From NCBI RefSeq assembly GCF_005796205.1, contig NZ_VAHN01000005.1:1-64000 (forward strand): a stretch of DNA of 64,000 nt. The letters run 5' to 3'. Both the position numbers and the translations under genes were made by a program. The notes beneath the pieces are model-generated. The model was not told the origin of the DNA, did not search any database, and worked only from the letters and a program-made list of their open reading frames with translations. Shown here in pieces: positions 1 to 64,000 of the stretch. Position 1 is the stretch's first letter; each line of letters opens with the position of its first letter. This DNA is from Pseudarthrobacter sp. NamE2. GTDB taxonomy: Bacteria > Actinomycetota > Actinomycetes > Actinomycetales > Micrococcaceae.

Positions 1-27
1 GAACACCTAGTACGCTGCTTGGACAGA

Positions 28-57
28 CAGGCCGGTTCCCGCGAGGGAACCGGCCTG
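28..57. terminator. Hairpin terminator at window start
   Basis: A perfect 13-bp inverted repeat (CAGGCCGGTTCCC, loop GCGA, then its complement) lies just downstream of the window edge. It probably ends a gene lying outside the window and could also serve the leftward gene that stops at 72. There is only a short T stretch after the stem. Confidence 0.7.
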
Positions 58-71
58 TTCCACGTCCGGAC

Positions 72-866
72 CTAGCGCTTGCCCTTTTTCCGCGAGCCCT
101 TGCCGCGGCCCTTGTCCGGATTGGGCGCGTAACGCTGGGCCACCTTCGGCGCCGCCTTCTTGGTTGTGCCGCTGCGGCGGTCCGGTTTGGGCTCCTTCTT
201 CGCCTTGACCGGCTGGGCTGAGGGCTGGCGCGAACTCTGCGCCGTCCGCCCCCGCACGATCCCGATGAACTCCTCCAGGACTTCGTCCGTGGCATCCGCC
301 GGCCACACCAGCGCGATTCCGGTTCCCGGCGCGTCCGTCAGGCGCCGCGCCACGGTGTCTTTGACGTTGAAGTGCCGGGCAACGGACATGGGCAGGACGG
401 CAAGCCCGGCTCCCGTGGCAACGATCTGGAGCACCGCCTCGGGCCCGCCCAGCGCGGCAACATCCAGGAAGGACTCCTGGTCCAGGTCCGCCAGCGCCAC
501 TTCCTCGAAGACAGAGATTTCGTGCCCCTTGGGAGCCACCACCACCGGCTGCTCCTCGTACAGCGGGATGACGCTCAGGCCCTCGCGCTCCACGGGGAGC
601 CGGACAAACGCCATGTCTGCCGAACCGTTCCGGACCACCTCAACCCGAATGCCGCCGTCGTGCATGAACGCGGTGAGGGGGATGTCCGGCATCCGCTCTT
701 CCCACCGCCGGATCCACTTCCCCGGCGTGACCCCCGCAGCGTACGCGATCCGGAGCGTCCGCGGCTGGTCCGCGGCAGCCTCAGGCTCGGGGGAAACGTC
801 AGGCGGGGACTCGTTGGAGGAGGGCACGTCTTCACAGTACCGTCCGCCCGGATACCCTTGAAGCAT
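72..866 (-). CDS. LysR-type substrate-binding domain protein without HTH
   Basis: About 264 aa. The body (residues ~35-205) reads like the periplasmic-binding-fold effector domain of LysR regulators (TLRIAYAAGVTPGKW, then VRNGSADMAFVRLPV, then ATGAGLAVLPMSVA), but the N-terminal winged helix of LysR proteins is absent, so it is unlikely to bind DNA by itself. The last ~50 residues form a very basic Lys/Arg tail ending GRGKGSRKKGKR. I chose the ATG at 866, which shares bases with the ATG of the divergent DUF5997 gene; a start at 923 would place 19 codons inside that neighbour. The LysR-like/DUF5997 pairing suggests joint function, but the role is unknown. Confidence 0.75.
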   Translation of the reverse strand: MLQGYPGGRYCEDVPSSNESPPDVSPEPEAAADQPRTLRIAYAAGVTPGKWIRRWEERMPDIPLTAFMHDGGIRVEVVRNGSADMAFVRLPVEREGLSVIPLYEEQPVVVAPKGHEISVFEEVALADLDQESFLDVAALGGPEAVLQIVATGAGLAVLPMSVARHFNVKDTVARRLTDAPGTGIALVWPADATDEVLEEFIGIVRGRTAQSSRQPSAQPVKAKKEPKPDRRSGTTKKAAPKVAQRYAPNPDKGRGKGSRKKGKR

Positions 867-1251
867 GAGCTCTGCTAACTCCCAGTCCATGAAGCCGGCC
901 ACTGTTGCCAAGAAACTTGGCATCTACCTGCCCGCAACACCGCAGGAGTTCCAAGAATCAACCATCACCCGCGAGGAATTCGCCGAGCTCCAGGCCAACC
1001 CGCCGGAGTGGCTCGCCGAACTCCGCCGCAACGGCCCGCACCCCCGCCCGGTGGTGGCGCAGAAGCTGAATGTCTCCATCAGCGGCCTGGCTCGCGGCGG
1101 CGTGGACCAACCGCTGACGACGGCGGAAATCACCGCACTGCTGCAGGCTCCCCCGCAGTGGCTGGTAACCGAACGCGCCACGCATGCCGCAGTCCGCGCC
1201 GAAAACCAGCGCGTCAAGGATGAGGCCGCGAAGAAGGCAGCCAGCAAGTAA
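865..1251 (+). CDS. DUF5997 family protein
   Basis: 128 aa, small, soluble and without signal peptide. It matches the conserved actinobacterial DUF5997 pattern: an N-terminal KPATVAKKLGIYLPATP, a central EWLAELRRNGPHPRPVVAQKL, and a third segment with LTTAEITALLQAPP. The repeated small helices and the phrase VVAQKLNVSISGLARGG look like a helix-turn-helix-type module, so a nucleic-acid-binding role is possible, but this is inference. Its start codon overlaps the start codon of the opposite-strand LysR-like gene, leaving essentially no separate promoter region between them. Function unknown. Confidence 0.8.
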   Translation: MSSANSQSMKPATVAKKLGIYLPATPQEFQESTITREEFAELQANPPEWLAELRRNGPHPRPVVAQKLNVSISGLARGGVDQPLTTAEITALLQAPPQWLVTERATHAAVRAENQRVKDEAAKKAASK

Positions 1252-1266
1252 GGCGCAGCTCGCCGC

Positions 1267-1662
1267 TCAGTCCTGGTGCAGCTGCACGTAGTTGCCGCAG
1301 CCGTCGTTGAACACCGCGCTGACGCCTGACGGGTCCTCCGCCGGTTCGCCCCGGAAAACCACGCCCGCGTTGATCAGCCGGTCATACTCGGCCCGCACGT
1401 CCGGGACGCCGAACACAATGGCCGGGAGCCCGGCGTCGTAGAGGGCGTTCATGTAGTTCGCGCCGATCGGGTTGTCGCTGGGCTCCAGGAGCAGGCCCAC
1501 GGACCCGCCCCCGGTGCCGTTTTCCGGCGTGGCCGGGTCCTTGATGATGTAGAGGTTGTACTCCGGCACGGCCATAAGCGTGTCGAAGCGCAGGGTGCCG
1601 GTGTAGAAGGCATGGGCGGCGGCGGGGTCCTTGACGTGGAGGCTGCACATTTTGATTCGCAT
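1267..1662 (-). CDS. VOC family (glyoxalase/bleomycin-resistance fold) protein
   Basis: 131 aa from MRIKMCSLHVKDPAAAHAFY, which is the typical first beta-alpha unit of a vicinal-oxygen-chelate protein. The second half (GLPAIVFGVPDVRAEYDRL ... GEPAEDPSGVSAVFNDGCGN) is the second beta-alpha-beta-beta-beta module ending in a near-canonical DGCGNYVQL. Metal ligands of true glyoxalase I are not clearly all present, so substrate and reaction cannot be assigned. An alternative start 12 nt upstream (1674) exists. It converges with the DUF5997 gene with only 15 nt between stops. Confidence 0.8.
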   Translation of the reverse strand: MRIKMCSLHVKDPAAAHAFYTGTLRFDTLMAVPEYNLYIIKDPATPENGTGGGSVGLLLEPSDNPIGANYMNALYDAGLPAIVFGVPDVRAEYDRLINAGVVFRGEPAEDPSGVSAVFNDGCGNYVQLHQD

Positions 1663-1798
1663 GGTCCCCAACATATGCCCAGGCACCGACGAAAAGGGCG
1701 CTGGACCGGCCATTGACCACGGCCCCCCGCAGGGGTGCAATGGAAGAACCAGCCCGGCATCCCGCGGCCCGGGCACGTTTAAGGGCAGGAGCCACGCC

Positions 1799-2386
1799 AT
1801 GTTTGAGGGACTGCTGCAGGGCGTTTGGGCACTCGTTCTCGCCGGGCCCGTGCTGGCGGCCAGCGTGGCCGCCACCGTCTTCGTGGTCCGCCGCCGCGTC
1901 CTGGCGCCTGCCGGCCGGCCCGAAGGCTCCGACCAGGTGTTCTGGGACCTCTTCCTGGGTGCCTGCGTGGCCGTTCCGGCTTTCCTGATCCCCACCCTTG
2001 TCTCGCCGTGGACGGGGCTGTTCCTGGGTGCGGCCGGTGCGGCTGCGGGCATTGCCGCCTACCTGGGCACTCCCCGTTACCTCGCGCGCCGTGCCGCGCG
2101 GCAGGATCTCCGGGAGCAGCAGGCGGCGCACCTGGCAGCCGCGGCGGCCCACGACGAACTGATGGCCCGGTGGCGGCGCTATGAGCTGGATCCGGCATGC
2201 AGCATCGACTACCCCACGCTCACGGATGTGCGGCTGCCCGAGACTTCCGCGCTCATCAAGGCGATGCGGACAGCGGACCAGTTGCGCACGGCTTCCCACC
2301 GGGGCTATCCCGACGCCGTCAGCCGCCTCGCTGATTCCCTCACCGCCGCGGAACGGGCGGCGGGCATTCCTGTGGAACAGGCATAG
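1799..2386 (+). CDS. Hypothetical membrane protein
   Basis: 195 aa, not recognised. Two hydrophobic segments near residues 5-27 and two more near 45-80 predict an integral membrane N-terminal half. The C-terminal ~110 residues are a charged alpha-helical cytoplasmic part beginning RYLARRAARQDLREQQAAHL. The start is supported by an AGGAG-type ribosome site 8 nt before ATG; longer in-frame extension upstream lacks one. No catalytic motif is visible. Confidence 0.65.
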   Translation: MFEGLLQGVWALVLAGPVLAASVAATVFVVRRRVLAPAGRPEGSDQVFWDLFLGACVAVPAFLIPTLVSPWTGLFLGAAGAAAGIAAYLGTPRYLARRAARQDLREQQAAHLAAAAAHDELMARWRRYELDPACSIDYPTLTDVRLPETSALIKAMRTADQLRTASHRGYPDAVSRLADSLTAAERAAGIPVEQA

Positions 2387-2450
2387 CCGCACGTTAAGGG
2401 GTGTGTCGGGGTGCTGGCAGGCTCCGCCGTGCCGGCGATAGCATCCACAG

Positions 2451-3053
2451 ATGAAGCCACAGGATGTACCCGTACGCGACCAGTTCGGCCGGCTGCTGGA
2501 AGACCGCGGGGTCTGGCGGCAGGCCACCACCCTCGAGGCCGCCGGCGAACTGACCGCCCGCTGGCTGGAGGGCGGAAGTTCCTACCAGCCGGGGCACTTC
2601 GCGGCCGGGTTCGACGACGAGACGCGCCCTATCGCCGCCTCTTTGGCGGAACTCAACCGGAACGGCCTGTTCACCAGGGAGTCCCAGCCGGGGCTGCGGT
2701 CGGAGACAGCTGCGCAGCGTGAGTATGTCACCGGTTTCTGCAGCGCGGACTTGGCCGCAGAATTGCTGGCGCTGTCCACCCGGACGGAACTGGTGGTGGT
2801 GGCCCACGCGCCGGGCGAATCAAGCAACGCGGCCATCCCCGTGACCACGGCCGGAACGGAGGTCACCACCGTGCTCGGATCCAGCGAGAACCCCGTGGAC
2901 GATGACCAGATCCGGGACTGGGCCAATGAAACCAATGACGCCCTGGCGTTGCTGCTCGCGGACTCCTGGTACCTGGAAATTTTGGACCCGGTATGGGGGC
3001 GCACTGGCGTCCTGCTGCCGGCAGTCCTCTCGGCATTGACCGGACGGGGGTAG
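2451..3053 (+). CDS. Uncharacterised actinobacterial protein (DUF6919-like)
   Basis: 200 aa, soluble. The segment EAAGELTARWLEGGSSYQPGH followed by IAASLAELNRNGLFTRESQPG recalls an uncharacterised family common in Streptomyces and relatives (DUF6919-like, from memory). The second half carries a possible beta-rich domain with VVVAHAPGESSNAA. No enzymatic signature is evident. There is no clear Shine-Dalgarno sequence, so translation may be leaderless. It stops just before a strong hairpin shared with the convergent gene. Confidence 0.65.
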   Translation: MKPQDVPVRDQFGRLLEDRGVWRQATTLEAAGELTARWLEGGSSYQPGHFAAGFDDETRPIAASLAELNRNGLFTRESQPGLRSETAAQREYVTGFCSADLAAELLALSTRTELVVVAHAPGESSNAAIPVTTAGTEVTTVLGSSENPVDDDQIRDWANETNDALALLLADSWYLEILDPVWGRTGVLLPAVLSALTGRG

Positions 3054-3066
3054 CGGCGGCAAAAAC

Positions 3067-3100
3067 GGAAGGGGGCGGGGCACCTGCCCCACCCCCTTCC
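3067..3100. terminator. Bidirectional terminator
   Basis: GGAAGGGGGCGGGGCA pairs with TGCCCCACCCCCTTCC around a tiny loop. It sits between convergent stops at 3053 and 3112, with an A-run on the left side that gives a T-run for the minus-strand transcript. Confidence 0.8.
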
Positions 3101-3111
3101 CGATGATGGAG

Positions 3112-3594
3112 CTAAAGCTCCACCGTGCCGCTTTCGCCAACGCTCATCCGGCTGCTGGTTACCTTGGACTTCACCCACTGGAGCACGGTGGCGGCGGTGC
3201 CGCCGGGGCTGTGCCAATACTCGGCGGAGTCCGGATCGATGTGCAGCAGGCAGACCTCGGGGGTGTCCGGACCGTCGGGGAACCACGCCTCGACGGCCTG
3301 GTTCCACAGCTCATGGATCTTGGCCCGGTCCGTCACCACCTCGGCCGTGCCGGCCACGGAAACCCACTCGGTGTTCTTGCCGAAGGCGACGTTGACGCGG
3401 GAGTCCCGCCGGACATGCGCCACCTGGGAAGTGCCGAGGGCGGTGAAGAACCACATGTCGCCGTCGTCCTTGACCTCCTGGACGGCCAGCGGGCGGCTGA
3501 CGAGCGCGCCTTCCTCGTTGATGGTGGTCAACATCCCGATCTTGGAATCGTTGATGATCTCCGTAACCTTGCTGATGCCCTTGGCGTCAGTCAT
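3112..3594 (-). CDS. Pyridoxamine 5'-phosphate oxidase-fold protein
   Basis: 160 aa. The split beta-barrel signature KIGMLTTINEEGALVSRPL at residues ~18-37, then MWFFTALGTSQVAHVRRDSR and VNVAFGKNTEWVSVAGTAEVV, place it in the general-stress-protein-26-like branch of the PNPOx superfamily. Such proteins usually bind FMN or FAD and are often stress-related, but the activity is untested here. It has a good ribosome site (GAGGTGAGAC before ATG). Confidence 0.85.
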   Translation of the reverse strand: MTDAKGISKVTEIINDSKIGMLTTINEEGALVSRPLAVQEVKDDGDMWFFTALGTSQVAHVRRDSRVNVAFGKNTEWVSVAGTAEVVTDRAKIHELWNQAVEAWFPDGPDTPEVCLLHIDPDSAEYWHSPGGTAATVLQWVKSKVTSSRMSVGESGTVEL

Positions 3595-3675
3595 GTCTCA
3601 CCTCGCTTGTTTGCATAGGGGACGCTCCCCACGCCAGCCTATTAGTAAGCATGCTTATTTACCAGCGGCTTCGAC

Positions 3676-5061
3676 TTATGCGGGAACGGCCACCTTTGCC
3701 AGCTCGGCGATGCGGGCAGCGGTCTGCCGGCCCATGCGGATGGCGCCGTCCACGTGCTGGTAGCCTTCGGCAGCGAGGTCCGAGGAGGACCAGTAGATGG
3801 GGCCGACAGGTGCCAGCTGGTCCTTGCCGTAGCGGTGCAGGCCGCCAAGGTCGTAGCTGGCGGCGTAGGCGCCGCGCGTCCATTCCTCCGAGCCCCAGTC
3901 GGACTCGTAGTAGACCTCGGGGTTCAGTGCCTCGTCGCCCAGGTAGCCGGCGATGGAGGCCAGGATGGCCTTTTTCCGGTCTTCGGGACTCAACTCGAAG
4001 ACGGCGTCGGCCTTTTCATCCGAGACGAAGCCCACCAGGGTGCCGCGGGCATCGCCGTGGTTGGTGTTGTCGTACACCTCCTGGACCAGCGCGTCAGCGC
4101 CGAACCCGGTGCCGGACAGGCCCTTGTCCCGCCAGAACGGCGTGCTGTAGACGGCGTGGACCTTGATGACCAGGCCCAGGGACTGGTGCTGGTGCATCTG
4201 GTGCTGGCGGCGCGGAAGCGGCGGGTTGAAGGACACCCGGGAGTACAGGTTCGGGGGCACGGCCATGATCACGAACCGCGCGTTGACCGTGGCGCGGTCG
4301 GATTCCACGCTGACGCGGTGGCCGCCATCGGCGTCCGGCTCCCATGTGATGGTGCGCACCGGGGTGTCGAGGACGACGTCGTCGCCCAGTTCCTGCGCCA
4401 GCAGCAGCGAGACCTGCTGCATGCCGCCCACCACGCGGCGGTCCAGGATGAAGTCCTCATTGGTGAGGTTGGTAAAGGAACCGGCGGAGGCAGCCATCAG
4501 GACCGCCTGGAGCGCGGAGAAGGAATGGGCGGGCTTGGTGAGCATGCCGCCGGCAATGAACAGGCCGATGTTCTTGCAGGCCTCCTCATTGGGCGAGTTC
4601 TGCCGCAGCCAGTGGTGGAAGGAGATGGTATCCAGCTCGCGCGCCTTGGGGTGCGCCCACGGTTCGGTGGCGCCGACCTCCGCGGCGAGGCCATCCAGCA
4701 ACGCAACCAGGCGGTCCATTTCGGCGGCCGTGGCCGGGTCCACCGGGAAGGTCTCGCCGGTGTAGCGGACGGGGATGCCGTCCGTGCCGATGTAGACGGA
4801 CTCGCCCTGGCGGTAGCGCGGGTAGGTCTCCAGGTTCAGGTCCTGGAGCATCTCCAGGAGCGCGCTCTGGTCCGGCGAGACCCACTGGCCGCCGATCTCA
4901 AGCATTGCCCCGTCCACGGTCCCGGTCCAGGTGCGGCCGCCCACGCGGTCGCGGGCCTCCAGCACGGCGACGGTCAGCCCGGCCTTCTTCAGTTCACGGG
5001 CTGCAGTGAGCCCGGACGGACCGGCTCCAACGACCACGACGTCGCGGGTAAGGTTCAGCAT
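3676..5061 (-). CDS. puo: Putrescine oxidase (flavin monoamine oxidase)
   Basis: 461 aa, the usual length for bacterial flavin amine oxidases. The N-terminal dinucleotide-binding motif VVGAGPSGLTAARELKKAGL is followed by EARDRVGGRTW, and the C-terminal flavin-contacting stretch has GYQHVDGAIRMGRQTAA. Long stretches such as IGGQWVSPDQSALLEML, AGGMLTKPAHSFSALQAVLM and RRQHQMHQHQSLGLVIKVHA agree with my recollection of Rhodococcus/Kocuria putrescine oxidase, which oxidises putrescine to 4-aminobutanal with H2O2 release (EC 1.4.3.10). It is divergent from a TetR gene with an operator-like palindrome between them. No signal peptide, so cytoplasmic. Confidence 0.93.
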   Translation of the reverse strand: MLNLTRDVVVVGAGPSGLTAARELKKAGLTVAVLEARDRVGGRTWTGTVDGAMLEIGGQWVSPDQSALLEMLQDLNLETYPRYRQGESVYIGTDGIPVRYTGETFPVDPATAAEMDRLVALLDGLAAEVGATEPWAHPKARELDTISFHHWLRQNSPNEEACKNIGLFIAGGMLTKPAHSFSALQAVLMAASAGSFTNLTNEDFILDRRVVGGMQQVSLLLAQELGDDVVLDTPVRTITWEPDADGGHRVSVESDRATVNARFVIMAVPPNLYSRVSFNPPLPRRQHQMHQHQSLGLVIKVHAVYSTPFWRDKGLSGTGFGADALVQEVYDNTNHGDARGTLVGFVSDEKADAVFELSPEDRKKAILASIAGYLGDEALNPEVYYESDWGSEEWTRGAYAASYDLGGLHRYGKDQLAPVGPIYWSSSDLAAEGYQHVDGAIRMGRQTAARIAELAKVAVPA

Positions 5062-5098
5062 GATGTCCTCTCTGGGGCCCCCTGGTGACGGGGACCAC

Positions 5099-5119
5099 TA
5101 AATGAATGCCGTTCATTTA
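5099..5119. promoter_or_regulatory. Putative TetR operator
   Basis: A perfect 8+5+8 inverted repeat (TAAATGAA, spacer TGCCG, TTCATTTA) lies in the divergent promoter region between putrescine oxidase and the TetR gene. Its position suggests binding by the neighbouring TetR protein to control both genes. Confidence 0.65.
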
Positions 5120-5168
5120 TTCAAACTATAGCTGTTTGTGCGCGGGACGGGAAGTGCCCGGTGGAATA

Positions 5169-5918
5169 ATGCTGGAGACCACCGAAGAAAGGGCAGGAAT
5201 GCCGGCAGTATCAGCCGAAAAAGGACGGACCGCGGGGAACGCCGTCGAAACACGGCGCCGGAGGGCGGGCCGGCCGTCCGCGGCGGTTCTGGACAAGGCC
5301 GGAATTACGACGGCGGCCCTCGAGTTGATCAGCCGGAAGGGCTATGACGGACTCACCATGGCGGCGTTGGCCAAGCTGCTGGACGTGGCGCCCTCCGCCC
5401 TGTACAACCATGTGGCCGCCAAGCGGGACGTCCTGCTGCTGGTGGAGGACCATCTCACCTCGCTGGTGGACGTCTCGGCCTTCGGTTCCGCGCCTTGGGA
5501 GGACGCCGTCCGCACCTGGGCCTGGAGCTACCGGAACGTCTTCGCCGAGCACACCCCGCTGATTCCGGTGATCGCCGTCCTGCCGGTCACCGACGCACCG
5601 CAGACCCTGGCGATGTACGAGACGGTCAGCAAGGGCTTCCTTGATGCCGGCTTTCCTGAGGAGCGCATCGTGTCCGCCATCGTGGCGCTGGAGTCCTTCA
5701 TCTTCGGGTCAGCGTACGACGTGACCGCGCCCGGCGACATCTTCGAACCCGGTTCCATGGCCGACGCCAACCCCTACTTCACCGCGGCAGTACGCAGCTC
5801 CGCCGGGCAGCCCGGCTCTACCGGAGAGGAACGGGGCAAGCCTGCCGACACCGCGTTCAGCCTGGGCCTTGAGGCGCTGATCACCGGATTGGGATCGCTA
5901 CGGAACCAGGCCGGCTGA
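5169..5918 (+). CDS. TetR/AcrR family transcriptional regulator
   Basis: About 249 aa from the ATG at 5169; the ATG at 5199 is an equally plausible start. A more upstream ATG at 5106 lies inside the operator palindrome and is unlikely. After a basic lead (RRRRAGRPSA), the HTH domain reads ITTAALELISRKGYDGLTMA then AKLLDVAPSALYNHVAAKRD, typical of TetR. The C-terminal domain is all-helical and resembles TetR_C ligand domains. It is divergent from the putrescine oxidase gene, so it probably represses amine catabolism and responds to a polyamine or its aldehyde; that link is inferred from position only. Confidence 0.88.
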   Translation: MLETTEERAGMPAVSAEKGRTAGNAVETRRRRAGRPSAAVLDKAGITTAALELISRKGYDGLTMAALAKLLDVAPSALYNHVAAKRDVLLLVEDHLTSLVDVSAFGSAPWEDAVRTWAWSYRNVFAEHTPLIPVIAVLPVTDAPQTLAMYETVSKGFLDAGFPEERIVSAIVALESFIFGSAYDVTAPGDIFEPGSMADANPYFTAAVRSSAGQPGSTGEERGKPADTAFSLGLEALITGLGSLRNQAG

Positions 5919-5934
5919 CCTGCCCTCTACCGCG

Positions 5935-6522
5935 TTAGTCATTGCGGTCGTCGTGGTCATCACGGTCGTCGTGGTCATCGCGGTCATCGTGATCGTCATC
6001 GTCGTCCGGCTGCCGGTCCTCATCCCGGTCCCGGGAGTGGGGCTCCTCCTCCGGCCCGGAATCCCCGGAATCGGTGGGGGCAGGCGCCGGAGCAGGAGCG
6101 GCAGTGGTTTCGCCTCCGCGCACGGGCGGTTCCTGCGGCGGCTCTGCCGGGCGCTGGGCCGCGGGTCCCTCCACAGCGGCAGGAGCTTCCGTGGGCGCGG
6201 CCGGAGCTGTTGGAGCGTTGTCTGCACCCGCTTCCGCAGCCTTTCGGGCGGCCTCTTGTTCTGCCCTGGCAGACTCTTCCCCGGCGTTCCTCTCGGCCTC
6301 TTCTTCGGCTTTCCTGGCGGCCGCCGCCCTGGCCCGCTCTGCGGCAGCCAGCTGGCTGGCGCCGACGTCCGCCGTCGGCCTGTCACTGGTGCCTGATGCA
6401 GCCATCGTCCCGGCCGTCGCGGTGGCAGGCGGCAGGACGCCAGGATCGGTTGCTGCGCCGCACGCCGTAGTGGCGAGCAGCGCAAAGAGCATGCCAGTGG
6501 CCAGCAGACTGTTTCTGCGCAT
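5935..6522 (-). CDS. Putative lipoprotein with Asp/His-rich C-terminal repeat
   Basis: 195 aa. The N-terminus MRRNSLLATGMLFALLATTAC is a lipoprotein signal with lipobox L-A-T-T-A-C-type cleavage before Cys ~21. It continues with an Ala/Glu/Arg-rich probable coiled coil (residues ~55-100), a Pro/Ala/Glu-rich linker, and a tail of about 20 residues made of repeated D-H-D-D-R-D units, encoded by short tandem DNA repeats at about 5936-5996. The tail could bind divalent metal or calcium. No family recognised. The start at 6522 rather than 6588 is chosen because only it gives a signal peptide at the N-terminus. Confidence 0.7.
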   Translation of the reverse strand: MRRNSLLATGMLFALLATTACGAATDPGVLPPATATAGTMAASGTSDRPTADVGASQLAAAERARAAAARKAEEEAERNAGEESARAEQEAARKAAEAGADNAPTAPAAPTEAPAAVEGPAAQRPAEPPQEPPVRGGETTAAPAPAPAPTDSGDSGPEEEPHSRDRDEDRQPDDDDDHDDRDDHDDRDDHDDRND

Positions 6523-6734
6523 GGAAAAACAAAGCCTCTTCGTGGAAGTGCAGCACGGCAGGTCCCGTATTCGGTCCTGCCCGGTCACGGCCGGCGAAGT
6601 GCAGCAGGGGCACCGCCAAGGGGCATATCACACGCTCAGGCGCTGTCCGCGCTTCCCCGGGGCGTGTGCGCTGGCCGGTGACCTAAACGTTACATTGCTG
6701 CGACCGGAACAGGCCAATCGGTAAGTCTGGCCAG

Positions 6735-7964
6735 CTAGTCCTCGGCGGCGGCAAGCTGGCCGCAGGCCCCGTCGATCTCCTTGCCGCGGGTATCGCGGAG
6801 GGTGCAGGGAACCCCTGCATCCCGCAGCCGAGCGATGAACTCCTGCTCTACCGGCTTGTCGGAGGCAGTCCAGATGGAGCCCGGGGTCGGGTTGAGCGGG
6901 ATAGGGTTCACATGGACCCAGCCGCGGCCGCGCTGGTTGAGCTTCTTGCCGAGGAGGTCGGCACGCCACGCATGGTCGTTCATGTCCTTGATCAGCGCGT
7001 ACTCGATGCTGACCCGCCGGCCGGTCTTGCGGTAGTAGTCGTAGGCGGCGTCGAGTGCCTCGTCCACTTTCCAGCGGTTGTTCACCGGGATCAGCTCATC
7101 GCGGAGTTCGTCGTCGGGAGCGTGCAGGGACAGCGCAAACGTGACGGGCAGGTCCTCATCCGCAAGCTTGCGGATGGCGGGAACCAAGCCGACTGTGGAG
7201 ACGGTGATGTTCCGGGCGGACATACCCAGGCCTTCGGGCGCGGGGTCCACGAAGCGGCGGAGGGCAGCCATCACGCGCTTGTAGTTGGCCAGCGGCTCGC
7301 CCATACCCATGAACACGATGTTGGTGACCCGCTCGTCGTCGTGCTCTTTGGGGCCCAGCTCGCCGGCAGCTATGGCGCGGTTTGCGGCAACCACCTGGTC
7401 AACAATCTCCGCCGTGGACATGTTGCGCGTAAGGCCGGCCTGGCCGGTGGCGCAGAAGGGGCAGTTCATTCCGCAGCCGGCCTGAGACGAGACGCAGAGG
7501 GTGATACGCCCGGGGTAGCGCATCAAAACGGACTCCACCAGGGCGCCGTCGAACAGCCGCCAGAGGAACTTGATGGTGTCCCCCTTGTCGCTGCGCTGCC
7601 GGCGGACCTCCGTGAGCAGCGGCGGGAACATCTGGGAGGCCAGTTCCGCGCGGCCTGCCTTGGGCAAGTCGCTCATACGCTCCGGGTCCACGGTCCAGTG
7701 CTGGAAGTAGTGCGTGGAGAGCTGCTTTGCCCGGAAAGCCGGGAGTCCCAGCTCCTTCAGTTTCTCGCCGCGCTCGGCCAGGTTCAGGTCTGCCAGGTGG
7801 GTTGGCGGCTGCTTGACGCGCGGGGAGGCGAACTGGAGCAGCGGCCTGCCCTCGGCAGTTCGCGCCTGCTCCCAGCCCTCAGCAGCCGGGCGGACCTGCA
7901 TCCGGTTGCCATCGGCGGTTTCTTGGCGCGGGGAAGTTTGGGAAGAAGAAGTGGGGGAAGCCAT
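6735..7964 (-). CDS. rlmN: 23S rRNA (adenine-2503-C2)-methyltransferase, dual-specificity RlmN
   Basis: 409 aa. A radical-SAM enzyme that methylates A2503 of 23S rRNA and, in studied members, A37 of some tRNAs. The 4Fe-4S motif CxxxCxxC is visible as CGMNCPFC near the middle, followed by the SAM-binding [10 protein letters not shown]. The C-terminal [18 protein letters not shown] carries the cysteine that is transiently methylated. The ~45 N-terminal residues before [19 protein letters not shown] are low-complexity. The start could also be the ATG at 7976; a GAGGGG sits very close to the 7964 ATG. It is monocistronic and divergent from the dehydratase-like gene. Confidence 0.95.
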
Positions 7965-8024
7965 CCCCTCTATCATCCCACGCCCGGCAATGCACAGCAG
8001 TATGGAATTCCTCACTTCAGCGTT

Positions 8025-8039
8025 ACTTGTAATACAAGT
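8025..8039. promoter_or_regulatory. FadR-type GntR operator
   Basis: The perfect palindrome ACTTGTAATACAAGT contains the TTGT-AATA-CAA core typical of FadR-subfamily GntR operators (TNGTNNNACNA). A second half-site, ACTTGTAG, follows at 8045. It lies about 60 nt upstream of the dehydratase gene, whose downstream neighbour is a FadR-subfamily regulator. Confidence 0.75.
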
Positions 8040-8099
8040 TTGCTACTTGTAGCTTAGGAGTGCCGGCGAAGCAGCCCGGCAGAGCCTTTAGGAGAATCC

Positions 8100-9227
8100 A
8101 TGAGCACCGTCGATCTGGTCCGGCACGTCAAGCTGTCCACCGCCCGCCTTCCCCTTGCCGTTCCCATCAGTGACGCCAAAGTGTTCACCGGCCGGCAGAA
8201 GCCCATGACGGAAGTGGTCTTCCTCTTCGCTGAGATCACAACCGAACAGGGCCACACCGGGCTCGGCTTCAGCTACTCCAAGCGGGCCGGCGGTCCGGCG
8301 CAGTACGCCCATGCCAAGGAAGTGGCCGAAGGCATCATCGGCGAGGATCCCAACGACATCGGCAAGCTCTACACCAGACTCCTCTGGGCGGGGGCGTCTG
8401 TGGGCCGTTCCGGCGTCGCCACCCAGGCCCTTGCGGCCATCGACATTGCGCTCTACGACCTCAAGGCCAAGCGGGCCGGGCTCCCCCTGGCCAAATTGCT
8501 CGGTTCCTACCGCGACTCCGTCCAGACCTACAACACCTCGGGCGGTTTCCTCAACGCCAGCCTCGATGAAGTGAAGGCCAACGCCACCCGGTCCATCGAA
8601 GAGGGCATCGGCGGCATCAAGATCAAGGTAGGCCTTCCCGACACCAAGGAGGACCTGCGCCGCGTGGCGGGCATCCGCGACCACATCGGCTGGGACGTGC
8701 CGCTGATGGTGGACGCCAACCAGCAGTGGGACCGCGCCACGGCGCTCCGGATGGGCCGGCAGTTCGAGGAGTTCAACCTCATCTGGATTGAAGAACCCCT
8801 GGACGCCTACGACTTCGAAGGCCACGCCCACCTCGCCCAGGTCCTGGACACGCCTATCGCCACCGGTGAAATGCTCGCCTCCGTCGCCGAACACAAGGGC
8901 CTGATGGCGGCCAACGGCTGCGACATCATCCAGCCGGATGCCCCGCGCGTGGGGGGCATCACCCAGTTCGTGCGCCTTGCAGCCCTCGCGGACGAGCGCG
9001 GCCTTGGTTTGGCACCGCACTTCGCCATGGAAATCCACCTCCACCTGGCCGCGGCCTACCCGCGTGAGCCCTGGGTGGAGCACTTCGACTGGCTCGACCC
9101 GCTGTTCAACGAGCGCCTGGAAATTAAGGACGGCCGGATGATCGTGCCGGACCGCCCGGGCCTGGGGGTGAGCCTCAGCGACCAGGCCCGTGCCTGGACC
9201 ACGGATTCGGTGGAGTTCGGCGCGTAA
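8100..9227 (+). CDS. Enolase-superfamily sugar-acid dehydratase (L-talarate/galactarate dehydratase-like)
   Basis: 375 aa, mandelate-racemase subgroup. The KxK catalytic motif appears in GIGGIKIKVGLP (~residue 178). The metal ligands are the Asp in MVDANQQW, the Glu in WIEEPLDAYD and the Glu in IATGEML, and the general base is the His in LAPHFAMEIHLHLAAAYPRE. The PHF-AMEIHLHLAAAYPREPWVEH segment is what I recall from Salmonella L-talarate/galactarate dehydratase. It probably dehydrates an acid sugar to a 2-keto-3-deoxy acid; the exact substrate is not decidable from sequence. A strong ribosome site (TTAGGAG) precedes ATG. A FadR-type GntR gene follows after 10 nt. Confidence 0.85.
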   Translation: MSTVDLVRHVKLSTARLPLAVPISDAKVFTGRQKPMTEVVFLFAEITTEQGHTGLGFSYSKRAGGPAQYAHAKEVAEGIIGEDPNDIGKLYTRLLWAGASVGRSGVATQALAAIDIALYDLKAKRAGLPLAKLLGSYRDSVQTYNTSGGFLNASLDEVKANATRSIEEGIGGIKIKVGLPDTKEDLRRVAGIRDHIGWDVPLMVDANQQWDRATALRMGRQFEEFNLIWIEEPLDAYDFEGHAHLAQVLDTPIATGEMLASVAEHKGLMAANGCDIIQPDAPRVGGITQFVRLAALADERGLGLAPHFAMEIHLHLAAAYPREPWVEHFDWLDPLFNERLEIKDGRMIVPDRPGLGVSLSDQARAWTTDSVEFGA

Positions 9228-9237
9228 CCTAGTTTCC

Positions 9238-9942
9238 ATGAGCCGGAACCTCACCGCTGACCTTGCCGCCGACCTCCGCACCCGCATCGTGGACGGTGTC
9301 ATCCAGCCTGGTGAGAAGCTGCCCAGCGAAAACACGCTGATCAGTGCTTTCGGTGTCAGCCGCACCGTGGTCCGCGCGGCCCTCACCCGGCTCCAGGCTG
9401 AAGGGCTCGTGGAAACCGAACGCGGCCGCGGCAGCTTCGCGCTCACCCCTCCATCCGACGGGCCCTCGGCAGGGCCGGGGGCCCGTCCGGTAGCCACCAC
9501 CGAGGACCGGCTCCACCTGCTCGAGTTCCGCATGGGCGTGGAGTCGGAGGCAGCGGCGCTGGCTGCACGCAACCATACCGACCGCCAGCTTCGGGCGGTC
9601 AACGCAGCCCTGGAGGAGTTCACCACCAGCGGCGGACATCCCGCGCACGCCATGAAGTCCGACTTCGAGTTCCACCGCGCGGTGGCCCTCGCTTCGGGCA
9701 ACCCCTATTACTCCGACTGCCTGGCCGCCCTCGGGCAGACCATGATCGCCATGCCGCGCACCCGCCTGATGACCGGCGTCGAGCATTACGCCCGCGACCA
9801 CTTCGACCAGGTGGTGCAGGAACACCGCTCCATTGCCGATGCCATAGCGGACGGCGACGCGGCAGCGGCGGCGGCAGCCATGCGCAGCCACCTGGCAAAC
9901 TCCCGACGGCGGTTCAAGGTTTCCGCACGCACGTCCAACTAG
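9238..9942 (+). CDS. GntR family (FadR subfamily) transcriptional regulator
   Basis: 234 aa. N-terminal winged helix: LAADLRTRIVDGVIQPGEKL, then SENTLISAFGVSRTVVRAAL and LQAEGLVETERGRGSF (residues ~7-70). The C-terminal FCD domain (~90-225) has DFEFHRAVALASGNPYY and a later EHRSIADAI, giving the Asp/His ligands of FCD metal-binding proteins. Its start lies 10 nt after the dehydratase stop without an obvious Shine-Dalgarno, so the two are probably cotranscribed. It likely binds the palindrome at 8025 and responds to a sugar acid. Confidence 0.9.
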   Translation: MSRNLTADLAADLRTRIVDGVIQPGEKLPSENTLISAFGVSRTVVRAALTRLQAEGLVETERGRGSFALTPPSDGPSAGPGARPVATTEDRLHLLEFRMGVESEAAALAARNHTDRQLRAVNAALEEFTTSGGHPAHAMKSDFEFHRAVALASGNPYYSDCLAALGQTMIAMPRTRLMTGVEHYARDHFDQVVQEHRSIADAIADGDAAAAAAAMRSHLANSRRRFKVSARTSN

Positions 9943-9987
9943 CAACACATAAGGAGCGTTGTACTTGGCCTGCAGCCGGGAATGCAG

Positions 9988-10017
9988 AAGGGCCCCGGTC
10001 CTAAGACCGGGGCCCTT
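9988..10017. terminator. Terminator hairpin between gntR and tRNA-Leu
   Basis: AAGGGCCCCGGTC, loop CTAA, then a perfect complement. It terminates the rightward gntR transcript and is placed to end the leftward tRNA-Leu transcript as well. Confidence 0.85.
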
Positions 10018-10025
10018 CATCTGCG

Positions 10026-10108
10026 TGCGCGAGGGGGGATTTGAACCCCCACGCCCTTTCGGACACTGGCACCTGAAGCCAGCGCGTCTGCCGTTCCGCC
10101 ACTCGCGC
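10026..10108 (-). tRNA. tRNA-Leu (CAG)
   Basis: Read on the minus strand, a 7-bp acceptor stem (GCGCGAG with CTCGCGC) and discriminator A enclose D-arm, anticodon stem CTGGC/GCCAG with loop TTCAGGT (anticodon CAG), a long class-II variable arm, and T-arm GGGGGTTCAAATCCCCC. Length about 83 nt; CCA is not encoded. Confidence 0.97.
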
Positions 10109-10482
10109 GCAACTTCTTCCACTCAGCTGCGGCCGGCTCCCCGACCGCCGCCTTGTAAAAGCAGCGAGATCAAGCATAACGGACACTTGCCGCAAAACAC
10201 CAATTGAGCCCCGGAGCACCCTCCGGACCCTGGGCATCAGCGACTGAAACCGGATCGTTAGGTCGGCGGGAACCGGCCGAAAACCGGGCTTTACGGCGCA
10301 GGAAAGCCGAACTTTTCCGGGCGGCGGGCCGTTGTGGATTAAGGTCATTCACAGGCCTGCCCAGTAGTATCGGATGTAGGCGCGGCTGCTCTTGGCAGGC
10401 GCACGGTCGAGTTGTGAACTGCACCGCAAGGAAAGTTCCGGAACGAGAACTGCCCCGGAGCCGGGGGGAAAGGAGAAGAACC
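10109..10482. other. Intergenic region upstream of fhaA operon
   Basis: 374 bp between tRNA-Leu (its promoter must lie at the left end of this stretch) and fhaA. No convincing gene. It must hold the promoter of the seven-gene growth-control operon. One DnaA-like box with a single mismatch (TGTGGATTA) is at 10333-10341. Confidence 0.5.
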
Positions 10483-11226
10483 ATGGGCCTGCTGGACAAA
10501 GTTGAACGCGGCATTGAAAAGGCTGTCCGGGGCGTCTTCTCCACCGGCTCCAAAGCCCAGGTCGAACCCGTGGAAATCGCCAGCCGGCTGCGGCGCGAAG
10601 TGGACCACAAAGCCCTGACGGTCACCACGGGCCGAACCCTGGCCCCCAATGTCTTTGACGTCCAGCTCAGCGAAGATGACTTCCGCCGTGCCCAGGAATG
10701 GGGCACCCCGCTTGCCGAGGAACTCTGCGACGTCGTCATCAACCACGTCCGCAGCCAGGGCTACACCCTGCAGGGCCCGGTACGGATCTCCTTCCGCCGT
10801 GAGACTGAACTGCGGGCCGGCGACTTCGAAATCCAGTCCTCCACGGAGAAGTCCGGAGGTGCAGCCGCCGCCCCGCCTGCCCGGCCCAACGTTCCGGCAG
10901 CCCCCAGCCGCCAGCCGGTCAGGCTCCAGCCCGTCCTGGATATCGACGGCCAGCGCTACTCCCTCAACGCCCCCTCCATCGTGCTTGGCAGGTCCTCGGA
11001 GGCCGACATCCACGTGGAAGATACCGGGGTATCCCGCCGCCACCTGGAAATCCGCACCGCCAACGGCGCCTGCAGCGCCGTGGACCTGGGTTCCACCAAC
11101 GGAAGCTACGTCAACGGACAGCGGGTTTCCGGGAGCACCGAACTTACCGACGGCTCCACCATCACGATGGGACGGACAAAAATCATCTTCCGCCTGCTCC
11201 CTGCCAGCCCTGGCGGCCGCGCATGA
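10483..11226 (+). CDS. fhaA: FHA domain protein FhaA (DUF3662 + FHA)
   Basis: 247 aa, first gene of the operon, with a strong AAAGGAG site. Residues ~1-118 are the DUF3662 domain (MGLLDKVERGIEKAVRGVFS...); a Pro/Ala linker follows, then a C-terminal FHA domain (~150-240) with the phosphothreonine-binding signature GRSSEADIHV, SRRHLEI and STNGSYVNG. In mycobacteria FhaA binds the phosphorylated pseudokinase region of MviN/MurJ and restrains peptidoglycan synthesis at the pole. A separate MurJ-linked pseudokinase-like protein is encoded at 56190-57809 here, so the same partnership is plausible. Confidence 0.93.
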   Translation: MGLLDKVERGIEKAVRGVFSTGSKAQVEPVEIASRLRREVDHKALTVTTGRTLAPNVFDVQLSEDDFRRAQEWGTPLAEELCDVVINHVRSQGYTLQGPVRISFRRETELRAGDFEIQSSTEKSGGAAAAPPARPNVPAAPSRQPVRLQPVLDIDGQRYSLNAPSIVLGRSSEADIHVEDTGVSRRHLEIRTANGACSAVDLGSTNGSYVNGQRVSGSTELTDGSTITMGRTKIIFRLLPASPGGRA

Positions 11227-11705
11227 GCGATCTGACCATCACCGCGCTGCGGTTCGGCTTCCTGCTGCTGCTCTGGGTGCTCATCTTCAGCATCGTTTCC
11301 GCCATGCGGCGGGACCTCATGGTGGGCCGCAAGGCCGCTTCGGGGGCGCCCACCGCGCGGCAGATCCGCAGGAACCCCGAACTCGCCGAGGCGCCGCCGC
11401 AGCCCGTGAAGCAGCAGGCGCGGCAGCTTGTGGTGGTCGAGGGGCCGCTGAAAGGGACGTCGGTCCCCCTCGCCGCCAGCCCCATCCTGCTTGGACGCGC
11501 CCAGGAAGCCACCCTGGTGCTTGAAGACGACTACGCCTCCGGCCGCCACGCCAGGCTGTTCCCGCAGGGCAGCCGCTGGTTCATCGAGGACCTCGGTTCC
11601 ACCAACGGAACCTACCTCGGGGACCAGCAACTGACCCGTGCCCTCCCCGTTGAGCCAGGCGTACCTGTGAGGATCGGCAAGACGGTCATCGAATTGAGGC
11701 CATAA
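11223..11705 (+). CDS. fhaB: FHA domain protein FhaB (FipA)
   Basis: 160 aa, overlapping fhaA by 4 nt (ATGA). One N-terminal transmembrane helix (~8-25, FGFLLLLWVLIFSIVSAM) then a cytoplasmic FHA domain (~65-158) with GRAQEATLVL, ASGRHARLF and STNGTYLGD. The Ser, Arg, His and Asn of the phosphopeptide site are present. Known homologues are phosphorylated by PASTA kinases and dephosphorylated by PstP, and assist division under stress; the operon context agrees. Confidence 0.92.
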   Translation: MSDLTITALRFGFLLLLWVLIFSIVSAMRRDLMVGRKAASGAPTARQIRRNPELAEAPPQPVKQQARQLVVVEGPLKGTSVPLAASPILLGRAQEATLVLEDDYASGRHARLFPQGSRWFIEDLGSTNGTYLGDQQLTRALPVEPGVPVRIGKTVIELRP

Positions 11706-11708
11706 ACC

Positions 11709-13427
11709 ATGGCCGCCCCCGAGAACACCGCAAACGGGCAACAGCCCGCGCAGCGGCCCCTCATCATGCGCTTCGCGGCGCGGTCCGATGTGGGCCGCAT
11801 CCGGTCGAAGAACGATGACTCGGCCTATGTGGGACGCCACCTTGCCGTTGTGGCAGACGGCATGGGCGGGCACGCGGGCGGCGACGTCGCCTCCGCGGCC
11901 ACCGTCCTGGACATGATCCACCTGGACCGGACGGACTACGACGGCGACGCCGGCACTGTCCTCGCGGACGAGATCCAGACAGCCAACTCGCTCCTCTCCG
12001 AACTGGTGCACATCAACCCCAAGCTTGCCGGGATGGGCACCACCGTCACCGCCCTCCTGCTGGCCGAGGGCAAACTGCACTTCGCCCACATCGGCGACTC
12101 CCGCGCCTACCTCCTTCGGGACGGCGAGTTCAAGCAGGTCAGCGTGGACCATACCTTCGTCCAGCGGTTGATCGACGAGGGCCGGCTGAAACCCGAAGAA
12201 GCCGAAAGCCACCCGCACAAGAACGTCCTGATGCGCGTCCTGGGTGATGTGGACGCGAGCCCGGAGCTGGACCTGGACACCCTGGACGTGAAGCCGGGAG
12301 ACCGCTGGCTCCTCTGCTCCGACGGCCTCAACTACGTGGCCGGGCATGCGGTGGAACGCACCGTCAAGGAGACCAGCGACCTTCGCGAGTGCGTGGAAAC
12401 CCTCGTGGAGCTGACTTTGGAGGCAGGTTCGCCGGACAACGTCACCGTAGTGATGGTGGAGATCGTCGAGGAAACGCCCGACGACGTCAGCACCGCCTCC
12501 GTCGAGGTGGTTCCTCCGGTAGTGGGCACCAAATCCGCTGCCGCGGTTGCTGCGTCTGCTCCCGCCGCCGAACCATCAAAGCCCGCAAAGGCCGCCGCCG
12601 ATGCGGGCAGCACTCCCGCCGGTGACGACGCCAAGGACAGCAGCACCAAGACTCCCCCCGCAGAGAAGGACGGCGCATCCCCGGATCCTGCCGCTGGGAA
12701 GTCTGAGTCCAACCCGGGCGAACCAGGTGCCACCGATCCCCACCTCGGGGAACACCTCACCGCCGAAGTCCTGCGGGAAGAGCTTTCTTCACGCCCCCAC
12801 GAACTGGTTGGCGCCGCGGCCGCGGCCGCCGAATCGGGCTCCATTCCCACCATTGCCGGCCGGACGGTTGCCCGCCGGGCGGCAACCCTCCTTACCCACA
12901 AGGCAGAGCCGCAGAACGGCGATGACGACGAGACCCTGGTTCCGCTGAAACCCCGCCGCTGGGTCACCTGGTCCATCGCTGCCGCGATACTGGTGGTCCT
13001 CACCGTCGGCCTCTGGGTGGGCTACGCCTGGACCCAGACCCGCTACTACGTCGGTGAATACGATTCCCGGGTCGCCATCTATAACGGCGTTTCCCAGCGG
13101 CTCGGCCCGATCCAGCTCTCCAGCCTTGAAGCGGTAACCGAAATCCGAATGGACTCACTCCCGCCGTTCTCGCAGCAGCGGGTGCGCCAGACTGTCCCCG
13201 CCAACGATCTTTATGACGCCCAACGCATCGTCAAGAACCTTGAGCTCACCGGCACCACGTCGCCGGAAGACGAATGCCCCACGCCGACTGCTTCGGCAAC
13301 CGCGCCGGCGCCGGCTCCCTCACCTGCTGATCCCGCTTCCCCTCCGGCCACGGCTCCCCCGGCCGCCGCCGCAGCAAGCCCTTCCCCCTCACCCACTCCC
13401 ACCGTCACCTGCGAGGGGGGCTCATGA
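11709..13427 (+). CDS. pstP: PP2C-type protein Ser/Thr phosphatase PstP/Stp
   Basis: 572 aa. The PP2C catalytic domain covers residues ~18-255 with motifs DVGRIRSKNDDSAYV, VVADGMGGHAGGDVAS, GMGTTVTALLL, HIGDSRAYLLRDGE, LLCSDGLNYV and SPDNVTVVMVEI, so the metal-binding aspartates are intact. A long Ala/Pro/Ser linker leads to one transmembrane helix (~417-437) and an external domain ending in a Pro/Ala-rich tail. It reverses PknA/PknB phosphorylation. It starts 3 nt after fhaB and overlaps rodA by 4 nt. The juxtamembrane linker is unusually long (about 160 residues). Confidence 0.95.
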   Translation: MAAPENTANGQQPAQRPLIMRFAARSDVGRIRSKNDDSAYVGRHLAVVADGMGGHAGGDVASAATVLDMIHLDRTDYDGDAGTVLADEIQTANSLLSELVHINPKLAGMGTTVTALLLAEGKLHFAHIGDSRAYLLRDGEFKQVSVDHTFVQRLIDEGRLKPEEAESHPHKNVLMRVLGDVDASPELDLDTLDVKPGDRWLLCSDGLNYVAGHAVERTVKETSDLRECVETLVELTLEAGSPDNVTVVMVEIVEETPDDVSTASVEVVPPVVGTKSAAAVAASAPAAEPSKPAKAAADAGSTPAGDDAKDSSTKTPPAEKDGASPDPAAGKSESNPGEPGATDPHLGEHLTAEVLREELSSRPHELVGAAAAAAESGSIPTIAGRTVARRAATLLTHKAEPQNGDDDETLVPLKPRRWVTWSIAAAILVVLTVGLWVGYAWTQTRYYVGEYDSRVAIYNGVSQRLGPIQLSSLEAVTEIRMDSLPPFSQQRVRQTVPANDLYDAQRIVKNLELTGTTSPEDECPTPTASATAPAPAPSPADPASPPATAPPAAAAASPSPSPTPTVTCEGGS

Positions 13428-14821
13428 GCCAGCTCAGCACCGTTCCCAAACCCCGCCGCAACGTGGAACTCGCGTTGCTCCTGCTGGCCCTGGCCGTCGG
13501 TATCGGCGCGAACATGCTGGTGGGCGTGGACCAGGAGAAGGCGTTCGACTCGGACTTCTGGTTCCAGTCCAGCCTCCTGGCGGTGGCTGCCCTGGTGTTC
13601 CACGGTGTCCTCCGGTTCCGCGCTAAATATGCCGATCCGGTAATACTTCCGCTCGTGGTCGCGCTCAACGGCATTGGGCTGGCCATGATCCACCGCCTCG
13701 ACGCACCCGGTGACGATACCGGAAACAACCAGCTGCGCTGGACGCTGATCGCCATGGCGGTTGCCATTGCCGTTATCTGGTTCCTCAAGGACCACCGGAT
13801 CCTGCGCCGGTTTACGTTCATCTCCCTGGCCGCCAGCGCCCTGCTGCTCATCCTGCCCCTGGTGCCGGGCATCAGCGCAGGCGAGATCCTCGGCGCCCAG
13901 GTGTGGATCCGGCTCGGGCCCATGACCTTCCAGCCCGGCGAAGTCGCCAAGATCACCCTGGCTATATTCTTCGCCGGGTATCTATCCTCCAACCGCGACC
14001 TCATCCTGCTGGCCGGCAGAAAGATCGGCCCCCTCCAGTTCCCGCGCTTCAAGGACATGGGCCCCATGATCACGGCGTGGCTGGTAAGCATCGGTGTGCT
14101 CATCTTCCAGCGCGACCTGGGCTCCTCCATCCTGTTCTTCGGCCTGTTCATTGTGATGATCTACGTGGCCACCAGCCGGATCAGCTGGGTTGTGATCGGC
14201 CTGGCCCTCATTGCCGGCGGCGGCTTCGTTGCAGCGCAGGTGTTCTCCCACGTGGAACTGCGCATCTACGGCTGGCTCAACGCCTTCACTGAAGAAGTGT
14301 ACGGGCGCTCCCCGGGCGGCAGCCTGCAGATCGTGCAGGGGCTCTTCGGCATGGCTAACGGCGGACTGGTCGGCACCGGACTGGGGCAGGGCCGTCCGGA
14401 CCTGGTCCCCTTCGCGAACAGCGACATGATCATCGCCTCCCTCGGCGAGGAACTGGGACTGATCGGACTCTTCGCCATCGTCCTGATGTACCTCCTGCTG
14501 TTCACCCGCGGCTTCCGCGCCGCACTGGGCACCCGCGACGCCTTCGGCAAACTCCTTGCCTGCGGCCTGTCCTTCGCCGTGGCGCTGCAATGCTTCGTGG
14601 TGATCGGCGGCGTGACGCGGTTGATTCCACTGACCGGCCTCACCACACCCTTCCTTGCGGCCGGCGGCTCGTCGCTGCTGGCCAACTGGATCATCGTGGG
14701 GCTGCTCCTGATGATCTCGCACACCGCCCGTGGCCCCGTGGACACCACACCGTTGCCACCGGCCAAGGGATCCGAAGCAACCGGCATTGATACTCCTACC
14801 GAGGCGGTGAAGCATCTGTGA
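13424..14821 (+). CDS. rodA: SEDS glycosyltransferase RodA/FtsW family
   Basis: 465 aa polytopic membrane protein (about 10-12 helices). It carries SEDS-family landmarks: QPGEVAKITLAIFFAGYLS, RDLGSSILFFGLFIVM, a loop with YGRSPGGSLQIVQGLFGMANGG and FANSDMIIASLGEELGLIG, then IPLTGLTTPFLAAGGSSLL near the C-terminus. It polymerises lipid II into glycan strands together with a class B PBP, here encoded immediately downstream (pbpA overlaps by 4 nt). In this conserved actinobacterial cluster the member is normally RodA rather than the division-specific FtsW of the dcw cluster. Confidence 0.93.
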   Translation: MSQLSTVPKPRRNVELALLLLALAVGIGANMLVGVDQEKAFDSDFWFQSSLLAVAALVFHGVLRFRAKYADPVILPLVVALNGIGLAMIHRLDAPGDDTGNNQLRWTLIAMAVAIAVIWFLKDHRILRRFTFISLAASALLLILPLVPGISAGEILGAQVWIRLGPMTFQPGEVAKITLAIFFAGYLSSNRDLILLAGRKIGPLQFPRFKDMGPMITAWLVSIGVLIFQRDLGSSILFFGLFIVMIYVATSRISWVVIGLALIAGGGFVAAQVFSHVELRIYGWLNAFTEEVYGRSPGGSLQIVQGLFGMANGGLVGTGLGQGRPDLVPFANSDMIIASLGEELGLIGLFAIVLMYLLLFTRGFRAALGTRDAFGKLLACGLSFAVALQCFVVIGGVTRLIPLTGLTTPFLAAGGSSLLANWIIVGLLLMISHTARGPVDTTPLPPAKGSEATGIDTPTEAVKHL

Positions 14822-16278
14822 ACCAGGCAATACGGCATTCATGGGTGGCGGCCATCGCCATGTTCGCCCTCATTTTCGGCGCGATCAGCTATGTCCAGGT
14901 GATCGGCGCCGATGAGCTCAAGGCGAACCCCTGGAACCAGCGCGCCGTCCTGCAGAACTTCTGCAACGACCGCGGCGCCATCATCGTCGGCGGATCCGCC
15001 GTGGCGGAGTCCGTGGAGAGCGGCTCGGAGACCTGCGCTTTCCAGCGCACCTACCCGCAGCCGGAACTGTACGCCGGCATTACGGGCTACTTTTCCCAAA
15101 ACTTCGGCGCCACCGGCCTGGAACAGGCCATGGGAGCCGAACTGGCAGGCAGCTCGGACCAGCTCTTCCTCGACCGCGTGGGACAGCTGTTCCTGGGCAA
15201 CCAGCCCAAAGGCGCGTCGGTGGAGCTCACCATCGACCCCGAAATACAGCAGCTCGCCTACAGCCTGATCCCGGACGGCCAGCGCGGCTCCATCGTGGTC
15301 ACCAACCCGAAGACCGGCGCAATCCTGGCCATGGTGTCCAAGCCCTCCTACAACCCCAACACCGTTGCCACTCAGGACCTGGGGGCGGCACAGGCCAGCA
15401 TCAACGAGCTGGTCAAGGTGCCCGGCATCAACCTGAACCAGAACGTCAGCGGGCCTACCGGCGAACTGCTCGCCCCTGGTTCCGTGTTCAAGCTGGTGGA
15501 CACCGCTGCCGCGCTGGCCTCCGGAAAGTACAACGCGGACAGCGAACTGCCCAACCCCGCCGAGATGCCCTTCGAGGGCATCCAATACCGGCTGCCCAAC
15601 TACGCCGGCGGAAACTGCTACACCCGGGACACCGCCAGTTTCGCCTTTGCGCTGCAGCAGTCCTGCAACACCCCGTTCGCAAGCATCGCCCTGGACATCG
15701 GCCGCGACGCCATCGCCGAGCAGGCCGGGAAGTTCGGCTTCGGCCAGGACATGGGCGACCAGCTCAAGCTCGACTACGCCCGCGGCAACACCTTCCCGGA
15801 TGACCTGGACGCACCCGGCCTGGCCCAGTCCGTCATCGGCCAGAAAGACGTCCGCGCCACCCCCCTGCAGGTGGCCATGATGACCGCCGCCATCGCAAAC
15901 GACGGCGTCCAGATGCAACCCACGCTCGTCAAGGCCCTGCGCGCCCCGGACCTGCGCGTCATCGACGAACCACAGCCGAAACAGCTGCGGACCTCCACCA
16001 CACCGGCGATCGCCAACCAGATCACCGACTGGATGGTCAGCGCGGTCAGCGAGGGCATCGCCAACCGCGCCGCCGTTCCGGGCGTCCAGGTGGCCGGAAA
16101 GACCGGGACCGCGGAACTGGGCAACGGGAGCAACAACTCGTGGTTCACCGGGTTTGCCCCCGCAAACAACCCGCAGGTGGGGGTCACGATCGTCATGGAG
16201 GGCGTGGACATCACCACCGGGGCACAGCTGACCAGTCCGAACGCGAAGAGAATTTTTGAGGCGGTGTTGAATAAGTGA
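14818..16278 (+). CDS. pbpA: Penicillin-binding protein PbpA (class B transpeptidase)
   Basis: 486 aa with a GTG start overlapping rodA. One N-terminal membrane anchor (~9-28) precedes a dimerisation domain and the transpeptidase domain. Active-site motifs are visible: SxxK as PGSVFKLV (~residue 222), SxN as [10 protein letters not shown], and KTG as [11 protein letters not shown]. It crosslinks peptidoglycan outside the membrane as partner of the adjacent RodA. The next gene, a Ser/Thr kinase, overlaps by 4 nt. Confidence 0.95.
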
Positions 16279-17987
16279 GGCCTACAACCGGAATCACCCT
16301 CGGCGGCAGATTCCAGCTGACCACGCGGATCGCGATTGGCGGCATGGGGGAAGTCTGGAAGGCAAAAGACCTCGTCCTGGGCCGCATCGTCGCCATCAAG
16401 GTGCTCAAGGAGGAATACACCGGAGACCCCGGATTCCTCCAGCGGTTCCGCGCGGAGGCCCGCCACACCGCACTGCTGAACCACGTGGGCATCGCCAATG
16501 TATTCGACTATGGCGAGGAGGAAGGCTCCGCCTACCTGGTCATGGAACTCGTTCCCGGCCAGCCGCTGAGCAGCATCATCGAGCACGAGCAGGTGCTGTC
16601 CCCGGACCGCACGCTCTCCATCATCGCCCAGACAGCCCGCGCCCTCGCCGTCGCGCATGCCCAGGGGCTGGTCCACCGGGACGTCAAGCCCGGCAACCTG
16701 CTGATCACCCCGGAAGGGCGCGTTAAGGTCACCGACTTCGGCATCGCCCGCCTCGCGGACCAGGTGCCCCTGACGCAGACCGGCCAGGTGATGGGCACCG
16801 CCCAGTACCTCGCGCCGGAGCAGGCCACCGGCCAGACCGCCACGGGTTCCTCCGACATCTACTCCCTCGGCGTGATCGGCTACGAGTGCCTCAGCGGGCA
16901 CCGTCCGTTCTCGGGGGAGTCACAGATTGCCATTGCCCTGGCACAGGTCAACGATGCTCCGCCGCCGCTGCCGGAGAGCCTGCCCGCGCCGGTACGTGCC
17001 CTGCTGATGTCGATGCTGGCCAAGGATCCCAAGGACCGGCCCGCCAACGCCATCAAGCTCGCCGAAGCAGCGGAGGCGATCCGCAACGGGGACATCAGCG
17101 CGGCGCGTGCCGCGGTCCCCGGCATGCTGCTGTTCGACGACTCCACGGGCCCTATTACCGCCCCGGTTGATACAGCCACCGCGCCCACGGGTGTCATTGG
17201 CACCTCACGTGATTCCTCCCCAACACCCACGTCAGCTTTGCCTGTCCTCGGTGCCGGTGCTGCCGGTGCCGCCGCCGGGATGGCTGCGGGTGCTGCCGGT
17301 GCTTCCGCTGCGGGCCCGGACAGCACCCTGCAACGGGCAAACGCGATGGCCGCCGAGCGCAATTGGGTTCCAGAGGACACAACGTACGACGACGAGCCCT
17401 CCGACGAGCCTGAGCGCAAGGGGCGCAGCCCCTGGACCTGGCCCCTGATCGCCCTGATCCTGCTGCTCCTGTTCGCGCTGGTGGGTTTCTTCCTGAACCA
17501 GCGGGGCATTCTGTTCCCTTCCAACGACGCCACGTCCAGCCCGCCGTTGACCAGCCCGCAGACCACCAGCGCCACCCCCACCCGGACATCGTCGCCCACG
17601 CCGACGCCCACCCGGAATACGCCGACGCCAACGCAGGAACCCACACAAGTAACGGTCAACGTCATTCCGGCCGCATACCTGGGCAAGGACTACCGCCAGG
17701 TGCAGTCCGAACTGTCCAGCCTTGGCCTCACAGTCACAGTCGCGCCGCTGCAGACTAACGAGGCCGCCCCGAACCGCGTGGTGGGACTGAACCCCACGGG
17801 GCTGCTGCCCCTCGGATCCCCGATCACCGTGACCTATGCGGTTGCGCCCCCGGCTCCCACCACGACTTCCCCGCCGCCGCCGCCGTCGCCCACCACCTCG
17901 TCCGTGGCGGCGCCAACCGCGGAATCGCCCCTGCCCGACTGTGACGACGGCGAGCTGCCGGGCCTGCCGCCCACCTGTGCACCGTAA
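16275..17987 (+). CDS. pknA: Serine/threonine protein kinase PknA-like, single PASTA repeat
   Basis: 570 aa with a GTG start inside the pbpA stop. Kinase domain residues ~10-270: glycine loop [14 protein letters not shown], catalytic Lys in VAIKVLKEE (K42), [10 protein letters not shown], and TDFGIARL. The juxtamembrane region is Ala-rich, then one transmembrane helix (~392-414) and a Ser/Thr/Pro linker, followed by one PASTA-like repeat ([20 protein letters not shown] onward, ~455-520) and a Pro/Thr tail. Mycobacterial PknA lacks PASTA, so one external repeat is a lineage difference. It regulates growth and division through phosphorylation of neighbours such as FhaB. Confidence 0.92.
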
Positions 17988-18001
17988 CGCCAGGGCTGAC
18001 A

Positions 18002-19951
18002 GTGAACGAGTACCCGCGCACCCCGATGCACCGTGAGGACAGCCTCCCGGTGGACAATCAGCGCGTCCTGAGCGGCCGCTACGAACTGGGCACCCTCATT
18101 GGCCGCGGCGGCATGGCGGATGTGTACCGCGGTATTGACGCCCGGCTGGGGCGGACGGTGGCCATCAAACTGCTGCGGCCAGACCTGGCCCGCGATCCCC
18201 AGTTCCAGGCGCGGTTCAAGCGCGAGGCCCAGGCGGTCGCGGCGCTCAACCACTCGTCCATCGTGGCCATTTACGACACCGGCGAACACCGGCTCCCGGA
18301 CGGTTCCGGCGAAGACATCCGGGTGCCGTATATCGTGATGGAGTTCGTGGAGGGCAAGACCCTCCGCGAGCTGATCCGCACGAACAACGTCACCATCGGG
18401 CAGGCCATAGACTACTGCCTGGGTGTCCTGTCCGCGCTGGAGTACAGCCACAAGGCAGGAATCGTCCACCGCGACATCAAACCCGCCAACGTGATGTACT
18501 GCGAGGGCACCGACTCGGTGAAAGTCATGGACTTCGGCATTGCCCGTGCCATCGCCGATTCCTCCGCCACCATGACGCAGACCCAGGCCGTGGTGGGAAC
18601 TGCCCAGTATCTTTCGCCGGAACAGGCCCGGGGTGAAACCGTGGACGCCCGGAGCGACCTCTACTCCGCAGCCTGCCTGCTGTACGAAATGCTGACGTCC
18701 CGGCCGCCGTTCGTCGGCGACAGCCCTGTGTCCGTGGCCTACCAGCACGTACGGGAGATCGCCGAGCCTGCCAGCAGCCTGAATCCGGATGTTTCCCCTG
18801 CCCTGGATTCAGTCCTGGCCAAGGCGCTGCAGAAGAACCGCGAGGACAGGTTCCAGGACGCCGCAGCCTTCCGCCGCGCCCTCCGTGCAGCACGGTCCGG
18901 CATTCCCGTGCCGGCCCTTCCGGTATCCGAGGCGCCAACGGACCCGAACGATTATGTGCCCGAGCCGGCTCCGGCCACGGAAGCTTATGCCGCCACAGGT
19001 GCAAGTTTCCTGGACGACGCCCCAACCGGCCGGATGCCTGCCGCCGGCACCTATCCGTCCGAGGGTGCCACAGCGGTAGCGGCAGTGCAGTCCGAGGACC
19101 CTGCGCCGAACGAGCCGCTGCCCTTGGGTTTTGCTCCGGAACGAGAGCGGACCTCCAGGCAGAACTCCCGCCGTCGTACCTGGATCGCCATCCTGGTGAT
19201 CGTCACCCTGCTGGTCCTGGCCGGCGGCGGCCTGTGGCTCTTCAACATGGTGAACAGGCCCGCCCCGGCAGCGCCGAAGGTGGAAATACCCGTGGTGGCC
19301 GCCATGACTGAATCAGCGGCCCTGCAGGAGCTCTACAACGCTGACCTCAAACCGCGGATTGTGCGGAGCCAGAACGACACCGTCCCCAAGGGCATCGCGA
19401 TCGGAACGGACCCCGCGGCCGGCGTCGCCATGGATCCCGAGTCGGAAGTAGTGCTGAATATCTCGGAGGGCCCGAGCGCGGTAAGAATTCCGGAAAGCCT
19501 GCCGGGGAAAACCGAGGCGGCGGCACGCGACATTCTGCGGCAGAACGGACTCGTAGGCGCGCCATCCACCACTACCGCCAACAGCGCAACAGTCCCGGCG
19601 GGCATTGTAATCACCACCAGCCCGGCCCCGGGCCAAAGTGTGTCCGTGGGAAGCACGGTTGAACTGGTGGTGTCCACGGGCAAGGTGGCGGTCCCGGAAC
19701 TGCGCGGTCGTACCCGGGAAGAAGCCGAAGCCGCCCTCAACGAACTGGGGCTGGTACCCAATGTCATTGAAGTCGAGAACGGCCAGGTTGAAGCCGGGCG
19801 GGTGACCGACCAGAGCGACCCCGCCAACGCCGCGGTGGACCAGGGCAGGACGGTCAGCATCGTGGTGGCCAAGGCGCCGCCTCCGCCGCCGCCGTCACCC
19901 ACGGCCACGGCCACGCCAACGCCGACGGCGACCCCCACCAAGAAGGACTAG
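18002..19951 (+). CDS. pknB: PASTA-domain serine/threonine protein kinase PknB
   Basis: 649 aa with a GTG start (alternative ATG at 18026). Kinase domain ~22-285 with LIGRGGMADVYRGID, VAIKLLRPD, HRDIKPANVMY and MDFGIARAIAD, and an activation loop with SSATMTQTQAVVGTAQYL including candidate Thr phosphosites. One transmembrane helix (~397-418) is followed by three PASTA repeats (~425-490, 491-560, 561-625) that bind muropeptides or lipid II in studied homologues. The tail is Pro/Thr-rich, probably wall-spanning. Last gene of the operon; it converges with trpG 13 nt away, leaving no room for a separate terminator. Confidence 0.95.
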   Translation: MNEYPRTPMHREDSLPVDNQRVLSGRYELGTLIGRGGMADVYRGIDARLGRTVAIKLLRPDLARDPQFQARFKREAQAVAALNHSSIVAIYDTGEHRLPDGSGEDIRVPYIVMEFVEGKTLRELIRTNNVTIGQAIDYCLGVLSALEYSHKAGIVHRDIKPANVMYCEGTDSVKVMDFGIARAIADSSATMTQTQAVVGTAQYLSPEQARGETVDARSDLYSAACLLYEMLTSRPPFVGDSPVSVAYQHVREIAEPASSLNPDVSPALDSVLAKALQKNREDRFQDAAAFRRALRAARSGIPVPALPVSEAPTDPNDYVPEPAPATEAYAATGASFLDDAPTGRMPAAGTYPSEGATAVAAVQSEDPAPNEPLPLGFAPERERTSRQNSRRRTWIAILVIVTLLVLAGGGLWLFNMVNRPAPAAPKVEIPVVAAMTESAALQELYNADLKPRIVRSQNDTVPKGIAIGTDPAAGVAMDPESEVVLNISEGPSAVRIPESLPGKTEAAARDILRQNGLVGAPSTTTANSATVPAGIVITTSPAPGQSVSVGSTVELVVSTGKVAVPELRGRTREEAEAALNELGLVPNVIEVENGQVEAGRVTDQSDPANAAVDQGRTVSIVVAKAPPPPPPSPTATATPTPTATPTKKD

Positions 19952-19964
19952 GGTCCGGTACCCG

Positions 19965-20606
19965 CTACTGCTGGATGAGCGGGCTCAGCTTGGCTGCCCG
20001 CGCGGCCGCTCCGGCCATGCCCAGCGACTCAAGCCAGTTGCCCAGCATTTGGTAGCCGCCCTCGGTCAGGACTGATTCCGGGTGGAACTGCACTCCGCAG
20101 AGGGGTGCGGTTCGGTGCTGCAGGCCCATCACCACGCCGGACGCGGTCTGCGCGGTGACTTCCAGCGCGTCCGGGATCGTTTCGCGGACGGCGGCCAGCG
20201 AGTGGTAGCGGGTGGCCGTGACGGGGGAGGGGAGTCCCGCGAAGACGCTGGTGCCGATGTGCTCCACCTGCGACGTTTTGCCGTGCATCAGTTCCGGCGC
20301 ATGGGTCACCTTGCCGCCGAAAGCTTCCGCCAGTGCCTGGTGGCCAAGGCAGACACCGAACATTGGCACGCTGTTTTCACCGCACCACTTGATCAGCTCG
20401 ATGCAGACACCGGCTTCCGCCGGGTTGCCGGGGCCCGGGGAGATGAGGACGCCGTCGCGGGTGCTGGCCAGCTCGATGGCTTCGGCCAGCGTAACGTCGT
20501 CGTTGCGGACCACGGTGGTCTCGGCACCGAGCTCCTGGAGGTAGCCCACCAGTGTGTAGACGAAGCTGTCGTAGTTATCCACCACGAGGATCTTTTTTGA
20601 GGTCAT
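19965..20606 (-). CDS. trpG: Glutamine amidotransferase, anthranilate/aminodeoxychorismate synthase component II
   Basis: 213 aa class I glutamine amidotransferase. The start KILVVDNYDSFVYTLVGYL, ISPGPGNPAEAG oxyanion region, nucleophile in FGVCLGHQALAEAFGG and the His-x-Glu pair in GVQFHPESVLTEGGY are all present. It supplies ammonia to chorismate-using synthase for tryptophan or folate; no component I is nearby, so trpG versus pabA cannot be decided. The ATG overlaps the stop of the small membrane protein upstream (4 nt), indicating translational coupling within a trpG-sortase operon. Confidence 0.93.
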   Translation of the reverse strand: MTSKKILVVDNYDSFVYTLVGYLQELGAETTVVRNDDVTLAEAIELASTRDGVLISPGPGNPAEAGVCIELIKWCGENSVPMFGVCLGHQALAEAFGGKVTHAPELMHGKTSQVEHIGTSVFAGLPSPVTATRYHSLAAVRETIPDALEVTAQTASGVVMGLQHRTAPLCGVQFHPESVLTEGGYQMLGNWLESLGMAGAAARAAKLSPLIQQ

Positions 20607-20773
20607 GGCTGGCTTACTGCACCAATCGTTGAGTCAGTGAACTGGGTGTACTCGGACATCCACGGAAAAAGGAACTGGACCATCAATATTAGTGCCACGG
20701 CAATGAGTACCAGTGAGGTGACGATCCGCAGCCACAGCGGCCCCGGCAGGTGGCGGAAAATCCAGCCGTACAT
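20603..20773 (-). CDS. Small single-pass membrane protein
   Basis: 56 aa beginning MYGWIFRHLPGPLWLRIVTS and containing one hydrophobic helix (residues ~12-34) with PWMSEYTQF after it. It lies between a class E sortase gene (4 nt away) and trpG (4 nt overlap), an arrangement I associate with actinobacterial genomes. Function unknown; a helper of the sortase is possible. The start at 20773 is preferred over 20803 because the latter would begin inside the sortase coding sequence. Confidence 0.7.
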   Translation of the reverse strand: MYGWIFRHLPGPLWLRIVTSLVLIAVALILMVQFLFPWMSEYTQFTDSTIGAVSQP

Positions 20774-20777
20774 GCGC

Positions 20778-21563
20778 TCAGTCCCTTCCGGTCGCGGCCG
20801 CAACCTGCGCGGCGATCTCCTCCGGCGGTCCAGCGGAGGCCGGCCGCCAGCTGTCCAGCAGTGCGTAGGCGATGATACGTTCTTCCGCCCCGAAACGCGG
20901 GTTGCAGCTGGTCATGGTGAGGAATCTTTCCGTGGGGGTGACGCCCGGCAGGGTAGGCACGGGTTCCAGGACGTCAGTGCGGTCCGGCATCACAATCTGG
21001 TTGTTCCGGAAGACGTACACGTAGTACCCGTCCTTGGTCTGGACGTAGATTTTGTCGCCGGGCACCAGGGTGTGGATGTTGTCCAGCACGGCGCCGTGCG
21101 TCTGCCGGTGCCCGGCGACGGCGAAGTTGCCCACAGCCCCCGGCATCGCAGTGTTGGCGTAATGGCCCAGGCCCAGGGTGTCCAGGACATCGCTGGTGGT
21201 TCCCTGGACGATCGGCCTGGTGTAGTTGGGGCCAAACCGCGGGATGTACATGATGCCGATGGTCCCGGCATGGCCGGGGGCGGATCCCACCACAGGTTCC
21301 CCGAAGTCCCCGGTGGGTGCCGGTGCCGCTTCAGCGGGAGCGGCAGGCGCGGCGGAACCAAGGTCCTGCGCGAACTCCTTGATGACCTCGCTCTGCCTGG
21401 CATCCGATTCCACGTTGGTCCACCACAGCTGCCAGGCGACGAAGAGCAGGAGGATGATGCCCCCCGTGATCAGGAGTTCTCCGAGCACCTGGATGGTCCC
21501 GCGCAGGATTCCGACGCCGGCAGCCCGCGAAGCGGCGGGTCTCGCCTTCTCCTGCAATACCAC
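20778..21563 (-). CDS. srtE: Class E sortase
   Basis: 261 aa with a GTG start and good GAGGAG site. A cytoplasmic basic N-terminus is followed by a membrane helix (~25-47, LGELLITGGIILLLFVAWQL). The external sortase barrel has the catalytic His in NFAVAGHRQTHGAV, the nucleophile Cys in LTMTSCNPRFGAEERII and the catalytic Arg just after it. It attaches secreted proteins carrying an LAXTG-type signal to peptidoglycan. Substrates are not evident in the window. Confidence 0.93.
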   Translation of the reverse strand: MVLQEKARPAASRAAGVGILRGTIQVLGELLITGGIILLLFVAWQLWWTNVESDARQSEVIKEFAQDLGSAAPAAPAEAAPAPTGDFGEPVVGSAPGHAGTIGIMYIPRFGPNYTRPIVQGTTSDVLDTLGLGHYANTAMPGAVGNFAVAGHRQTHGAVLDNIHTLVPGDKIYVQTKDGYYVYVFRNNQIVMPDRTDVLEPVPTLPGVTPTERFLTMTSCNPRFGAEERIIAYALLDSWRPASAGPPEEIAAQVAAATGRD

Positions 21564-21736
21564 GCGTTCTCCTCAGGGCGGTTCCGCCGGGCACCGGCGG
21601 CCCGGGAAGTCCGGCTAGAATTGGCTGCTAGTAAGCATCCAGACTTGACCAAGATCGCGCGGACCGCTGGCAATTTCCTCCTTGCAGGATATCAAGCCCG
21701 GGACGCCGAGCTTGACGCAGCCGCCAAGGAGAGCCA

Positions 21737-21988
21737 GTGCCAGAGTCAAAACCGCGCAAGAAGACTGCCAGCACCGCCGAGCCGGCTTCGCCCCAGGCCT
21801 ACAAGCCGAACCCGGTGTGGTTCAAGCCCGTAATGTTCGGCCTGATGATCATCGGGCTGTTCTGGATCATCACGTATTACATCAGTGAAGGGCTTTTCCC
21901 GGTCCAGGCCTGGGGATCCTGGAACATCGTGGCCGGCTTTGGCATCGCCATCGTGGGCTTCCTGATGACCACGCGCTGGCGCTCCTAG
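21737..21988 (+). CDS. crgA: Cell division protein CrgA
   Basis: 83 aa with a GTG start preceded by AAGGAGAG. Basic N-terminal tail, then NPVWFKPVMFGLMIIGLFWI and a second hydrophobic segment (NIVAGFGIAIVGFLMTTRW), giving two transmembrane helices as in all CrgA proteins. In mycobacteria and Streptomyces it is a divisome scaffold that recruits PBP and coordinates septation. Divergent from the sortase and close to pknB, the usual location in actinobacteria. Confidence 0.95.
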   Translation: MPESKPRKKTASTAEPASPQAYKPNPVWFKPVMFGLMIIGLFWIITYYISEGLFPVQAWGSWNIVAGFGIAIVGFLMTTRWRS

Positions 21989-22027
21989 CGCCTCCCCGCT
22001 GACAGCAGGATCCAGGACAGGGACGCC

Positions 22028-22645
22028 ATGGTTGCTGACCCGGCTGTTTCCGTGGTGATAGGCGACGACGGCCTGGCCCGGCCCGTGTGGGCCGCGTCTG
22101 ATCCGCTGCTGCGGGATTACTACGACCACGAGTGGGGCCTTCCCGTCACCAACGAACAGGGGCTGTACGAACGCATCTGCCTGGAAGGCTTCCAGGCAGG
22201 CCTGTCCTGGGCAACCATCCTGCGCAAGCGTCCCGCGTTCCGTGCTGCGTTCGAAAACTTCAACCCTGACGCCGTTGCGCTGTTCACGGATACAGACGTG
22301 GAGCGGCTCCTCCTGGACCAGGGCATTGTCCGGAACCGGCTCAAGATCCTCGCCACCATCAGGAACGCCAAGGCCACCCTCGCCCTGAGGCCGGAAGGCG
22401 GGCTGGTGGACTTCGTGTGGCAGTTCAAGCCCGCATTCACGCCACGCCCTGTACACCACCACGAGATCCCCACCCAGACGGAGGAATCCGTGGCCCTGTC
22501 CAAGGCCCTCCGCAAGAAGGGATTCGCATTCGTGGGTCCCACCACGATGTTCGCGCTCATGGAAGCGATCGGGATGGTGGACACCCACCTTGCGGGAAGC
22601 CACCGGCGCGGTTCGTCAGGGATCTGGCCGGAGCCATTTTACTAA
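22028..22645 (+). CDS. tag: DNA-3-methyladenine glycosylase I (Tag), atypical zinc site
   Basis: 205 aa. The Tag fold is clear: DPLLRDYYDHEWGLPV, LYERICLEGFQAGLSWATIL, RLLLDQGIVRNRLKI, LVDFVWQFKP and LSKALRKKGFAFVGPTTMFAL. It excises 3-methyladenine from alkylated DNA. Compared with E. coli Tag, whose zinc is held by Cys4, His17, His175 and Cys179, only the His175 equivalent survives; the others align with Pro, Tyr and Ser. The N-terminal RPVWAASDPL shows this directly. The active-site Glu region (EGFQAGLSW) is retained, so the enzyme may work without the zinc snap. Confidence 0.9.
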   Translation: MVADPAVSVVIGDDGLARPVWAASDPLLRDYYDHEWGLPVTNEQGLYERICLEGFQAGLSWATILRKRPAFRAAFENFNPDAVALFTDTDVERLLLDQGIVRNRLKILATIRNAKATLALRPEGGLVDFVWQFKPAFTPRPVHHHEIPTQTEESVALSKALRKKGFAFVGPTTMFALMEAIGMVDTHLAGSHRRGSSGIWPEPFY

Positions 22646-22825
22646 GCGGTTTCCCCAACTGTTGGGAAAGTTATCCACAGTGTTGATAACCTGCGGATAA
22701 CCATCGGATGGGCCGACAAAACGCCGGAACCGGCAGGAAAGCCGGAATCACATCCCCGGGATGCGTTTATTAACAGTGTGGAAGACGTTGTGGATAAACC
22801 TGCGACGTACTAAAGCTGGCCCGGC
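22646..22825. other. Intergenic DnaA-box cluster, left part
   Basis: This gap holds two perfect DnaA boxes TTATCCACA, at 22671-22679 (plus) and 22789-22797 (minus), and a one-mismatch box at 22692-22700 (minus). AT-rich patches such as GCGTTTATTAAC (22763-22774) separate them. No gene is apparent. Confidence 0.75.
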
Positions 22826-23290
22826 TCACCGGTCCCGGCGAACCGGGTGATGGCTGGTGATGGACACCCGGTTGAAGGCGTTCATGCTGATGGCCACCCA
22901 ACTCACCACGGAAAACTCTTCCTCCGTGAGGCAGCCGCGGGCAAAGCCTTCTTCCTGCTCCCGGATCTCCTGGGCGGGCAGTTCGGTAATGCTCTCAACG
23001 AGGGCCAGGGCGCCCCGTTCCTTGTCAGTGAACAGGGCTGTATCGCGCCACGCAGGCAGCACAGCCAGCCGCTGCTGCGTTTCCCCGGCCTTGAGGGCAT
23101 CTTTCACGTGGACGTCCAGACAGTACGCGCAGCCGTTGATCTGGGAGATCCGCACGTTGAGCAGTTCCAGCGTCTTTGCGTCGATCCCGGCGTCCGCTGC
23201 AGCTTCCTTGACCTTCAGACTCAGCCCGTTGATGGCCCGCCAAACGGCCGGGTGCTGCTTGTCCAGGAAGATGTGTCTGGTGGCGTTCAA
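22826..23290 (-). CDS. Carboxymuconolactone decarboxylase/AhpD family protein
   Basis: 154 aa with a TTG start preceded by AGGAGG. It carries the AhpD-like redox motif CxxC with downstream His in NGCAYCLDVHVKDALKAGE (residues ~52-70), and the helical repeat AWRDTALFTDKERGALALVE. Such proteins reduce peroxides or act as peroxidase partners; no AhpC is nearby, so the partner is unknown. It is unusual in sitting between two groups of DnaA boxes, which may place it under DnaA or replication-timed influence. Confidence 0.9.
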   Translation of the reverse strand: MNATRHIFLDKQHPAVWRAINGLSLKVKEAAADAGIDAKTLELLNVRISQINGCAYCLDVHVKDALKAGETQQRLAVLPAWRDTALFTDKERGALALVESITELPAQEIREQEEGFARGCLTEEEFSVVSWVAISMNAFNRVSITSHHPVRRDR

Positions 23291-23745
23291 GGAGGCCCTC
23301 CTGGGAAATTTGGCAAAAACAACGGCACCAGAAGCTTATCCACTTACCAACACCGCATTACCCACAAGTTATCCACAGTTGTGGATAGAAGTTGGCGATT
23401 TCCGCCCTTCAAACGCCCGGGTGCTGGCATGCCGAGGCAGCAAGCTCGTGGAACTACACCCTGGTCTCTTATTAGCAGTGTGCATAAAGGTGTTGAAAGA
23501 CGCCCCGCACCTGCCCCCATCAGCCCCGTCAAGGGGGTGGCTACCGAGCTTTTCCACAAGATCGCCTCAAGCGTGGACTTTCTCCACTTAAACACAGGGG
23601 TTTCCCCAGAAGTTATCCACAGGTGTGGAGAACGTTTGGGGAAGGCACCGGCCGGACCGCGAGGATCCGCCAGTACTGTCCCCGAAGCGCACGAATAACA
23701 GAGGTGTAAGTTACCAACAGTGTGGAAAAGGGCTGTGGATAAAGC
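23291..23745. other. Intergenic DnaA-box cluster, right part
   Basis: Gene-free stretch with perfect TTATCCACA boxes at 23369-23377 (plus), 23613-23621 (plus) and 23734-23742 (minus). One-mismatch boxes are at 23336-23344, 23358-23366, 23380-23388 (minus), 23550-23558, 23624-23632 (minus) and 23721-23729 (minus). With the left part this gives five perfect and seven near-perfect boxes in about 1.07 kb. Promoters of the AhpD-like gene must also lie here. Confidence 0.8.
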
Positions 23746-23772
23746 AAAACCCCGGCACAAGGCCGGGGTTTT
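23746..23772. terminator. Terminator of rhomboid operon
   Basis: AAAACCCCGGC, loop ACAAG, then GCCGGGGTTTT. On the minus strand the stem is followed by a short A/T stretch; it ends the leftward rhomboid transcript. Confidence 0.85.
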
Positions 23773-23803
23773 CCAAGTGTCAGCGCGCGAGCCGTGCGGG
23801 CAG

Positions 23804-24682
23804 CTACACCGAGACGCGGATCCAGGCTGCCAAGGCAAGCAGGACAAGCACGCCGGCCAGTCCTGCCGCCTGGAGGACTCCCTGGCGCGGCCCCCGGGGA
23901 GTGTAGGCGAGGACCGCCGCGCACAGTCCGCCAGCCACCAGGCCGCCGAGGTGCGCCTGCCACGCGATTTGTGGGATCAGGAAGCCGATCACGCCATTGA
24001 TCGCAATCAGTACCCACAGCTGCCGTGTGTCGCCGCCGCGGTGCCGCTGCACCAGGAGCATGGCGCCAAAGAGCCCGAAGATGGCACCGGAAGCGCCCAC
24101 CACACCGTAGATGGGCATGCCCGGTTCATAGAGGGGGGTCAGCAGGAGGTAACCCACGGATCCGCCGATCGCGGAGATGAGGTAAAGGGCCAGGAAACGG
24201 ATGCGTCCCAGCAGGGGTTCCAGTGCCTGGCCGAACACCCACAACATGTACATGTTGAGCACGATGTGCAGGATAAAGCCCTGTGAATGCAGGAACGCGG
24301 CGGTGAGCATCCGCCACGGCTCAAACTCGCCGTACCGGGGTTCGGCATAGATGTTGGCGAAGCCGAGGGTCTGGTACACGGCGTCGTTGGGGATGACCCA
24401 CTGCAGGACGTACAGGATTGCACAGGCGGAAATGATGCCGAACGTTACGCGTGGCTTGCCCGTGGCAACGGCACCGCCATAGACCGTCCGTACTTCCGGC
24501 GTCGTACTTTTTGCGTCAGTGACGCAGTCAACGCATTGGAATCCGACGGCGGCCGCCCGCTGGCAGTCGGGGCACGCGGGGCGCCCGCACCGCTGGCAGC
24601 GCACGTAGGAGGGCCGGTCAGGGTGCCGGGGGCAAACCGGAACCTGGGCGGACGGCTCGGCCGACGGAATTCCGTAACTCAT
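23804..24682 (-). CDS. Rhomboid family intramembrane serine protease
   Basis: 292 aa. The N-terminus (~15-55) has a zinc-binding ribbon with Cys pairs (CPRHPDRPSYVRCQRCGRPA then CPDC and CVDC), common in actinobacterial rhomboids. Six transmembrane helices follow. The catalytic Ser is in VVGASGAIFGLFGAM and the catalytic His in AWQAHLGGLVAG, and the L1-region NMYMLWVFG and FEPWRMLTAAFLHSQGF pattern is present. It cleaves membrane proteins within the bilayer; substrate unknown. Cotranscribed downstream of the cyclophilin gene (10 nt gap). Confidence 0.95.
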   Translation of the reverse strand: MSYGIPSAEPSAQVPVCPRHPDRPSYVRCQRCGRPACPDCQRAAAVGFQCVDCVTDAKSTTPEVRTVYGGAVATGKPRVTFGIISACAILYVLQWVIPNDAVYQTLGFANIYAEPRYGEFEPWRMLTAAFLHSQGFILHIVLNMYMLWVFGQALEPLLGRIRFLALYLISAIGGSVGYLLLTPLYEPGMPIYGVVGASGAIFGLFGAMLLVQRHRGGDTRQLWVLIAINGVIGFLIPQIAWQAHLGGLVAGGLCAAVLAYTPRGPRQGVLQAAGLAGVLVLLALAAWIRVSV

Positions 24683-24692
24683 GGTGGGGTGT

Positions 24693-25238
24693 TTACAGCT
24701 GCTCGATGTCGATGCTGTTGATGGTGACGTCCTCTACGGGGCGGTCTCCCATGCCGGTGCGCACGCCCTCGATGGCGTCAACAACCTTCTTGGATTCCTC
24801 GTCTGCCACCTCGCCGAAGATGCTGTGCTTGCCCTGCAGCCAGTCGGTGGGGACGGTGGTGATGAAGAACTGTGAACCGTTGGTGCCCTTGCCCATCTGG
24901 ATCCCGGCGTTGGCCATGGCGAGCTTGTACGGCTGGTTGAAGTTCAGTTCGGGGTGGATCTCGTCGTCGAACCGGTAGCCGGGGCCGCCGGTGCCGCGGC
25001 CCAGCGGGTCGCCGGCCTGGATCATGAAGTCCTTGATGATGCGGTGGAAGATGGTTCCGTTGTACAGCGGGGTGCCGGCCTTGTCCTCGCCGGTCTCGGG
25101 GTGGGTCCACGCCTGCTCGCCGGTGGCGAGGCCGATGAAGTTCTTGACCGTCTTGGGCGCGTGGTTGCCGAAGAGGTTAACCACGATGTCGCCGAGGCTC
25201 GTGTGGATGGTTGCTTTTGCAGTTGCGATGGCAGTCAT
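24693..25238 (-). CDS. ppiA: Peptidyl-prolyl cis-trans isomerase (cyclophilin)
   Basis: 181 aa cytoplasmic single-domain cyclophilin. Signature segments are YNGTIFHRIIKDFMIQAGDP with the catalytic Arg, GTNGSQFFITTVPTDWLQGK and HSIFGEVADEES. It catalyses proline isomerisation in protein folding. The start at ATG 25238 (MTAIATAKATIHTSLGDIVV) fits homologues; further upstream codons are not conserved-looking. First gene of a two-gene unit with rhomboid. Confidence 0.93.
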   Translation of the reverse strand: MTAIATAKATIHTSLGDIVVNLFGNHAPKTVKNFIGLATGEQAWTHPETGEDKAGTPLYNGTIFHRIIKDFMIQAGDPLGRGTGGPGYRFDDEIHPELNFNQPYKLAMANAGIQMGKGTNGSQFFITTVPTDWLQGKHSIFGEVADEESKKVVDAIEGVRTGMGDRPVEDVTINSIDIEQL

Positions 25239-25392
25239 ACGGCCCATTCTTCCACGCCGGTCCCTGCCGGGTACGGCCCCGGCAGCAGTTCCGCGCTCGG
25301 TGAAATCGCCCTGAAATCCGCGGTGGGAATAGCCGGTAAAGACCAAGCCACGTAGGCTAACCACAGACCGTCACATTAATCGGGAGGTAGTT

Positions 25393-26361
25393 GTGAAGAA
25401 ATCGGATCGTATTGCCCGTGACCTTGAACTGTCAGTCATCGGCGCCGTCGAGAATGCCAAGGGATGGGCAGCCCCCCGTGTGGAAGCAGCCGTGGACTGG
25501 GCCGTGCCCCGTCTCCAGCAGGGCCTGGACACAGCATCTCCCAAGATCCAGGCGGGCCTGAAGAACGCCGCGCACAACCTTGCAGACGGTGTAGCCGTTG
25601 TGACTCCCCGGATCCAGGACGGGCTGGCGCAGCTGGTCCCCAGGATCAACTACGTCGTGGAAGGCGCCTCGCCGAAGCTGCACGAGGCGCTGGACAAGGC
25701 AACACCGGTTGTCCTGAACGCCCGGGACCGCGTTGTAGTGGAGTACCTGCCGCGGCTTTCGGACCAGATCGGCACGGCGTCGGAAGCAGTGCACCGCACG
25801 CTGGAGAACACACCCGCCCGCGTGGACGCCGTCGCCCAGAAGCTCGGTGATGTGGGAATCGTCCACATAATCCAGGAACAGGCCCAGAACACCGGCACCC
25901 AACTGAAGGCAGCGGCAACGGAGGCTGGCCGCGCCGTCGGCATCCAGCTGGCACAGCCGGAACCGCCCAAGAAGCAGCGCGGCTGGCTGATCTTCGGGGT
26001 TGTTGCCGCCGCAGTGGCCGCCGGCGTTGCCGCCTGGAAGGCTTCCAAGCCGGTGGAGGACCCGTGGAAGACTCCGTCACCGGTCACCCCCAAGCCGGCG
26101 CCGGTTCCGGCGAGCACCGTTAATGACGTCAAGGACACTGCCGCAAGCGCTGCGGACAAGGCTGCCGATGCCACGGCCTCCGCTGCCGCCGTGGGCGCCG
26201 ACGCCACGGCGGATGCAGCCGACACCGTCAAGGACAAGGTGGAGGACGCGGCTGACAAGGCAAAGCACGTGGCCGAAGATGCTTCGGAAACCACTGCCAG
26301 GCTCGCCACCGACGCAAAGTCATCCATTGGCAACGGGGACAAGGGCAACAGCCAGGCTTAG
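25393..26361 (+). CDS. Hypothetical single-pass membrane protein with amphipathic helical repeats
   Basis: 322 aa with a GTG start behind GGGAGGT. Residues ~1-190 form amphipathic helices with recurring Pro-centred units (AAPRVEAAVDWAVPRLQQGL, VTPRIQDGLAQLVPRI). One transmembrane helix at ~197-215 (GWLIFGVVAAAVAAGVAAWK) is followed by a Pro hinge and a long Ala/Asp/Lys region (DKAADATASAAAVGADATAD...) resembling LEA/apolipoprotein-like helices. I do not recognise a named family. A stress-protective or envelope-organising role is speculative. Confidence 0.7.
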   Translation: MKKSDRIARDLELSVIGAVENAKGWAAPRVEAAVDWAVPRLQQGLDTASPKIQAGLKNAAHNLADGVAVVTPRIQDGLAQLVPRINYVVEGASPKLHEALDKATPVVLNARDRVVVEYLPRLSDQIGTASEAVHRTLENTPARVDAVAQKLGDVGIVHIIQEQAQNTGTQLKAAATEAGRAVGIQLAQPEPPKKQRGWLIFGVVAAAVAAGVAAWKASKPVEDPWKTPSPVTPKPAPVPASTVNDVKDTAASAADKAADATASAAAVGADATADAADTVKDKVEDAADKAKHVAEDASETTARLATDAKSSIGNGDKGNSQA

Positions 26362-26378
26362 CCTCGTGAAAATATGCC

Positions 26379-26413
26379 GGAAGGGGTCCCGTTCGCTGAA
26401 CGGGGCCCCTTCC
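26379..26413 (+). terminator. Terminator hairpin
   Basis: GGAAGGGGTCCCGTT pairs with AACGGGGCCCCTTCC (one G-T wobble) around CGCTG, right after the helical membrane protein gene. Confidence 0.8.
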
Positions 26414-26499
26414 GCCGTCTTCATGTTCTTTGCGCGGCCTGCCCGAAGGCCTTCTTTTCCTCCCGGGCGGCGCAGCGGTGCGATGCTAGATTTGAACTG

Positions 26500-27375
26500 A
26501 TGTCAGCCGATCAACCTCTTGGGGATGCCTTGAACGACGCAGCCGAGCTGCCCCGCGTGTCCATTGTCATCCCGGCGTACAACGAGGAGAGCGTCATCCG
26601 GCAGTGCCTGATCGCTGCCATCTACCAGTCGGTTCCGGCGCACGAGATCATCGTGGTGGACAACCTGTCCAAGGACCGCACCGCAGCCATCGTCCGGCAG
26701 ATGCAGCTCGAATACCCCGAAAGCCCCATACTCCTGCTGAGCCAGCACCGTGAACAAGGCCTCATCCCCACCCGCAACTTCGGGCTGGACAGCGCCACCG
26801 GTGACGTCCTGGGCCGCATCGATGCCGACTCTGTCCTTGAGCCGGACTGGGTGGAGCAGGTGCAGAAGGCCTTCCTGGACCAGTCGGTGCAGGCGGCCAC
26901 GGGTCCGGTGGTCTACTACGACATGCCCATGCGCAGGTTCGGCCTCAAGGCGGACGACAAGATGCGCCAGCTTATGCTGAAACTCGCCAAGCACCAGTAC
27001 CATTTCCTGTTCGGCTCCAACATGGCACTGCGCGCCTCCGCGTGGAATACCATCCGGTCCGAGACCTGCCGTGATGAAAAGGACGAGATGCATGAGGACA
27101 TCGATTTGTCCCTGCACCTTGCGGACCATGACCTGAAAATCCAGTACTGCCCGCAGATGGTGTCCGGTATGTCAGCCCGCCGGCTGGAGGATTCCCCCCG
27201 GGACTACCGCTATTACGTTACGCGCTTTGACCGCACGTACAAGGCGCACAACGTCAAGAAAATGGCGTTGAAGGCGCCGATGGTGGTCTTCTTCTCGGTC
27301 TACTTCCCGGCCAAGATCCTCCGGGCCATCCACACGGTGAACACGGCGCAGCCCGTCCGGCGCGGAGGGCAGTAG
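26500..27375 (+). CDS. Glycosyltransferase family 2
   Basis: 291 aa GT-A fold enzyme. The N-terminal RVSIVIPAYNEESVIRQCL is followed by IIVVDNLSKDRTAAIVRQM, the metal-binding DxD-like RIDADSVLEPDWVEQ, and an acceptor-side MHEDIDLSLHLADH (ED motif). A hydrophobic patch near the C-terminus (MVVFFSVYFPAKIL) suggests peripheral membrane attachment. It transfers a sugar from a nucleotide donor; donor and acceptor unknown. The Shine-Dalgarno is weak. It converges with the EamA gene 22 nt away. Confidence 0.88.
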   Translation: MSADQPLGDALNDAAELPRVSIVIPAYNEESVIRQCLIAAIYQSVPAHEIIVVDNLSKDRTAAIVRQMQLEYPESPILLLSQHREQGLIPTRNFGLDSATGDVLGRIDADSVLEPDWVEQVQKAFLDQSVQAATGPVVYYDMPMRRFGLKADDKMRQLMLKLAKHQYHFLFGSNMALRASAWNTIRSETCRDEKDEMHEDIDLSLHLADHDLKIQYCPQMVSGMSARRLEDSPRDYRYYVTRFDRTYKAHNVKKMALKAPMVVFFSVYFPAKILRAIHTVNTAQPVRRGGQ

Positions 27376-27396
27376 TCCCTTCCTGGAACGGATCGG

Positions 27397-28338
27397 TCAG
27401 TCTGTTCCCAGCTCCGCCAGGCGTTCCGACGGCGGCTCGTCCCGGCGCTCCTCCATCCCGCGCCTTCCAGCCCTCCCGGGCTTCTGGCCCAGCACGACGA
27501 CGGCGAGTCCCGCCAGGATGAGGCCGAGCCCGGCATAGGTGCCGGCTGGCAGGGTTTCCCCGAGGAACACCGCCGCGAGCAGTGCCGCGCCGGGAATCTC
27601 GAGGAGGATGATCATCGACACCAGGAGCGGGCTCATGGTGGCCAGCAGGTGATTGAACGCGGTGTGCCCCACCAGCTGTGCGCAGACCGTGATCGCTGCG
27701 ATGCCCAGCCAGCCGCCCGCATCGAAGCCTGCGAGGGGCTGTCCCGCCAGCAGGGCCATCAACGCTACCAGGACCGCGCAGAACCCATAGCAAAGGGTGG
27801 TGTAGGTGCCCGTGCTCATGCTCTGGCGGGCCTTGCCCCCGGCCAGGGTATAAAGTCCGGCCAGTGCGCCGCCGGCAAGGGCCAGCAGGTCACCCAGCAG
27901 TGCCTCCGGGGACGATCCCATGTCGAAACCGGTGATGGCCACCACCCCGCCGAAAGCAGTGCCCAGGCCTGCCAGGACCTGCCAGCGGTGCCGGATACCG
28001 CGGAAGAGCTGGAACACGGCAATCCACGCGGACTGGAGGCAGACCAGCGCAGTGGCCGCCGCAACGGAAGTCAACTGCAGGGACGTGATGAAGCAGGCGA
28101 AGTGCAGTGCCAGTGCAACGGCGGCAACCAATGACCAGCGGAACTCGTAGCGGGTGATGGCTCCGAACTGGCGGGGCTGGCGGACCAGGGTGGGCGTGGC
28201 CATCACGGCTGCGGCAATCGCATTGCGCCAGAACGCGATGGCCAAGGCGGTAACACTCGTGGCGCCCAGCGTGGCTGCAATCAGCGGACCGGAGGAAGCA
28301 ACGCCCAGGACACCCATTGCCGCGATGAAGAAAGTCAC
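27397..28338 (-). CDS. EamA/DMT family transporter
   Basis: 313 aa with a GTG start. Ten predicted transmembrane helices in two EamA repeats: the first starts MTFFIAAMGVLGVASSGPLI, the second contains ALAGGALAGLYTLAGGKAR and ends GLILAGLAVVVLG. The tail is a short charged cytoplasmic segment. It probably exports a small metabolite or amino acid; substrate not predictable. Located between the GT2 gene (convergent) and tRNA-Ala. Confidence 0.88.
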   Translation of the reverse strand: MTFFIAAMGVLGVASSGPLIAATLGATSVTALAIAFWRNAIAAAVMATPTLVRQPRQFGAITRYEFRWSLVAAVALALHFACFITSLQLTSVAAATALVCLQSAWIAVFQLFRGIRHRWQVLAGLGTAFGGVVAITGFDMGSSPEALLGDLLALAGGALAGLYTLAGGKARQSMSTGTYTTLCYGFCAVLVALMALLAGQPLAGFDAGGWLGIAAITVCAQLVGHTAFNHLLATMSPLLVSMIILLEIPGAALLAAVFLGETLPAGTYAGLGLILAGLAVVVLGQKPGRAGRRGMEERRDEPPSERLAELGTD

Positions 28339-28380
28339 TGTTCAACCCTATGGTGCTTGGTGGCAGTTAATGGGCAAAGC

Positions 28381-28417
28381 AAAAGTCCCGGCCCGCGTTT
28401 CCGCGGACCGGGACTTT
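28381..28417. terminator. Terminator after tRNA-Ala
   Basis: AAAGTCCCGG-C-CCGCG pairs with CGCGG-A-CCGGGACTTT immediately 3' of the leftward tRNA-Ala; the minus-strand side ends in a T-run. Confidence 0.85.
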
Positions 28418-28421
28418 CCCA

Positions 28422-28497
28422 TGGTGGAGGCAAGGGGACTCGAACCCCTAACCCCCTGCTTGCAAAGCAGGTGCGCTACCAATTGCGCCATGCCCCC
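28422..28497 (-). tRNA. tRNA-Ala (TGC)
   Basis: Acceptor stem GGGGGCA/TGCCTCC includes the G3:U70 pair that identifies tRNA-Ala. The anticodon loop is TTTGCAA (TGC), the T-arm AGGGGTTCGAGTCCCCT, and the 3' CCA is encoded (28422-28424). 76 nt including CCA. Confidence 0.98.
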
Positions 28498-28567
28498 ATA
28501 AGAAGCAACCCGTCCATCTTACCCTAGAACCGAAGAACCGTTTACCAGCCTCCTGCCGGGTTCCGGG

Positions 28568-28684
28568 CTAGTCCACCGAGTCGGTTGACTTGCTCCAGAC
28601 ATCTTTCCGGGCTTCGGATTCCTGTGCCTTGCGGTAGACCAGGACGCCTGCGATTGCAGCTGCGATGACCAGCAACTTTTTCAC
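28568..28684 (-). CDS. DLW-39 family small protein
   Basis: 38 aa, too short for most gene finders, with a GTG start after GGGGAGCAT. It reads MKKLLVIAAAIAGVLVYRKA followed by a charged segment that contains DVWSKSTDSVD at the end, matching the conserved actinobacterial DLW-39 family named for a D-L/V-W motif at length ~39. One hydrophobic helix then a soluble tail. It lies between tRNA-Ile and tRNA-Ala downstream of gyrA/DUF3566, its usual location. Function unknown. Confidence 0.85.
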   Translation of the reverse strand: MKKLLVIAAAIAGVLVYRKAQESEARKDVWSKSTDSVD

Positions 28685-28753
28685 ATGCTCCCCGTTCCGG
28701 CTTGGCTGCGGGTTACCCCGGCCAGGCCTTCCTTTGAACCTGCACAGGTTCCG

Positions 28754-28827
28754 TGGGCGTACCAGGACTTGAACCTGGGACCTCTTCGTTATCAGCGAAG
28801 CGCTCTAACCGCCTGAGCTATACGCCC
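28754..28827 (-). tRNA. tRNA-Ile (GAT)
   Basis: Acceptor GGGCGTA/TACGCCC with discriminator A, D-arm TAGCTCAGGCGGTTAGAGCG, anticodon arm CTTCG CTGATAA CGAAG (anticodon GAT) and T-arm CCAGGTTCAAGTCCTGG. 74 nt; CCA is not encoded. Confidence 0.98.
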
Positions 28828-28923
28828 CGATGCCTCATCGGGCCGAGACATGACTCTACAGCACATCCCGGCCCGATCTCAAATCGGCGCTTTCCGCGGG
28901 TCTGGGGCCGGCGGAAGCGGGTC

Positions 28924-29586
28924 CTAGTCGTCGGTGAGCGTGACCCCGATGCCGCCCACCAGGGTGGCCGAGATGTTGTACAAGACCGCGGAGAGCATGG
29001 ACAGCGCGGTCAGCAGTACCACATTGACCACGGCGATGATGGTGGCGAAGGATGCCACCTGCCCCAGCGACGCCACCTTCTTCAGCTCGAAGCCTCCACC
29101 CTCGGTGCCGGCCAGGGTGCCGAGCAGGCTGTCCACCTGGTCGAAGATGCCTGTGAGGTCGAGGACAGTCCACAGGACGATGGCGGCCACTACGGTGACG
29201 ATTCCCAGGGCCACGGAGAGCAGGAAGGCCATCTTCAGGACGGACCAGGGGTCCACCTTGCTGACCAGCAGCCGCGCACGGCGCACTTTTGCCTTGGGTG
29301 CCGGCTTGACCAGGCCGGGGGCACCCGGCGCTGGCGCACCTGCGGGACGCTGTCCTGCGCCGGCGGGGCGGGGGCCCTGGGCGGGCCGCTGGCCCGGCTG
29401 CCCGGGGGCCGGCCGTTCGCCCGCGGGGCGCTGGCCGGGAACAGCCGGACGCTGCCCCGGCGCGTTGGCGGGTGCCGCGGGACGCTGCTGCGGACGAACG
29501 GGGGCGTTCACACGGGGTGCAGCCGAAGGCCGGTTTCCGTCGGGAACAGTGGTGTTCGGCTTGGGAAATGAGTCGGAATTACTCAC
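28924..29586 (-). CDS. DUF3566 domain membrane protein
   Basis: 220 aa with a GTG start overlapping the end of gyrA by 8 nt. Residues ~1-95 are a disordered Pro/Ala/Gly/Arg-rich repeat region (GQRPA-type units). The DUF3566 domain follows: [20 protein letters not shown], a helix ([20 protein letters not shown]), a soluble loop with [13 protein letters not shown], and a second helix ending in [17 protein letters not shown]. The family is always found next to gyrA in actinobacteria; function unknown, possibly linking replication and envelope. Confidence 0.9.
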
Positions 29587-32257
29587 TCGTTACCTCCGTG
29601 GTGTCTTCGTTCGGCCCAGCGTCGCCCGAGGCGTCCTCTGACTCAACGGCCGGTGATTCTTCTGCCATTCCTGGCTCGGCGGATTCCCCAGTGGTCCCGC
29701 CACCTTCAGCCAACGTTACGTCATCGTCCGCTGATTCTTCGCCCTCAAGGCCGCGTTCGCTGTTGCGTGCCACTTCGATGATCCGGTCATTCTTGTCCGG
29801 CTTGGCGAAGATCACGCCCATGGTGTCCCGGCCCTTGGCGGGTACGCCGGCCACGGAGGACCGGACAACCTTGCCGCCTTCCATGACCACGAGCACTTCA
29901 TCCTCCTCCTGGACAATGAGTGCCCCTACGAGATCGCCGCGTTCCTCGGCAAGCTTCGCCACCTTGATGCCCAGGCCGCCGCGGCCCTGGAGCCGGTATT
30001 CCTCCACCGCAGTGCGCTTGGCGTAACCTCCCTCGGTCACGATGAACACAAACGAGCCGTCCGTAACCACGTTCATGGCCAGGAGTTCGTCGTCTTCGCG
30101 GAACTTCATGCCGGTGACGCCTGACGTTGCCCTGCCCATGGGGCGCAGGGCGTCCTCGGTCGCCGTGAAGCGGAGCGACTGGCCCTTGCGGGAAACCAGC
30201 AACAGGTCATCGGTCTCGGACACCAGCTGCGCGGAGACCAGTTCGTCGCCGTCGCGGAGGTTGATGGCGATCACGCCTGCGGAGCGGTTGGTGTCGTAGT
30301 CCTCCAGCCGGGTCTTCTTCACCAGGCCGCGCTTGGTGGCGAGCACCAGGTACGGTGCCTGCTGGTAATCCCTGAGGTCCAGCACCTGGGCGATGTGTTC
30401 ATCCGGCTGGAACGCCATCAGGTTTGCCACGTGCTGGCCCTTGGCGTCGCGGCCGGCTTCCATCAGCTCGTAGGCCTTGGCCCGGTACACCCTGCCCAGG
30501 TTCGTGAAGAACAGCAGCCAGTGGTGGGTGGTGGTGACAAAGAAGTGCTCCACCACGTCGTCACCGCGCAGCTGGGCGCCCCTGATGCCCTTGCCGCCGC
30601 GCTGCTGCGAACGGTAGTTGTCGCTGCGTGTCCGCTTGACGTAGCCGCCGCGGGTGATGGTAACCACCATCTCCTCTTCGGGGATGAGGTCCTCCATGGA
30701 CATGTCGCCGTCGTAGCCCATCAGGATCCTGGTGCGCCGGTCGTCGCCGTGCTTGTCAACGATTTCGCCGAGCTCCGTGCTGATGATTTCCCGCTGGCGC
30801 TGCTCGGACCCAAGGATCTCGTTGTATTCGGCGATCAGCGCTTCGAGTTCGGCATGCCGGTCCTGGATCTTCTGCCGTTCCAGGGCGGCGAGGCGGCGCA
30901 GCTGCATGTCCAGGATGGCCCGGGCCTGCAGTTCGTCGATGTCCAGCAATTCCATCAGGCCGTCGCGTGCCGCTTCGGTGGTGCTGGAGGCGCGGATAAG
31001 GGCGATGACCTCATCCAGCATGTCCAGTGCCTTGAGCAGGGCACGCAGGATGTGCGCTTCCTCCTCGGCCTTGCGGAGGCGGTAGCGGGTACGCCGTGCG
31101 ATGACGTCCAACTGGTGGGTCACCCAGTGCCGGATAAACGCATCCAGGCTCAGGGTGCGGGGCACCCCGTCGACGATGGCCAGCATGTTGGCGGAAAAGT
31201 TGCTCTGCAGCTCGGTGTGCTTGTACAGGTTGTTGAGCACAACCTTGGGCACGGCGTCGCGCTTCAGGACGATGACCAGCCGCTGGCCGGTGCGGCCCGA
31301 GGTCTCGTCGCGGAGGTCGGCGATGCCCTGGATCTTGCCGTCCTTGACCAGTTCGGCGATCTTGATGGCCAGGTTGTCCGGGTTTGCCTGGTACGGCAGT
31401 TCGGTGACAACCAGGCAGGTGCGGCCCTGGAGTTCCTCGACGTTCACAACGGCGCGCATGGTGATGGAGCCGCGGCCTGTCCGGTAGGCGTCCTCGATGC
31501 CCTTGTGGCCAAGGATGGTTGCACCTGTGGGGAAGTCGGGGCCCTTGACGCGCAACAGGAGTTGCTCCAGCAGGTCCTCCCGGCTGGCGCCGGGGTTTGC
31601 CAGGTACCACTGGACGCCGTCGGCCACTTCCCTCAGGTTGTGCGGCGGGATGTTCGTGGCCATGCCGACGGCGATGCCGGACGAACCGTTGACCAGCAGG
31701 TTGGGGAACCTTGCCGGCAGGATGGTGGGTTCCTGGTTCTTGCCGTCGTAGTTGTCCTGGAAGTCGACGGTTTCCTCGTCGATATCGCGGACCATCTCCA
31801 TGGCCAGCGGGGCCATCTTGGTTTCGGTGTACCGCGGGGCCGCGGCGCCGTCGTTGCCCGGGGAGCCGAAGTTTCCCTGCCCGAGCGCCAGCGGGTAGCG
31901 CATGGTCCAATCCTGGATCAGGCGCACCAGGGCGTCGTAGATGGCGGTGTCGCCATGCGGGTGGTACTGGCCCATGACCTCGCCCACCACACGGGCGCAT
32001 TTGTTGAACGCCCGGTCGGGGCGGTAGCCGCCGTCGAACATCGCATAGAGCACGCGCCGGTGGACCGGCTTGAGGCCGTCACGGACATCGGGGAGGGCGC
32101 GCCCGACGATGACGGCCATGGCATAGTCCAGGTAGGACCGCTGCATCTCCGTCTGCAGGTCCACCTGCTCCACGCGGTCGATCAGCACGTCGCCTTCAAG
32201 AACGGTTTCCGGAGTACCGGGCTCATCCGCCGGGTTCTCGGGTGTCTGGTCGCTCAT
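29579..32257 (-). CDS. gyrA: DNA gyrase subunit A
   Basis: 892 aa. The quinolone-resistance region [20 protein letters not shown] and the cleavage tyrosine in [17 protein letters not shown] are near residues 45-140. The coiled-coil gate and the GyrA box [14 protein letters not shown] lead into the beta-pinwheel wrapping domain. The C-terminal ~50 residues are a disordered acidic tail ([18 protein letters not shown]...). With GyrB it introduces negative supercoils. Transcribed with gyrB, 52 nt downstream, and with DUF3566 after it, codirectional with replication. Confidence 0.98.
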
Positions 32258-32309
32258 TTATTTTTCCGTTTCAGGTATATGTCGGTTTCTGGATATGTCG
32301 AGCGCGGCT

Positions 32310-34397
32310 CTAGATATCCAGGAACCTGACGTCCTTGGCGTTCTGCTGGATGAAGTTGCGGCGCGATTCCACGTCCTCGCCCATCAGGATGGAGAAGAGC
32401 TGGTCGGCGGCCAGGGCGTCGTCCATGGTGACCTGCAGCAGCGTCCGGTTATCCGGGTCCATGGTGGTGTCCCACAGCTCGGTGTAGTCCATCTCGCCGA
32501 GGCCCTTGTAGCGCTGGATGCCGTTGTCCTTGGGGATCCGGCGTCCCGCGGCCTGGCCGGCAAGGAGTTTAGCGTCGCGTTCCCGGTCACTGTAGACGTA
32601 GTCATGCGCCGCGTTGGACCACTTGATCCGGTACAGCGGCGGCTGCGCCAGGTAGACATAGCCGTTTTCGATCAGGGGCCGCATGTAACGGAACAGCAGG
32701 GTCATCAGCAGCGTGGTGATGTGCTGGCCGTCCACGTCGGCATCGGCCATCAGGACGATCTTGTGGTACCGGAGCTTCGAAAGGTCGAAGTCCTCGCCGA
32801 TACCCGTGCCGAAAGCGGTGATCATGGACTGCACTTCGGCGTTGCCCAGGGCCTTGTCCAGGCGGGCTCGTTCCACGTTCAGGATTTTGCCGCGCAGCGG
32901 CAGGATAGCTTGGGTTTCCGGATTGCGGCCACGCTTGGCGGAACCGCCAGCCGAGTCACCCTCCACGATGTAGACCTCGCACTTCTCCGGATCCTTGGAG
33001 GAGCAGTCCGAAAGCTTGCCGGGCATGCCAAAGGATTCCAGCGGGCTCTTGCGGCGGGCGTTGTCACGGGCCTTGCGTGCCGCCATGCGCGCCTGGGCAG
33101 CCGAGATAGCCTTGCGGATCACGTCCCGGGCCGGGCCGGGATTGCGTTCCAGCCAGTCGCCAAGGCTGTCGGTAACCACGCGCTGGACGAAGCCCTTGAC
33201 CTCGGAGTTGCCGAGCTTGGTCTTGGTCTGGCCTTCGAACTGGGGCTCGGAAAGCTTGACGGAGATGACGGCGGTCAGTCCCTCACGGATGTCGTCGCCG
33301 GTGAGGTTGTCGTCCTTTTCCTTGATGATGCCCTTTTCGCGGGCATAGCGGTTGACCAAGGAGGTCAGCGCGGCACGAAAACCCTCTTCGTGCGTGCCGC
33401 CCTCATGGGTGTTGATGGTGTTGGCGTAGGTGTGGACGCTTTCGGAGTAGGCGCTGGTCCATTGCATGGCCATTTCCAGGGCGATCCGGCGTTCGGTGTC
33501 CTCAGTCTCGAACGCGATGACGTCCTCGTGGACCACGTCCACTTTCTTGCCGGAATTCAGGTGCTTGACGTAGTCCAGCAGGCCTTCCTTGTACTGGTAC
33601 ACCACTGTCCGGTGTTCGGCGCTGACCTCACCCTCGGTGGCAATGCCGTCCAGGTCCAGGTCGGCGTCGGCCTCATCCTCAACCGGGGCGCGCTCATCGG
33701 TCAGCGTGATGCGCAGGCCCTTGTTGAGGAAGGCCATCTGCTGGAAGCGGGCACGGAGTGTCTCAAAGTCGAACTCGGTGGTCTCGAAGATCTCCGGATC
33801 CGGGTAGAACGTCTGGCTGGTTCCGGTGTGGTCGGTTTTTTCGCCCTTGACCAGGCTGCCCTGCGGCTTGCCGCCGTTGGCGAAGGACATCCGCCAGACG
33901 TAGCCCTGGCGCCGGACCTCCGTGTCCACCCGGGTGGACAGCGCGTTGACCACGGAAATGCCCACGCCGTGCAGGCCGCCGGACACGGCATATCCGCCGC
34001 CACCAAACTTGCCGCCTGCGTGCAGGATGGTCATGACCACTTCCACCGTGGGCTTGTGCTCGGTGGGATGCATGTCCACAGGAATTCCGCGGCCGTCGTC
34101 CACAACCCTGACGCCGCCGTCGGCCTGCAGGACTACCTCGATATGGGTGCAGTAGCCGGCCAGTGCCTCGTCGACAGAGTTGTCCACCACTTCGTACACC
34201 AGGTGGTGAAGGCCGCGCGGGCCTGTGGAGCCGATGTACATGCCCGGGCGTTTGCGGACGGCTTCCAAACCTTCAAGGACAGTGATGTCGCTGGCGCCGT
34301 ATTCACGCGGGGTTGATTCGCCGGCGGGGGTGTCAGGCGTGGGGGCATCCTCGACCGCTTTTTCAGCTGCCAGAATATCTGTATTGTCGTTAGCCAC
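32310..34397 (-). CDS. gyrB: DNA gyrase subunit B
   Basis: 695 aa using the GTG at 34397 (GAGGAG 12 nt upstream); a longer form from TTG at 34424 would add nine residues but has no ribosome site. GHKL ATPase domain: [46 protein letters not shown] and [13 protein letters not shown]. The TOPRIM part has [18 protein letters not shown] and the Asp triad in [14 protein letters not shown]-driven partner of GyrA. Confidence 0.97.
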
Positions 34398-34424
34398 AGG
34401 CGCTGTCGACTCCTCTGTTCTCAA

Positions 34425-35112
34425 TGGTGGCCGGCCGACTCCTCGCCCGTCTCCTCGGGATAGTCATCTGCCAGCAGACATAAACATGTAGCGCAGGTGG
34501 CTTGTTGACGGAGGGATCCGCGGTCCGCGTGCCGGTAGCGCACGGAAAACGGACTCAGTCAACGTTTCACCGGCGCCCAGTTATCTACAACGATTCTAAC
34601 GCGTGGGGCTCCATTTCCCTGCATTCAACCGCTCTCGGCGAACGCCAGTATGCCCATTGGGAGGCCACTGACCGCACCTAGGGTGCGTTAGCGGTGCGGC
34701 CTCCGGGTGCCTATACGCCCACCGGCCTTTACGGCGCTCTACACGCCGTCGCCGCATGTCTGAAAGGGGGAACCAGGGACTGGTCCTGCGGTGCTACCAG
34801 AACTGCCGGGTGCGGGAACCAGAACACCGCCGGAAAACGCTAAAAAACCACAGATATGTCGATGTGCCACTATAAGTGGCTATCTTGACGGTCTAAGTGG
34901 GTGACCACTAATGACGGGGTTCCAATTTATTTCGAAAGAAAATGTCATTTAAAACGATAGAAATCGCCATCTTTCCTGTGTTTACTGAAGAAGGGGTGGA
35001 ACACCAATCCTTTTACGGCTGGAACCGGCGAGGTTGTGACCGCGAATAGCCCCCGGACTCCGGTGCCCGTCCGTCCGCAATGAGCCGGGACACCGCCTAC
35101 AAGAGGAGCGCA
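34425..35112. other. Intergenic region between gyrB and thuA-like gene
   Basis: 688 bp without a credible gene. The left part must carry the gyrB promoter; a one-mismatch DnaA box (TTATCTACA) is at 34581-34589. The right part (34850-34990) is clearly AT-richer than the neighbouring genes and contains two inverted repeats with the same AGTGG/CCACT half-sites, suggesting a regulated promoter for the rightward gene. Confidence 0.55.
34866..34909. promoter_or_regulatory. Paired inverted repeats upstream of ThuA-domain gene
   Basis: GCCACT-ATA-AGTGGC (34866-34880) is followed by AGTGG-GTGA-CCACT (34896-34909). The shared CCACT/AGTGG half-site in two copies 30 nt apart resembles an operator pair for a dimeric regulator. 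No regulator gene is adjacent. Confidence 0.45.
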
Positions 35113-36255
35113 ATGAAGCGAAACATCAGTAAGGCAACTCTCGGGCTGATTGGGACGGCACTCGTTGTTCCGGCCCTCGCCATCACTCCTGCACAGGCCA
35201 ATCCCGTTTCCGAACGGGCCGAGGTGGCGCAGGACTATGACGTACTCGTGGTTGGGAAGACCACGGGCTTCCGCCACAGCAGCATCGATGAGGCGACCAC
35301 GGCAATCATCGCCCTGGGCGAGGCAAACGGGTTCGACGTCGATGTCTGGGACCCGCCTACCTCGGCCAGGAATCAGGGGCAGCCCGAACGGACTCTACCG
35401 ACCACGCCTTTCACCACTGCCTCAGACCTTGCCAAGTACGAAACGATAGTCTTCGTTTCCACCGTCGACGGCACCAACAACCTGGATCCTGCCAAGCCGA
35501 CGCTGCTTAATCAGGGCGAGCTTGCCGCTTTCCAGGGCTACATCCGCGCTGGTGGCGGGTTTGCCGGAGTCCATGCAGCCACGGATTCCATGCACACTAT
35601 TCCCTGGTACAGCGAACTCACCGGCGGCGGTGCCCGCTTTGTCAGCCATCCTGAGCAACAACTTGCCGTCCAGGTCGTCGAAGACGGAACCCATCCTTCG
35701 ACCGGGCATCTGGGAGAGACGTGGACGCGGTTTGATGAGTGGTACAACTTCACGCAAAGCCCCCGCGATTCCGTTCGCGTCCTCACCAGCCTTGACGAAA
35801 CAACCTATAAGGCCCGCGGCGGCGCCATGGGCGCAGACCACCCCCTGTCCTGGTGCCACAATTTTGAGGGCGCCCGCTCCTGGTACACCGGCGGAGGTCA
35901 TACGGAAGCATCGTATGCTGATCCGGATTTCCTTAAGCACCTGTTGGGCGGCATCGCATGGTCTGCCGGCGCAGTAAGCGGTGGCGGGAACTGTGTCACC
36001 TGGGCCGAGGTTGACGCGCTGACGTCAGAGCTGCTTGCCGAAAATGGAATCTCAATGAAGGCAGCCGATCAGCTCACTAAGCAGCTGGACAAAGCCCAGG
36101 AGCTCGCGGACGCCGGCCTGCATGCCGATTCCGCAGACAAACTAAACGCAGCCGTGGCTCAGGTCCGCGCCCACATCGACAACAATTCCAAAGCTTATGA
36201 ATTGCTGCTCGGCAAGGTGCGCGATCTGCAAACCTGGCAGAGCGAACTGCAGTGA
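35113..36255 (+). CDS. Secreted ThuA-domain protein
   Basis: 380 aa with GAGGAGCGCA before ATG. A signal peptide (residues ~1-30, MKRNISKATLGLIGTALVVP ... AQA) is followed by a ThuA/class-I-amidotransferase-like domain: DYDVLVVGKTTGFRHSSIDE, TIVFVSTVDGTNNL, IRAGGGFAGVHAATDSMHTI, QVVEDGTHPSTGHLGETW and a GARSWYTGGGHTEASY end. The last ~75 residues are helical, resembling a FIMAH-like spacer. Many secreted ThuA proteins relate to sugar use; the reaction here is unknown. It lies on the plus strand between gyrB and dciA, against the local gene direction. Confidence 0.85.
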   Translation: MKRNISKATLGLIGTALVVPALAITPAQANPVSERAEVAQDYDVLVVGKTTGFRHSSIDEATTAIIALGEANGFDVDVWDPPTSARNQGQPERTLPTTPFTTASDLAKYETIVFVSTVDGTNNLDPAKPTLLNQGELAAFQGYIRAGGGFAGVHAATDSMHTIPWYSELTGGGARFVSHPEQQLAVQVVEDGTHPSTGHLGETWTRFDEWYNFTQSPRDSVRVLTSLDETTYKARGGAMGADHPLSWCHNFEGARSWYTGGGHTEASYADPDFLKHLLGGIAWSAGAVSGGGNCVTWAEVDALTSELLAENGISMKAADQLTKQLDKAQELADAGLHADSADKLNAAVAQVRAHIDNNSKAYELLLGKVRDLQTWQSELQ

Positions 36256-36257
36256 CC

Positions 36258-36308
36258 AGGGCGCCTGCCAGGCTGGCCGCCAAGCTACGGGCCGGCTTGG
36301 CAGGCGCC
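36258..36308 (+). terminator. Terminator of ThuA-domain gene
   Basis: Long hairpin starting 3 nt after the stop: GGCGCCTGCCAGGCTGGCC pairs, with small mismatches, with GGGCCGGCTTGGCAGGCGCC. Confidence 0.75.
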
Positions 36309-36400
36309 ACGGCTGCAGAACACCTGTCTCCCGCCGCACAGCCACTGATGCGTGCAGAAATTCTCAACACCCATGGGCCCGCAAAAGGTAGTCGATCCTC

Positions 36401-37072
36401 TTGAACCGTTATTCCCGTCTTTCCCGCAAAACACGAATTCTGACCGTAGCGGCCATGGCGGCAGTCCTCATCGCAGTGACCGGCGCACTGGTTTCGGGGC
36501 GCACCGGGCTGACCCATGATGCTCCCGACACCACTTCGATCGAAGCAGTTGCGGACAAGCTCGCAGAAGGCCAGGCCCGGGAGCGGACTGCTATCAACGC
36601 GGACCTGGCTGCCGCAGCCGAGGAGGCGCAGGAACATCTGGCCGGCGTTTTGCGGGGCCTCGCTTCCGCCGTTCCGGTGGATACCGGCAAGAGTGCACAG
36701 CCGGCACGCAGTGGCGACGTGGATCAGTGGAACGAGGGCCTGGCACTCGCGGCCTCCGCGCTGGAAGCAGTTCCGGAAGGCACAAGTGAGCAGACGGTGA
36801 CGCGGGCAGCATTCCTCGGTGCGGCAAACCTGCTCCAGTCGGCGGCCGCGAGCTACCACCATCTTCTCGATGCACCCGCTGACCAACACGGGCTGCTAAC
36901 TGCCGCCGTGGCGGATCAACGGGAAGCTGCGGTACACCTCTGGCAGGCCGGAGCAGCACAACTGGATACCCTTACTGTTGAAGCGGGCGGAGAGCATATC
37001 CACGTGTTCCTCGCGCCCGACGGCGATCCCGCTGCTGTCCCGCAGGAGTTCCAGGAGCCGGAAAGCCACTAA
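36401..37072 (+). CDS. Hypothetical exported or membrane-anchored protein
   Basis: 223 aa, TTG start. An N-terminal hydrophobic segment (residues ~12-32, ILTVAAMAAVLIAVTGALVS) suggests a signal anchor. The rest is soluble and mostly helical with LAAAAEEAQEHLAGVLRGLA and a late EAGGEHIHVFLAPDGDPAA. I recognise no family. It forms with the ThuA gene a two-gene insert on the opposite strand to the surrounding replication genes. The start is uncertain because no good ribosome site is visible. Confidence 0.55.
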   Translation: MNRYSRLSRKTRILTVAAMAAVLIAVTGALVSGRTGLTHDAPDTTSIEAVADKLAEGQARERTAINADLAAAAEEAQEHLAGVLRGLASAVPVDTGKSAQPARSGDVDQWNEGLALAASALEAVPEGTSEQTVTRAAFLGAANLLQSAAASYHHLLDAPADQHGLLTAAVADQREAAVHLWQAGAAQLDTLTVEAGGEHIHVFLAPDGDPAAVPQEFQEPESH

Positions 37073-37150
37073 CCAGGCATCCACAATTCCGTCCGTGGTG
37101 ACGCGCAAGGGACGCATTCTCCGCGCATACTTGAGCGTCCGGCGGCGGCT

Positions 37151-37711
37151 TTACCCGTAGGTGTCGCGGGGGCCGCGGCCGTTTACGGCACGCCCTCCCT
37201 TGCGCCAGCTGGGAGCCGCGGGACCAAGCACCTGGATGCTGGTGACCACTCCGTCCCCCAGTTCCACGCGGAACTTTTCCAGCAGGCTGTTGCTCAGCAG
37301 CCTGAGCTGCGTGGCCCAGGCTGTTGAATCGCAGCGGACGTGCAGGGTGGTATCCGTGAAGCTTTCGGGGGTGCAGTGGGCGGAGATGTCGGGCCCCACG
37401 AGCGCAGCCCACTCGGCCATCACGGATCCGACTGCCACCGGTGAAGTCCAGCCCCGTTCCGCTATCAGCCTGCCCACTACTTTGCCCAGGCCCAGCGGAT
37501 CGCGGCCGCTGGAGTGAAACTGGCTGAAGCCGCGGGTGTCCCGGATTCCGCCCCTGTTTTTTTGGGCCCCCGGGCGTGCCGGCTTCCTGCGGATCTCGCC
37601 GCGCGCGGCTGCAGCTTCACGCATCCTGTTCAGCGCGGCCGCCGGGGCGTCGATACGGTCGGGGTCCCGGCCGGGCTGCAGGCCGCCGCCTTGGTCATTC
37701 TCCCTGCTCAT
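37151..37711 (-). CDS. dciA: DUF721 protein, DciA-type helicase loader
   Basis: 186 aa, ATG preceded by GGGAGG; it overlaps recF by 17 nt. The N-terminal part is low-complexity basic; the DUF721 domain runs ~75-180 with GLGKVVGRLIAERGW, VMAEWAALVGPDISAHC, LHVRCDSTAWATQLRLLSN and FRVELGDGVVTSIQVLGP. DciA is the ancestral loader of DnaB helicase in most bacteria lacking DnaC/DnaI. The recF-dciA-gyrB order is standard in actinobacteria, though here two foreign genes separate it from gyrB. Confidence 0.9.
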   Translation of the reverse strand: MSRENDQGGGLQPGRDPDRIDAPAAALNRMREAAAARGEIRRKPARPGAQKNRGGIRDTRGFSQFHSSGRDPLGLGKVVGRLIAERGWTSPVAVGSVMAEWAALVGPDISAHCTPESFTDTTLHVRCDSTAWATQLRLLSNSLLEKFRVELGDGVVTSIQVLGPAAPSWRKGGRAVNGRGPRDTYG

Positions 37712-38903
37712 CAATACCTCCCGGGATGACTTTCACCCGCCGGCCGGACAACTCCTCCGGGATATCGGCGTCGACGGCGGCGGTCACCAGGACCTGTTCC
37801 GCGCCGGAAACTATCGCCGCCAGTTTACGCCTGCGCTGCACATCCAGTTCGGCGAAAACGTCGTCCAGGATCAGGATGGGGGCTGAGCCGCCGGTACGTG
37901 TGTCGTCCAACATCACGTAGTAGGAGGCAAGGCGCAGGGACAGGCACATGGACCATGTCTCCCCGTGCGAGGCGTAGCCTTTGGCGGGCGCCTGGCCCAG
38001 GACAAGCTCGACGTCGTCGCGGTGCGGACCCACAAGTGAGATGCCCCGTTCCAGTTCCTTTTTGCGGGCGGCGGCAAAAGCCCGCACGTAACGCTCGGTG
38101 AGCTGCTCAACGGAAAGCAAACGCAGGTCCTCCATGCCCGCAGGACCCGGCACTCCGGCGGGAGACGCTCCTGGCAGGGGGACGCCGTCGTCGTCCATCT
38201 GGTTCTGAAGGGTGGAACGGTAGGTGGCGTCAGCAGGCTTCGATGCGTCGGTGAGCCCGGCATACGCCCGGGCCAGATGCGGCCGCAGGCGTTCCACAAG
38301 TTCCAGCCGCGCGTGCAGCAGCTCGGCGCCTGCCCGCGCCATGTGCTGGTCCCATACCTCGAGGGTCGCCTCGTGTCCCGCCGTGAACTTGCCGCCCCGG
38401 GCCGACTTGAGCAGGGCGTTGCGCTGTTTCAATACCCGGTCGTAGTCACTGCGGGTGGCGGCGTGGTGCGGTACAAGGCTGGCCAGCAGCTCGTCCAAGA
38501 ACCGCCGGCGGTTTGACGGATCGCCCTTCACCAGGGCCAGGTCCTCGGGGGCGAAAAGGACCGTCTGCAGGATTCCCAGCAGGTCACGCGCCCGCACCGG
38601 GTTACTCCGGTTGATCCGGCCCCGGTTGGCCCGGGTGGCATTGATTTCCAGTTCCAGGACAGTTGTTTGGCCGCCCCGGACCAGCCGCGCCCTGACGAGG
38701 GCGCGGTCCGTGCCGAACCGCAGGAGCGGGGCATCCGAACTGACCCGGTGGGAACTTAGCGTGGCCAGGTACCCGATCGCTTCCATCAGGTTGGTTTTGC
38801 CGATGCCGTTGCAGCCCACCAGGACGGTCACCCCGGGACCAAGGGCAAGGTCCACCTGGGCGTAGCTGCGGAAGTCGGTCAGGGAGAGATGTTCCAGATA
38901 CAC
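37695..38903 (-). CDS. recF: DNA replication/repair protein RecF
   Basis: 402 aa with a GTG start. SMC-like ATPase: Walker A LVGCNGIGKTNLMEAIGYL at ~residue 31, ABC-type signature near LRLASYYVMLDD and Walker B LILDDVFAELDVQRRRKL. N-terminal MYLEHLSLTDFRSYAQVDL is typical. It loads RecA at gaps through RecR/RecO. Between gnd and dciA in the replication cluster, same direction. Confidence 0.96.
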   Translation of the reverse strand: MYLEHLSLTDFRSYAQVDLALGPGVTVLVGCNGIGKTNLMEAIGYLATLSSHRVSSDAPLLRFGTDRALVRARLVRGGQTTVLELEINATRANRGRINRSNPVRARDLLGILQTVLFAPEDLALVKGDPSNRRRFLDELLASLVPHHAATRSDYDRVLKQRNALLKSARGGKFTAGHEATLEVWDQHMARAGAELLHARLELVERLRPHLARAYAGLTDASKPADATYRSTLQNQMDDDGVPLPGASPAGVPGPAGMEDLRLLSVEQLTERYVRAFAAARKKELERGISLVGPHRDDVELVLGQAPAKGYASHGETWSMCLSLRLASYYVMLDDTRTGGSAPILILDDVFAELDVQRRRKLAAIVSGAEQVLVTAAVDADIPEELSGRRVKVIPGGIDEQGE

Positions 38904-38948
38904 GCGGGTTTCGGCAATTCTGGGGACGGCAGCGGTCCCCGGTGGGTG

Positions 38949-39833
38949 CTACTTGGCGGGACGGGTTGCGTGGCCGCCGAACTGGTGCCGGAGGGCTGAC
39001 ACCATCTTCATGGCCGGCGAGCTGTCCTCACGGGACTCGAAGCGGGCGAACAGTGCGGCAGTAATGGCAGGAGCAGGAATCGCATTGGCGATCGCTTCCT
39101 CCACAGTCCAGCGTCCTTCACCTGAATCCTCGACGTAGTCGTCGATATTCTGCAGGCCGGGGTCTTCCTCCAGCGCCTTGACCAGCAGGTCCAGCAGCCA
39201 CGAACGGACAACCGTGCCCTTTTGCCAGGCGCGGAAGGTGCCGGGGAGGTCGCTGATGATGTCCTTGGCAGCGAGCAGCTGGTAGCCCTCGGCGTAGGCC
39301 TGCATCAGCCCGTACTCGATGCCGTTGTGGACCATCTTGGCGTAGTGCCCGGCCCCGATGCCTCCCACGTGCACGAAACTGTCCGCCCGTTCACCTTCCG
39401 GGCGCAGTGCATCGAAGACCGGCAATGCGCGCTCGATGTCGGACGCATCGCCGCCGGCCATCAGGCCATAGCCGTTCTGCAGGCCCCACACACCGCCGGA
39501 CACGCCGCAGTCAACGAACCGGATGCCCTTGGCTGCAAGGAGTTCCCCGTGCTTCTGGTCTTCGGTGAAGCGTGAGTTTCCGCCGTCGATGACCAGGTCG
39601 CCCTGGTCCAGCTTGCCGGCAAGTTCGGTGATCACCGTGTCGGTTACAGGACCGGCCGGAACCATCACCCAGATGAGCCGGGGTGCGGAAACGGCGGCCA
39701 GCAGTTCGTCCACTGAAGCGACGTCGGTGACATCCGGGTTGCGGTCGTAGCCGATAACTTCAACGCCGCCCTTGCGCAGCCGCTCGCGCATGTTGAATCC
39801 CATTTTGCCAAGGCCGATCAGTCCAATGTGCAC
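38949..39833 (-). CDS. gnd: 6-phosphogluconate dehydrogenase, short NAD-type
   Basis: 294 aa, GTG start. Rossmann motif GLIGLGKMGFNMRERLRKGG, the signature DGGNSRFTEDQK, and GVSGGVWGLQNGYGLMAGGD, then GAGHYAKMVHNGIEYGLMQA containing the catalytic Lys-x-x-His-Asn. It oxidises and decarboxylates 6-phosphogluconate to ribulose 5-phosphate. The short length and NAD-binding-type loop (YDRNPDV) indicate the GndA/YqeC class, probably NAD-dependent. Its place between dnaN and recF is normal for many actinobacteria. Confidence 0.94.
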   Translation of the reverse strand: MHIGLIGLGKMGFNMRERLRKGGVEVIGYDRNPDVTDVASVDELLAAVSAPRLIWVMVPAGPVTDTVITELAGKLDQGDLVIDGGNSRFTEDQKHGELLAAKGIRFVDCGVSGGVWGLQNGYGLMAGGDASDIERALPVFDALRPEGERADSFVHVGGIGAGHYAKMVHNGIEYGLMQAYAEGYQLLAAKDIISDLPGTFRAWQKGTVVRSWLLDLLVKALEEDPGLQNIDDYVEDSGEGRWTVEEAIANAIPAPAITAALFARFESREDSSPAMKMVSALRHQFGGHATRPAK

Positions 39834-39886
39834 GATGGAACTCTTTTCTGCGCGGGAACGGGTGGGGTTGCCCGACTGGGTAGCAG

Positions 39887-39920
39887 CAACTGTCGTTTTG
39901 GCGGCCCAAAACGACAGTTG
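39887..39920. terminator. Perfect 14-bp inverted repeat between gnd and dnaN
   Basis: CAACTGTCGTTTTG, loop GCGGCC, then the exact complement. It lies just after the dnaN stop (leftward), so it may attenuate or terminate dnaN transcription. There is no T-run, and it may instead be a copy of a dispersed palindromic repeat. Confidence 0.6.
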
Positions 39921-39927
39921 GCGCGAC

Positions 39928-41052
39928 CTAGTTGGGGAGGCGGACCGGCATCACGAGGTAGCGGTAGTCATCCTGGTCCTCGCCGTCGGCTTCGGCCTGG
40001 GCGGTGATCATTGCCGGTTTGGGGGCCGAGGTGAAGGAGAAACGGACGAACCTGGTTTCGATCACGCTTAGCCCCTCCACGAGGTAATGCGGGTTGAAGG
40101 CCACCGTGATGTCATCGCCGGAAAGCTGGGCTTCGAGTTCCTCGGATGCCTGGGCATCCTCACCGGTCCCGGCATCCAGGTTCAGCAGGCCGTCCGTGAA
40201 GGCGAGGCGTACGGGCGTGTTCCGTTCGGCGACGAGGGATACACGACGGACCGCTTCCACCAGTTCCTGGGTCTGCACCGTGGCATGGATGGGGGTGGAT
40301 TCCGGGAAAAGCGAGCGGATCTTGGGGTAGTCGCCGTCCACCAGCAGCGAGGTGGTGGTCCGTCCTCCGCTTTCGAAGCCGATCAGGCGGCTGTCGTCGT
40401 TCGAAAGGGCGAGGTTGATGTCACCGCTGTTGCCCAGGGTTTTGGCAACTTCGTTGAGGGTCTTGGCCTTGACCAGGGCGCTGGTGGAAAGGCCCGGCGT
40501 GACCGGCTTCCAGGGCACTTCCCGCATGGCCAGGCGGTAGCGGTCTGTTGCCAGGAGGGTGATCAGGTCATCTTCGATCTCCATCCGGACGCCGGTGAGG
40601 ATGGGGAGGGTGTCGTCTTTGCTGGCGGCGATGGTCACCTGGGAAACAGCCTGCGCGAAGGCATCCCCGGGTACCGTGCCGCTGATGGCCGGCAGTGCGG
40701 GCAGCGGCGGGTACTCGGCTTCAGGCATGGTGGCCAGGTGGAAGCTGCTTCGGCGGCAGGTGAGGGTCACCTTGTTGCCGTCGGTTTCGACGTCGACGGG
40801 TGCCGAAGGAAGGCTGCGGCAGATATCTGCCAGCAGGCGGCCCGAGACCAGGATGGTGCCTTCATCACGGATGTCGGCGGCGATCTCAAGGCGCGCAGAC
40901 GTTTCGTAGTCGAAGCTCGACAGGCTGACGGTTCCCGCTTCGGCCCTCAACAGCAAACCGGACAGGACCGGAACGGGCGGCCGCGGAGACAAGGACCGGG
41001 CTGTCCAGGTGACGGCTTCTGCCAGGACGTCCCGATCAACTCTGAACTTCAC
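39928..41052 (-). CDS. dnaN: DNA polymerase III beta sliding clamp
   Basis: 374 aa from the GTG at 41052 (VKFRVDRDVLAEAVTWTARS); codons upstream do not look like clamp. Three clamp domains are recognisable: LLRAEAGTVSLSSFDYETSA, then FAQAVSQVTIAASKDDTLPI with GVRMEIEDDLITLLATDRYR, and the C-terminal YLVMPVRLPN. It confers processivity and recruits repair proteins. Separated from dnaA by 538 bp of DnaA-box-containing DNA. Confidence 0.97.
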   Translation of the reverse strand: MKFRVDRDVLAEAVTWTARSLSPRPPVPVLSGLLLRAEAGTVSLSSFDYETSARLEIAADIRDEGTILVSGRLLADICRSLPSAPVDVETDGNKVTLTCRRSSFHLATMPEAEYPPLPALPAISGTVPGDAFAQAVSQVTIAASKDDTLPILTGVRMEIEDDLITLLATDRYRLAMREVPWKPVTPGLSTSALVKAKTLNEVAKTLGNSGDINLALSNDDSRLIGFESGGRTTTSLLVDGDYPKIRSLFPESTPIHATVQTQELVEAVRRVSLVAERNTPVRLAFTDGLLNLDAGTGEDAQASEELEAQLSGDDITVAFNPHYLVEGLSVIETRFVRFSFTSAPKPAMITAQAEADGEDQDDYRYLVMPVRLPN

Positions 41053-41590
41053 GGAAGGGTGCCGCCTTTCATTGCTTCTGTGTGTGCGTTCCAGGATGCT
41101 GCTGGAGGAACCCCGGAAAGAGGATGCTTCATCTCCGGCAGGTGCATGGTTCACGCAGACGAAAACCACAGGCCACACCGGGGATGGGAGCGCTGCTGAC
41201 AGCTTAGCCGCAACCGCGGGGATTAACCCATCCCCCAATACCTCCACCAGGCCCCTGCGGGCCGGCCGGCCCTGTTTGTGGTTCCCGGGACAGGTCTTGT
41301 TGTTTGAGGGACTTCAATTTTTTGGGATTCGTAGTGTTAATAACTGCTGTGGAAACTGTGGATAACCCTTGTTTGCCGTGCGGATCCGCGGTTAAGCCCT
41401 GTTCACGGTGTGTGCGTTTCCTGGGTTTTAAACAGGGTGTGGATGGGGACAACCGAAAGCTGCACTTTTAACGATCCACAGACGCCTTAAGGGTTTTAAG
41501 CCCATCAGCCGCGCTTGTCCCCTTAAGTATCCACAGGCTTATCCACATGCCCCTGTTAATAAGGTATAGAGTGCGCGCTGCGATGTGGAT
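41053..41590. other. oriC: oriC region part 1 (dnaA-dnaN intergenic)
   Basis: 538 bp without genes. Perfect DnaA boxes at 41357-41365 (minus) and 41539-41547 (plus); a one-mismatch box GTATCCACA at 41527-41535; further weak boxes near 41438 and 41584. An AT-rich stretch (about 41296-41352, including CAATTTTTTGGG and TGTTAATAACTG) next to the first box could be the unwinding element. This is the classical actinobacterial origin position. Confidence 0.75.
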
Positions 41591-43012
41591 TCAGGAGGCG
41601 CGCTGCTGCTGCTTGATCCGGTTGGTCAGCTCCGTCACTTGGTTGTAAATCACACGCCGCTCCGCCATCAGCTCACGGATCTTGCGGTCAGCGTGGATGA
41701 CGGTGGTGTGGTCGCGGCCGCCGAGCTCCTGTCCGATCTTGGGCAGCGACATGTCCGTCAGCTCCCGGCACAGGTACATGGCGATCTGGCGGGCAGTCAC
41801 CAAGGTACGGGTCCGGGACTTGCTGCAGAGCTCTTCCATGCTGAGCTTGAAGTAGTCGGCGGTCTGCTGGAGAATCTGGGCCGACGTGATTTCCTGCGCC
41901 CCGTCGTCCGTAATGAGGTCCTTGAGGACCATCTCCGCCAGGGCAACATCCACGGGCTGCCGGTTCAGGCTCGCAAAGGCCGTAACGCGGATCAGCGCGC
42001 CTTCAAGTTCACGGATGTTGCTCGAAATCTTCGAGGCAATGTACTCAAGCGCATCATCCGGTGCCGAGAGGCCTTCGCTGAGGGCCTTCTTTCGGAGGAT
42101 GGCGATGCGGGTTTCCAGTTCAGGCGGCTGGATGTCCGTGAGCAGGCCCCATTCGAAGCGCGACTTCATCCGGTCCTCGAACCCGGCCAGCAGCTTGGGC
42201 GGCTGGTCAGAGGTGATGACCACCTGCTTGTTGTTGTTGTGCAGCGAATTGAAGGTGTGGAAGAACTCCTCGAGTGTCCTGTCCTTGCCTGCCAGGAACT
42301 GGATGTCATCGATGAGCAGCACATCGACGTTCCGGTACGTGGTCTTGAAGCTGGCGCCTTCGTCATCCCGGATGGAGTTGATGAAGTCGTTGGTGAATTC
42401 TTCAGAGTTGACGTACCGGACGCGGATTCCGCTGTAGAGGCGGCGGGCATAGTGGCCGATTGCATGCAGCAGATGCGTTTTGCCCAGCCCGGAGTCGCCG
42501 TAGATGAACAGCGGGTTGTATGCCTTTGCGGGAGCTTCCGCCACCGCCACGGCAGCCGCATGTGCGAACCGGTTGGAAGATCCGATTACGAAGGTGTCGA
42601 AGACGTACTTGGGGTTCAGCCGGCCGAACTCGTGCGAAGTGCTCGGCAGCATGGGCTGCGGCTTCTGCTCAACCAGCTGGTCCGGAGCAAAGGACGGCTC
42701 GACGGCGGGTTCCGGCTCCTCGTGCACAGGCACCAGGTCGGTGTCGACGTCGATGGCGCACCTGATGTCCTCGGAAAAGACATTGTGCAGTGCGTCGTCG
42801 AGGGCCTCCTTGACCTGGGTCTGAAGCACTTCACGGGTCAGTTCGTTGGGGACGGCCACCAGGAGGGTGGATCCGATCAGGCCCTGGGCCTGGGCGAGGA
42901 TGACAAAGCCACGCTGCCGCGGGGAAACGCGGTGGTCCTGTTCCAGCAGGCTGAGAACCCTGCGCCAGGAACTTCCGACAGTATTGGCGTGGTTGGCTTC
43001 GTCTACTGTCAT
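41591..43012 (-). CDS. dnaA: Chromosomal replication initiator protein DnaA
   Basis: 473 aa from ATG 43012, GAGGG 11 nt upstream. Domain I at ~1-85 is followed by a short acidic/Pro linker; domain III AAA+ has Walker [18 protein letters not shown] and Walker [17 protein letters not shown]. Domain IV has the box-recognition signature [20 protein letters not shown] near the C-terminus. Linker II is short compared with Streptomyces. It initiates replication by binding TTATCCACA boxes, found on both sides of this gene. Confidence 0.98.
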
Positions 43013-43478
43013 CAATGGGTTCCCTCAAAACTTGCTGTGCCTGCAACGCCTGCAGCCCAAGTCCGGAACCAGGGTGCTGGCCCAGCATAATCCACAGGGT
43101 TATTCACATCCCGTGGATAATCGGCTACTGAGCCACTCTAGGGGATGAAAAGCCTAGAAGACAGCTGGCCTCCGGCTTGTGGATAATTACACGGTTGTGG
43201 TTCTTAAAGCGGCCCTGTGAGCCACTTCATCCACAGGCTGCAAGGGCAGGTTAGGAACAACTGGGGATAGCCTGTGAAGGCGCCGCCGGTTTGACTCAGG
43301 GGCTGAAATTGCCTAACGTTGTGAAGTCCTTTGTGTCCGCTTTTTGGTCCCATCCGACCCTCCCAGGCGCTTCGCGTCAGGGCAGCCGGGAAAGCGTGCA
43401 CACACAAAACTTAGCGTCGGCCAGTTCTTCCCCATACTGATCGGGTGGGCGCACCTTTGATCCACTGGAGTAACTAAC
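43013..43478. other. oriC: oriC region part 2 (rpmH-dnaA intergenic)
   Basis: 466 bp. A perfect DnaA box at 43178-43186 (minus). One-mismatch boxes at 43088-43096 (TAATCCACA), 43100-43108 (TTATTCACA), 43112-43120 (minus) and 43227-43235 (TCATCCACA). These are concentrated in the dnaA promoter half, consistent with DnaA autoregulation and possibly a second origin lobe. The divergent rpmH promoter must also lie here. No ORF is credible. Confidence 0.7.
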
Positions 43479-43616
43479 GTGAGCAAGCGGACTTTTCAGC
43501 CGAATAACCGCCGTCGGGCCAAGAAGCACGGCTTCCGCCTTCGTATGCGTACCCGTGCCGGCCGCGCCATCCTGGCTGCCCGCCGTGGCAAGGGCCGCAC
43601 CGAACTGTCGGCTTAA
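43479..43616 (+). CDS. rpmH: 50S ribosomal protein L34
   Basis: 45 aa, below the usual ORF cutoff, GTG start after CTGGAGTAACTAAC. Sequence begins [20 protein letters not shown] and ends in [12 protein letters not shown], the canonical L34. Very basic; part of the large ribosomal subunit. First gene of the rpmH-rnpA-yidD-yidC-jag-rsmG unit, divergent from dnaA. Confidence 0.98.
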
Positions 43617-43656
43617 TTACCTGACTTATCGGTAGACATCCCATTGCGAGTTTAAG

Positions 43657-44067
43657 GTGCTGGCCGCCCGCAACCGCTTGAGGACTGCAGCCGATTTTTC
43701 AACAACCGTACGTTCCGGTGTCCGCAATGGGCGCCGGAACGTAGTGTTATATGCGGCAGCTATAGCTGCCGACGAACCCAGCCGGATCGGGTTCATCGTT
43801 TCCAAGAGTGTAGGGAACGCTGTGGTCAGGAACCTCGTTAAGCGGAGACTGAGGGAAGCAGGTGCTGCATCGCTGCGCGAACACGGCACCGGTTTCGCCA
43901 TAGTAGTCCGGGCGCTTCCCGCGTCCGCTTCAGCCAGTTGGGACCAGCTTCTGAACGACTACAACGCTGCACTGGAATCGACGCTCGCCCGGCTGGCCGG
44001 CCGCCTGTCAAAGGCAGCCGCGAACCGTTCGGCCGGTACAACACAGGAGGGGACACCGCGTGCGTAA
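43657..44067 (+). CDS. rnpA: Ribonuclease P protein component
   Basis: 136 aa, GTG start. The conserved basic helix KSVGNAVVRNLVKRRLREAG (RNR motif) and N-terminal MLAARNRLRTAADFSTTVRS identify RnpA; FIVSKSVG and FAIVVRALPAS are also family features. It binds the RNase P RNA to mature tRNA 5' ends. The C-terminal ~20 residues are an Ala-rich extension. Overlaps yidD by 8 nt in a different frame. Confidence 0.96.
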   Translation: MLAARNRLRTAADFSTTVRSGVRNGRRNVVLYAAAIAADEPSRIGFIVSKSVGNAVVRNLVKRRLREAGAASLREHGTGFAIVVRALPASASASWDQLLNDYNAALESTLARLAGRLSKAAANRSAGTTQEGTPRA

Positions 44068-44452
44068 CGCCACCGCCGTCGTCGCCCGTCTCCGTCCCGT
44101 TGCCGCCGCCCTCGGAATGTTCCTGTGGAACCTGCCCCGGAACGTCCTTATCCTGTTGCTGAAGGCTTACCGCAAGGTGGTATCGCCCCTGTACGGGCAG
44201 GTCTGCCGATTTTTCCCTTCATGCTCGGCCTATGCCCTTGAAGCGGTCACTGTCCATGGCGCCGTCAAGGGGAGCTGGCTCGCGGTCCGGCGCCTCGGCC
44301 GCTGCCATCCATGGAACGCCGGCGGCGTGGACCACGTCCCCGCCGGAAACCGGGAATGGCCGGAGAGCCAGACCCCCACGATTGTTGTGCTGAACAACCC
44401 GGACAAGTACCTGGCTGCTCGGACTAATGGAGAAGGCCGCAGCGCGGCCTGA
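44060..44452 (+). CDS. yidD: Membrane protein insertion efficiency factor YidD
   Basis: 130 aa, GTG start. Amphipathic core LLLKAYRKVVSPLYGQVCRF followed by FPSCSAYALEAVTVHGAVKG and RRLGRCHPWNAGGVDHVP, the full YidD signature with its three Cys. It assists YidC-mediated insertion at the membrane. Between rnpA (overlap) and yidC (15 nt gap). The N- and C-terminal extensions are longer than in E. coli YidD. Confidence 0.96.
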   Translation: MRNATAVVARLRPVAAALGMFLWNLPRNVLILLLKAYRKVVSPLYGQVCRFFPSCSAYALEAVTVHGAVKGSWLAVRRLGRCHPWNAGGVDHVPAGNREWPESQTPTIVVLNNPDKYLAARTNGEGRSAA

Positions 44453-44467
44453 CGAATAGGGATAAGT

Positions 44468-45436
44468 ATGGACTTCTTCGAAACAATCATGTTTCCGTTC
44501 AAATGGCTTGTGTCCATCATCATGGTGGGCTTCCATGAGGGCCTGACCGCCATCGGCATGCCCGATGCGTCGGGCTGGACCTGGACGCTGTCCATCATCG
44601 GGCTGGTGCTGGTGATCCGCGCCGCCCTTATTCCTGTGTTCGTCAAGCAGATTAAGGCACAGCGCGGCATGCAGCTCCTGCAGCCGGACCTGAAGAAGCT
44701 GCAGGACAAGTACAAGGGCAAGACCGACCAGCTGTCCCGCCAGGCCATGGCCCAGGAACAGATGGCCATGTATAAGAAGCACGGCACCAACCCGTTCTCC
44801 GCCTGCCTGCCCATGCTGATCCAGATGCCGTTCTTCTTCGCGCTGTTCACGGTGCTTTCGGGCATCTCGGGGGCCCGTGACAAGGGCGAGGGCATCGGTG
44901 CGATGAGCCATGACCAGGTTGTCCAGTTCGACGATTCCACCATTTTCGGGGCACCGCTGAACGCCACACTGCTGCACGGCGGCGGCGGTGAGAACCAGGT
45001 AATGGTCGCAGTGCTTTCGATCCTGATGATCCTTGCCATGACTGCCTCGCAATTCATCACGCAGAAGCAGATTATGGCCAAGAACATGTCCGAAGAGGCC
45101 ATGGCCAGCCCGTTCATGCGGCAGCAGAAGATGATGCTCTACATCCTCCCCATCGTGTTCGGTGTGGGCGGCATCAACTTCCCCATCGGCGTCCTGATCT
45201 ACTGGACCACCACCAACCTTTGGACCATGGGCCAGCAGTTCTTCGTTATCCGCCGCATGCCGACGCCGGGATCGCCTGCTGCGAAGGCCCTCGCCGAACG
45301 CCGTGCCGCCAAGGGCCTTCCCGCCCTGCCGATCCTGAGCGGCAAGAAGGAAGCTGAGGAGGCTGCGGCAACCGTCCCCGCCGAACCCAAGGGCCAGCGT
45401 GTCCAGCCACAGCGCAAGAACAGGAAGAAGAAGTAA
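44468..45436 (+). CDS. yidC: Membrane protein insertase YidC/Oxa1
   Basis: 322 aa, actinobacterial type without the large periplasmic domain. First membrane segments at ~10-60 with the groove arginine in LVLVIRAALIPVFVKQIKAQ. A cytoplasmic coiled coil follows (LQPDLKKLQDKYKGKTDQLS). Then come NPFSACLPMLIQMPFFFALF and C-terminal helices ending with GVLIYWTTTNLWTMGQQFFV and a basic tail. Inserts membrane proteins alone or with SecYEG. The stop shares a base with the jag start. Confidence 0.97.
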   Translation: MDFFETIMFPFKWLVSIIMVGFHEGLTAIGMPDASGWTWTLSIIGLVLVIRAALIPVFVKQIKAQRGMQLLQPDLKKLQDKYKGKTDQLSRQAMAQEQMAMYKKHGTNPFSACLPMLIQMPFFFALFTVLSGISGARDKGEGIGAMSHDQVVQFDDSTIFGAPLNATLLHGGGGENQVMVAVLSILMILAMTASQFITQKQIMAKNMSEEAMASPFMRQQKMMLYILPIVFGVGGINFPIGVLIYWTTTNLWTMGQQFFVIRRMPTPGSPAAKALAERRAAKGLPALPILSGKKEAEEAAATVPAEPKGQRVQPQRKNRKKK

Positions 45437-46002
45437 TGTCAGCCGAGAGCACCGAACACGCACTTTCCGAGGACATGATGGACGACCAGGACGAGTCCGT
45501 GAACGATGAGGCTTCCTCTCCGCGGGTGTCAGCTGTCAGCCGGCTCGAAGAAGAAGGTGATATCGCGGCCGACTATCTGGAGGAACTGCTGGATATCGCC
45601 GACATCGACGGCGACATCGACATCGAGGTACGCAACGGCCGCACCTACATTTCGATCGTGGCTGACGAGGAAGCCGATGGGCTGGAGAGCCTGGTCGGCG
45701 AGGACGGCGAAGTCCTCGAGGCCCTGCAGGAACTGACGCGGCTCGCCGTGTTGTCCGCCACGGAAAACCGGTCACGGCTGGTGCTGGATATTAACGGATA
45801 CCGGCAGGAGCGTACCGGCCACCTGCAGAAGATTGCAGAGGACGCCGCGGCAACCGTGAAGGAAACCGGGAAGCCCGTTGCGCTGGAACCGATGAGCGCC
45901 TATGAGCGGAAGATTGTCCATGACGCCGTTGCCGACCTGGGGCTCGTCAGTGAGTCCGAAGGCGAAGGCAACGGGCGCCATATTGTCGTATCCGCCGACT
46001 AG
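45436..46002 (+). CDS. jag: Jag/KhpB-type RNA-binding protein (KH-R3H)
   Basis: 188 aa. An acidic N-terminal ~35 residues replace the Jag-N domain of Firmicutes. The KH-like domain (~35-105) includes YLEELLDIADIDGDIDIEVR and GEVLEALQELTRLAVLSATE. The R3H domain (~120-188) has YRQERTGHLQKIAEDAA and MSAYERKIVHDAV with the Arg-x3-His. Binds RNA and is linked to cell elongation in studied relatives. TAATG overlap with yidC shows translational coupling. Confidence 0.93.
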   Translation: MSAESTEHALSEDMMDDQDESVNDEASSPRVSAVSRLEEEGDIAADYLEELLDIADIDGDIDIEVRNGRTYISIVADEEADGLESLVGEDGEVLEALQELTRLAVLSATENRSRLVLDINGYRQERTGHLQKIAEDAAATVKETGKPVALEPMSAYERKIVHDAVADLGLVSESEGEGNGRHIVVSAD

Positions 46003-46024
46003 AGAATTGCTGGCCCCGCTAACA

Positions 46025-46675
46025 ATGGTTGACATCACGGCAGCTGAACTCCGGGCGGCTGAGAAGATTTTTGGTGACAGGCTGGACCTGGCCAAACGGT
46101 ACGTTGAACACCTCGCCACGTCGGGAACGGAACGGGGCCTGATCGGGCCGCGCGAGATTCCCCGGCTGTGGAGCAGGCATGTCCTAAACTGTGCCGTCAT
46201 CGAAAGCGAGATTCCGGAGGGCAGCCATGTTGCCGACGTCGGCAGCGGTGCAGGCCTGCCCGGTCTTTGCCTTGCGATAGCACGCCCGGATCTTGAGCTC
46301 ACCCTCATCGAGCCCTTGGAGCGCAGGGTGATCTGGCTCCAGGAGGTCGTGGACGATCTCGGGCTGGACAATGTGACGGTGATGCGGAGCCGCGCGGAGG
46401 CAGCGGTGGGCCAGGTAAATGCCGATGTGGTGACTGCCCGCGCGGTATCCGCGCTGAGCAACCTGGCCGGGCTGACTATTCCGCTGCTTGCGGGGCACGG
46501 TGAGGTGGTGGCGATCAAGGGCCAAAGTGCGGCTGAGGAGATCGAAAAGGCCGCCAAGGCCATCCGTAGACTCGGTGGTGTGGAAACTTCCGTACTCACT
46601 GTGGGTGATGGCCTCCTTGAGGAGCCCACAACGGTAGTTCGCATCGTCGTTAACAAGTCCCAAAAGAACCCCTAG
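46025..46675 (+). CDS. rsmG: 16S rRNA (guanine-527-N7)-methyltransferase RsmG
   Basis: 216 aa. SAM-binding motif VADVGSGAGLPGLCLAIARP near residue 70, post-I acidic LTLIEPLERRVIWLQEVVDD, and VVTARAVSALSNLAGL. N-terminal part IFGDRLDLAKRYVEHLATSG and GPREIPRLWSRHVLNC is typical. It methylates G527; loss gives low-level streptomycin resistance in several bacteria. The start at 46025 lies 23 nt after the jag stop; ribosome site weak. Confidence 0.94.
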   Translation: MVDITAAELRAAEKIFGDRLDLAKRYVEHLATSGTERGLIGPREIPRLWSRHVLNCAVIESEIPEGSHVADVGSGAGLPGLCLAIARPDLELTLIEPLERRVIWLQEVVDDLGLDNVTVMRSRAEAAVGQVNADVVTARAVSALSNLAGLTIPLLAGHGEVVAIKGQSAAEEIEKAAKAIRRLGGVETSVLTVGDGLLEEPTTVVRIVVNKSQKNP

Positions 46676-46764
46676 TCCTGGCCCGGCAGCCGATGTCTGC
46701 CGGGTCCAGCAGTTAGGCTAGTCAACGGCAGCAAAATTGGCTGAACGAGAGTGAGTGTGCCCCA

Positions 46765-47829
46765 GTGACCAGTAGTGAAGCCTCCGCACAACGGATACCG
46801 CCGTTCGTGTCATTGGGGTCAGCACGTTCTGTCGCTGGTCCGGGCATGGCCCCCGGCAGAGGTGGCAATCACCCCCGATCGGTTGCCAGCGCCAACGCTG
46901 CGGTCGTTTCACGTGAAACAACCCCTGCGGGGCGGTCCAACATTATTGATGCGATAGACGATTCGAGTCCCATCGCCCGGGAGTTGGCCCATGAAACCAA
47001 GCGCAGGGAGCGCCTTATGGGACGCAAGTTGCCCCGGCCGGAGAAGACCCGCATCTTCACGGTTTCCAACCAGAAGGGTGGCGTGGGAAAGACCACCACC
47101 ACCGTGAACATCGCTGCAGCCCTGGCCGCAGCGGGCCTCAACGTCCTGGTCATCGACATCGACCCGCAGGGCAATGCTTCCACCGCCTTGGGCATTGAGC
47201 ACCATGCCGATGTGGACAGCATCTACGATGTTCTCATCAACGATGTTGCACTGGCAGATGTAGTAGCCCAGTGCCCCGACATCGAGAAGCTTATTTGCGC
47301 CCCGGCCACCATCCACCTTGCAGGTGCCGAAATTGAACTCGTTTCGCTGGTTGCCCGGGAGCAAAGGCTCCGTCGCGCCATCGACGTGTACGCCAAGACA
47401 CGGGTAAAGAACGGCGAGGAGCGGCTCGACTATATCTTCATCGACTGCCCGCCGAGTCTGGGCCTGCTGACAGTTAATGCCTTCTGTGCAGCGAACGAGG
47501 TGCTCATTCCTATCCAGTGTGAGTACTACGCTCTCGAAGGCCTCAGCCAGCTGCTGAAGAACATCGAGATGATCCAGAAACACCTCAATGATGAACTGGT
47601 CGTTTCCACGATCCTATTGACGATGTACGACGGCCGCACAAATCTTGCTGCGCAGGTGGCTGCAGAGGTCCGAACTCACTTTCCCGAGCAGGTACTGTCT
47701 GCTGTCGTCCCGCGTTCGGTCCGCATCTCCGAGGCACCAAGCTACCAGCAGACTGTTATGACCTATGACCCATCCTCCAGTGGAGCTCTGTCCTATCTGG
47801 AAGCCGCTGCCGAAATAGCAGAACGCTAG
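46765..47829 (+). CDS. parA: Chromosome partitioning ATPase ParA
   Basis: 354 aa, GTG start. Deviant Walker A in NQKGGVGKTTTTVNIAAALA near residue 98, A' motif VIDIDPQGNAS, Walker B FIDCPPSLGLLTVNAF and the DNA-contacting C-terminal PRSVRISEAPSYQQTVMTYD. An extra ~90-residue N-terminal region, likely disordered, precedes the ATPase. A perfect parS site lies inside this extension (46906-46919). ParA gradients position ParB-parS complexes. Followed by parB after 63 nt. Confidence 0.97.
   Translation: MTSSEASAQRIPPFVSLGSARSVAGPGMAPGRGGNHPRSVASANAAVVSRETTPAGRSNIIDAIDDSSPIARELAHETKRRERLMGRKLPRPEKTRIFTVSNQKGGVGKTTTTVNIAAALAAAGLNVLVIDIDPQGNASTALGIEHHADVDSIYDVLINDVALADVVAQCPDIEKLICAPATIHLAGAEIELVSLVAREQRLRRAIDVYAKTRVKNGEERLDYIFIDCPPSLGLLTVNAFCAANEVLIPIQCEYYALEGLSQLLKNIEMIQKHLNDELVVSTILLTMYDGRTNLAAQVAAEVRTHFPEQVLSAVVPRSVRISEAPSYQQTVMTYDPSSSGALSYLEAAAEIAER
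46906..46919. other. parS: parS site inside parA
   Basis: GTTTCACGTGAAAC, the perfect parS core palindrome. It is read in frame as V-S-R-E-T within the N-terminal extension of ParA. Confidence 0.95.
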
Positions 47830-47892
47830 AATCTTCAAACTGCAACGACCGGCGCCGGAAGTGCCTGGTTCTACCACTGGAGGGATTTATCC

Positions 47893-49170
47893 ATGAGCGA
47901 GAAGCGACGGGGCCTAGGCCGCGGTCTTGGCGCGCTGATTCCAAGTTCCGCCGCAACCAGCGGGCAGGCGAATGCGGCTGCCGCATCCAGGCCTGTCGAT
48001 CTCTTCTTTCCCGAGGGCCGCAAGAAGTCCGATGATTCGAATGGCAAGGTGCCCGGCTCGGTCGAGTCTGTCGCCGAAAAGCTGATCGCGCCCCGGACGC
48101 CCGGGTCAGCCGGCAAACGTGCTGGAACGAAAGAGCCGGATTCAGAACGTTCCGAAGGTACTGAATCTGCTTCCGCCAGGAAGAGTGCATCTGCTGCCTC
48201 ACGCTCGGCCTCAAAGAGTGGAAAGCCAGAGGAGTCCGTGGAGGAACCGGTAACCGTTGCGCCGGGCTCTTCCGTTGACCAGGCCGGGGATGTGGCAAGG
48301 GAGTCTGTTGAGGCGTTTGTTGGAACAGACACCGGAATGGAACTGGTAGAAGTGCCTGGAGCGCGCTTTGCTGAAATTCCGGTTGCTGACATTCATCCCA
48401 ATCGCAAGCAGCCGCGTACCGTCTTCGATGAAGACGACATGGCGGAGCTTGTCCATTCTGTCCGCGAAATCGGCGTCCTGCAGCCAATTGTTGTCCGTAA
48501 GTCAACTGAAGCCGGTAGTGAGCCCTACGAGCTTGTCATGGGCGAGCGGCGCTGGCGTGCTGTTCAAGCGGCGGGACTCGAAACGATCCCTGCGATAATC
48601 CGGGACACCACCGACGACGATCTCCTCCGCGATGCATTGTTGGAAAACCTGCACCGCAGCCAGCTCAACCCGCTGGAAGAGGCGGCTGCCTACCAGCAGC
48701 TGTTGGAGGATTTTGGTACCACGCACGAGCAACTGGCGGACCGCATTGGAAGATCCCGCCCGCAGGTCTCAAACACGCTGCGCCTGCTGAAGCTTCCGCC
48801 GCTGGTACAGCGTCGTGTTGCTGCCGGGGTTCTTTCCGCCGGCCACGCCCGTGCTCTGCTGTCCTTGCCCGATCCTGCCGCCATGGAGCGCATTGCACAG
48901 AAGATCGTGGCGGAGGGCATGTCGGTGCGTGCAACCGAAGAAGCAGTAGCCCTGTACCAGGACCCCGCCAAGCCTGCCAAGAACAACATTCCTCGACCCG
49001 GTGCCCGGCATGAGCGACTCGATTACCTGGCGTCATCGTTGTCGGACCGTTTGGATACGAACGTAAAAATCTCACTTGGCGTCCGTAAGGGCAAAGTCAG
49101 TATCGAATTCGCCAGCGTAGAGGACTTGAACCGCATTATGGACGTTTTGGCTCCAGGGTCCACCAATTAG
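47893..49170 (+). CDS. parB: Chromosome partitioning CTPase/DNA clamp ParB
   Basis: 425 aa. Residues 1-15 ([19 protein letters not shown]) hold the ParA-stimulating arginine motif. A low-complexity ~130-residue spacer follows, longer than in most ParBs. The core has [20 protein letters not shown], the CTP-binding [14 protein letters not shown] and [20 protein letters not shown], then the HTH ([20 protein letters not shown]). The C-terminal dimerisation domain ends near [10 protein letters not shown]. It loads at parS and slides. Third-position G+C is lower than in most genes of the window. Confidence 0.97.
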
Positions 49171-49182
49171 TTCTCTCTTGAT

Positions 49183-49215
49183 AAAAGGCCCGATTCTTAT
49201 GGATCGGGCCTTTTT
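49183..49215 (+). terminator. Terminator of parAB
   Basis: AAAAGGCCCGAT, loop TCTTATGG, ATCGGGCCTTTTT: a stem followed by a T5 run, 12 nt after the parB stop. A classical intrinsic terminator. Confidence 0.92.
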
Positions 49216-49495
49216 GGTCTTCGCCAGCACAGGACGTTGAACCGAGATGGCGCTTCATCACCGCGGAATCATCAGGGGAAAGTGGGAGGCAGTGGGCCCA
49301 GTGTCATGCCCCTGATACGCCACGGTTTGGTTAGTCGGCGGTAGCTGCACCTAACCGCTAGCAGCTCTCGGCGAGTTGCTTAGCTTGCCGCAAAAGCGAA
49401 CTTCCGGTTTCCATCTGCGCTCGTTGATCGGCCACCGGGAATGAACTTGCCAAGTTCGAACAGCGGACGCATCCCCTACTGGTCCTGCAAACAAC

Positions 49496-49509
49496 GTTTC
49501 ACGTGAAAC
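49496..49509. other. parS: parS site
   Basis: Perfect GTTTCACGTGAAAC, flanked to ACGTTTCACGTGAAACGT, giving an 18-bp palindrome. Confidence 0.95.
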
Positions 49510-49936
49510 GTACCTGCCTAACGACTGCCGGGGCGACGCCAGTCCTCTTTGCGCGTCAGGAGTTGAGCGTTCGTGAACTACTCGTCGTCGCGGATTTCAA
49601 GTGCTGGACCGGGGTGTAGACGCCCGGATCGAAGCGTACGCGGTACAAAGCAGCGCAGCCTGTGCCGGGTTGGGAGTATGCAGTATCCCGCTCCTGCGAT
49701 ACCGGGCGGCTTGAATTAGGGGGTGACGCTTGGCATGGGCAGTGCGCGTAAGTCTTCACCAACCATAATGCCGATTCTGCAGCTGCCTCAACGTTTGACC
49801 GTCGGCGGCGGCACAAAAATGGCGGGGGTGCTATTACTGCATTGCCGTCTTACTGCGCCGGCCCGTGTTTGGACTAGAAACGCTTACAACTCAGGTCAGT
49901 ACCGTGACTTCGACAACGCCTTGACTATAGCGGCCA

Positions 49937-49950
49937 GTTTCACGTGAAAC
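49937..49950. other. parS: parS site
   Basis: Perfect GTTTCACGTGAAAC core, 441 bp from the previous site. Confidence 0.95.
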
Positions 49951-51075
49951 AGTGGCGGCTATGAGAATCTTCCGTGCAGCAAGCGAAGACAATAACATAC
50001 CCAGGCAACTGCCGAGTGCGGTTAGAAGGTCGCTCGCTTCATGGTTCAAACGCCGGATAGTGGTGATACGCGCAGTTCATGGCATTAGGTTTCAATTCAT
50101 CTCGATATGCGATGGACTGCGTGGGGGTAGCGCGAATCACGTGAGACTTTTGCAATCCACGCTGGTACGTATGTTCAAGAGCTCCGAGGGTAGAGCGCAG
50201 ATTGCCAAGAAGCAACAAATCCGTACAGTGTGGGGCACGTTATGGCGCACAGTGCTCGCTGCCACTTACGAGCTCCTCCTTGGCATGTGCTGGAGGCACC
50301 CGGCGAGATGCCAAAAATCAGAATCGGACCGGACTTCTTGGCCGACGCGCTTGAACCCCATACCTGAGGTACACCGGCTTCCCTGGCAAGCGCAGACAGC
50401 ATGGTACGTGCTTCTGTGACACAGTGCTTCTTCTGGAGATAGTGGCAGAAGCATCATTCTCGTGCTGATGAAGCTGTAGCAGCGAACTGATGATCGGCCC
50501 AGGCTGTCATACCCCAACGTCGCTGCTGAGAGGAGAGGGGGCCACGGAAAAGGTGCAGCGAGTCTTCTTCGCTAACCTGTCGAGTGCGCGGACATACAGG
50601 AGATAGGCGCCACGAGCACGCGAGCCTGATGTCATCAGCGAACCCCGTATCGCGAGAACGTATCCATGCATCACCTCGTACTGCCGGGGTCGTGTGGTGC
50701 GTGTGTTAGCTTCCCTGAAACAACATGGAGTGCAGAGTCAAGGACTCCTACACTTCGTTCCTAGTTCCTTTCATCTTTTCTATGTCGTATCGCGCTCGGT
50801 TAGTTGGGCTTGGCTGCATCCGTGAATGGGTATAGCCAAACTGGTATACGAAGGCAGGAGTGCTTGCGTGAGCCTACGCGCACTTCCGCCAGTGCGTCGA
50901 GGGGCTCGGATTACCGGCAAGATACCTGTGGACTATTCAGTGGAAAACGCTGTGGATAACATTGGGGATGAAAGAGTGGAACGCGCCCGCAGTCCATTTC
51001 ATTGCTGTTAGGACGTAGTGTTCAACCAACATCTTCCGGGCAGTTCGTAGCGCCGGCAGTGAGAACGGTGCTGAC

Positions 51076-51089
51076 GTTTCACGTGAAAC
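51076..51089. other. parS: parS site
   Basis: Perfect GTTTCACGTGAAAC core in an ACG...CGT context. DnaA boxes occur 117 bp to the left and 228 bp to the right. Confidence 0.95.
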
Positions 51090-52209
51090 GTGCGGCCCGA
51101 ATGGCTTTCACTGATCGGATTTCGCGCGAGCTGACGAGTAGTAAACCTAAACGGGCCGTTTTCGCGGCCTACGGCGCACGATGCTTGCGGCACCTATCTC
51201 TCGGTATGGCGTCTTGAATGGAGCGACCGCCCAAGATTGGAATGCAACTACGCGAGGCACGCAGGTCATGGGCTTCGCGCTTTGGCCAACGGAAGGTTCC
51301 ACCAATTCCGGGACGATGTGGATAACTATGTGCATATCGAGGACTAGGGACTGTGGATATCCTGTGTATAAACCCTCCGACAGTTTGTACACGACCAGAG
51401 CATCGTGGAGCGAATCATTCGCAAACCGCCGGCACGTGCACCCCCACTTTCGGGCAAGACACATGCCCGAGGCACCCGAGGTACAGAACGGACGCGCGTA
51501 CTCGGAAGCACGCAAAGTCGGCAGCTGATCTCCGCGTGAAAAGTACCTTTATGCTCATGCCGTCAGGCGTACCTGCAGAGAAGGTCTGCACCACACGACG
51601 ATTGTTCTGTCCACGGCGTCCTGGAATATGTGTCCGTGTCTGCGAGCTGCAGGTCTGGTCCCCTAGACATGGGTCCCGAACCTCACGCGCATGTTCTTAC
51701 CTACTGATGCCAAAGCACCATCAGTCCCTACACCTGAACCCAGGAACGGTCAGGCGGTAGCTGGGACGGCATCCCGCCTTAATCATGTGGCCAATGCTCA
51801 GGCCGAGTCAAGCGTAGGGTAGAGGTTCAAGCTGGAGCCTAACTGCCCGCGGCGACGATCGGACGTCGTGCAACCGACCTCCGTCCGGACCGTTCCCCGA
51901 TCACTTGCTTGAGGTCTGACTTCCCGTCTTTACATGTCATACGCAACGGCCCTTTCGCGCCTTGTAGTTCTCTAACGTTCGCGCCGCTGTGCAACGGCGA
52001 CCAACTGTACCTTCGTCCGCGAAAGCTGCGCTGTGCCCATGTCCCCAGTCATCGCCGTACCCGCATCAGGGGCGTACTGGCAACAGGGTCCCGGCTGGTT
52101 CTTTATTGTTGTACAGTCCTGTCTTAGAACATAAGTGATGAGGTAGCGTCACGCTCCTCGGCGTCTGCTGCTGTCGAGTCAGGGAATCTCCCTCGCAGTC
52201 CAAGAGTCT

Positions 52210-52223
52210 GTTCCACGTGAAAC
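52210..52223. other. parS: Near-perfect parS site
   Basis: TGTTCCACGTGAAACA differs from the 16-bp consensus at one base in the left arm. A parS half-site (GTTTCACGAG) follows 1 nt later at 52225. Likely still bound by ParB, perhaps more weakly. Confidence 0.75.
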
Positions 52224-53140
52224 AGTTTCACGAGCGGTAAGCAGCCGATGCAGTAGATGACTATGACCCATCTGCCCACGACTCACCGGAATCGGGCTTC
52301 TCGGCACAGCTACCCGGCTCGGAAGCTGGGAGGCATATACGGTGGTGAACTCGGCCGTGCGGTGTCATGCCGCGGAACCGCAGATGGGCCCAAAGGCTAG
52401 TGGCGGTTTGCAGCGGTATCTCCAGGGCGATCGCTCCTCTGAGACACTGGGTTGGTGAACATCAGGTTTGTCTTGTGTCGGGTCTTGGTGCAACCTTTTG
52501 TGCAGGCGCCCGCCTTGACCGGAAGTTAGTGGCGTAGCGCAGCCTTCGGGATGCATTGAGGAGAACCACCCGGTGCAATGAGCCGCTGCGCTCCGAGAGG
52601 ATATTCAATCATCGTTTTGGTGTGCTTCGACTATCCGCTCTACTTGCGCGGCAAGGATGTCGGCCCCTTGCGGCAACCGTGCGCTCAAGTACGTCACTAC
52701 TGAAGGTACAGATCAAGGTGCCGGCCATGCAGATCCAAGCAGGCACTGGGGTGGAGTGACGTTCTGCCCGCCTCCTGATACCGACAGGCGACAACCGGTC
52801 CCTTTTGGGATACTGCAGTCGCAACGCCAGCACCAGGCGGACGAGTGAGATTGTATAAGTGCAACATCTTGTTGTGGGTATTTAGGCAAAATGTGCGTGT
52901 TTCGTGAGTTCCTCTCCCACTCCTGGCTGGATTCGCCAATCGGAACCGATGCTGCTTAGCGTGGACTTACCTTTTGTGTTGTCACCCATTTTGGGCAGAA
53001 GTAGCTGATTGCCCTTCTACGGCGCACGACGCAGTGACTCAGATAAGAGGAACTGTTCACTCTGCTAGTTTTGATACCGGCCTGTGCGAAGTTCGGGAGG
53101 TCATTCCTCTTGACGGCACAATCCGCTGTTTTACCTTCTT

Positions 53141-53154
53141 GTTTCACGTGAAAC
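53141..53154. other. parS: parS site
   Basis: Perfect core within the 20-bp palindrome CTTGTTTCACGTGAAACAAG. It lies 137 bp before the transposase remnant. Confidence 0.95.
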
Positions 53155-53290
53155 AAGCGCCCTTTCGGGAGACTCCTAGGTGTACTGTCCCGGCACGCTG
53201 GTGACACGGGGTGGGAATTGACGTAATAAAGAGGACTTCCGGGTGTTCTGTGGAGCTTGTCGAGAGCAACACAGATACCAGGAGGTCCTC

Positions 53291-54293
53291 GTGTCCCACT
53301 TTAACGCGATCCTTGCCCCTGCCGGGCGCTTGAAGCCCGCTCAATGCGTGGTGAATCATCATTGGCCGTTGCGCCGCGCGGCTGAACGGTTCAGCGTCTC
53401 TGCGCCTACGGCAGCCCGCTGGGCCAAGCGTTACGTCGAGCACGGAGCTGCTGGCATGCAGGACCGGCCCAGCCGGCCGATGAACTGCCCACACCGCAGT
53501 GCAGTACGGACAGAACATCGGGTAGTTGGACTGCGAACCTCCAAGCGTTGGGGACCGGCAAGAATCGCTTACCACCTGCCTTGAACATCTCCACGGTCCA
53601 CCGGATCCTCCACCGCTACCACTGCCCACCGCTGCGCTTCACGGACCCTGCAACCGGGGCGAGGATCAGGCAGGAACGCGCCCGCCGCTATGAGTACGCC
53701 TGGCCCGGTGAAATGATCCACGTGGACGTGACAAAAAACTAGGCAGGATCCCGGACGGCGGAGGCCACCGTAGCCTGGGAAGAGTCGTCGGTGATGCGAA
53801 CAAACGAGCCCGGAATCCTGCTGAAGGCGCCCGGAGGAACCGGGGGCTGCTTCGGGGTTTCACGTTCATTCACCACGCCGTCGATGACCACTCCCGCTAC
53901 GTCTATTCCGAAATCTTGCCTGACGAGACCAAAGAAACTGCCGCAGCCTTCATGCGCAACGCGATCGCGGCGTTCTCCGCCAAAGGGGTGAAGATCCAGC
54001 GGGTGCTCACTGATAACGGTTCCTGCTACCGGTCCAAAGCCTTCGCCCAGGTCTTGGCCGAAGCCGGGATCCGCCACAAACGCACCAGACCCTACCGGCC
54101 GCAGACGAACGGAAAAGTCGAACGCTTCAACCGCATCCTCCTGGAAGAGTGGGCCTACGCCCGGCCCTTCGCCTAAGAAATCGAACGCCAAGCCTGCTAC
54201 CAGGACTTCATCGAGCACTACAAACAGGCCAGGCCTCACACCGCACTAAAAGGTGCCTCACCCGCCAGCCGCGTCACCAACCAACCGCGCTAG
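53291..54293 (+). pseudogene. Degenerate IS481-family transposase
   Basis: The GTG at 53291 has a perfect GGAGGT site. The protein starts SHFNAILAPAGRLKPAQCVV and has the HTH RRAAERFSVSAPTAARWAKR and GMQDRPSRP typical of IS481. Frame breaks: a 1-nt loss near 53577 (stop at 53582), a second frame ending at TAG 53740 just after the first catalytic Asp (MIHVDVTKN), and a TAA at 54174. The remaining DDE parts are intact in pieces: RVLTDNGSCY (second Asp) and YRPQTNGKVERFNRIL (Glu). The normal C-terminus is recognisable up to 54293. IS ends were not located. A dead transposon within the parS region. Confidence 0.88.
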
Positions 54294-54518
54294 TACACCT
54301 TGGGGGCCGTACGAGTTGCCGGTACTCCCCGAAAAAGTCGTGTCCGGGTCCCACTTCCTGGGCCAGCTACCGCAGACGAACGAGTAGTCGACATGCTTGC
54401 TTCGTTTGCAAACTTAGTCCCGTGAGCATGATTCCTTATGACTCGCTCGGCGCCCAACCGGCCTACCGTTTCACGTGAAACAAGGCCGACGGGGCTCCTC
54501 CCCTAGCAAAGCAAGGAT
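54294..54518. other. Short intergenic stretch with parS
   Basis: About 225 bp between the transposase remnant and the trxA terminator. Apart from the parS at 54468 nothing is recognisable; part may be the right flank of the insertion sequence. Confidence 0.5.
54468..54481. other. parS: parS site
   Basis: Perfect GTTTCACGTGAAAC core, the last of the array, 108 bp from the trxA stop. Confidence 0.95.
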
Positions 54519-54556
54519 ATAAAAAAGTGGCCATCACCCGGAGGTAGTGGCCACTT
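54519..54556 (-). terminator. Terminator of trxB-trxA
   Basis: On the minus strand AAGTGGCCA...TGGCCACTT forms the stem, followed by T6 (A-run at 54521-54526). Located 33 nt after the trxA stop. Confidence 0.9.
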
Positions 54557-54588
54557 CCAGTGAGGCGTCGAGCACCTCGGACTGAACC

Positions 54589-54915
54589 CTAGGACAGAAC
54601 GTCCGAGAACTCCTTTTCAAAGAACTGCTTCGGCTTAGCGCCGATAACAGTGCTCTTCACTTCGCCGCCCTGGAAAAGGTACACCGCAGGAATGGACGTG
54701 ATCCCGTACTCCGCGGCAATGGAGGGGTTGTCGTCCACGTTAACCTTCACGACATCAACCTTCTCGCTGTATTCAACGGAGATCTCGTCGAGAATGGGCC
54801 CGAGCTTGCGGCAGGGACCGCACCACTCGGCCCAAAAGTCTACGATTACCGGCTTTTCCGAGGACAGTACGTCCGTTCCGAAGCTTGCATCGGTTACGTC
54901 TTTAGCGTTGCTCAT
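54589..54915 (-). CDS. trxA: Thioredoxin
   Basis: 108 aa, classic thioredoxin with the redox motif in VDFWAEWCGPCRKLGPILDE and the cis-Pro in YGITSIPAVYLFQGGE. Ribosome site GAGGAG. It reduces protein disulfides using electrons from the thioredoxin reductase encoded just upstream (33 nt). Cytoplasmic. Confidence 0.97.
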   Translation of the reverse strand: MSNAKDVTDASFGTDVLSSEKPVIVDFWAEWCGPCRKLGPILDEISVEYSEKVDVVKVNVDDNPSIAAEYGITSIPAVYLFQGGEVKSTVIGAKPKQFFEKEFSDVLS

Positions 54916-54948
54916 GCCTATTTCTCCTCTGATCGTGAATATTGTGGC

Positions 54949-55905
54949 TTATGCGGGAAGGTCGGCCAGGTAATGCTCGACGTCAAGGGCGGCCACACAT
55001 CCTGAACCGGAAGCAGTAATAGCCTGCCGGTACGTGGGGTCGATGACATCACCGGCGGCGAAGACACCCGGAATGCTGGTCCGGGAGCTGCGGCCTTCCA
55101 CGGCAATGGTTCCTTCGGGCGTCAGGGCAAGGACGTCCTTGACGAGGTCGGTCCGGGGATCATTGCCAATAGCCACGAAGACTCCGGTGACTGCAAGGTC
55201 AGCTTCAGTGCCGTCGAGAACGTTCTTCAACTTCAAACCGGTGACTTTGGCGCCACCAAGAACGTCCTCCACCCTGGTGTTCCACATGAAGTTGATCTTC
55301 TCGTGGGCGAGGGCCCTGTCAGCCATGATCTTGGAGGCCTTCAGGGAGTCCCGGCGGTGCACCACCGTTACGGACTTCGCGAACTTTGTGAGGAACAGGG
55401 CCTCTTCCATGGCCGAGTCCCCGCCACCGATAACGGCGATGTCCTGGTCCTTGAAGAAGAAACCATCACAGGTTGCACACCAGCTAACGCCATGTCCGGA
55501 AAGCCGCTTTTCGTTCGGCAGTCCGAGTTCCCGATACGCCGAGCCAGTGGACAGGATGACGGCCCGCGCCTGGAAGGCCTCCCCCGTACCGATGGTGACG
55601 GTTTTCACCGGGCCCTTGAGGTCCAGCGAAGTGACATCCTCGAACAGGATGTCGGTGCCGAAACGTGCAGCCTGCTTTTCGAAGTTCTCCATGAGATCCG
55701 GCCCCATAATGCCTTCGGGGAACCCGGGGTAGTTCTCCACCTCGGTGGTGTTCATCAGTTCACCGCCTGCAGTAACGGATCCGGCGATCAGCAACGGCTT
55801 AAGGTTGGCACGTGCCGTGTAGACGGCTGCCGTGTAACCTGCCGGACCGGAGCCGACAATAATGACATCACGTACTTCGGACGCGGTGTTTTCTGCGATG
55901 GTCAC
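54949..55905 (-). CDS. trxB: Thioredoxin reductase (NADPH)
   Basis: 318 aa from the GTG at 55905 (VTIAENTASEVRDVIIVGSG), the normal TrxB length; further upstream codons look non-coding. FAD site IVGSGPAGYTAAVYTARANL, redox pair in SWCATCDGFFFKDQDIAVIG, NADPH site IGGGDSAMEEALFL with HRRDSLKASKIM, and C-terminal GVFAAGDVIDPTYRQAI. It transfers electrons from NADPH to TrxA. First gene of trxB-trxA. Confidence 0.96.
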   Translation of the reverse strand: MTIAENTASEVRDVIIVGSGPAGYTAAVYTARANLKPLLIAGSVTAGGELMNTTEVENYPGFPEGIMGPDLMENFEKQAARFGTDILFEDVTSLDLKGPVKTVTIGTGEAFQARAVILSTGSAYRELGLPNEKRLSGHGVSWCATCDGFFFKDQDIAVIGGGDSAMEEALFLTKFAKSVTVVHRRDSLKASKIMADRALAHEKINFMWNTRVEDVLGGAKVTGLKLKNVLDGTEADLAVTGVFVAIGNDPRTDLVKDVLALTPEGTIAVEGRSSRTSIPGVFAAGDVIDPTYRQAITASGSGCVAALDVEHYLADLPA

Positions 55906-56130
55906 GGAACGGTGAACCTCTTCCTTACTTGACGCGCCTCCCCGTGGAGGCCGGCCACATGGCACAACTGAAACTGCACGCTGAATATTCCGGCGCCGGA
56001 CACGGGACACCGCCGGTGCGTGGCAGAAACCATCCCCGTCAAACGCTCATTCCAGATTACCGTTCCTGCAGGCACTCAAAACCGACTGAGGCGCTTTGCA
56101 GCGGATTCCAGGGCCAGCAGCGGATGTAAC

Positions 56131-56169
56131 AAAAAGGCAGCGGCCCTCCCCTAAGCCGGGAAGGGCCGC
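56131..56169 (-). terminator. Terminator of the murJ unit
   Basis: GCGGCCCT...AGGGCCGC stem with inner CCC/GGG pairs, followed on the minus strand by T5 (A-run at 56131-56135). Lies 21 nt after the stop of the pseudokinase-like gene. Confidence 0.88.
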
Positions 56170-56189
56170 CAATGCCGTGCGCTATGCCT

Positions 56190-57809
56190 TTACTGCACCT
56201 TGATCTCGGCCAGGCGGATTCCGTAACCATAGCGGGTCTTGGGTGCGGCGAGCCGAGGCAGGGAGTTTATGGAGACGATAACGTACTCCGCCTCCACGGG
56301 TTTCGCCAACGGCATGTTGAGGTCTGTGGACGTGAAGCTGTTGGTTCCCACGGCGTTTGCTCCATCCAATGACGGGCGGTCGTTCGTGTAAACGGTGATG
56401 TTGCCCCCGGAGCCACCCAGCTGCGAAAGGGTGATGGACGATACGGTCGCGGGGTTCTCCAGTTTCACAACGAGCGGCACACCCTGCGGTGCCAGGCCGC
56501 CCCAGTTTTCGCTGGCGAATTCCATGTCAGACCAGTAGCTGGCGGCGTTTCCGTCGTATGCCTTCACCAGGTCGCCATCAAAGGTTGCGGCGAAATCAAA
56601 GTTCCCCTGCCGGGAAACACTTTCGATAGCCGGCGGCACTACCGGCGGGGCAGAGGTTGGAGCCTGGGTGGGTGCGGCAGCGGTACCTTCCGGCGCGCTG
56701 GTAGTCGCCGGTGCGGGATCGTTCGCCTGCGGCTGGGCAAAGAAACTGCCGAGGTTCGTTACCGCGAACACGAGGCCCGCGATGAGCACGACGGCGAGGA
56801 GGCCGCCAACCAGCCAGCGCATGGACCGGGGCTCCCGCCCGGGTTCGTCGCGGTCGCCGTCGTAATCGCCCTGGCCCGCAAAGGAGACGCCAGCGGCTGC
56901 CGGCGCTGCGGCGCGGGCGGACATCGCCGATTTCTTCTTAACCGGCTGCGGCTGGTCGGCCGCCTCCTCGTCATAGAGGGCCTGCTGGTCGGCCTGGGCG
57001 TAGTCCTCATCCGACCACAGGGATACCTTGGGCTTTCCGGAGGCGGCCGCCGGGGTGGAAGCGTCCGAAGACGCAGCGGCGGAAACATCCCGAACGGGAT
57101 GTGCGGCAGTTGCCTCCGGATCATTGCCGCCAGCTTTCCTTGCGGCGGAGGCGGCAGCTCCGGCCCCGGCAGCACCGGCGGCTGCCGGGCCGCCAACAGC
57201 AGCAGCCCCACCGATAGCGGAGGCACCCTTCCGCTCCGGCGAGGCATCACCGGAGCGGAAGGGGGAATCAGGAGCGGAGCGCCCGGCGGAGGGTGCTGCA
57301 GCCGGGCGGGCAGGCGGCTTGGGCGGCACAACGGGAGCCGTGCGGTAAGGATCAACCTGGCTCCGGTGCGGATCGCCGTAGTTGATGTAGCCGGCGTCGA
57401 CGTTGTCTTCCTCGTCGTACGGTTCGGGCTCATAGGACCGGGGCTGGCCAAAGATTTCACTGCCCAGGGTGTCCGTGAAGAACGGCTCCACGTAGGGCGG
57501 GTTGGACGCTACTACAAGGTCCAGCAGGTCCGCCGCGGATGTGTGGTTGGTGATCAGGTACGTGGCGGCATCACTCACACCGAGGTCCAGCACCTGGACG
57601 GTGCCGGGCCGTTCCCCGGTGGCAACCTCGCGGGCGCTCTGGGCAACCTGTTCGGTGTTTTGCGGTCCGGCCACCAGGATACTGACGGGCCGGTTGAGGA
57701 CCTGGTCCACGCCGTCCAGCACCAGATCGTGGTCGTGCGAGGCCAATACGGTGGCTGTGACCTTGTAGCGGCCGCCCAGTACTGATCCGACATCGATCGG
57801 GTTGGACAC
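56190..57809 (-). CDS. Membrane protein with kinase-like N-terminus and discoidin-like external domain (MurJ partner)
   Basis: 539 aa, GTG start behind AGGAGGAGCAC. Residues ~8-105 look like a degenerate protein-kinase N-lobe: SVLGGRYKVTATVLASHDHD then VLNRPVSILVAGP, where the catalytic Lys context (usually A-V-K) is lost, and no HRD or DFG follows. A long Ala/Pro/Glu linker leads to one transmembrane helix (~340-362). The external part (~395-539) is a beta-sandwich resembling F5/8-type C domains (DFAATFDGDLVKAYDGNAAS). Mycobacterial MviN fuses these parts to MurJ; here they are separate but adjacent (164 nt). Probably the phospho-regulated MurJ partner bound by FhaA. Confidence 0.8.
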   Translation of the reverse strand: MSNPIDVGSVLGGRYKVTATVLASHDHDLVLDGVDQVLNRPVSILVAGPQNTEQVAQSAREVATGERPGTVQVLDLGVSDAATYLITNHTSAADLLDLVVASNPPYVEPFFTDTLGSEIFGQPRSYEPEPYDEEDNVDAGYINYGDPHRSQVDPYRTAPVVPPKPPARPAAAPSAGRSAPDSPFRSGDASPERKGASAIGGAAAVGGPAAAGAAGAGAAASAARKAGGNDPEATAAHPVRDVSAAASSDASTPAAASGKPKVSLWSDEDYAQADQQALYDEEAADQPQPVKKKSAMSARAAAPAAAGVSFAGQGDYDGDRDEPGREPRSMRWLVGGLLAVVLIAGLVFAVTNLGSFFAQPQANDPAPATTSAPEGTAAAPTQAPTSAPPVVPPAIESVSRQGNFDFAATFDGDLVKAYDGNAASYWSDMEFASENWGGLAPQGVPLVVKLENPATVSSITLSQLGGSGGNITVYTNDRPSLDGANAVGTNSFTSTDLNMPLAKPVEAEYVIVSINSLPRLAAPKTRYGYGIRLAEIKVQ

Positions 57810-57973
57810 GTGCTCCTCCTAGACTGTCCGGGGCCATGGCATTGGATATCCGGCCCCGTTCACGGACCTGCTGCCCAGCTTGCCCGTGAAGATAACTCCC
57901 CCTGTACCTTTTCGATCCTAGCTGATTGCGTCCGGTGCACTGCTGACAACGGCCTCGGGAAACGGCGATGCAA

Positions 57974-60229
57974 TCACTTTTTCCGCGGCTTCCGGCGCTT
58001 GAAGTAGGGGTTCTCGCCGGCCTTCCCCTGGAAGGTGCGGCGTCCTGGAAGCGGGATCTGTTCGCGGAGCAGGCCTCCCCGTGCCGTACTCGGCTGGTCC
58101 TCGCCGGGCAGGTAGCCGCCACCGGACGTTCCATCCCCGCCCGTGGACGAACCGCCGTCGTAATAATACGAACGTTTATGTGACCGCTCCGGCTCGGGGC
58201 CGGCGCGGAAGGACACCGCATCAAACTCCCCGGAGATCCGCGGGATGAGGCCGGTGTCCACCGAGGTGGTGGCGCGTTCGGGGCGGCGGTCACTTGCCTC
58301 GGCCGTGGCGCCTTCCACGGAAGGCGTCCCCTCAGGGGCGGACGACGGCGGGGTCCCCCCTGCCGCTGCAGGCGCAGCGGGGCCGCCGCGGCCCAGGCGG
58401 CCAAGCAGCGGTCCGATCAGGTCACGGAGTTCGGATACCCGGAACAGCTTGAGCAGCAGGAAGTACGCCACCAGCATGACCGGACCCACCACAATCACCG
58501 TTACCAGTGCGGTTACCCGGTCACGCCAGGCGAAGCCGTCCGGGCTGTAGCTGCCCATGAGCCACAGGGCACCCGCACCGGCGATGGCGGAGCCGAGCGC
58601 GGCGTACCCCATGCGGATGTACGAGCTGGCGATCCGGGGCCCGTCGAGGTGTCCCAGGATGCGGCGCAGGAACCAGGCGCTGATGACCACGGACAGGATA
58701 TTGCCCACCATATAAAGGACCGCGATGGCGTAAATGATCTGGTTGACCGGCAGGAACTGGATGGCGAAGGCGCCCGCCACGTAGACCACGGCCAGCAGCA
58801 ACTGGATGTAGAACGGCGTCCGGGCGTCCTCGTTGGCGTAAAACACCCGGGACATCATGAAGTTCGCGCTCATGAACGGTGTGCTGAGGGCAAGGATGGT
58901 GAGGGTCTGGGCCAGCATCACGCCGTCGTTCCGCAGGCCGCCCGAGAAGAACATCCCCAGCGGCCCGGCCAGCGCAAACAAGGCCAGGGCACCGAAAACC
59001 GTGGCCACCGCCATGGTGCGCAGCCCGTGCGACAGGGCATCCCGCAGCTCTGCCCGGTTGCCTTCCTGGGATGCCCGGGTCATGCGGTTGAACAGCACCG
59101 TGGCCAGGGAAAGGGCGATGATGGAGTGCGGCAGGAGGTACAGCTGGCTGGCCACCTCCAGCACCGCGTTGCCGGGCAGCATGTTGGCGGCGGGGTCGCC
59201 TGTTTCCTGCAGCCTCAGGCGTTCGGCGCCGGGGATGGTGGCGATGCGCATGACGTACAGGAACGCGAGCTGCCCGACGGCGGCGGTCAGCAGCGTCCAC
59301 ACGCTCAGCTTGGCTGCCTGGCCAAGTCCCACGCCCCGCCAGCCGAACCGTGGACGGAGGCCCAGGCGCAGGCGCATGACGGGAATCAGCAGGATGGCAG
59401 TCTGGGAGACGACGCCGATGGTGGAGAACCCTGCGACGAACACTGTTTGCGTATCGCCCCAGTTGTCCAGAGTGTGCGGGTTGAGTTCATTGCTGCCGAA
59501 AATCCAGATGAACATCCCCAGGCCGGCGATGGCCACCAGGTTGTTGAGGATGGGCGCCCACATGGCCGGCCCGAAGGCTCCGTTGGCGTTGAGGACCTGC
59601 GTGAGCAGGGCGTAGAGGCCGTAAAAGAAGATCTGCGGCAGGCACCAGAAGGCGAACGTCACTGCCAGGGCCTTCTGTTGCGGCGGGTAGCCCTGGGTGG
59701 TGGCGTCGATGACCAGCGGGGCCGCAAGCGTCACCAGCGCCGTAAGGCCCAGCAGGAGCAGGACAGCCAGCGTCAGCAGCCGGCTGATGTAGTCCGCTCC
59801 CCTGTCCGGGGCTTTGCTGGCTTTGATGATCTGCGGCACCAGTACGGCGTTGAATACCCCGCCCGCCACCAGGAGGAAGATCAGGTTGGGTAGGTTGTTT
59901 GCGTTGATGAAGGTGTCATTGACGGTGGAACCGAGCCCCAGGGCCGTGCCGAGCATCCAGGTTTTCCCGAAGCCCAGGAAACGCGACACAAGGGTTCCCG
60001 CCGCCATGATGGCACTGGAACGGGTTTCACTCGCACCCGACGTTGCTGGCGGCACTGCCTCTGCCGGTCCGGCAGCCTGGGCCGCGTCCGCCGGCGCCAC
60101 CTGGGGGCTGCCTGCGTCCGGGCCGCCCGGCTTGGGGCGGTCCGCGTCCGGGGGCAGGCCGTTGGGGCGGGCGTCGCCAGGGCGGCCGGCGTTGTCGGAG
60201 GGAGAGTTGGTAGCTGACATCGAGTTCAT
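57974..60229 (-). CDS. murJ: Lipid II flippase MurJ (MviN)
   Basis: 751 aa. The first ~65 residues are disordered Pro/Ala/Asp-rich; then the MATE-like core of about 14 helices starts at MAAGTLVSRFLGFGKTWMLG. Family segments VNDTFINANNLPNLIFLLVA, NGAFGPAMWAPILNNLVAIA and MSANFMMSRVFYANEDART are present. The last ~150 residues are a charged cytoplasmic tail ending in NPYFKRRKPRKK. It moves lipid II across the membrane. Located between NUDIX and the pseudokinase-like gene in the conserved cca-NUDIX-murJ-trxB order. Confidence 0.95.
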   Translation of the reverse strand: MNSMSATNSPSDNAGRPGDARPNGLPPDADRPKPGGPDAGSPQVAPADAAQAAGPAEAVPPATSGASETRSSAIMAAGTLVSRFLGFGKTWMLGTALGLGSTVNDTFINANNLPNLIFLLVAGGVFNAVLVPQIIKASKAPDRGADYISRLLTLAVLLLLGLTALVTLAAPLVIDATTQGYPPQQKALAVTFAFWCLPQIFFYGLYALLTQVLNANGAFGPAMWAPILNNLVAIAGLGMFIWIFGSNELNPHTLDNWGDTQTVFVAGFSTIGVVSQTAILLIPVMRLRLGLRPRFGWRGVGLGQAAKLSVWTLLTAAVGQLAFLYVMRIATIPGAERLRLQETGDPAANMLPGNAVLEVASQLYLLPHSIIALSLATVLFNRMTRASQEGNRAELRDALSHGLRTMAVATVFGALALFALAGPLGMFFSGGLRNDGVMLAQTLTILALSTPFMSANFMMSRVFYANEDARTPFYIQLLLAVVYVAGAFAIQFLPVNQIIYAIAVLYMVGNILSVVISAWFLRRILGHLDGPRIASSYIRMGYAALGSAIAGAGALWLMGSYSPDGFAWRDRVTALVTVIVVGPVMLVAYFLLLKLFRVSELRDLIGPLLGRLGRGGPAAPAAAGGTPPSSAPEGTPSVEGATAEASDRRPERATTSVDTGLIPRISGEFDAVSFRAGPEPERSHKRSYYYDGGSSTGGDGTSGGGYLPGEDQPSTARGGLLREQIPLPGRRTFQGKAGENPYFKRRKPRKK

Positions 60230-60286
60230 CGTCTCACCCGCGGGGGCTTATCACCGCAACCCGGGATGCTGTGTGCAGGCCGGGTC

Positions 60287-60835
60287 CTACAGATGCCCGG
60301 GCAGGACCTCGCGCGCAAGATCGGCGATGCGCCGTTCATTGGGGAAGGACAACTTGCGTGCCAGTTCCTGGATGGGCACCCACGCCACGTCCACGGCTTC
60401 CTGGTCGGGATCATTATCGATGGTCAGTTCCCCGCCGGTTGCCCGCAGGAGGTAATGGTGGACCGTTTTGTGGACCCGGTGGCCGCTCACCGTGAACCAG
60501 TAATCGATACTTCCCAACGGGGCCAGGATGCTCCCTTCGATTCCCGTTTCCTCGGCAATCTCCCGGACCGCGGCCTCTTCGTTGTTTTCCTTGCCCTCCG
60601 GGTGGCCTTTCGGCAGGCACCACTCCAGGCGTCCGCCCCTGTTAAGGCGGGCAATAATCGCAACCCTCAGTTCGGCGTCGGAGGTATCCACCACCACGCC
60701 GCCGGCCGATACTTCCTCGACTGTGGGCAGTGAGGCCGGTGCCGAATGCTGGGCAGGGGCAACGTGCGCACCGATCGCCGACGGCAATGGTGCGTTTGTC
60801 CTCCTGCCTGGAGCGCTCGGTACTGGATGGGCCAT
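60287..60835 (-). CDS. NUDIX hydrolase
   Basis: 182 aa from ATG 60835. The first ~40 residues are low-complexity. The NUDIX box G-x5-E-x7-REUxEExGU is perfect in KGHPEGKENNEEAAVREIAE plus ETGI. The nearby LEWCLPKGHPEGK and VHKTVHHYLLRATGGEL resemble actinobacterial NUDIX proteins next to cca. It hydrolyses an X-linked nucleoside diphosphate; substrate unknown. Same direction as murJ (57 nt gap) and divergent from cca. Confidence 0.92.
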   Translation of the reverse strand: MAHPVPSAPGRRTNAPLPSAIGAHVAPAQHSAPASLPTVEEVSAGGVVVDTSDAELRVAIIARLNRGGRLEWCLPKGHPEGKENNEEAAVREIAEETGIEGSILAPLGSIDYWFTVSGHRVHKTVHHYLLRATGGELTIDNDPDQEAVDVAWVPIQELARKLSFPNERRIADLAREVLPGHL

Positions 60836-60994
60836 GGAGTCCACTCTAACGACTGTTGCCCGTTCCTGATGACCGGAACATGACACCAAGATGGACGGCA
60901 TATGACACGGTTTCCCGGCAGCCGGACGATTACCGGGGATCTTGACTCTTTTTTGGCCTGCCGTGCCTCCGCTTTCTGCCAAGCTTAAGTAACT

Positions 60995-62503
60995 ATGGCG
61001 CACGCACATCACAAGACTGATTCCCACACCGTCGACTTCCAGGTGGACCCGGTGGTCCTGGAGCTTGGCCAGCGTTTTGTGGACGCCGGCCATGAACTGT
61101 CGCTGGTGGGCGGACCCGTGCGCGACCTGTTCCTGGGGCGGAACTCCCCCGACCTGGACTTCACCACGGACGCCACGCCGGACCAGACGGTGGCCCTCAT
61201 TAGGAAGTGGGCGGACAACTTCTGGGAAATCGGCCGTGCCTTCGGAACGATCGGCATGCGCAAGGACGGGTTCCAGATCGAAATCACCACGTACCGGGCT
61301 GAGGCGTACGATCCCGAGTCCCGCAAGCCGGTGGTGGCGTTCGGGTCCTCGCTGACCGATGATCTGCTGCGCCGGGATTTCACCATCAACGCGATGGCCC
61401 TGAAACTGCCGTCCATGGAGCTTGTGGACCCCTTCGGCGGTGTCCGCGACCTCCACTCCTACGTGCTGGCCACCCCTGGCGCTCCGGAGGCTTCCTTCTC
61501 CGATGATCCTTTGAGGATGATGCGGGCCGCCAGGTTCGCCGCGCAGCTGGGCGTGTCCGTCCGTGACGACGTCCGGGACTCCATGACCCGGATGGCTGAA
61601 CGGATCAGCATCATCTCCGCGGAGCGGGTGCGGGATGAGCTGGTCAAGCTCATTTGCGGTGCGCACCCCCGCACTGGCGTGGACTTGCTCGTGGACACCG
61701 GCCTTGCAGACTTTGTGCTGCCCGAAGTTTCAGCGCTCCGCCTCGAGTCTGACGAGCATCACCGGCACAAGGACGTCTACCAGCATTCCCTGCAGGTGCT
61801 GGAACAGGCAGCGGAGCTGGAAACGGACGCGGACGGCCCGGTGCCCGGGCCCGACTTCGTGCTGCGCTTCGCAGCGTTGATGCACGACATCGGCAAGCCG
61901 GCTACGCGGCGCTTCGAACCGGGCGGTGCGGTGAGCTTTCGCCACCATGACATGGTGGGTGCCAAACTCACCACGAAGCGCATGAAGGCCCTGCGCTTCG
62001 ATAATGACACCACCAAGGCCGTTGCCCGCCTGGTGGAGCTGCACATGCGTTTCTATGGCTACGGCGACGCCGGCTGGACCGACTCCGCCGTCCGCCGGTA
62101 TGTCACCGACGCCGGACCCTTGCTGGAACGCCTGCACCGCCTGACCCGCTCCGACGTGACCACCCGGAACCAGCGCAAGGCGGAACGGCTGGCCTTTGCC
62201 TATGACGACCTGGAAGCGCGCATCACCGCACTCAAGGAACAGGAATCCCTGGAGGCCGTTCGGCCGGACCTGGACGGAGCGCAAATCATGGCGCTGCTCG
62301 GCCTTAAGCCAGGCCCCGTCGTGGGCAGGGCGTACAAGTTCCTCCTCAATGAGCGGATGGAGAACGGGCCGCTGCCACGGGAAGAGGCAGAGGCGCGGCT
62401 GCTCGACTGGTGGGCCGGACAACCTGAATCCGCACCTGCCGCGGTGGAGCCTGAAGAGTCTCCCGACGCCGTCGAACCTTCCCCTGCCAAGGAGTCCAAG
62501 TGA
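60995..62503 (+). CDS. cca: CCA tRNA nucleotidyltransferase
   Basis: 502 aa. Polymerase beta-type head: LVGGPVRDLFLGRNSPDLDF with the DxD, RAFGTIGMRKDGFQIEITTY, LLRRDFTINAMALKL and DPLRMMRAARFAAQLGV. An HD domain follows with FAALMHDIGKPATRRFE. It adds or repairs the tRNA 3' CCA, needed here because tRNA-Leu and tRNA-Ile do not encode it. The C-terminus is an acidic tail overlapping the next gene by 4 nt. Confidence 0.96.
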   Translation: MAHAHHKTDSHTVDFQVDPVVLELGQRFVDAGHELSLVGGPVRDLFLGRNSPDLDFTTDATPDQTVALIRKWADNFWEIGRAFGTIGMRKDGFQIEITTYRAEAYDPESRKPVVAFGSSLTDDLLRRDFTINAMALKLPSMELVDPFGGVRDLHSYVLATPGAPEASFSDDPLRMMRAARFAAQLGVSVRDDVRDSMTRMAERISIISAERVRDELVKLICGAHPRTGVDLLVDTGLADFVLPEVSALRLESDEHHRHKDVYQHSLQVLEQAAELETDADGPVPGPDFVLRFAALMHDIGKPATRRFEPGGAVSFRHHDMVGAKLTTKRMKALRFDNDTTKAVARLVELHMRFYGYGDAGWTDSAVRRYVTDAGPLLERLHRLTRSDVTTRNQRKAERLAFAYDDLEARITALKEQESLEAVRPDLDGAQIMALLGLKPGPVVGRAYKFLLNERMENGPLPREEAEARLLDWWAGQPESAPAAVEPEESPDAVEPSPAKESK

Positions 62504-63084
62504 CCTACCCTGCACTCGCCCCCCGCCCCCAGCTCTGGATCCTGCGCCACGGTGAAACGGAATGGTCCAAGAGCGGTCAGTACACGGGCCTGACGGACCT
62601 GCCGCTGACAGTGGAGGGTGAGCAGCAGGCAGTGGAAGCGCGGAAGGTGCTCGACGGCGTCGACTTCGACCTGGTGCTTACCTCGCCGCTGCGGCGTGCC
62701 CGGCGGACGGCGGAACTGGCCGGCTTCCCGGACGCGCAGCACGAGCCCCTGGCGGTGGAGTGGAACTACGGTGACTACGAAGGCATCAGCTCGGACCTGA
62801 TCCGCAAGGACAACCCGGACTACCTCATCTGGACGCACGGCGTTCCTAACGGGGAGACGCTGGACGAGGTGGCGGCCAGGGCCGACAAGATCATTGGCAG
62901 GGTCCTGGAGTCCGGGATGGACAATGTCCTGATCGTGGCGCATGGCCACTTTTCCCGCATCCTGACCGCCCGTTGGCTGGAAATGCCGCCTACCGAAGGT
63001 CGGCATTTCATCCTCGGGACAGCCAAGGTCTGCACCTTGGGCTGGGACAAAAGGACTCCCGCTATTGTCCGCTGGGGACTGTAA
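62500..63084 (+). CDS. Histidine phosphatase family protein
   Basis: 194 aa, GTG start overlapping cca. The catalytic RHG is in LWILRHGETEWSKSGQYTGL, the second Arg in LTSPLRRARRTAELAGF, the Glu in VEWNYGDYEGI and the late His in LIVAHGHFSRILTARWL. A phosphoglycerate-mutase-like enzyme; the specific substrate is not clear (acid phosphatase or sugar-phosphate phosphatase are both possible). Cotranscribed with cca. Confidence 0.93.
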   Translation: MTYPALAPRPQLWILRHGETEWSKSGQYTGLTDLPLTVEGEQQAVEARKVLDGVDFDLVLTSPLRRARRTAELAGFPDAQHEPLAVEWNYGDYEGISSDLIRKDNPDYLIWTHGVPNGETLDEVAARADKIIGRVLESGMDNVLIVAHGHFSRILTARWLEMPPTEGRHFILGTAKVCTLGWDKRTPAIVRWGL

Positions 63085-63439
63085 GAATTTTTTATTTTTG
63101 TTTCTTTTTGGTTTTTCTCCAGGATTAACTGGCCAGCCGGTAATTGTTGGTGCACCCGGCCTCGGCGCACAACGCGCCCCTGTCCTGGTGCCAGCTGGGC
63201 TGGCCGCTTTCCGCACATAAACTTGCAGCCCGCTGTGGGGAACTGTATCGCCCGGCCGTGCCGGATGTTCCTAAGCCCAGGCGTGCACGCATCCCGTTGA
63301 TGGTCCGGAACCTGCTGGAGCAGCAGCGCGATGACGTCTACGTCCTGCTGCACCAGCAGCCGGGCGGCCTGCGGTGACCCGGACATGCGCTGCGGGACCA
63401 CGGGCATCATCCATAAGGCACACCGGTAAGCTCGTCTGC
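63085..63439. other. Intergenic region with T-rich tract
   Basis: 355 bp. It begins with a striking T-rich stretch (63085-63119) that is out of character with the G+C-rich genome; no hairpin precedes it. A weak plus-strand reading frame (63150-63377) is listed separately. No RNA gene is seen. Confidence 0.5.
63150..63377 (+). CDS. Possible small hypothetical protein
   Basis: 75 aa if started at GTG 63150 (TTG codons at 63144 and 63147 are alternatives). The frame has the strong G/C third-position bias expected of genes in this window and reads, in part, LSWCQLGWPLSAHKLAARCG and LMVRNLLEQQRDDVYVLLHQ. No family is recognised and the ribosome site is poor. It may be a genuine small gene or a remnant. 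Confidence 0.3.
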   Translation: MHPASAHNAPLSWCQLGWPLSAHKLAARCGELYRPAVPDVPKPRRARIPLMVRNLLEQQRDDVYVLLHQQPGGLR

Positions 63440-64000
63440 ATGGAGGAGACCCAGCCCCCGGGGCGCCGAGGCCGGTCCCGACTGGTGGTGCCGAGCCGCA
63501 GCGACGTGCTGCTGCGGAATTTCACGGAGGTCATCGGCGGACCCCTCGGCCGCCGGTCCGAGCCCGGCGTCGTCTCCCCGGGACTCTTCACCGTGGAACG
63601 GGTCCTGGTCCTCCTCACCGTCATCGCGGCATTCGTCGGGATCCTGGTAAAGGGCTATTGCCGTGTAAACGGCTGGGAGTCCCCCACGCAGTTCTACGCC
63701 ACCTGCTATTCGGACTTTCCCGATCTCTTCCGCAACCGCGGGCTGGCGGAGGGCGTTTTTCCCGTCCTGGGCAGCCAGTTCGAATATCCGGTCGTCACAG
63801 CGCTGGTGGCCGGACTGACCGCCTGGCTGGTCCCGGGAAGCGGCGTGACGGAGGGTCGGGTGCTGGCGTACTTCGACGTCAACGCGGCACTGTTGGCCTG
63901 CGCCGTGATCGTGACCGTGCTCGCTACGGCCAGAACGTCGGCCCGCCGTCCCTGGGACGCCGCGATGGTGGCACTTGCACCGGGAATCATCTTTGCCGGG
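63440..64000 (+). CDS. GT87-like (DUF2029) integral membrane protein, partial
   Basis: 187 codons visible, running off the window. After a cytoplasmic start (MEETQPPGRRGRSRLVVPSR) there is a membrane helix near residues ~55-78 (VERVLVLLTVIAAFVGILVK). An external loop WESPTQFYATCYSDFPDLFR and SQFEYPVVTALVAGLTAWLV follows, then further helices. The CYSD-PDLF..RGL and QFEYPV pattern recalls polyprenol-phosphate-mannose mannosyltransferases of actinobacteria. Confidence in family is moderate. Confidence 0.75.
   Translation, partial: MEETQPPGRRGRSRLVVPSRSDVLLRNFTEVIGGPLGRRSEPGVVSPGLFTVERVLVLLTVIAAFVGILVKGYCRVNGWESPTQFYATCYSDFPDLFRNRGLAEGVFPVLGSQFEYPVVTALVAGLTAWLVPGSGVTEGRVLAYFDVNAALLACAVIVTVLATARTSARRPWDAAMVALAPGIIFAG

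Follow-up and report, generated by a model that had tools for sequence, protein, structure and literature searches.

Known bacterial centromeres mostly consist of parS sites lying in or between genes, and the DNA between the convergent parB and trxA genes of Pseudarthrobacter sp. NamE2 raises the question of whether a tract nearly free of genes can itself be the centromere. An earlier note on the window (the whole stretch of 64,000 nucleotides analysed here) had proposed a dedicated non-coding centromere at this place. We consider it probable (roughly 0.77) that the parB–trxA interval is a ParABS centromere dedicated to this role, flanked by terminators and containing a DnaA-binding module.

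Anatomy of the parB–trxA tract

The tract, its flanking genes and the elements found at its edges are the following:

46765–47829, plus strand: parA (ParA/Soj-type ATPase; open reading frame, start codon from the mechanical ORF list)
47893–49170, plus strand: parB (ParB/Spo0J family; TIGR00180 above cut-off)
49171–54588, no strand: putative centromere tract (non-coding, parS-bearing), between convergent parB and trxA
49183–49214, plus strand: intrinsic-terminator-like hairpin with a T run after parB (terminator scan)
53175–54303, plus strand: decayed insertion sequence of IS481 type (its transposase frame is broken; the terminal inverted repeats, 35 nt long, are 74% complementary)
54525–54556, minus strand: intrinsic-terminator-like hairpin after trxA, at the inner tract edge (terminator scan)
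54589–54915, minus strand: trxA (thioredoxin; TIGR01068 above cut-off), the far border, converging on parB

The parA product gave ParA-superfamily matches only below cut-offs (NCBIfam), and ParB also matched a Noc model, below the cut-off of that model. ParB carries the sequence GERRWR, in which the GERR motif was spotted by eye. ParA and ParB/Spo0J are thus encoded beside a parS cluster, as expected of a ParABS system, and genes for ParB, DnaA and SMC are all present in the genome.

The description of the tract as gene-poor, with low G+C and no convincing intact gene, was borne out. Its G+C content is 57.6%, versus 64.5% in the remaining window, and the median period-3 signal of positions 49171–53240 (0.88) is like that of the shuffled tract (0.90) and lies far below that of the remaining window (7.14). 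The longest run of low period-3 signal in the window, 48851–54001 (5,151 bp), starts inside the end of parB; the second-longest is 1,501 bp. Ten of the 28 tract ORFs of at least 60 codons were submitted to Pfam: the matches were two transposase pieces only, and the other eight of these ten gave no match. No structured RNA of an Rfam family reached the gathering score between 40000 and 58000. The sole recognisable gene remnant is the broken IS481-type transposase. As a correction to the earlier note, the decayed element makes up about one fifth of the tract, so the window's own filler amounts to about 4.3 kb; the element is presumably a later insertion and no conserved part of the tract.

The parS sites, located by sequence search and given as coordinates of the 14-mer core GTTTCACGTGAAAC, are as follows, all without strand:

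46906–46919: parS, exact 14-mer, inside the 5' end of the parA ORF
49496–49509: parS, exact
49937–49950: parS, exact
51076–51089: parS, exact, between two DnaA-box arrays
52210–52223: parS, one mismatch (GTTCCACGTGAAAC)
53141–53154: parS, exact, about 20 bp from the end of the insertion sequence
54468–54481: parS, exact

Six sites, five exact 14-mers and one with a mismatch, therefore lie in the tract and the seventh in parA; all seven positions had been given correctly before. Allowing up to 3 mismatches to the 16-mer, exactly seven parS occur in the window, against a mean of 0.08 over 100 dinucleotide shuffles, and the 64 contigs of the assembly, searched with up to 2 mismatches to the 16-mer, showed no parS beyond these seven. 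Only 0.005 exact 14-mers are expected per genome from composition. Several copies of the consensus near oriC and parAB, as seen here, are what characterizes a chromosomal ParABS centromere.

Conservation of the tract in the genus

Of the 101 genomes of the genus that we searched, 96 gave a readable parB–trxA interval; the full tract was absent from the fetched DNA of the other five (G047, G014, G062, G073 and G081). The tract was present in 96/96 genomes, with a length of 3.9–13.2 kb and 6–11 parS (median 8). Of their 861 exact parS, 856 lie either in the tract (762) or 2,155–2,343 bp upstream of the parB end (94 in the 96 genomes); the latter group, about 2.2 kb before the parB end, falls where parA lies, and the parS in parA is kept in most of the named Arthrobacter-type loci. 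In the distant Rothia, Kocuria, Micrococcus and Cellulomonas most parS are upstream of the parB end; distant loci were scored only as upstream or downstream of that end, tblastn-poor coverage making gene assignment unreliable.

The terminator-like hairpins are likewise widespread. A scan limited to loops of up to 9 nt found them at the parB and trxA ends in 75 and 49 of the 96 tracts and in none of the controls (one stretch per strand and tract). The window's trxA hairpin has a 14-nt loop, and the scan widened accordingly found the parB-end hairpin in 82/96 and the trxA-end hairpin in 71/96, missing them in 14 and 25 tracts, respectively, while inner controls gave 4 and 6 hits among 288 stretches. 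Hairpins on both flanks fit insulation of the tract from transcription.

Low coding signal is also a property of the genus: the period-3 signal of the tract was lower than that of parA–parB of the same genome, and a period-3 power of at least 6 in any 351-bp window was found in only 5/96 tracts, four of them carrying transposases or other inserted genes. The case that would speak against a dedicated tract, a relative in which it is coding and poor in parS, did not emerge: no tract among the 96 was parS-poor, and 4/96 held inserted genes or a gene remnant with coding signal. ORFs of at least 240 codons occurred in 23/96 tracts versus 33/480 single-base shuffles, a modest excess. Ten proteins of such ORFs from seven tracts were submitted to Pfam; four matched (a GntR-aminotransferase in G032, IS110 and rve transposases in G022, and an rve transposase in G079) and six did not (two in G032, one each in G070, G061, G069 and G036).

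The comparison with relatives that the earlier note had called for showed that interval and parS are kept in 96/96 genomes while the filler drifts. In nine usable close pairs the filler was 65–86% identical, the parS sites 93–100% and the DnaA boxes 96–100%; a tenth pair, G046/G053, was left out as the ParB of G053 is split (filler 68%, parS 99%, DnaA boxes 100% identical). The filler was more alike than the four-fold parB sites in 2/9 pairs, so that evolution faster than synonymous is not uniform. Across alignments of four groups of five species, invariant columns made up 71–93% of parS, 80–94% of DnaA boxes and 9–19% elsewhere, with no other invariant run of at least 13 columns outside the 60-bp ends. 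No shared element besides parS and DnaA boxes stood out in k-mer counts of 24 tracts, and a MAFFT alignment of module-sized stretches, one per tract for 24 tracts, matched up little beyond the boxes among the columns listed. The tract thus resembles a dedicated centromere, as its conserved contents are parS and two DnaA-type arrays in nearly gene-free DNA; of the original proposal, the interval, the parS sites and the low coding signal stand in all 96 genomes, and the centromere function itself is the probable reading of them.

These data also bear on humbler explanations. If parS alone were selected and the tract were ordinary spacer, leftover space without a function such as insulation, unconserved filler would be expected, as observed; but the interval persists in 96/96 genomes with coding-signal inserts or remnants in just 4/96, and bacteria usually lose idle DNA. 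We regard this explanation as unlikely, even though bacteria elsewhere get by with intragenic parS, as in Caulobacter, whose sites sit within essential or fitness-costly genes in the cited account (PMC5815017). That the tract is a graveyard where genes and mobile elements have decayed next to a conserved operon could draw on the broken IS481-type element, the genes inserted in G022, G079 and G032, and the modest excess of long ORFs, but it is hardly credible given that 91/96 tracts lack period-3 power of at least 6 and that a skeleton of parS and DnaA boxes stays while the rest drifts.

Paired DnaA-box arrays beside parS

The earlier note had seen at least two perfect DnaA boxes in the tract. 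There are two exact TTATCCACA boxes, at 50951 and 51317 on the minus strand, and each belongs to an array:

50927–50971, minus strand: DnaA-box array 1 (9-mers at 50927, 50939, 50951 (exact) and 50963)
51317–51371, minus strand: DnaA-box array 2 (9-mers at 51317 (exact), 51329, 51352 and 51363 (degenerate))

The boxes of array 1 are in 12-bp phase, as read by eye, and all but that at 50951 are degenerate. What is new is that the DnaA boxes form two phased arrays with narrow spacing beside a parS. Two same-orientation arrays of 12-bp-phased TGTGGATAA (DnaA-box) repeats were found in 95/96 genus tracts, 296–417 bp apart (median 345; 81/95 within 330–380), a range bounded by the 200–420 bp gap window used to choose the pairs. 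This spacing is relatively tighter than four other tract intervals. With up to one mismatch, the 96 tracts hold 535 boxes in one orientation and 22 in the other, versus 34 and 21 in one shuffle per tract, and when same-orientation boxes no more than 60 bp from each other are paired, the distance is most often 12 bp (203 pairs). The remaining tract, G079, was excluded from these statistics for want of a pair inside the gap limits; there a transposase gene separates the arrays, which lie 1.85 kb from each other, so the exact spacing is not essential at once. A family-wide search with one form of the array pattern gave matches, unplaced relative to parB, in 36/149 genomes and entered none of the counts given here.

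Several boxes in non-coding DNA outside the dnaA–dnaN origin make up a cluster of the datA/DBC kind, and we give almost even odds to the arrays being an independent titration site of that kind which merely shares the empty tract, its nearness to parS being meaningless. The cited accounts describe DnaA-binding or DnaA-regulating box clusters away from oriC (PMC5295017, PMC4585315), the module has no parS in 2/95 tracts, and none lies between the arrays of L019 (Sinomonas). On the other side, a parS lies between the arrays in 79/95 tracts versus 39.8 expected from uniform placement, at a narrow offset of 82–138 bp after array 1; in 14 further tracts a parS precedes array 1 by no more than 130 bp, which brings the total to 93/95 versus 50.7 expected; the 130-bp limit was fixed after the positions had been seen, and these co-occurrences are not independent events because the genomes are related. 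The one-orientation, phased boxes, spaced as at dnaA–dnaN, would also suit a replication origin or second origin, but this is extremely improbable: all 25 loci giving a result retain separate DnaA boxes, allowing one mismatch, between dnaA and dnaN, and 19 of the 25 show the 12-bp spacing there; local G+C at the arrays is 54–57%, and windows of 500 bp reveal no strongly AT-rich stretch; and the cumulative GC-skew minimum lies off the tract, +20.8 kb (G001) and +10.6 kb (G016) from the start of dnaA, which is base 1 in either contig, although the skew is too weak to decide. Finally, the arrays were assigned to DnaA by consensus match, and a published table lists TTGTCCACA rather than TTATCCACA as the high-affinity box of Mycobacterium and Streptomyces, two other actinobacteria (PMC4285127). 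Binding by another protein is nevertheless very unlikely, as the same table gives the 9-mer as the TTATCCACA box for E. coli and B. subtilis (PMC4285127) and TTATCCACA-type boxes with 12-bp spacing occur at dnaA–dnaN of this lineage.

Proposed role and relation to known systems

For a dedicated centromere with a DnaA module, the established ParABS mechanism suggests how the tract would work. ParB dimers would load as clamps at each parS and slide over the transcription-poor DNA, building a partition complex that would be moved by ParA and would load SMC; the filler would serve mainly as a platform, its sequence little constrained. In mid-tract, beside or around one parS, the two 12-bp-phased arrays about 345 bp apart most likely hold several DnaA molecules, as an origin-proximal DnaA-titrating or DnaA-regulating site 8–10 kb from the dnaA boxes in the window. 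The tract may thereby tie chromosome copying to separation. More speculatively, and rather doubtful in our view, the double array with its adjacent parS could be a cis-acting replication-segregation switch built into the centromere: ParB clamps would load and slide over the arrays, releasing or inactivating centromere-held DnaA, or alternatively DnaA filaments would gate ParB sliding, and segregation of a newly copied centromere would feed back on the next initiation at oriC.

Known systems share parts of this arrangement; among them, a DnaA-box cluster outside the origin was reportedly described for Streptomyces by Smulczyk-Krawczyszyn in 2006. Myxococcus xanthus has nearly all its parS in a compact cluster, 22 sites in about 3 kb and about 4 kb upstream of parA. 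The arrangement seen here is less dense, with 6–11 parS spread over about 5 kb, lies downstream of parB and includes a DnaA module; the cited Myxococcus descriptions mention neither DnaA arrays nor non-coding status (PMC3899335, PMC3778016). The actinobacterium Corynebacterium glutamicum groups its ten parS (parS1–10), all but one of them intergenic, in a single region; one site is enough, and ParB promotes condensin loading there. In contrast to the present tract, its sites span 35 kb, 73 kb from oriC, and the cited account describes intergenic sites and no single gene-free tract (PMC7083940). In Caulobacter crescentus a 5-kb stretch near the origin contains the five strongest parS, but in essential or fitness-costly genes, according to the cited account (PMC5815017). 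As to the module, E. coli datA and DARS are non-coding DnaA-box clusters with conserved spacing outside oriC, datA and DARS2 needing IHF and DARS2 also Fis; the cited accounts do not describe them as part of a centromere (PMC4585315, PMC5295017). Bacillus subtilis too has DnaA-box clusters outside the origin, not described in the cited review as phased twin arrays around parS; removal of six clusters led to early initiation, and elsewhere the same review gives them no significant role (PMC5295017).

Taken together, this genus of harmless soil bacteria appears to keep a nearly gene-free centromere in which the conserved contents found are parS, DnaA boxes and the ends. As the filler turns over quickly, the tract allows study of how many parS there are, how they are spaced and what surrounds them, free of coding constraint, and with a DnaA module inside the probable centromere, the coordination of initiation and segregation would become directly testable.

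A gene-poor tract with parS sites next to parB

The interval between parB and trxA had been proposed, from its sequence, as a dedicated non-coding centromere. All seven parS cores (14-mers) placed by the earlier note at 46906, 49496, 49937, 51076, 52210, 53141 and 54468 are present, and the window search put six of them in the parB-trxA interval, of which five are exact and the sixth has one mismatch. No further parS was found in the 4.04-Mb assembly at up to two mismatches to the 16-mer, and about 0.005 exact cores per genome are expected by chance. The lower G+C content of the tract also held (57.6% in 49171-54588 vs 64.5% for the window outside it). Its gene-poor character was borne out by period-3 power, an indicator of coding DNA, with a median of 0.88 over 49171-53240, close to the 0.90 of the shuffled tract, vs 7.14 elsewhere in the window. 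The window's longest run of low period-3 power, 48851-54001, corresponds to the tract together with the end of parB.

Features of the window
46765-47829, + strand, parA
46906, parS inside parA
47893-49170, + strand, parB
49183-49214, terminator-like hairpin at the parB end of the tract
50927-50971, DnaA-box array 1, members phased by eye apart from the exact box
51317-51371, DnaA-box array 2, members phased by eye except the exact box and 51352
53175-54303, decayed IS481-type element with 35-nt terminal inverted repeats
54525-54556, terminator-like hairpin at the trxA end of the tract
54589-54915, - strand, trxA

The exception to the missing coding signal is the decayed IS481-type element, whose transposase domains sit in broken frames. 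It matches a region of a Paenarthrobacter plasmid that is annotated as an IS481 family transposase, with 82.9% identity and 96% query coverage. About 20 bp separate one end of the element from a parS, and two surveyed genomes, G022 and G079, likewise have transposase genes inside their tracts.

Conserved sites in drifting DNA

We searched 101 genomes of the genus, evenly sampled from a larger group, and found parS and ParB in 101/101. DNA of the parB region was obtained for 100 genus genomes, with the window used as G000, and parB to trxA was readable in 96 of the 101. The comparison with relatives called for by the earlier note showed that the interval is kept: all 96 tracts measure 3,865-13,189 bp (median 5,417), with 6-11 parS each (median 8, at most one mismatch). 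Genome-wide, these 96 genomes hold 861 exact parS, of which 762 lie in the tract, 94 upstream of the parB end and 5 elsewhere, one apiece in five genomes. The 94 upstream sites lie 2,155-2,343 bp before the parB end and, judged by position, are the parA site. Since the 96 genomes have 94 exact parS at a similar distance upstream of the end of parB, the N-terminal extension of ParA may be there partly to carry this site. In the window this site (46906-46919) is translated as VSRET within ParA, provided that the mechanical start at 46765 is correct. Terminator-like hairpins were present on the parB side in 82/96 tracts and on the trxA side in 71/96; among 288 control stretches from inside the tracts, the counts were 4 and 6. 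In the longest tract (L124, from G032; 13.2 kb), the parB side holds inserted genes, among them one for a GntR-aminotransferase regulator, and the pair of DnaA-box arrays and 5 of 7 parS lie close to the trxA end.

A set of 80 named ParB loci was taken from genome contigs. In the 24 loci classed as Arthrobacter-type (the window, L005-L017, L019-L024, L029, L033, L046 and L084, L019 being Sinomonas), the tract spans 4.1-9.1 kb and holds 6-12 parS. Relatives that are closer but still lie beyond the core lineage (A. gandavensis, A. koreensis, A. agilis, Glutamicibacter and Tersicoccus) carry 4-8 parS downstream of parB. The gap is 64-332 bp with one parS in two Psychromicrobium, Kocuria polaris and three Rothia loci (L036, L043, L037, L039, L040, L051), and 1.9-5.3 kb with two parS in three other Rothia loci (L038, L050, L064). 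Those Psychromicrobium, Kocuria polaris and Rothia loci, Micrococcus (L076) and the nine Cellulomonas loci have most or all of their parS upstream of where parB ends. Cellulomonas gaps are often 2-3 kb, with long ORFs and without parS; two of the nine loci gave no trxA match.

Median period-3 power was lower in the tract than in the 3.3 kb ending with parB in 96/96 genomes. Values of at least 6 in any 351-bp window were confined to five tracts: that of strain NamE2, at the insertion element; those of G022 and G079, which hold transposases; that of G032, with its inserted genes; and that of G085, in a single 351-bp window. ORFs of at least 240 codons occurred in 23/96 tracts vs 33/480 single-base shuffles, which counts against a non-coding filler; 6 of 10 tested proteins from such ORFs in genus tracts lacked a Pfam match. 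Alignments covering more than 70% of the tract length were obtained for just 16 of 9,120 ordered tract pairs, and at most 1.5% of the window tract was alignable with any relative. In nine usable close pairs, which share species and in which global alignment flatters diverged DNA, identity was 65-86% for filler, 93-100% for parS and 96-100% for DnaA boxes. The filler was less alike than four-fold sites in the last 280 parB codons in seven of these pairs and more alike in two. In four groups of five species, with sites assigned from each group's first genome, the share of invariant columns was 71-93% in parS, 80-94% in DnaA boxes and 9-19% in the remainder, and no further invariant runs of at least 13 were found outside the 60-bp ends. 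Close-pair identities and invariant columns agree that parS is conserved while the filler drifts, the pattern that the earlier note had asked about.

Paired DnaA-box arrays within the tract

K-mer counts over the 24 tracts revealed one motif besides parS, CTGTGGATAA, which contains the complement of the DnaA box TTATCCACA. Of the boxes with at most one mismatch in the 96 genus tracts, 535 point one way and 22 the other, vs 34 and 21 after one shuffle per tract, and 12 bp was the most frequent distance (203 pairs) between same-orientation boxes up to 60 bp apart. With candidate pairs restricted to a gap of 200-420 bp, two arrays were found in 95/96 tracts, separated by 296-417 bp (median 345; 330-380 in 81 of the 95). 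The consensus of array 1 was cgGTGGATAtcgCTGTGGATAACttTGtGGAtaa in the 88 tracts with an exact box. Array members in the window are degenerate save 51352 and two exact boxes, matching the claim of at least two perfect DnaA boxes in the tract. The exception among the 96 is G079 (L178), with arrays 1.85 kb apart and a transposase gene between them; parS still follows shortly after each array there, which makes this locus a natural test of array spacing.

Array spacing (IQR/median 0.09) varies less than the distances from parB to array 1 (0.21), from array 2 to trxA (0.30), between the first and second parS (0.58) and from array 2 to the next parS (0.63); the coding interval from the parA site to the parB end is tighter (0.03). 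In 79 of the 95 tracts the arrays flank a parS, which sits a median of 105 bp (range 82-138) past the last array 1 box. In 14 further tracts a parS lies up to 130 bp before array 1, a limit set after inspecting the positions; uniform placement predicts 39.8 of 95 between the arrays and 50.7 between or within that limit. DnaA boxes (at most one mismatch) were present in the dnaA-dnaN interval of all 25 loci yielding a result, with 12-bp tandem spacing in 19. Inspection by eye of 30 named loci (29 outside the 24), some of which end at contig ends, revealed array pairs in L018 and L031 (Arthrobacter) and in the Sinomonas locus L019, one of the 24, where no parS lies between the arrays.

A second DnaA-box cluster in the window (22671-23742; five exact TTATCCACA and variants in 1.1 kb) lies on the opposite side of dnaA, at a distance of about 18 kb, around a gene that we take to be carboxymuconolactone-decarboxylase-like. 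At another locus of the same genome (L185; contig C45, 86000-96000), exact boxes at C45:91072 and C45:91373, 301 bp apart in the same orientation, lie upstream of an ORF that starts near C45:91703 and looks dnaB-like by eye.

Known components and possible ParB-DnaA coupling

The position of the tract and the numbers, phasing, spacing and conservation of its sites are observed in the DNA itself. ParB loads as a clamp at parS and spreads from there; ParA acts on it, and it recruits SMC. ParB, DnaA and full-length SMC are all encoded. Compact parS clusters occur in Myxococcus xanthus (22 in 3 kb; PMC3899335, PMC3778016), C. glutamicum (PMC7083940) and Caulobacter (PMC5815017), and DnaA-box clusters outside oriC were already known (PMC5295017, PMC4585315). 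These components are known separately; their combination in a single non-coding tract that probably acts as centromere did not appear among the matches listed by full-text searches of open papers, whose coverage is partial.

Contact of ParA or ParB with DnaA is described for several bacteria in one report (PMC7022226). In B. subtilis, according to another, parS near oriC is unnecessary for ParA control of initiation (PMC7614844), which argues against a simple universal coupling. For Mycobacterium and Streptomyces the tabulated DnaA box is TTGTCCACA (PMC4285127), so that the assignment of TTATCCACA depends on the lineage's own dnaA-dnaN boxes. This table and the excess of long ORFs slightly weaken the best explanation and slightly raise two small rivals. 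Two of the papers cited above suggest that ParB spreading is perhaps affected by transcription or neighbouring DNA-binding proteins (PMC5815017) and that multiple parS likely give robustness (PMC7083940). The Arthrobacter tract would serve as a transcription-poor platform for ParB, and its DnaA arrays would titrate or regulate DnaA; on the boldest reading compatible with the data, ParB and DnaA may be directly coupled.
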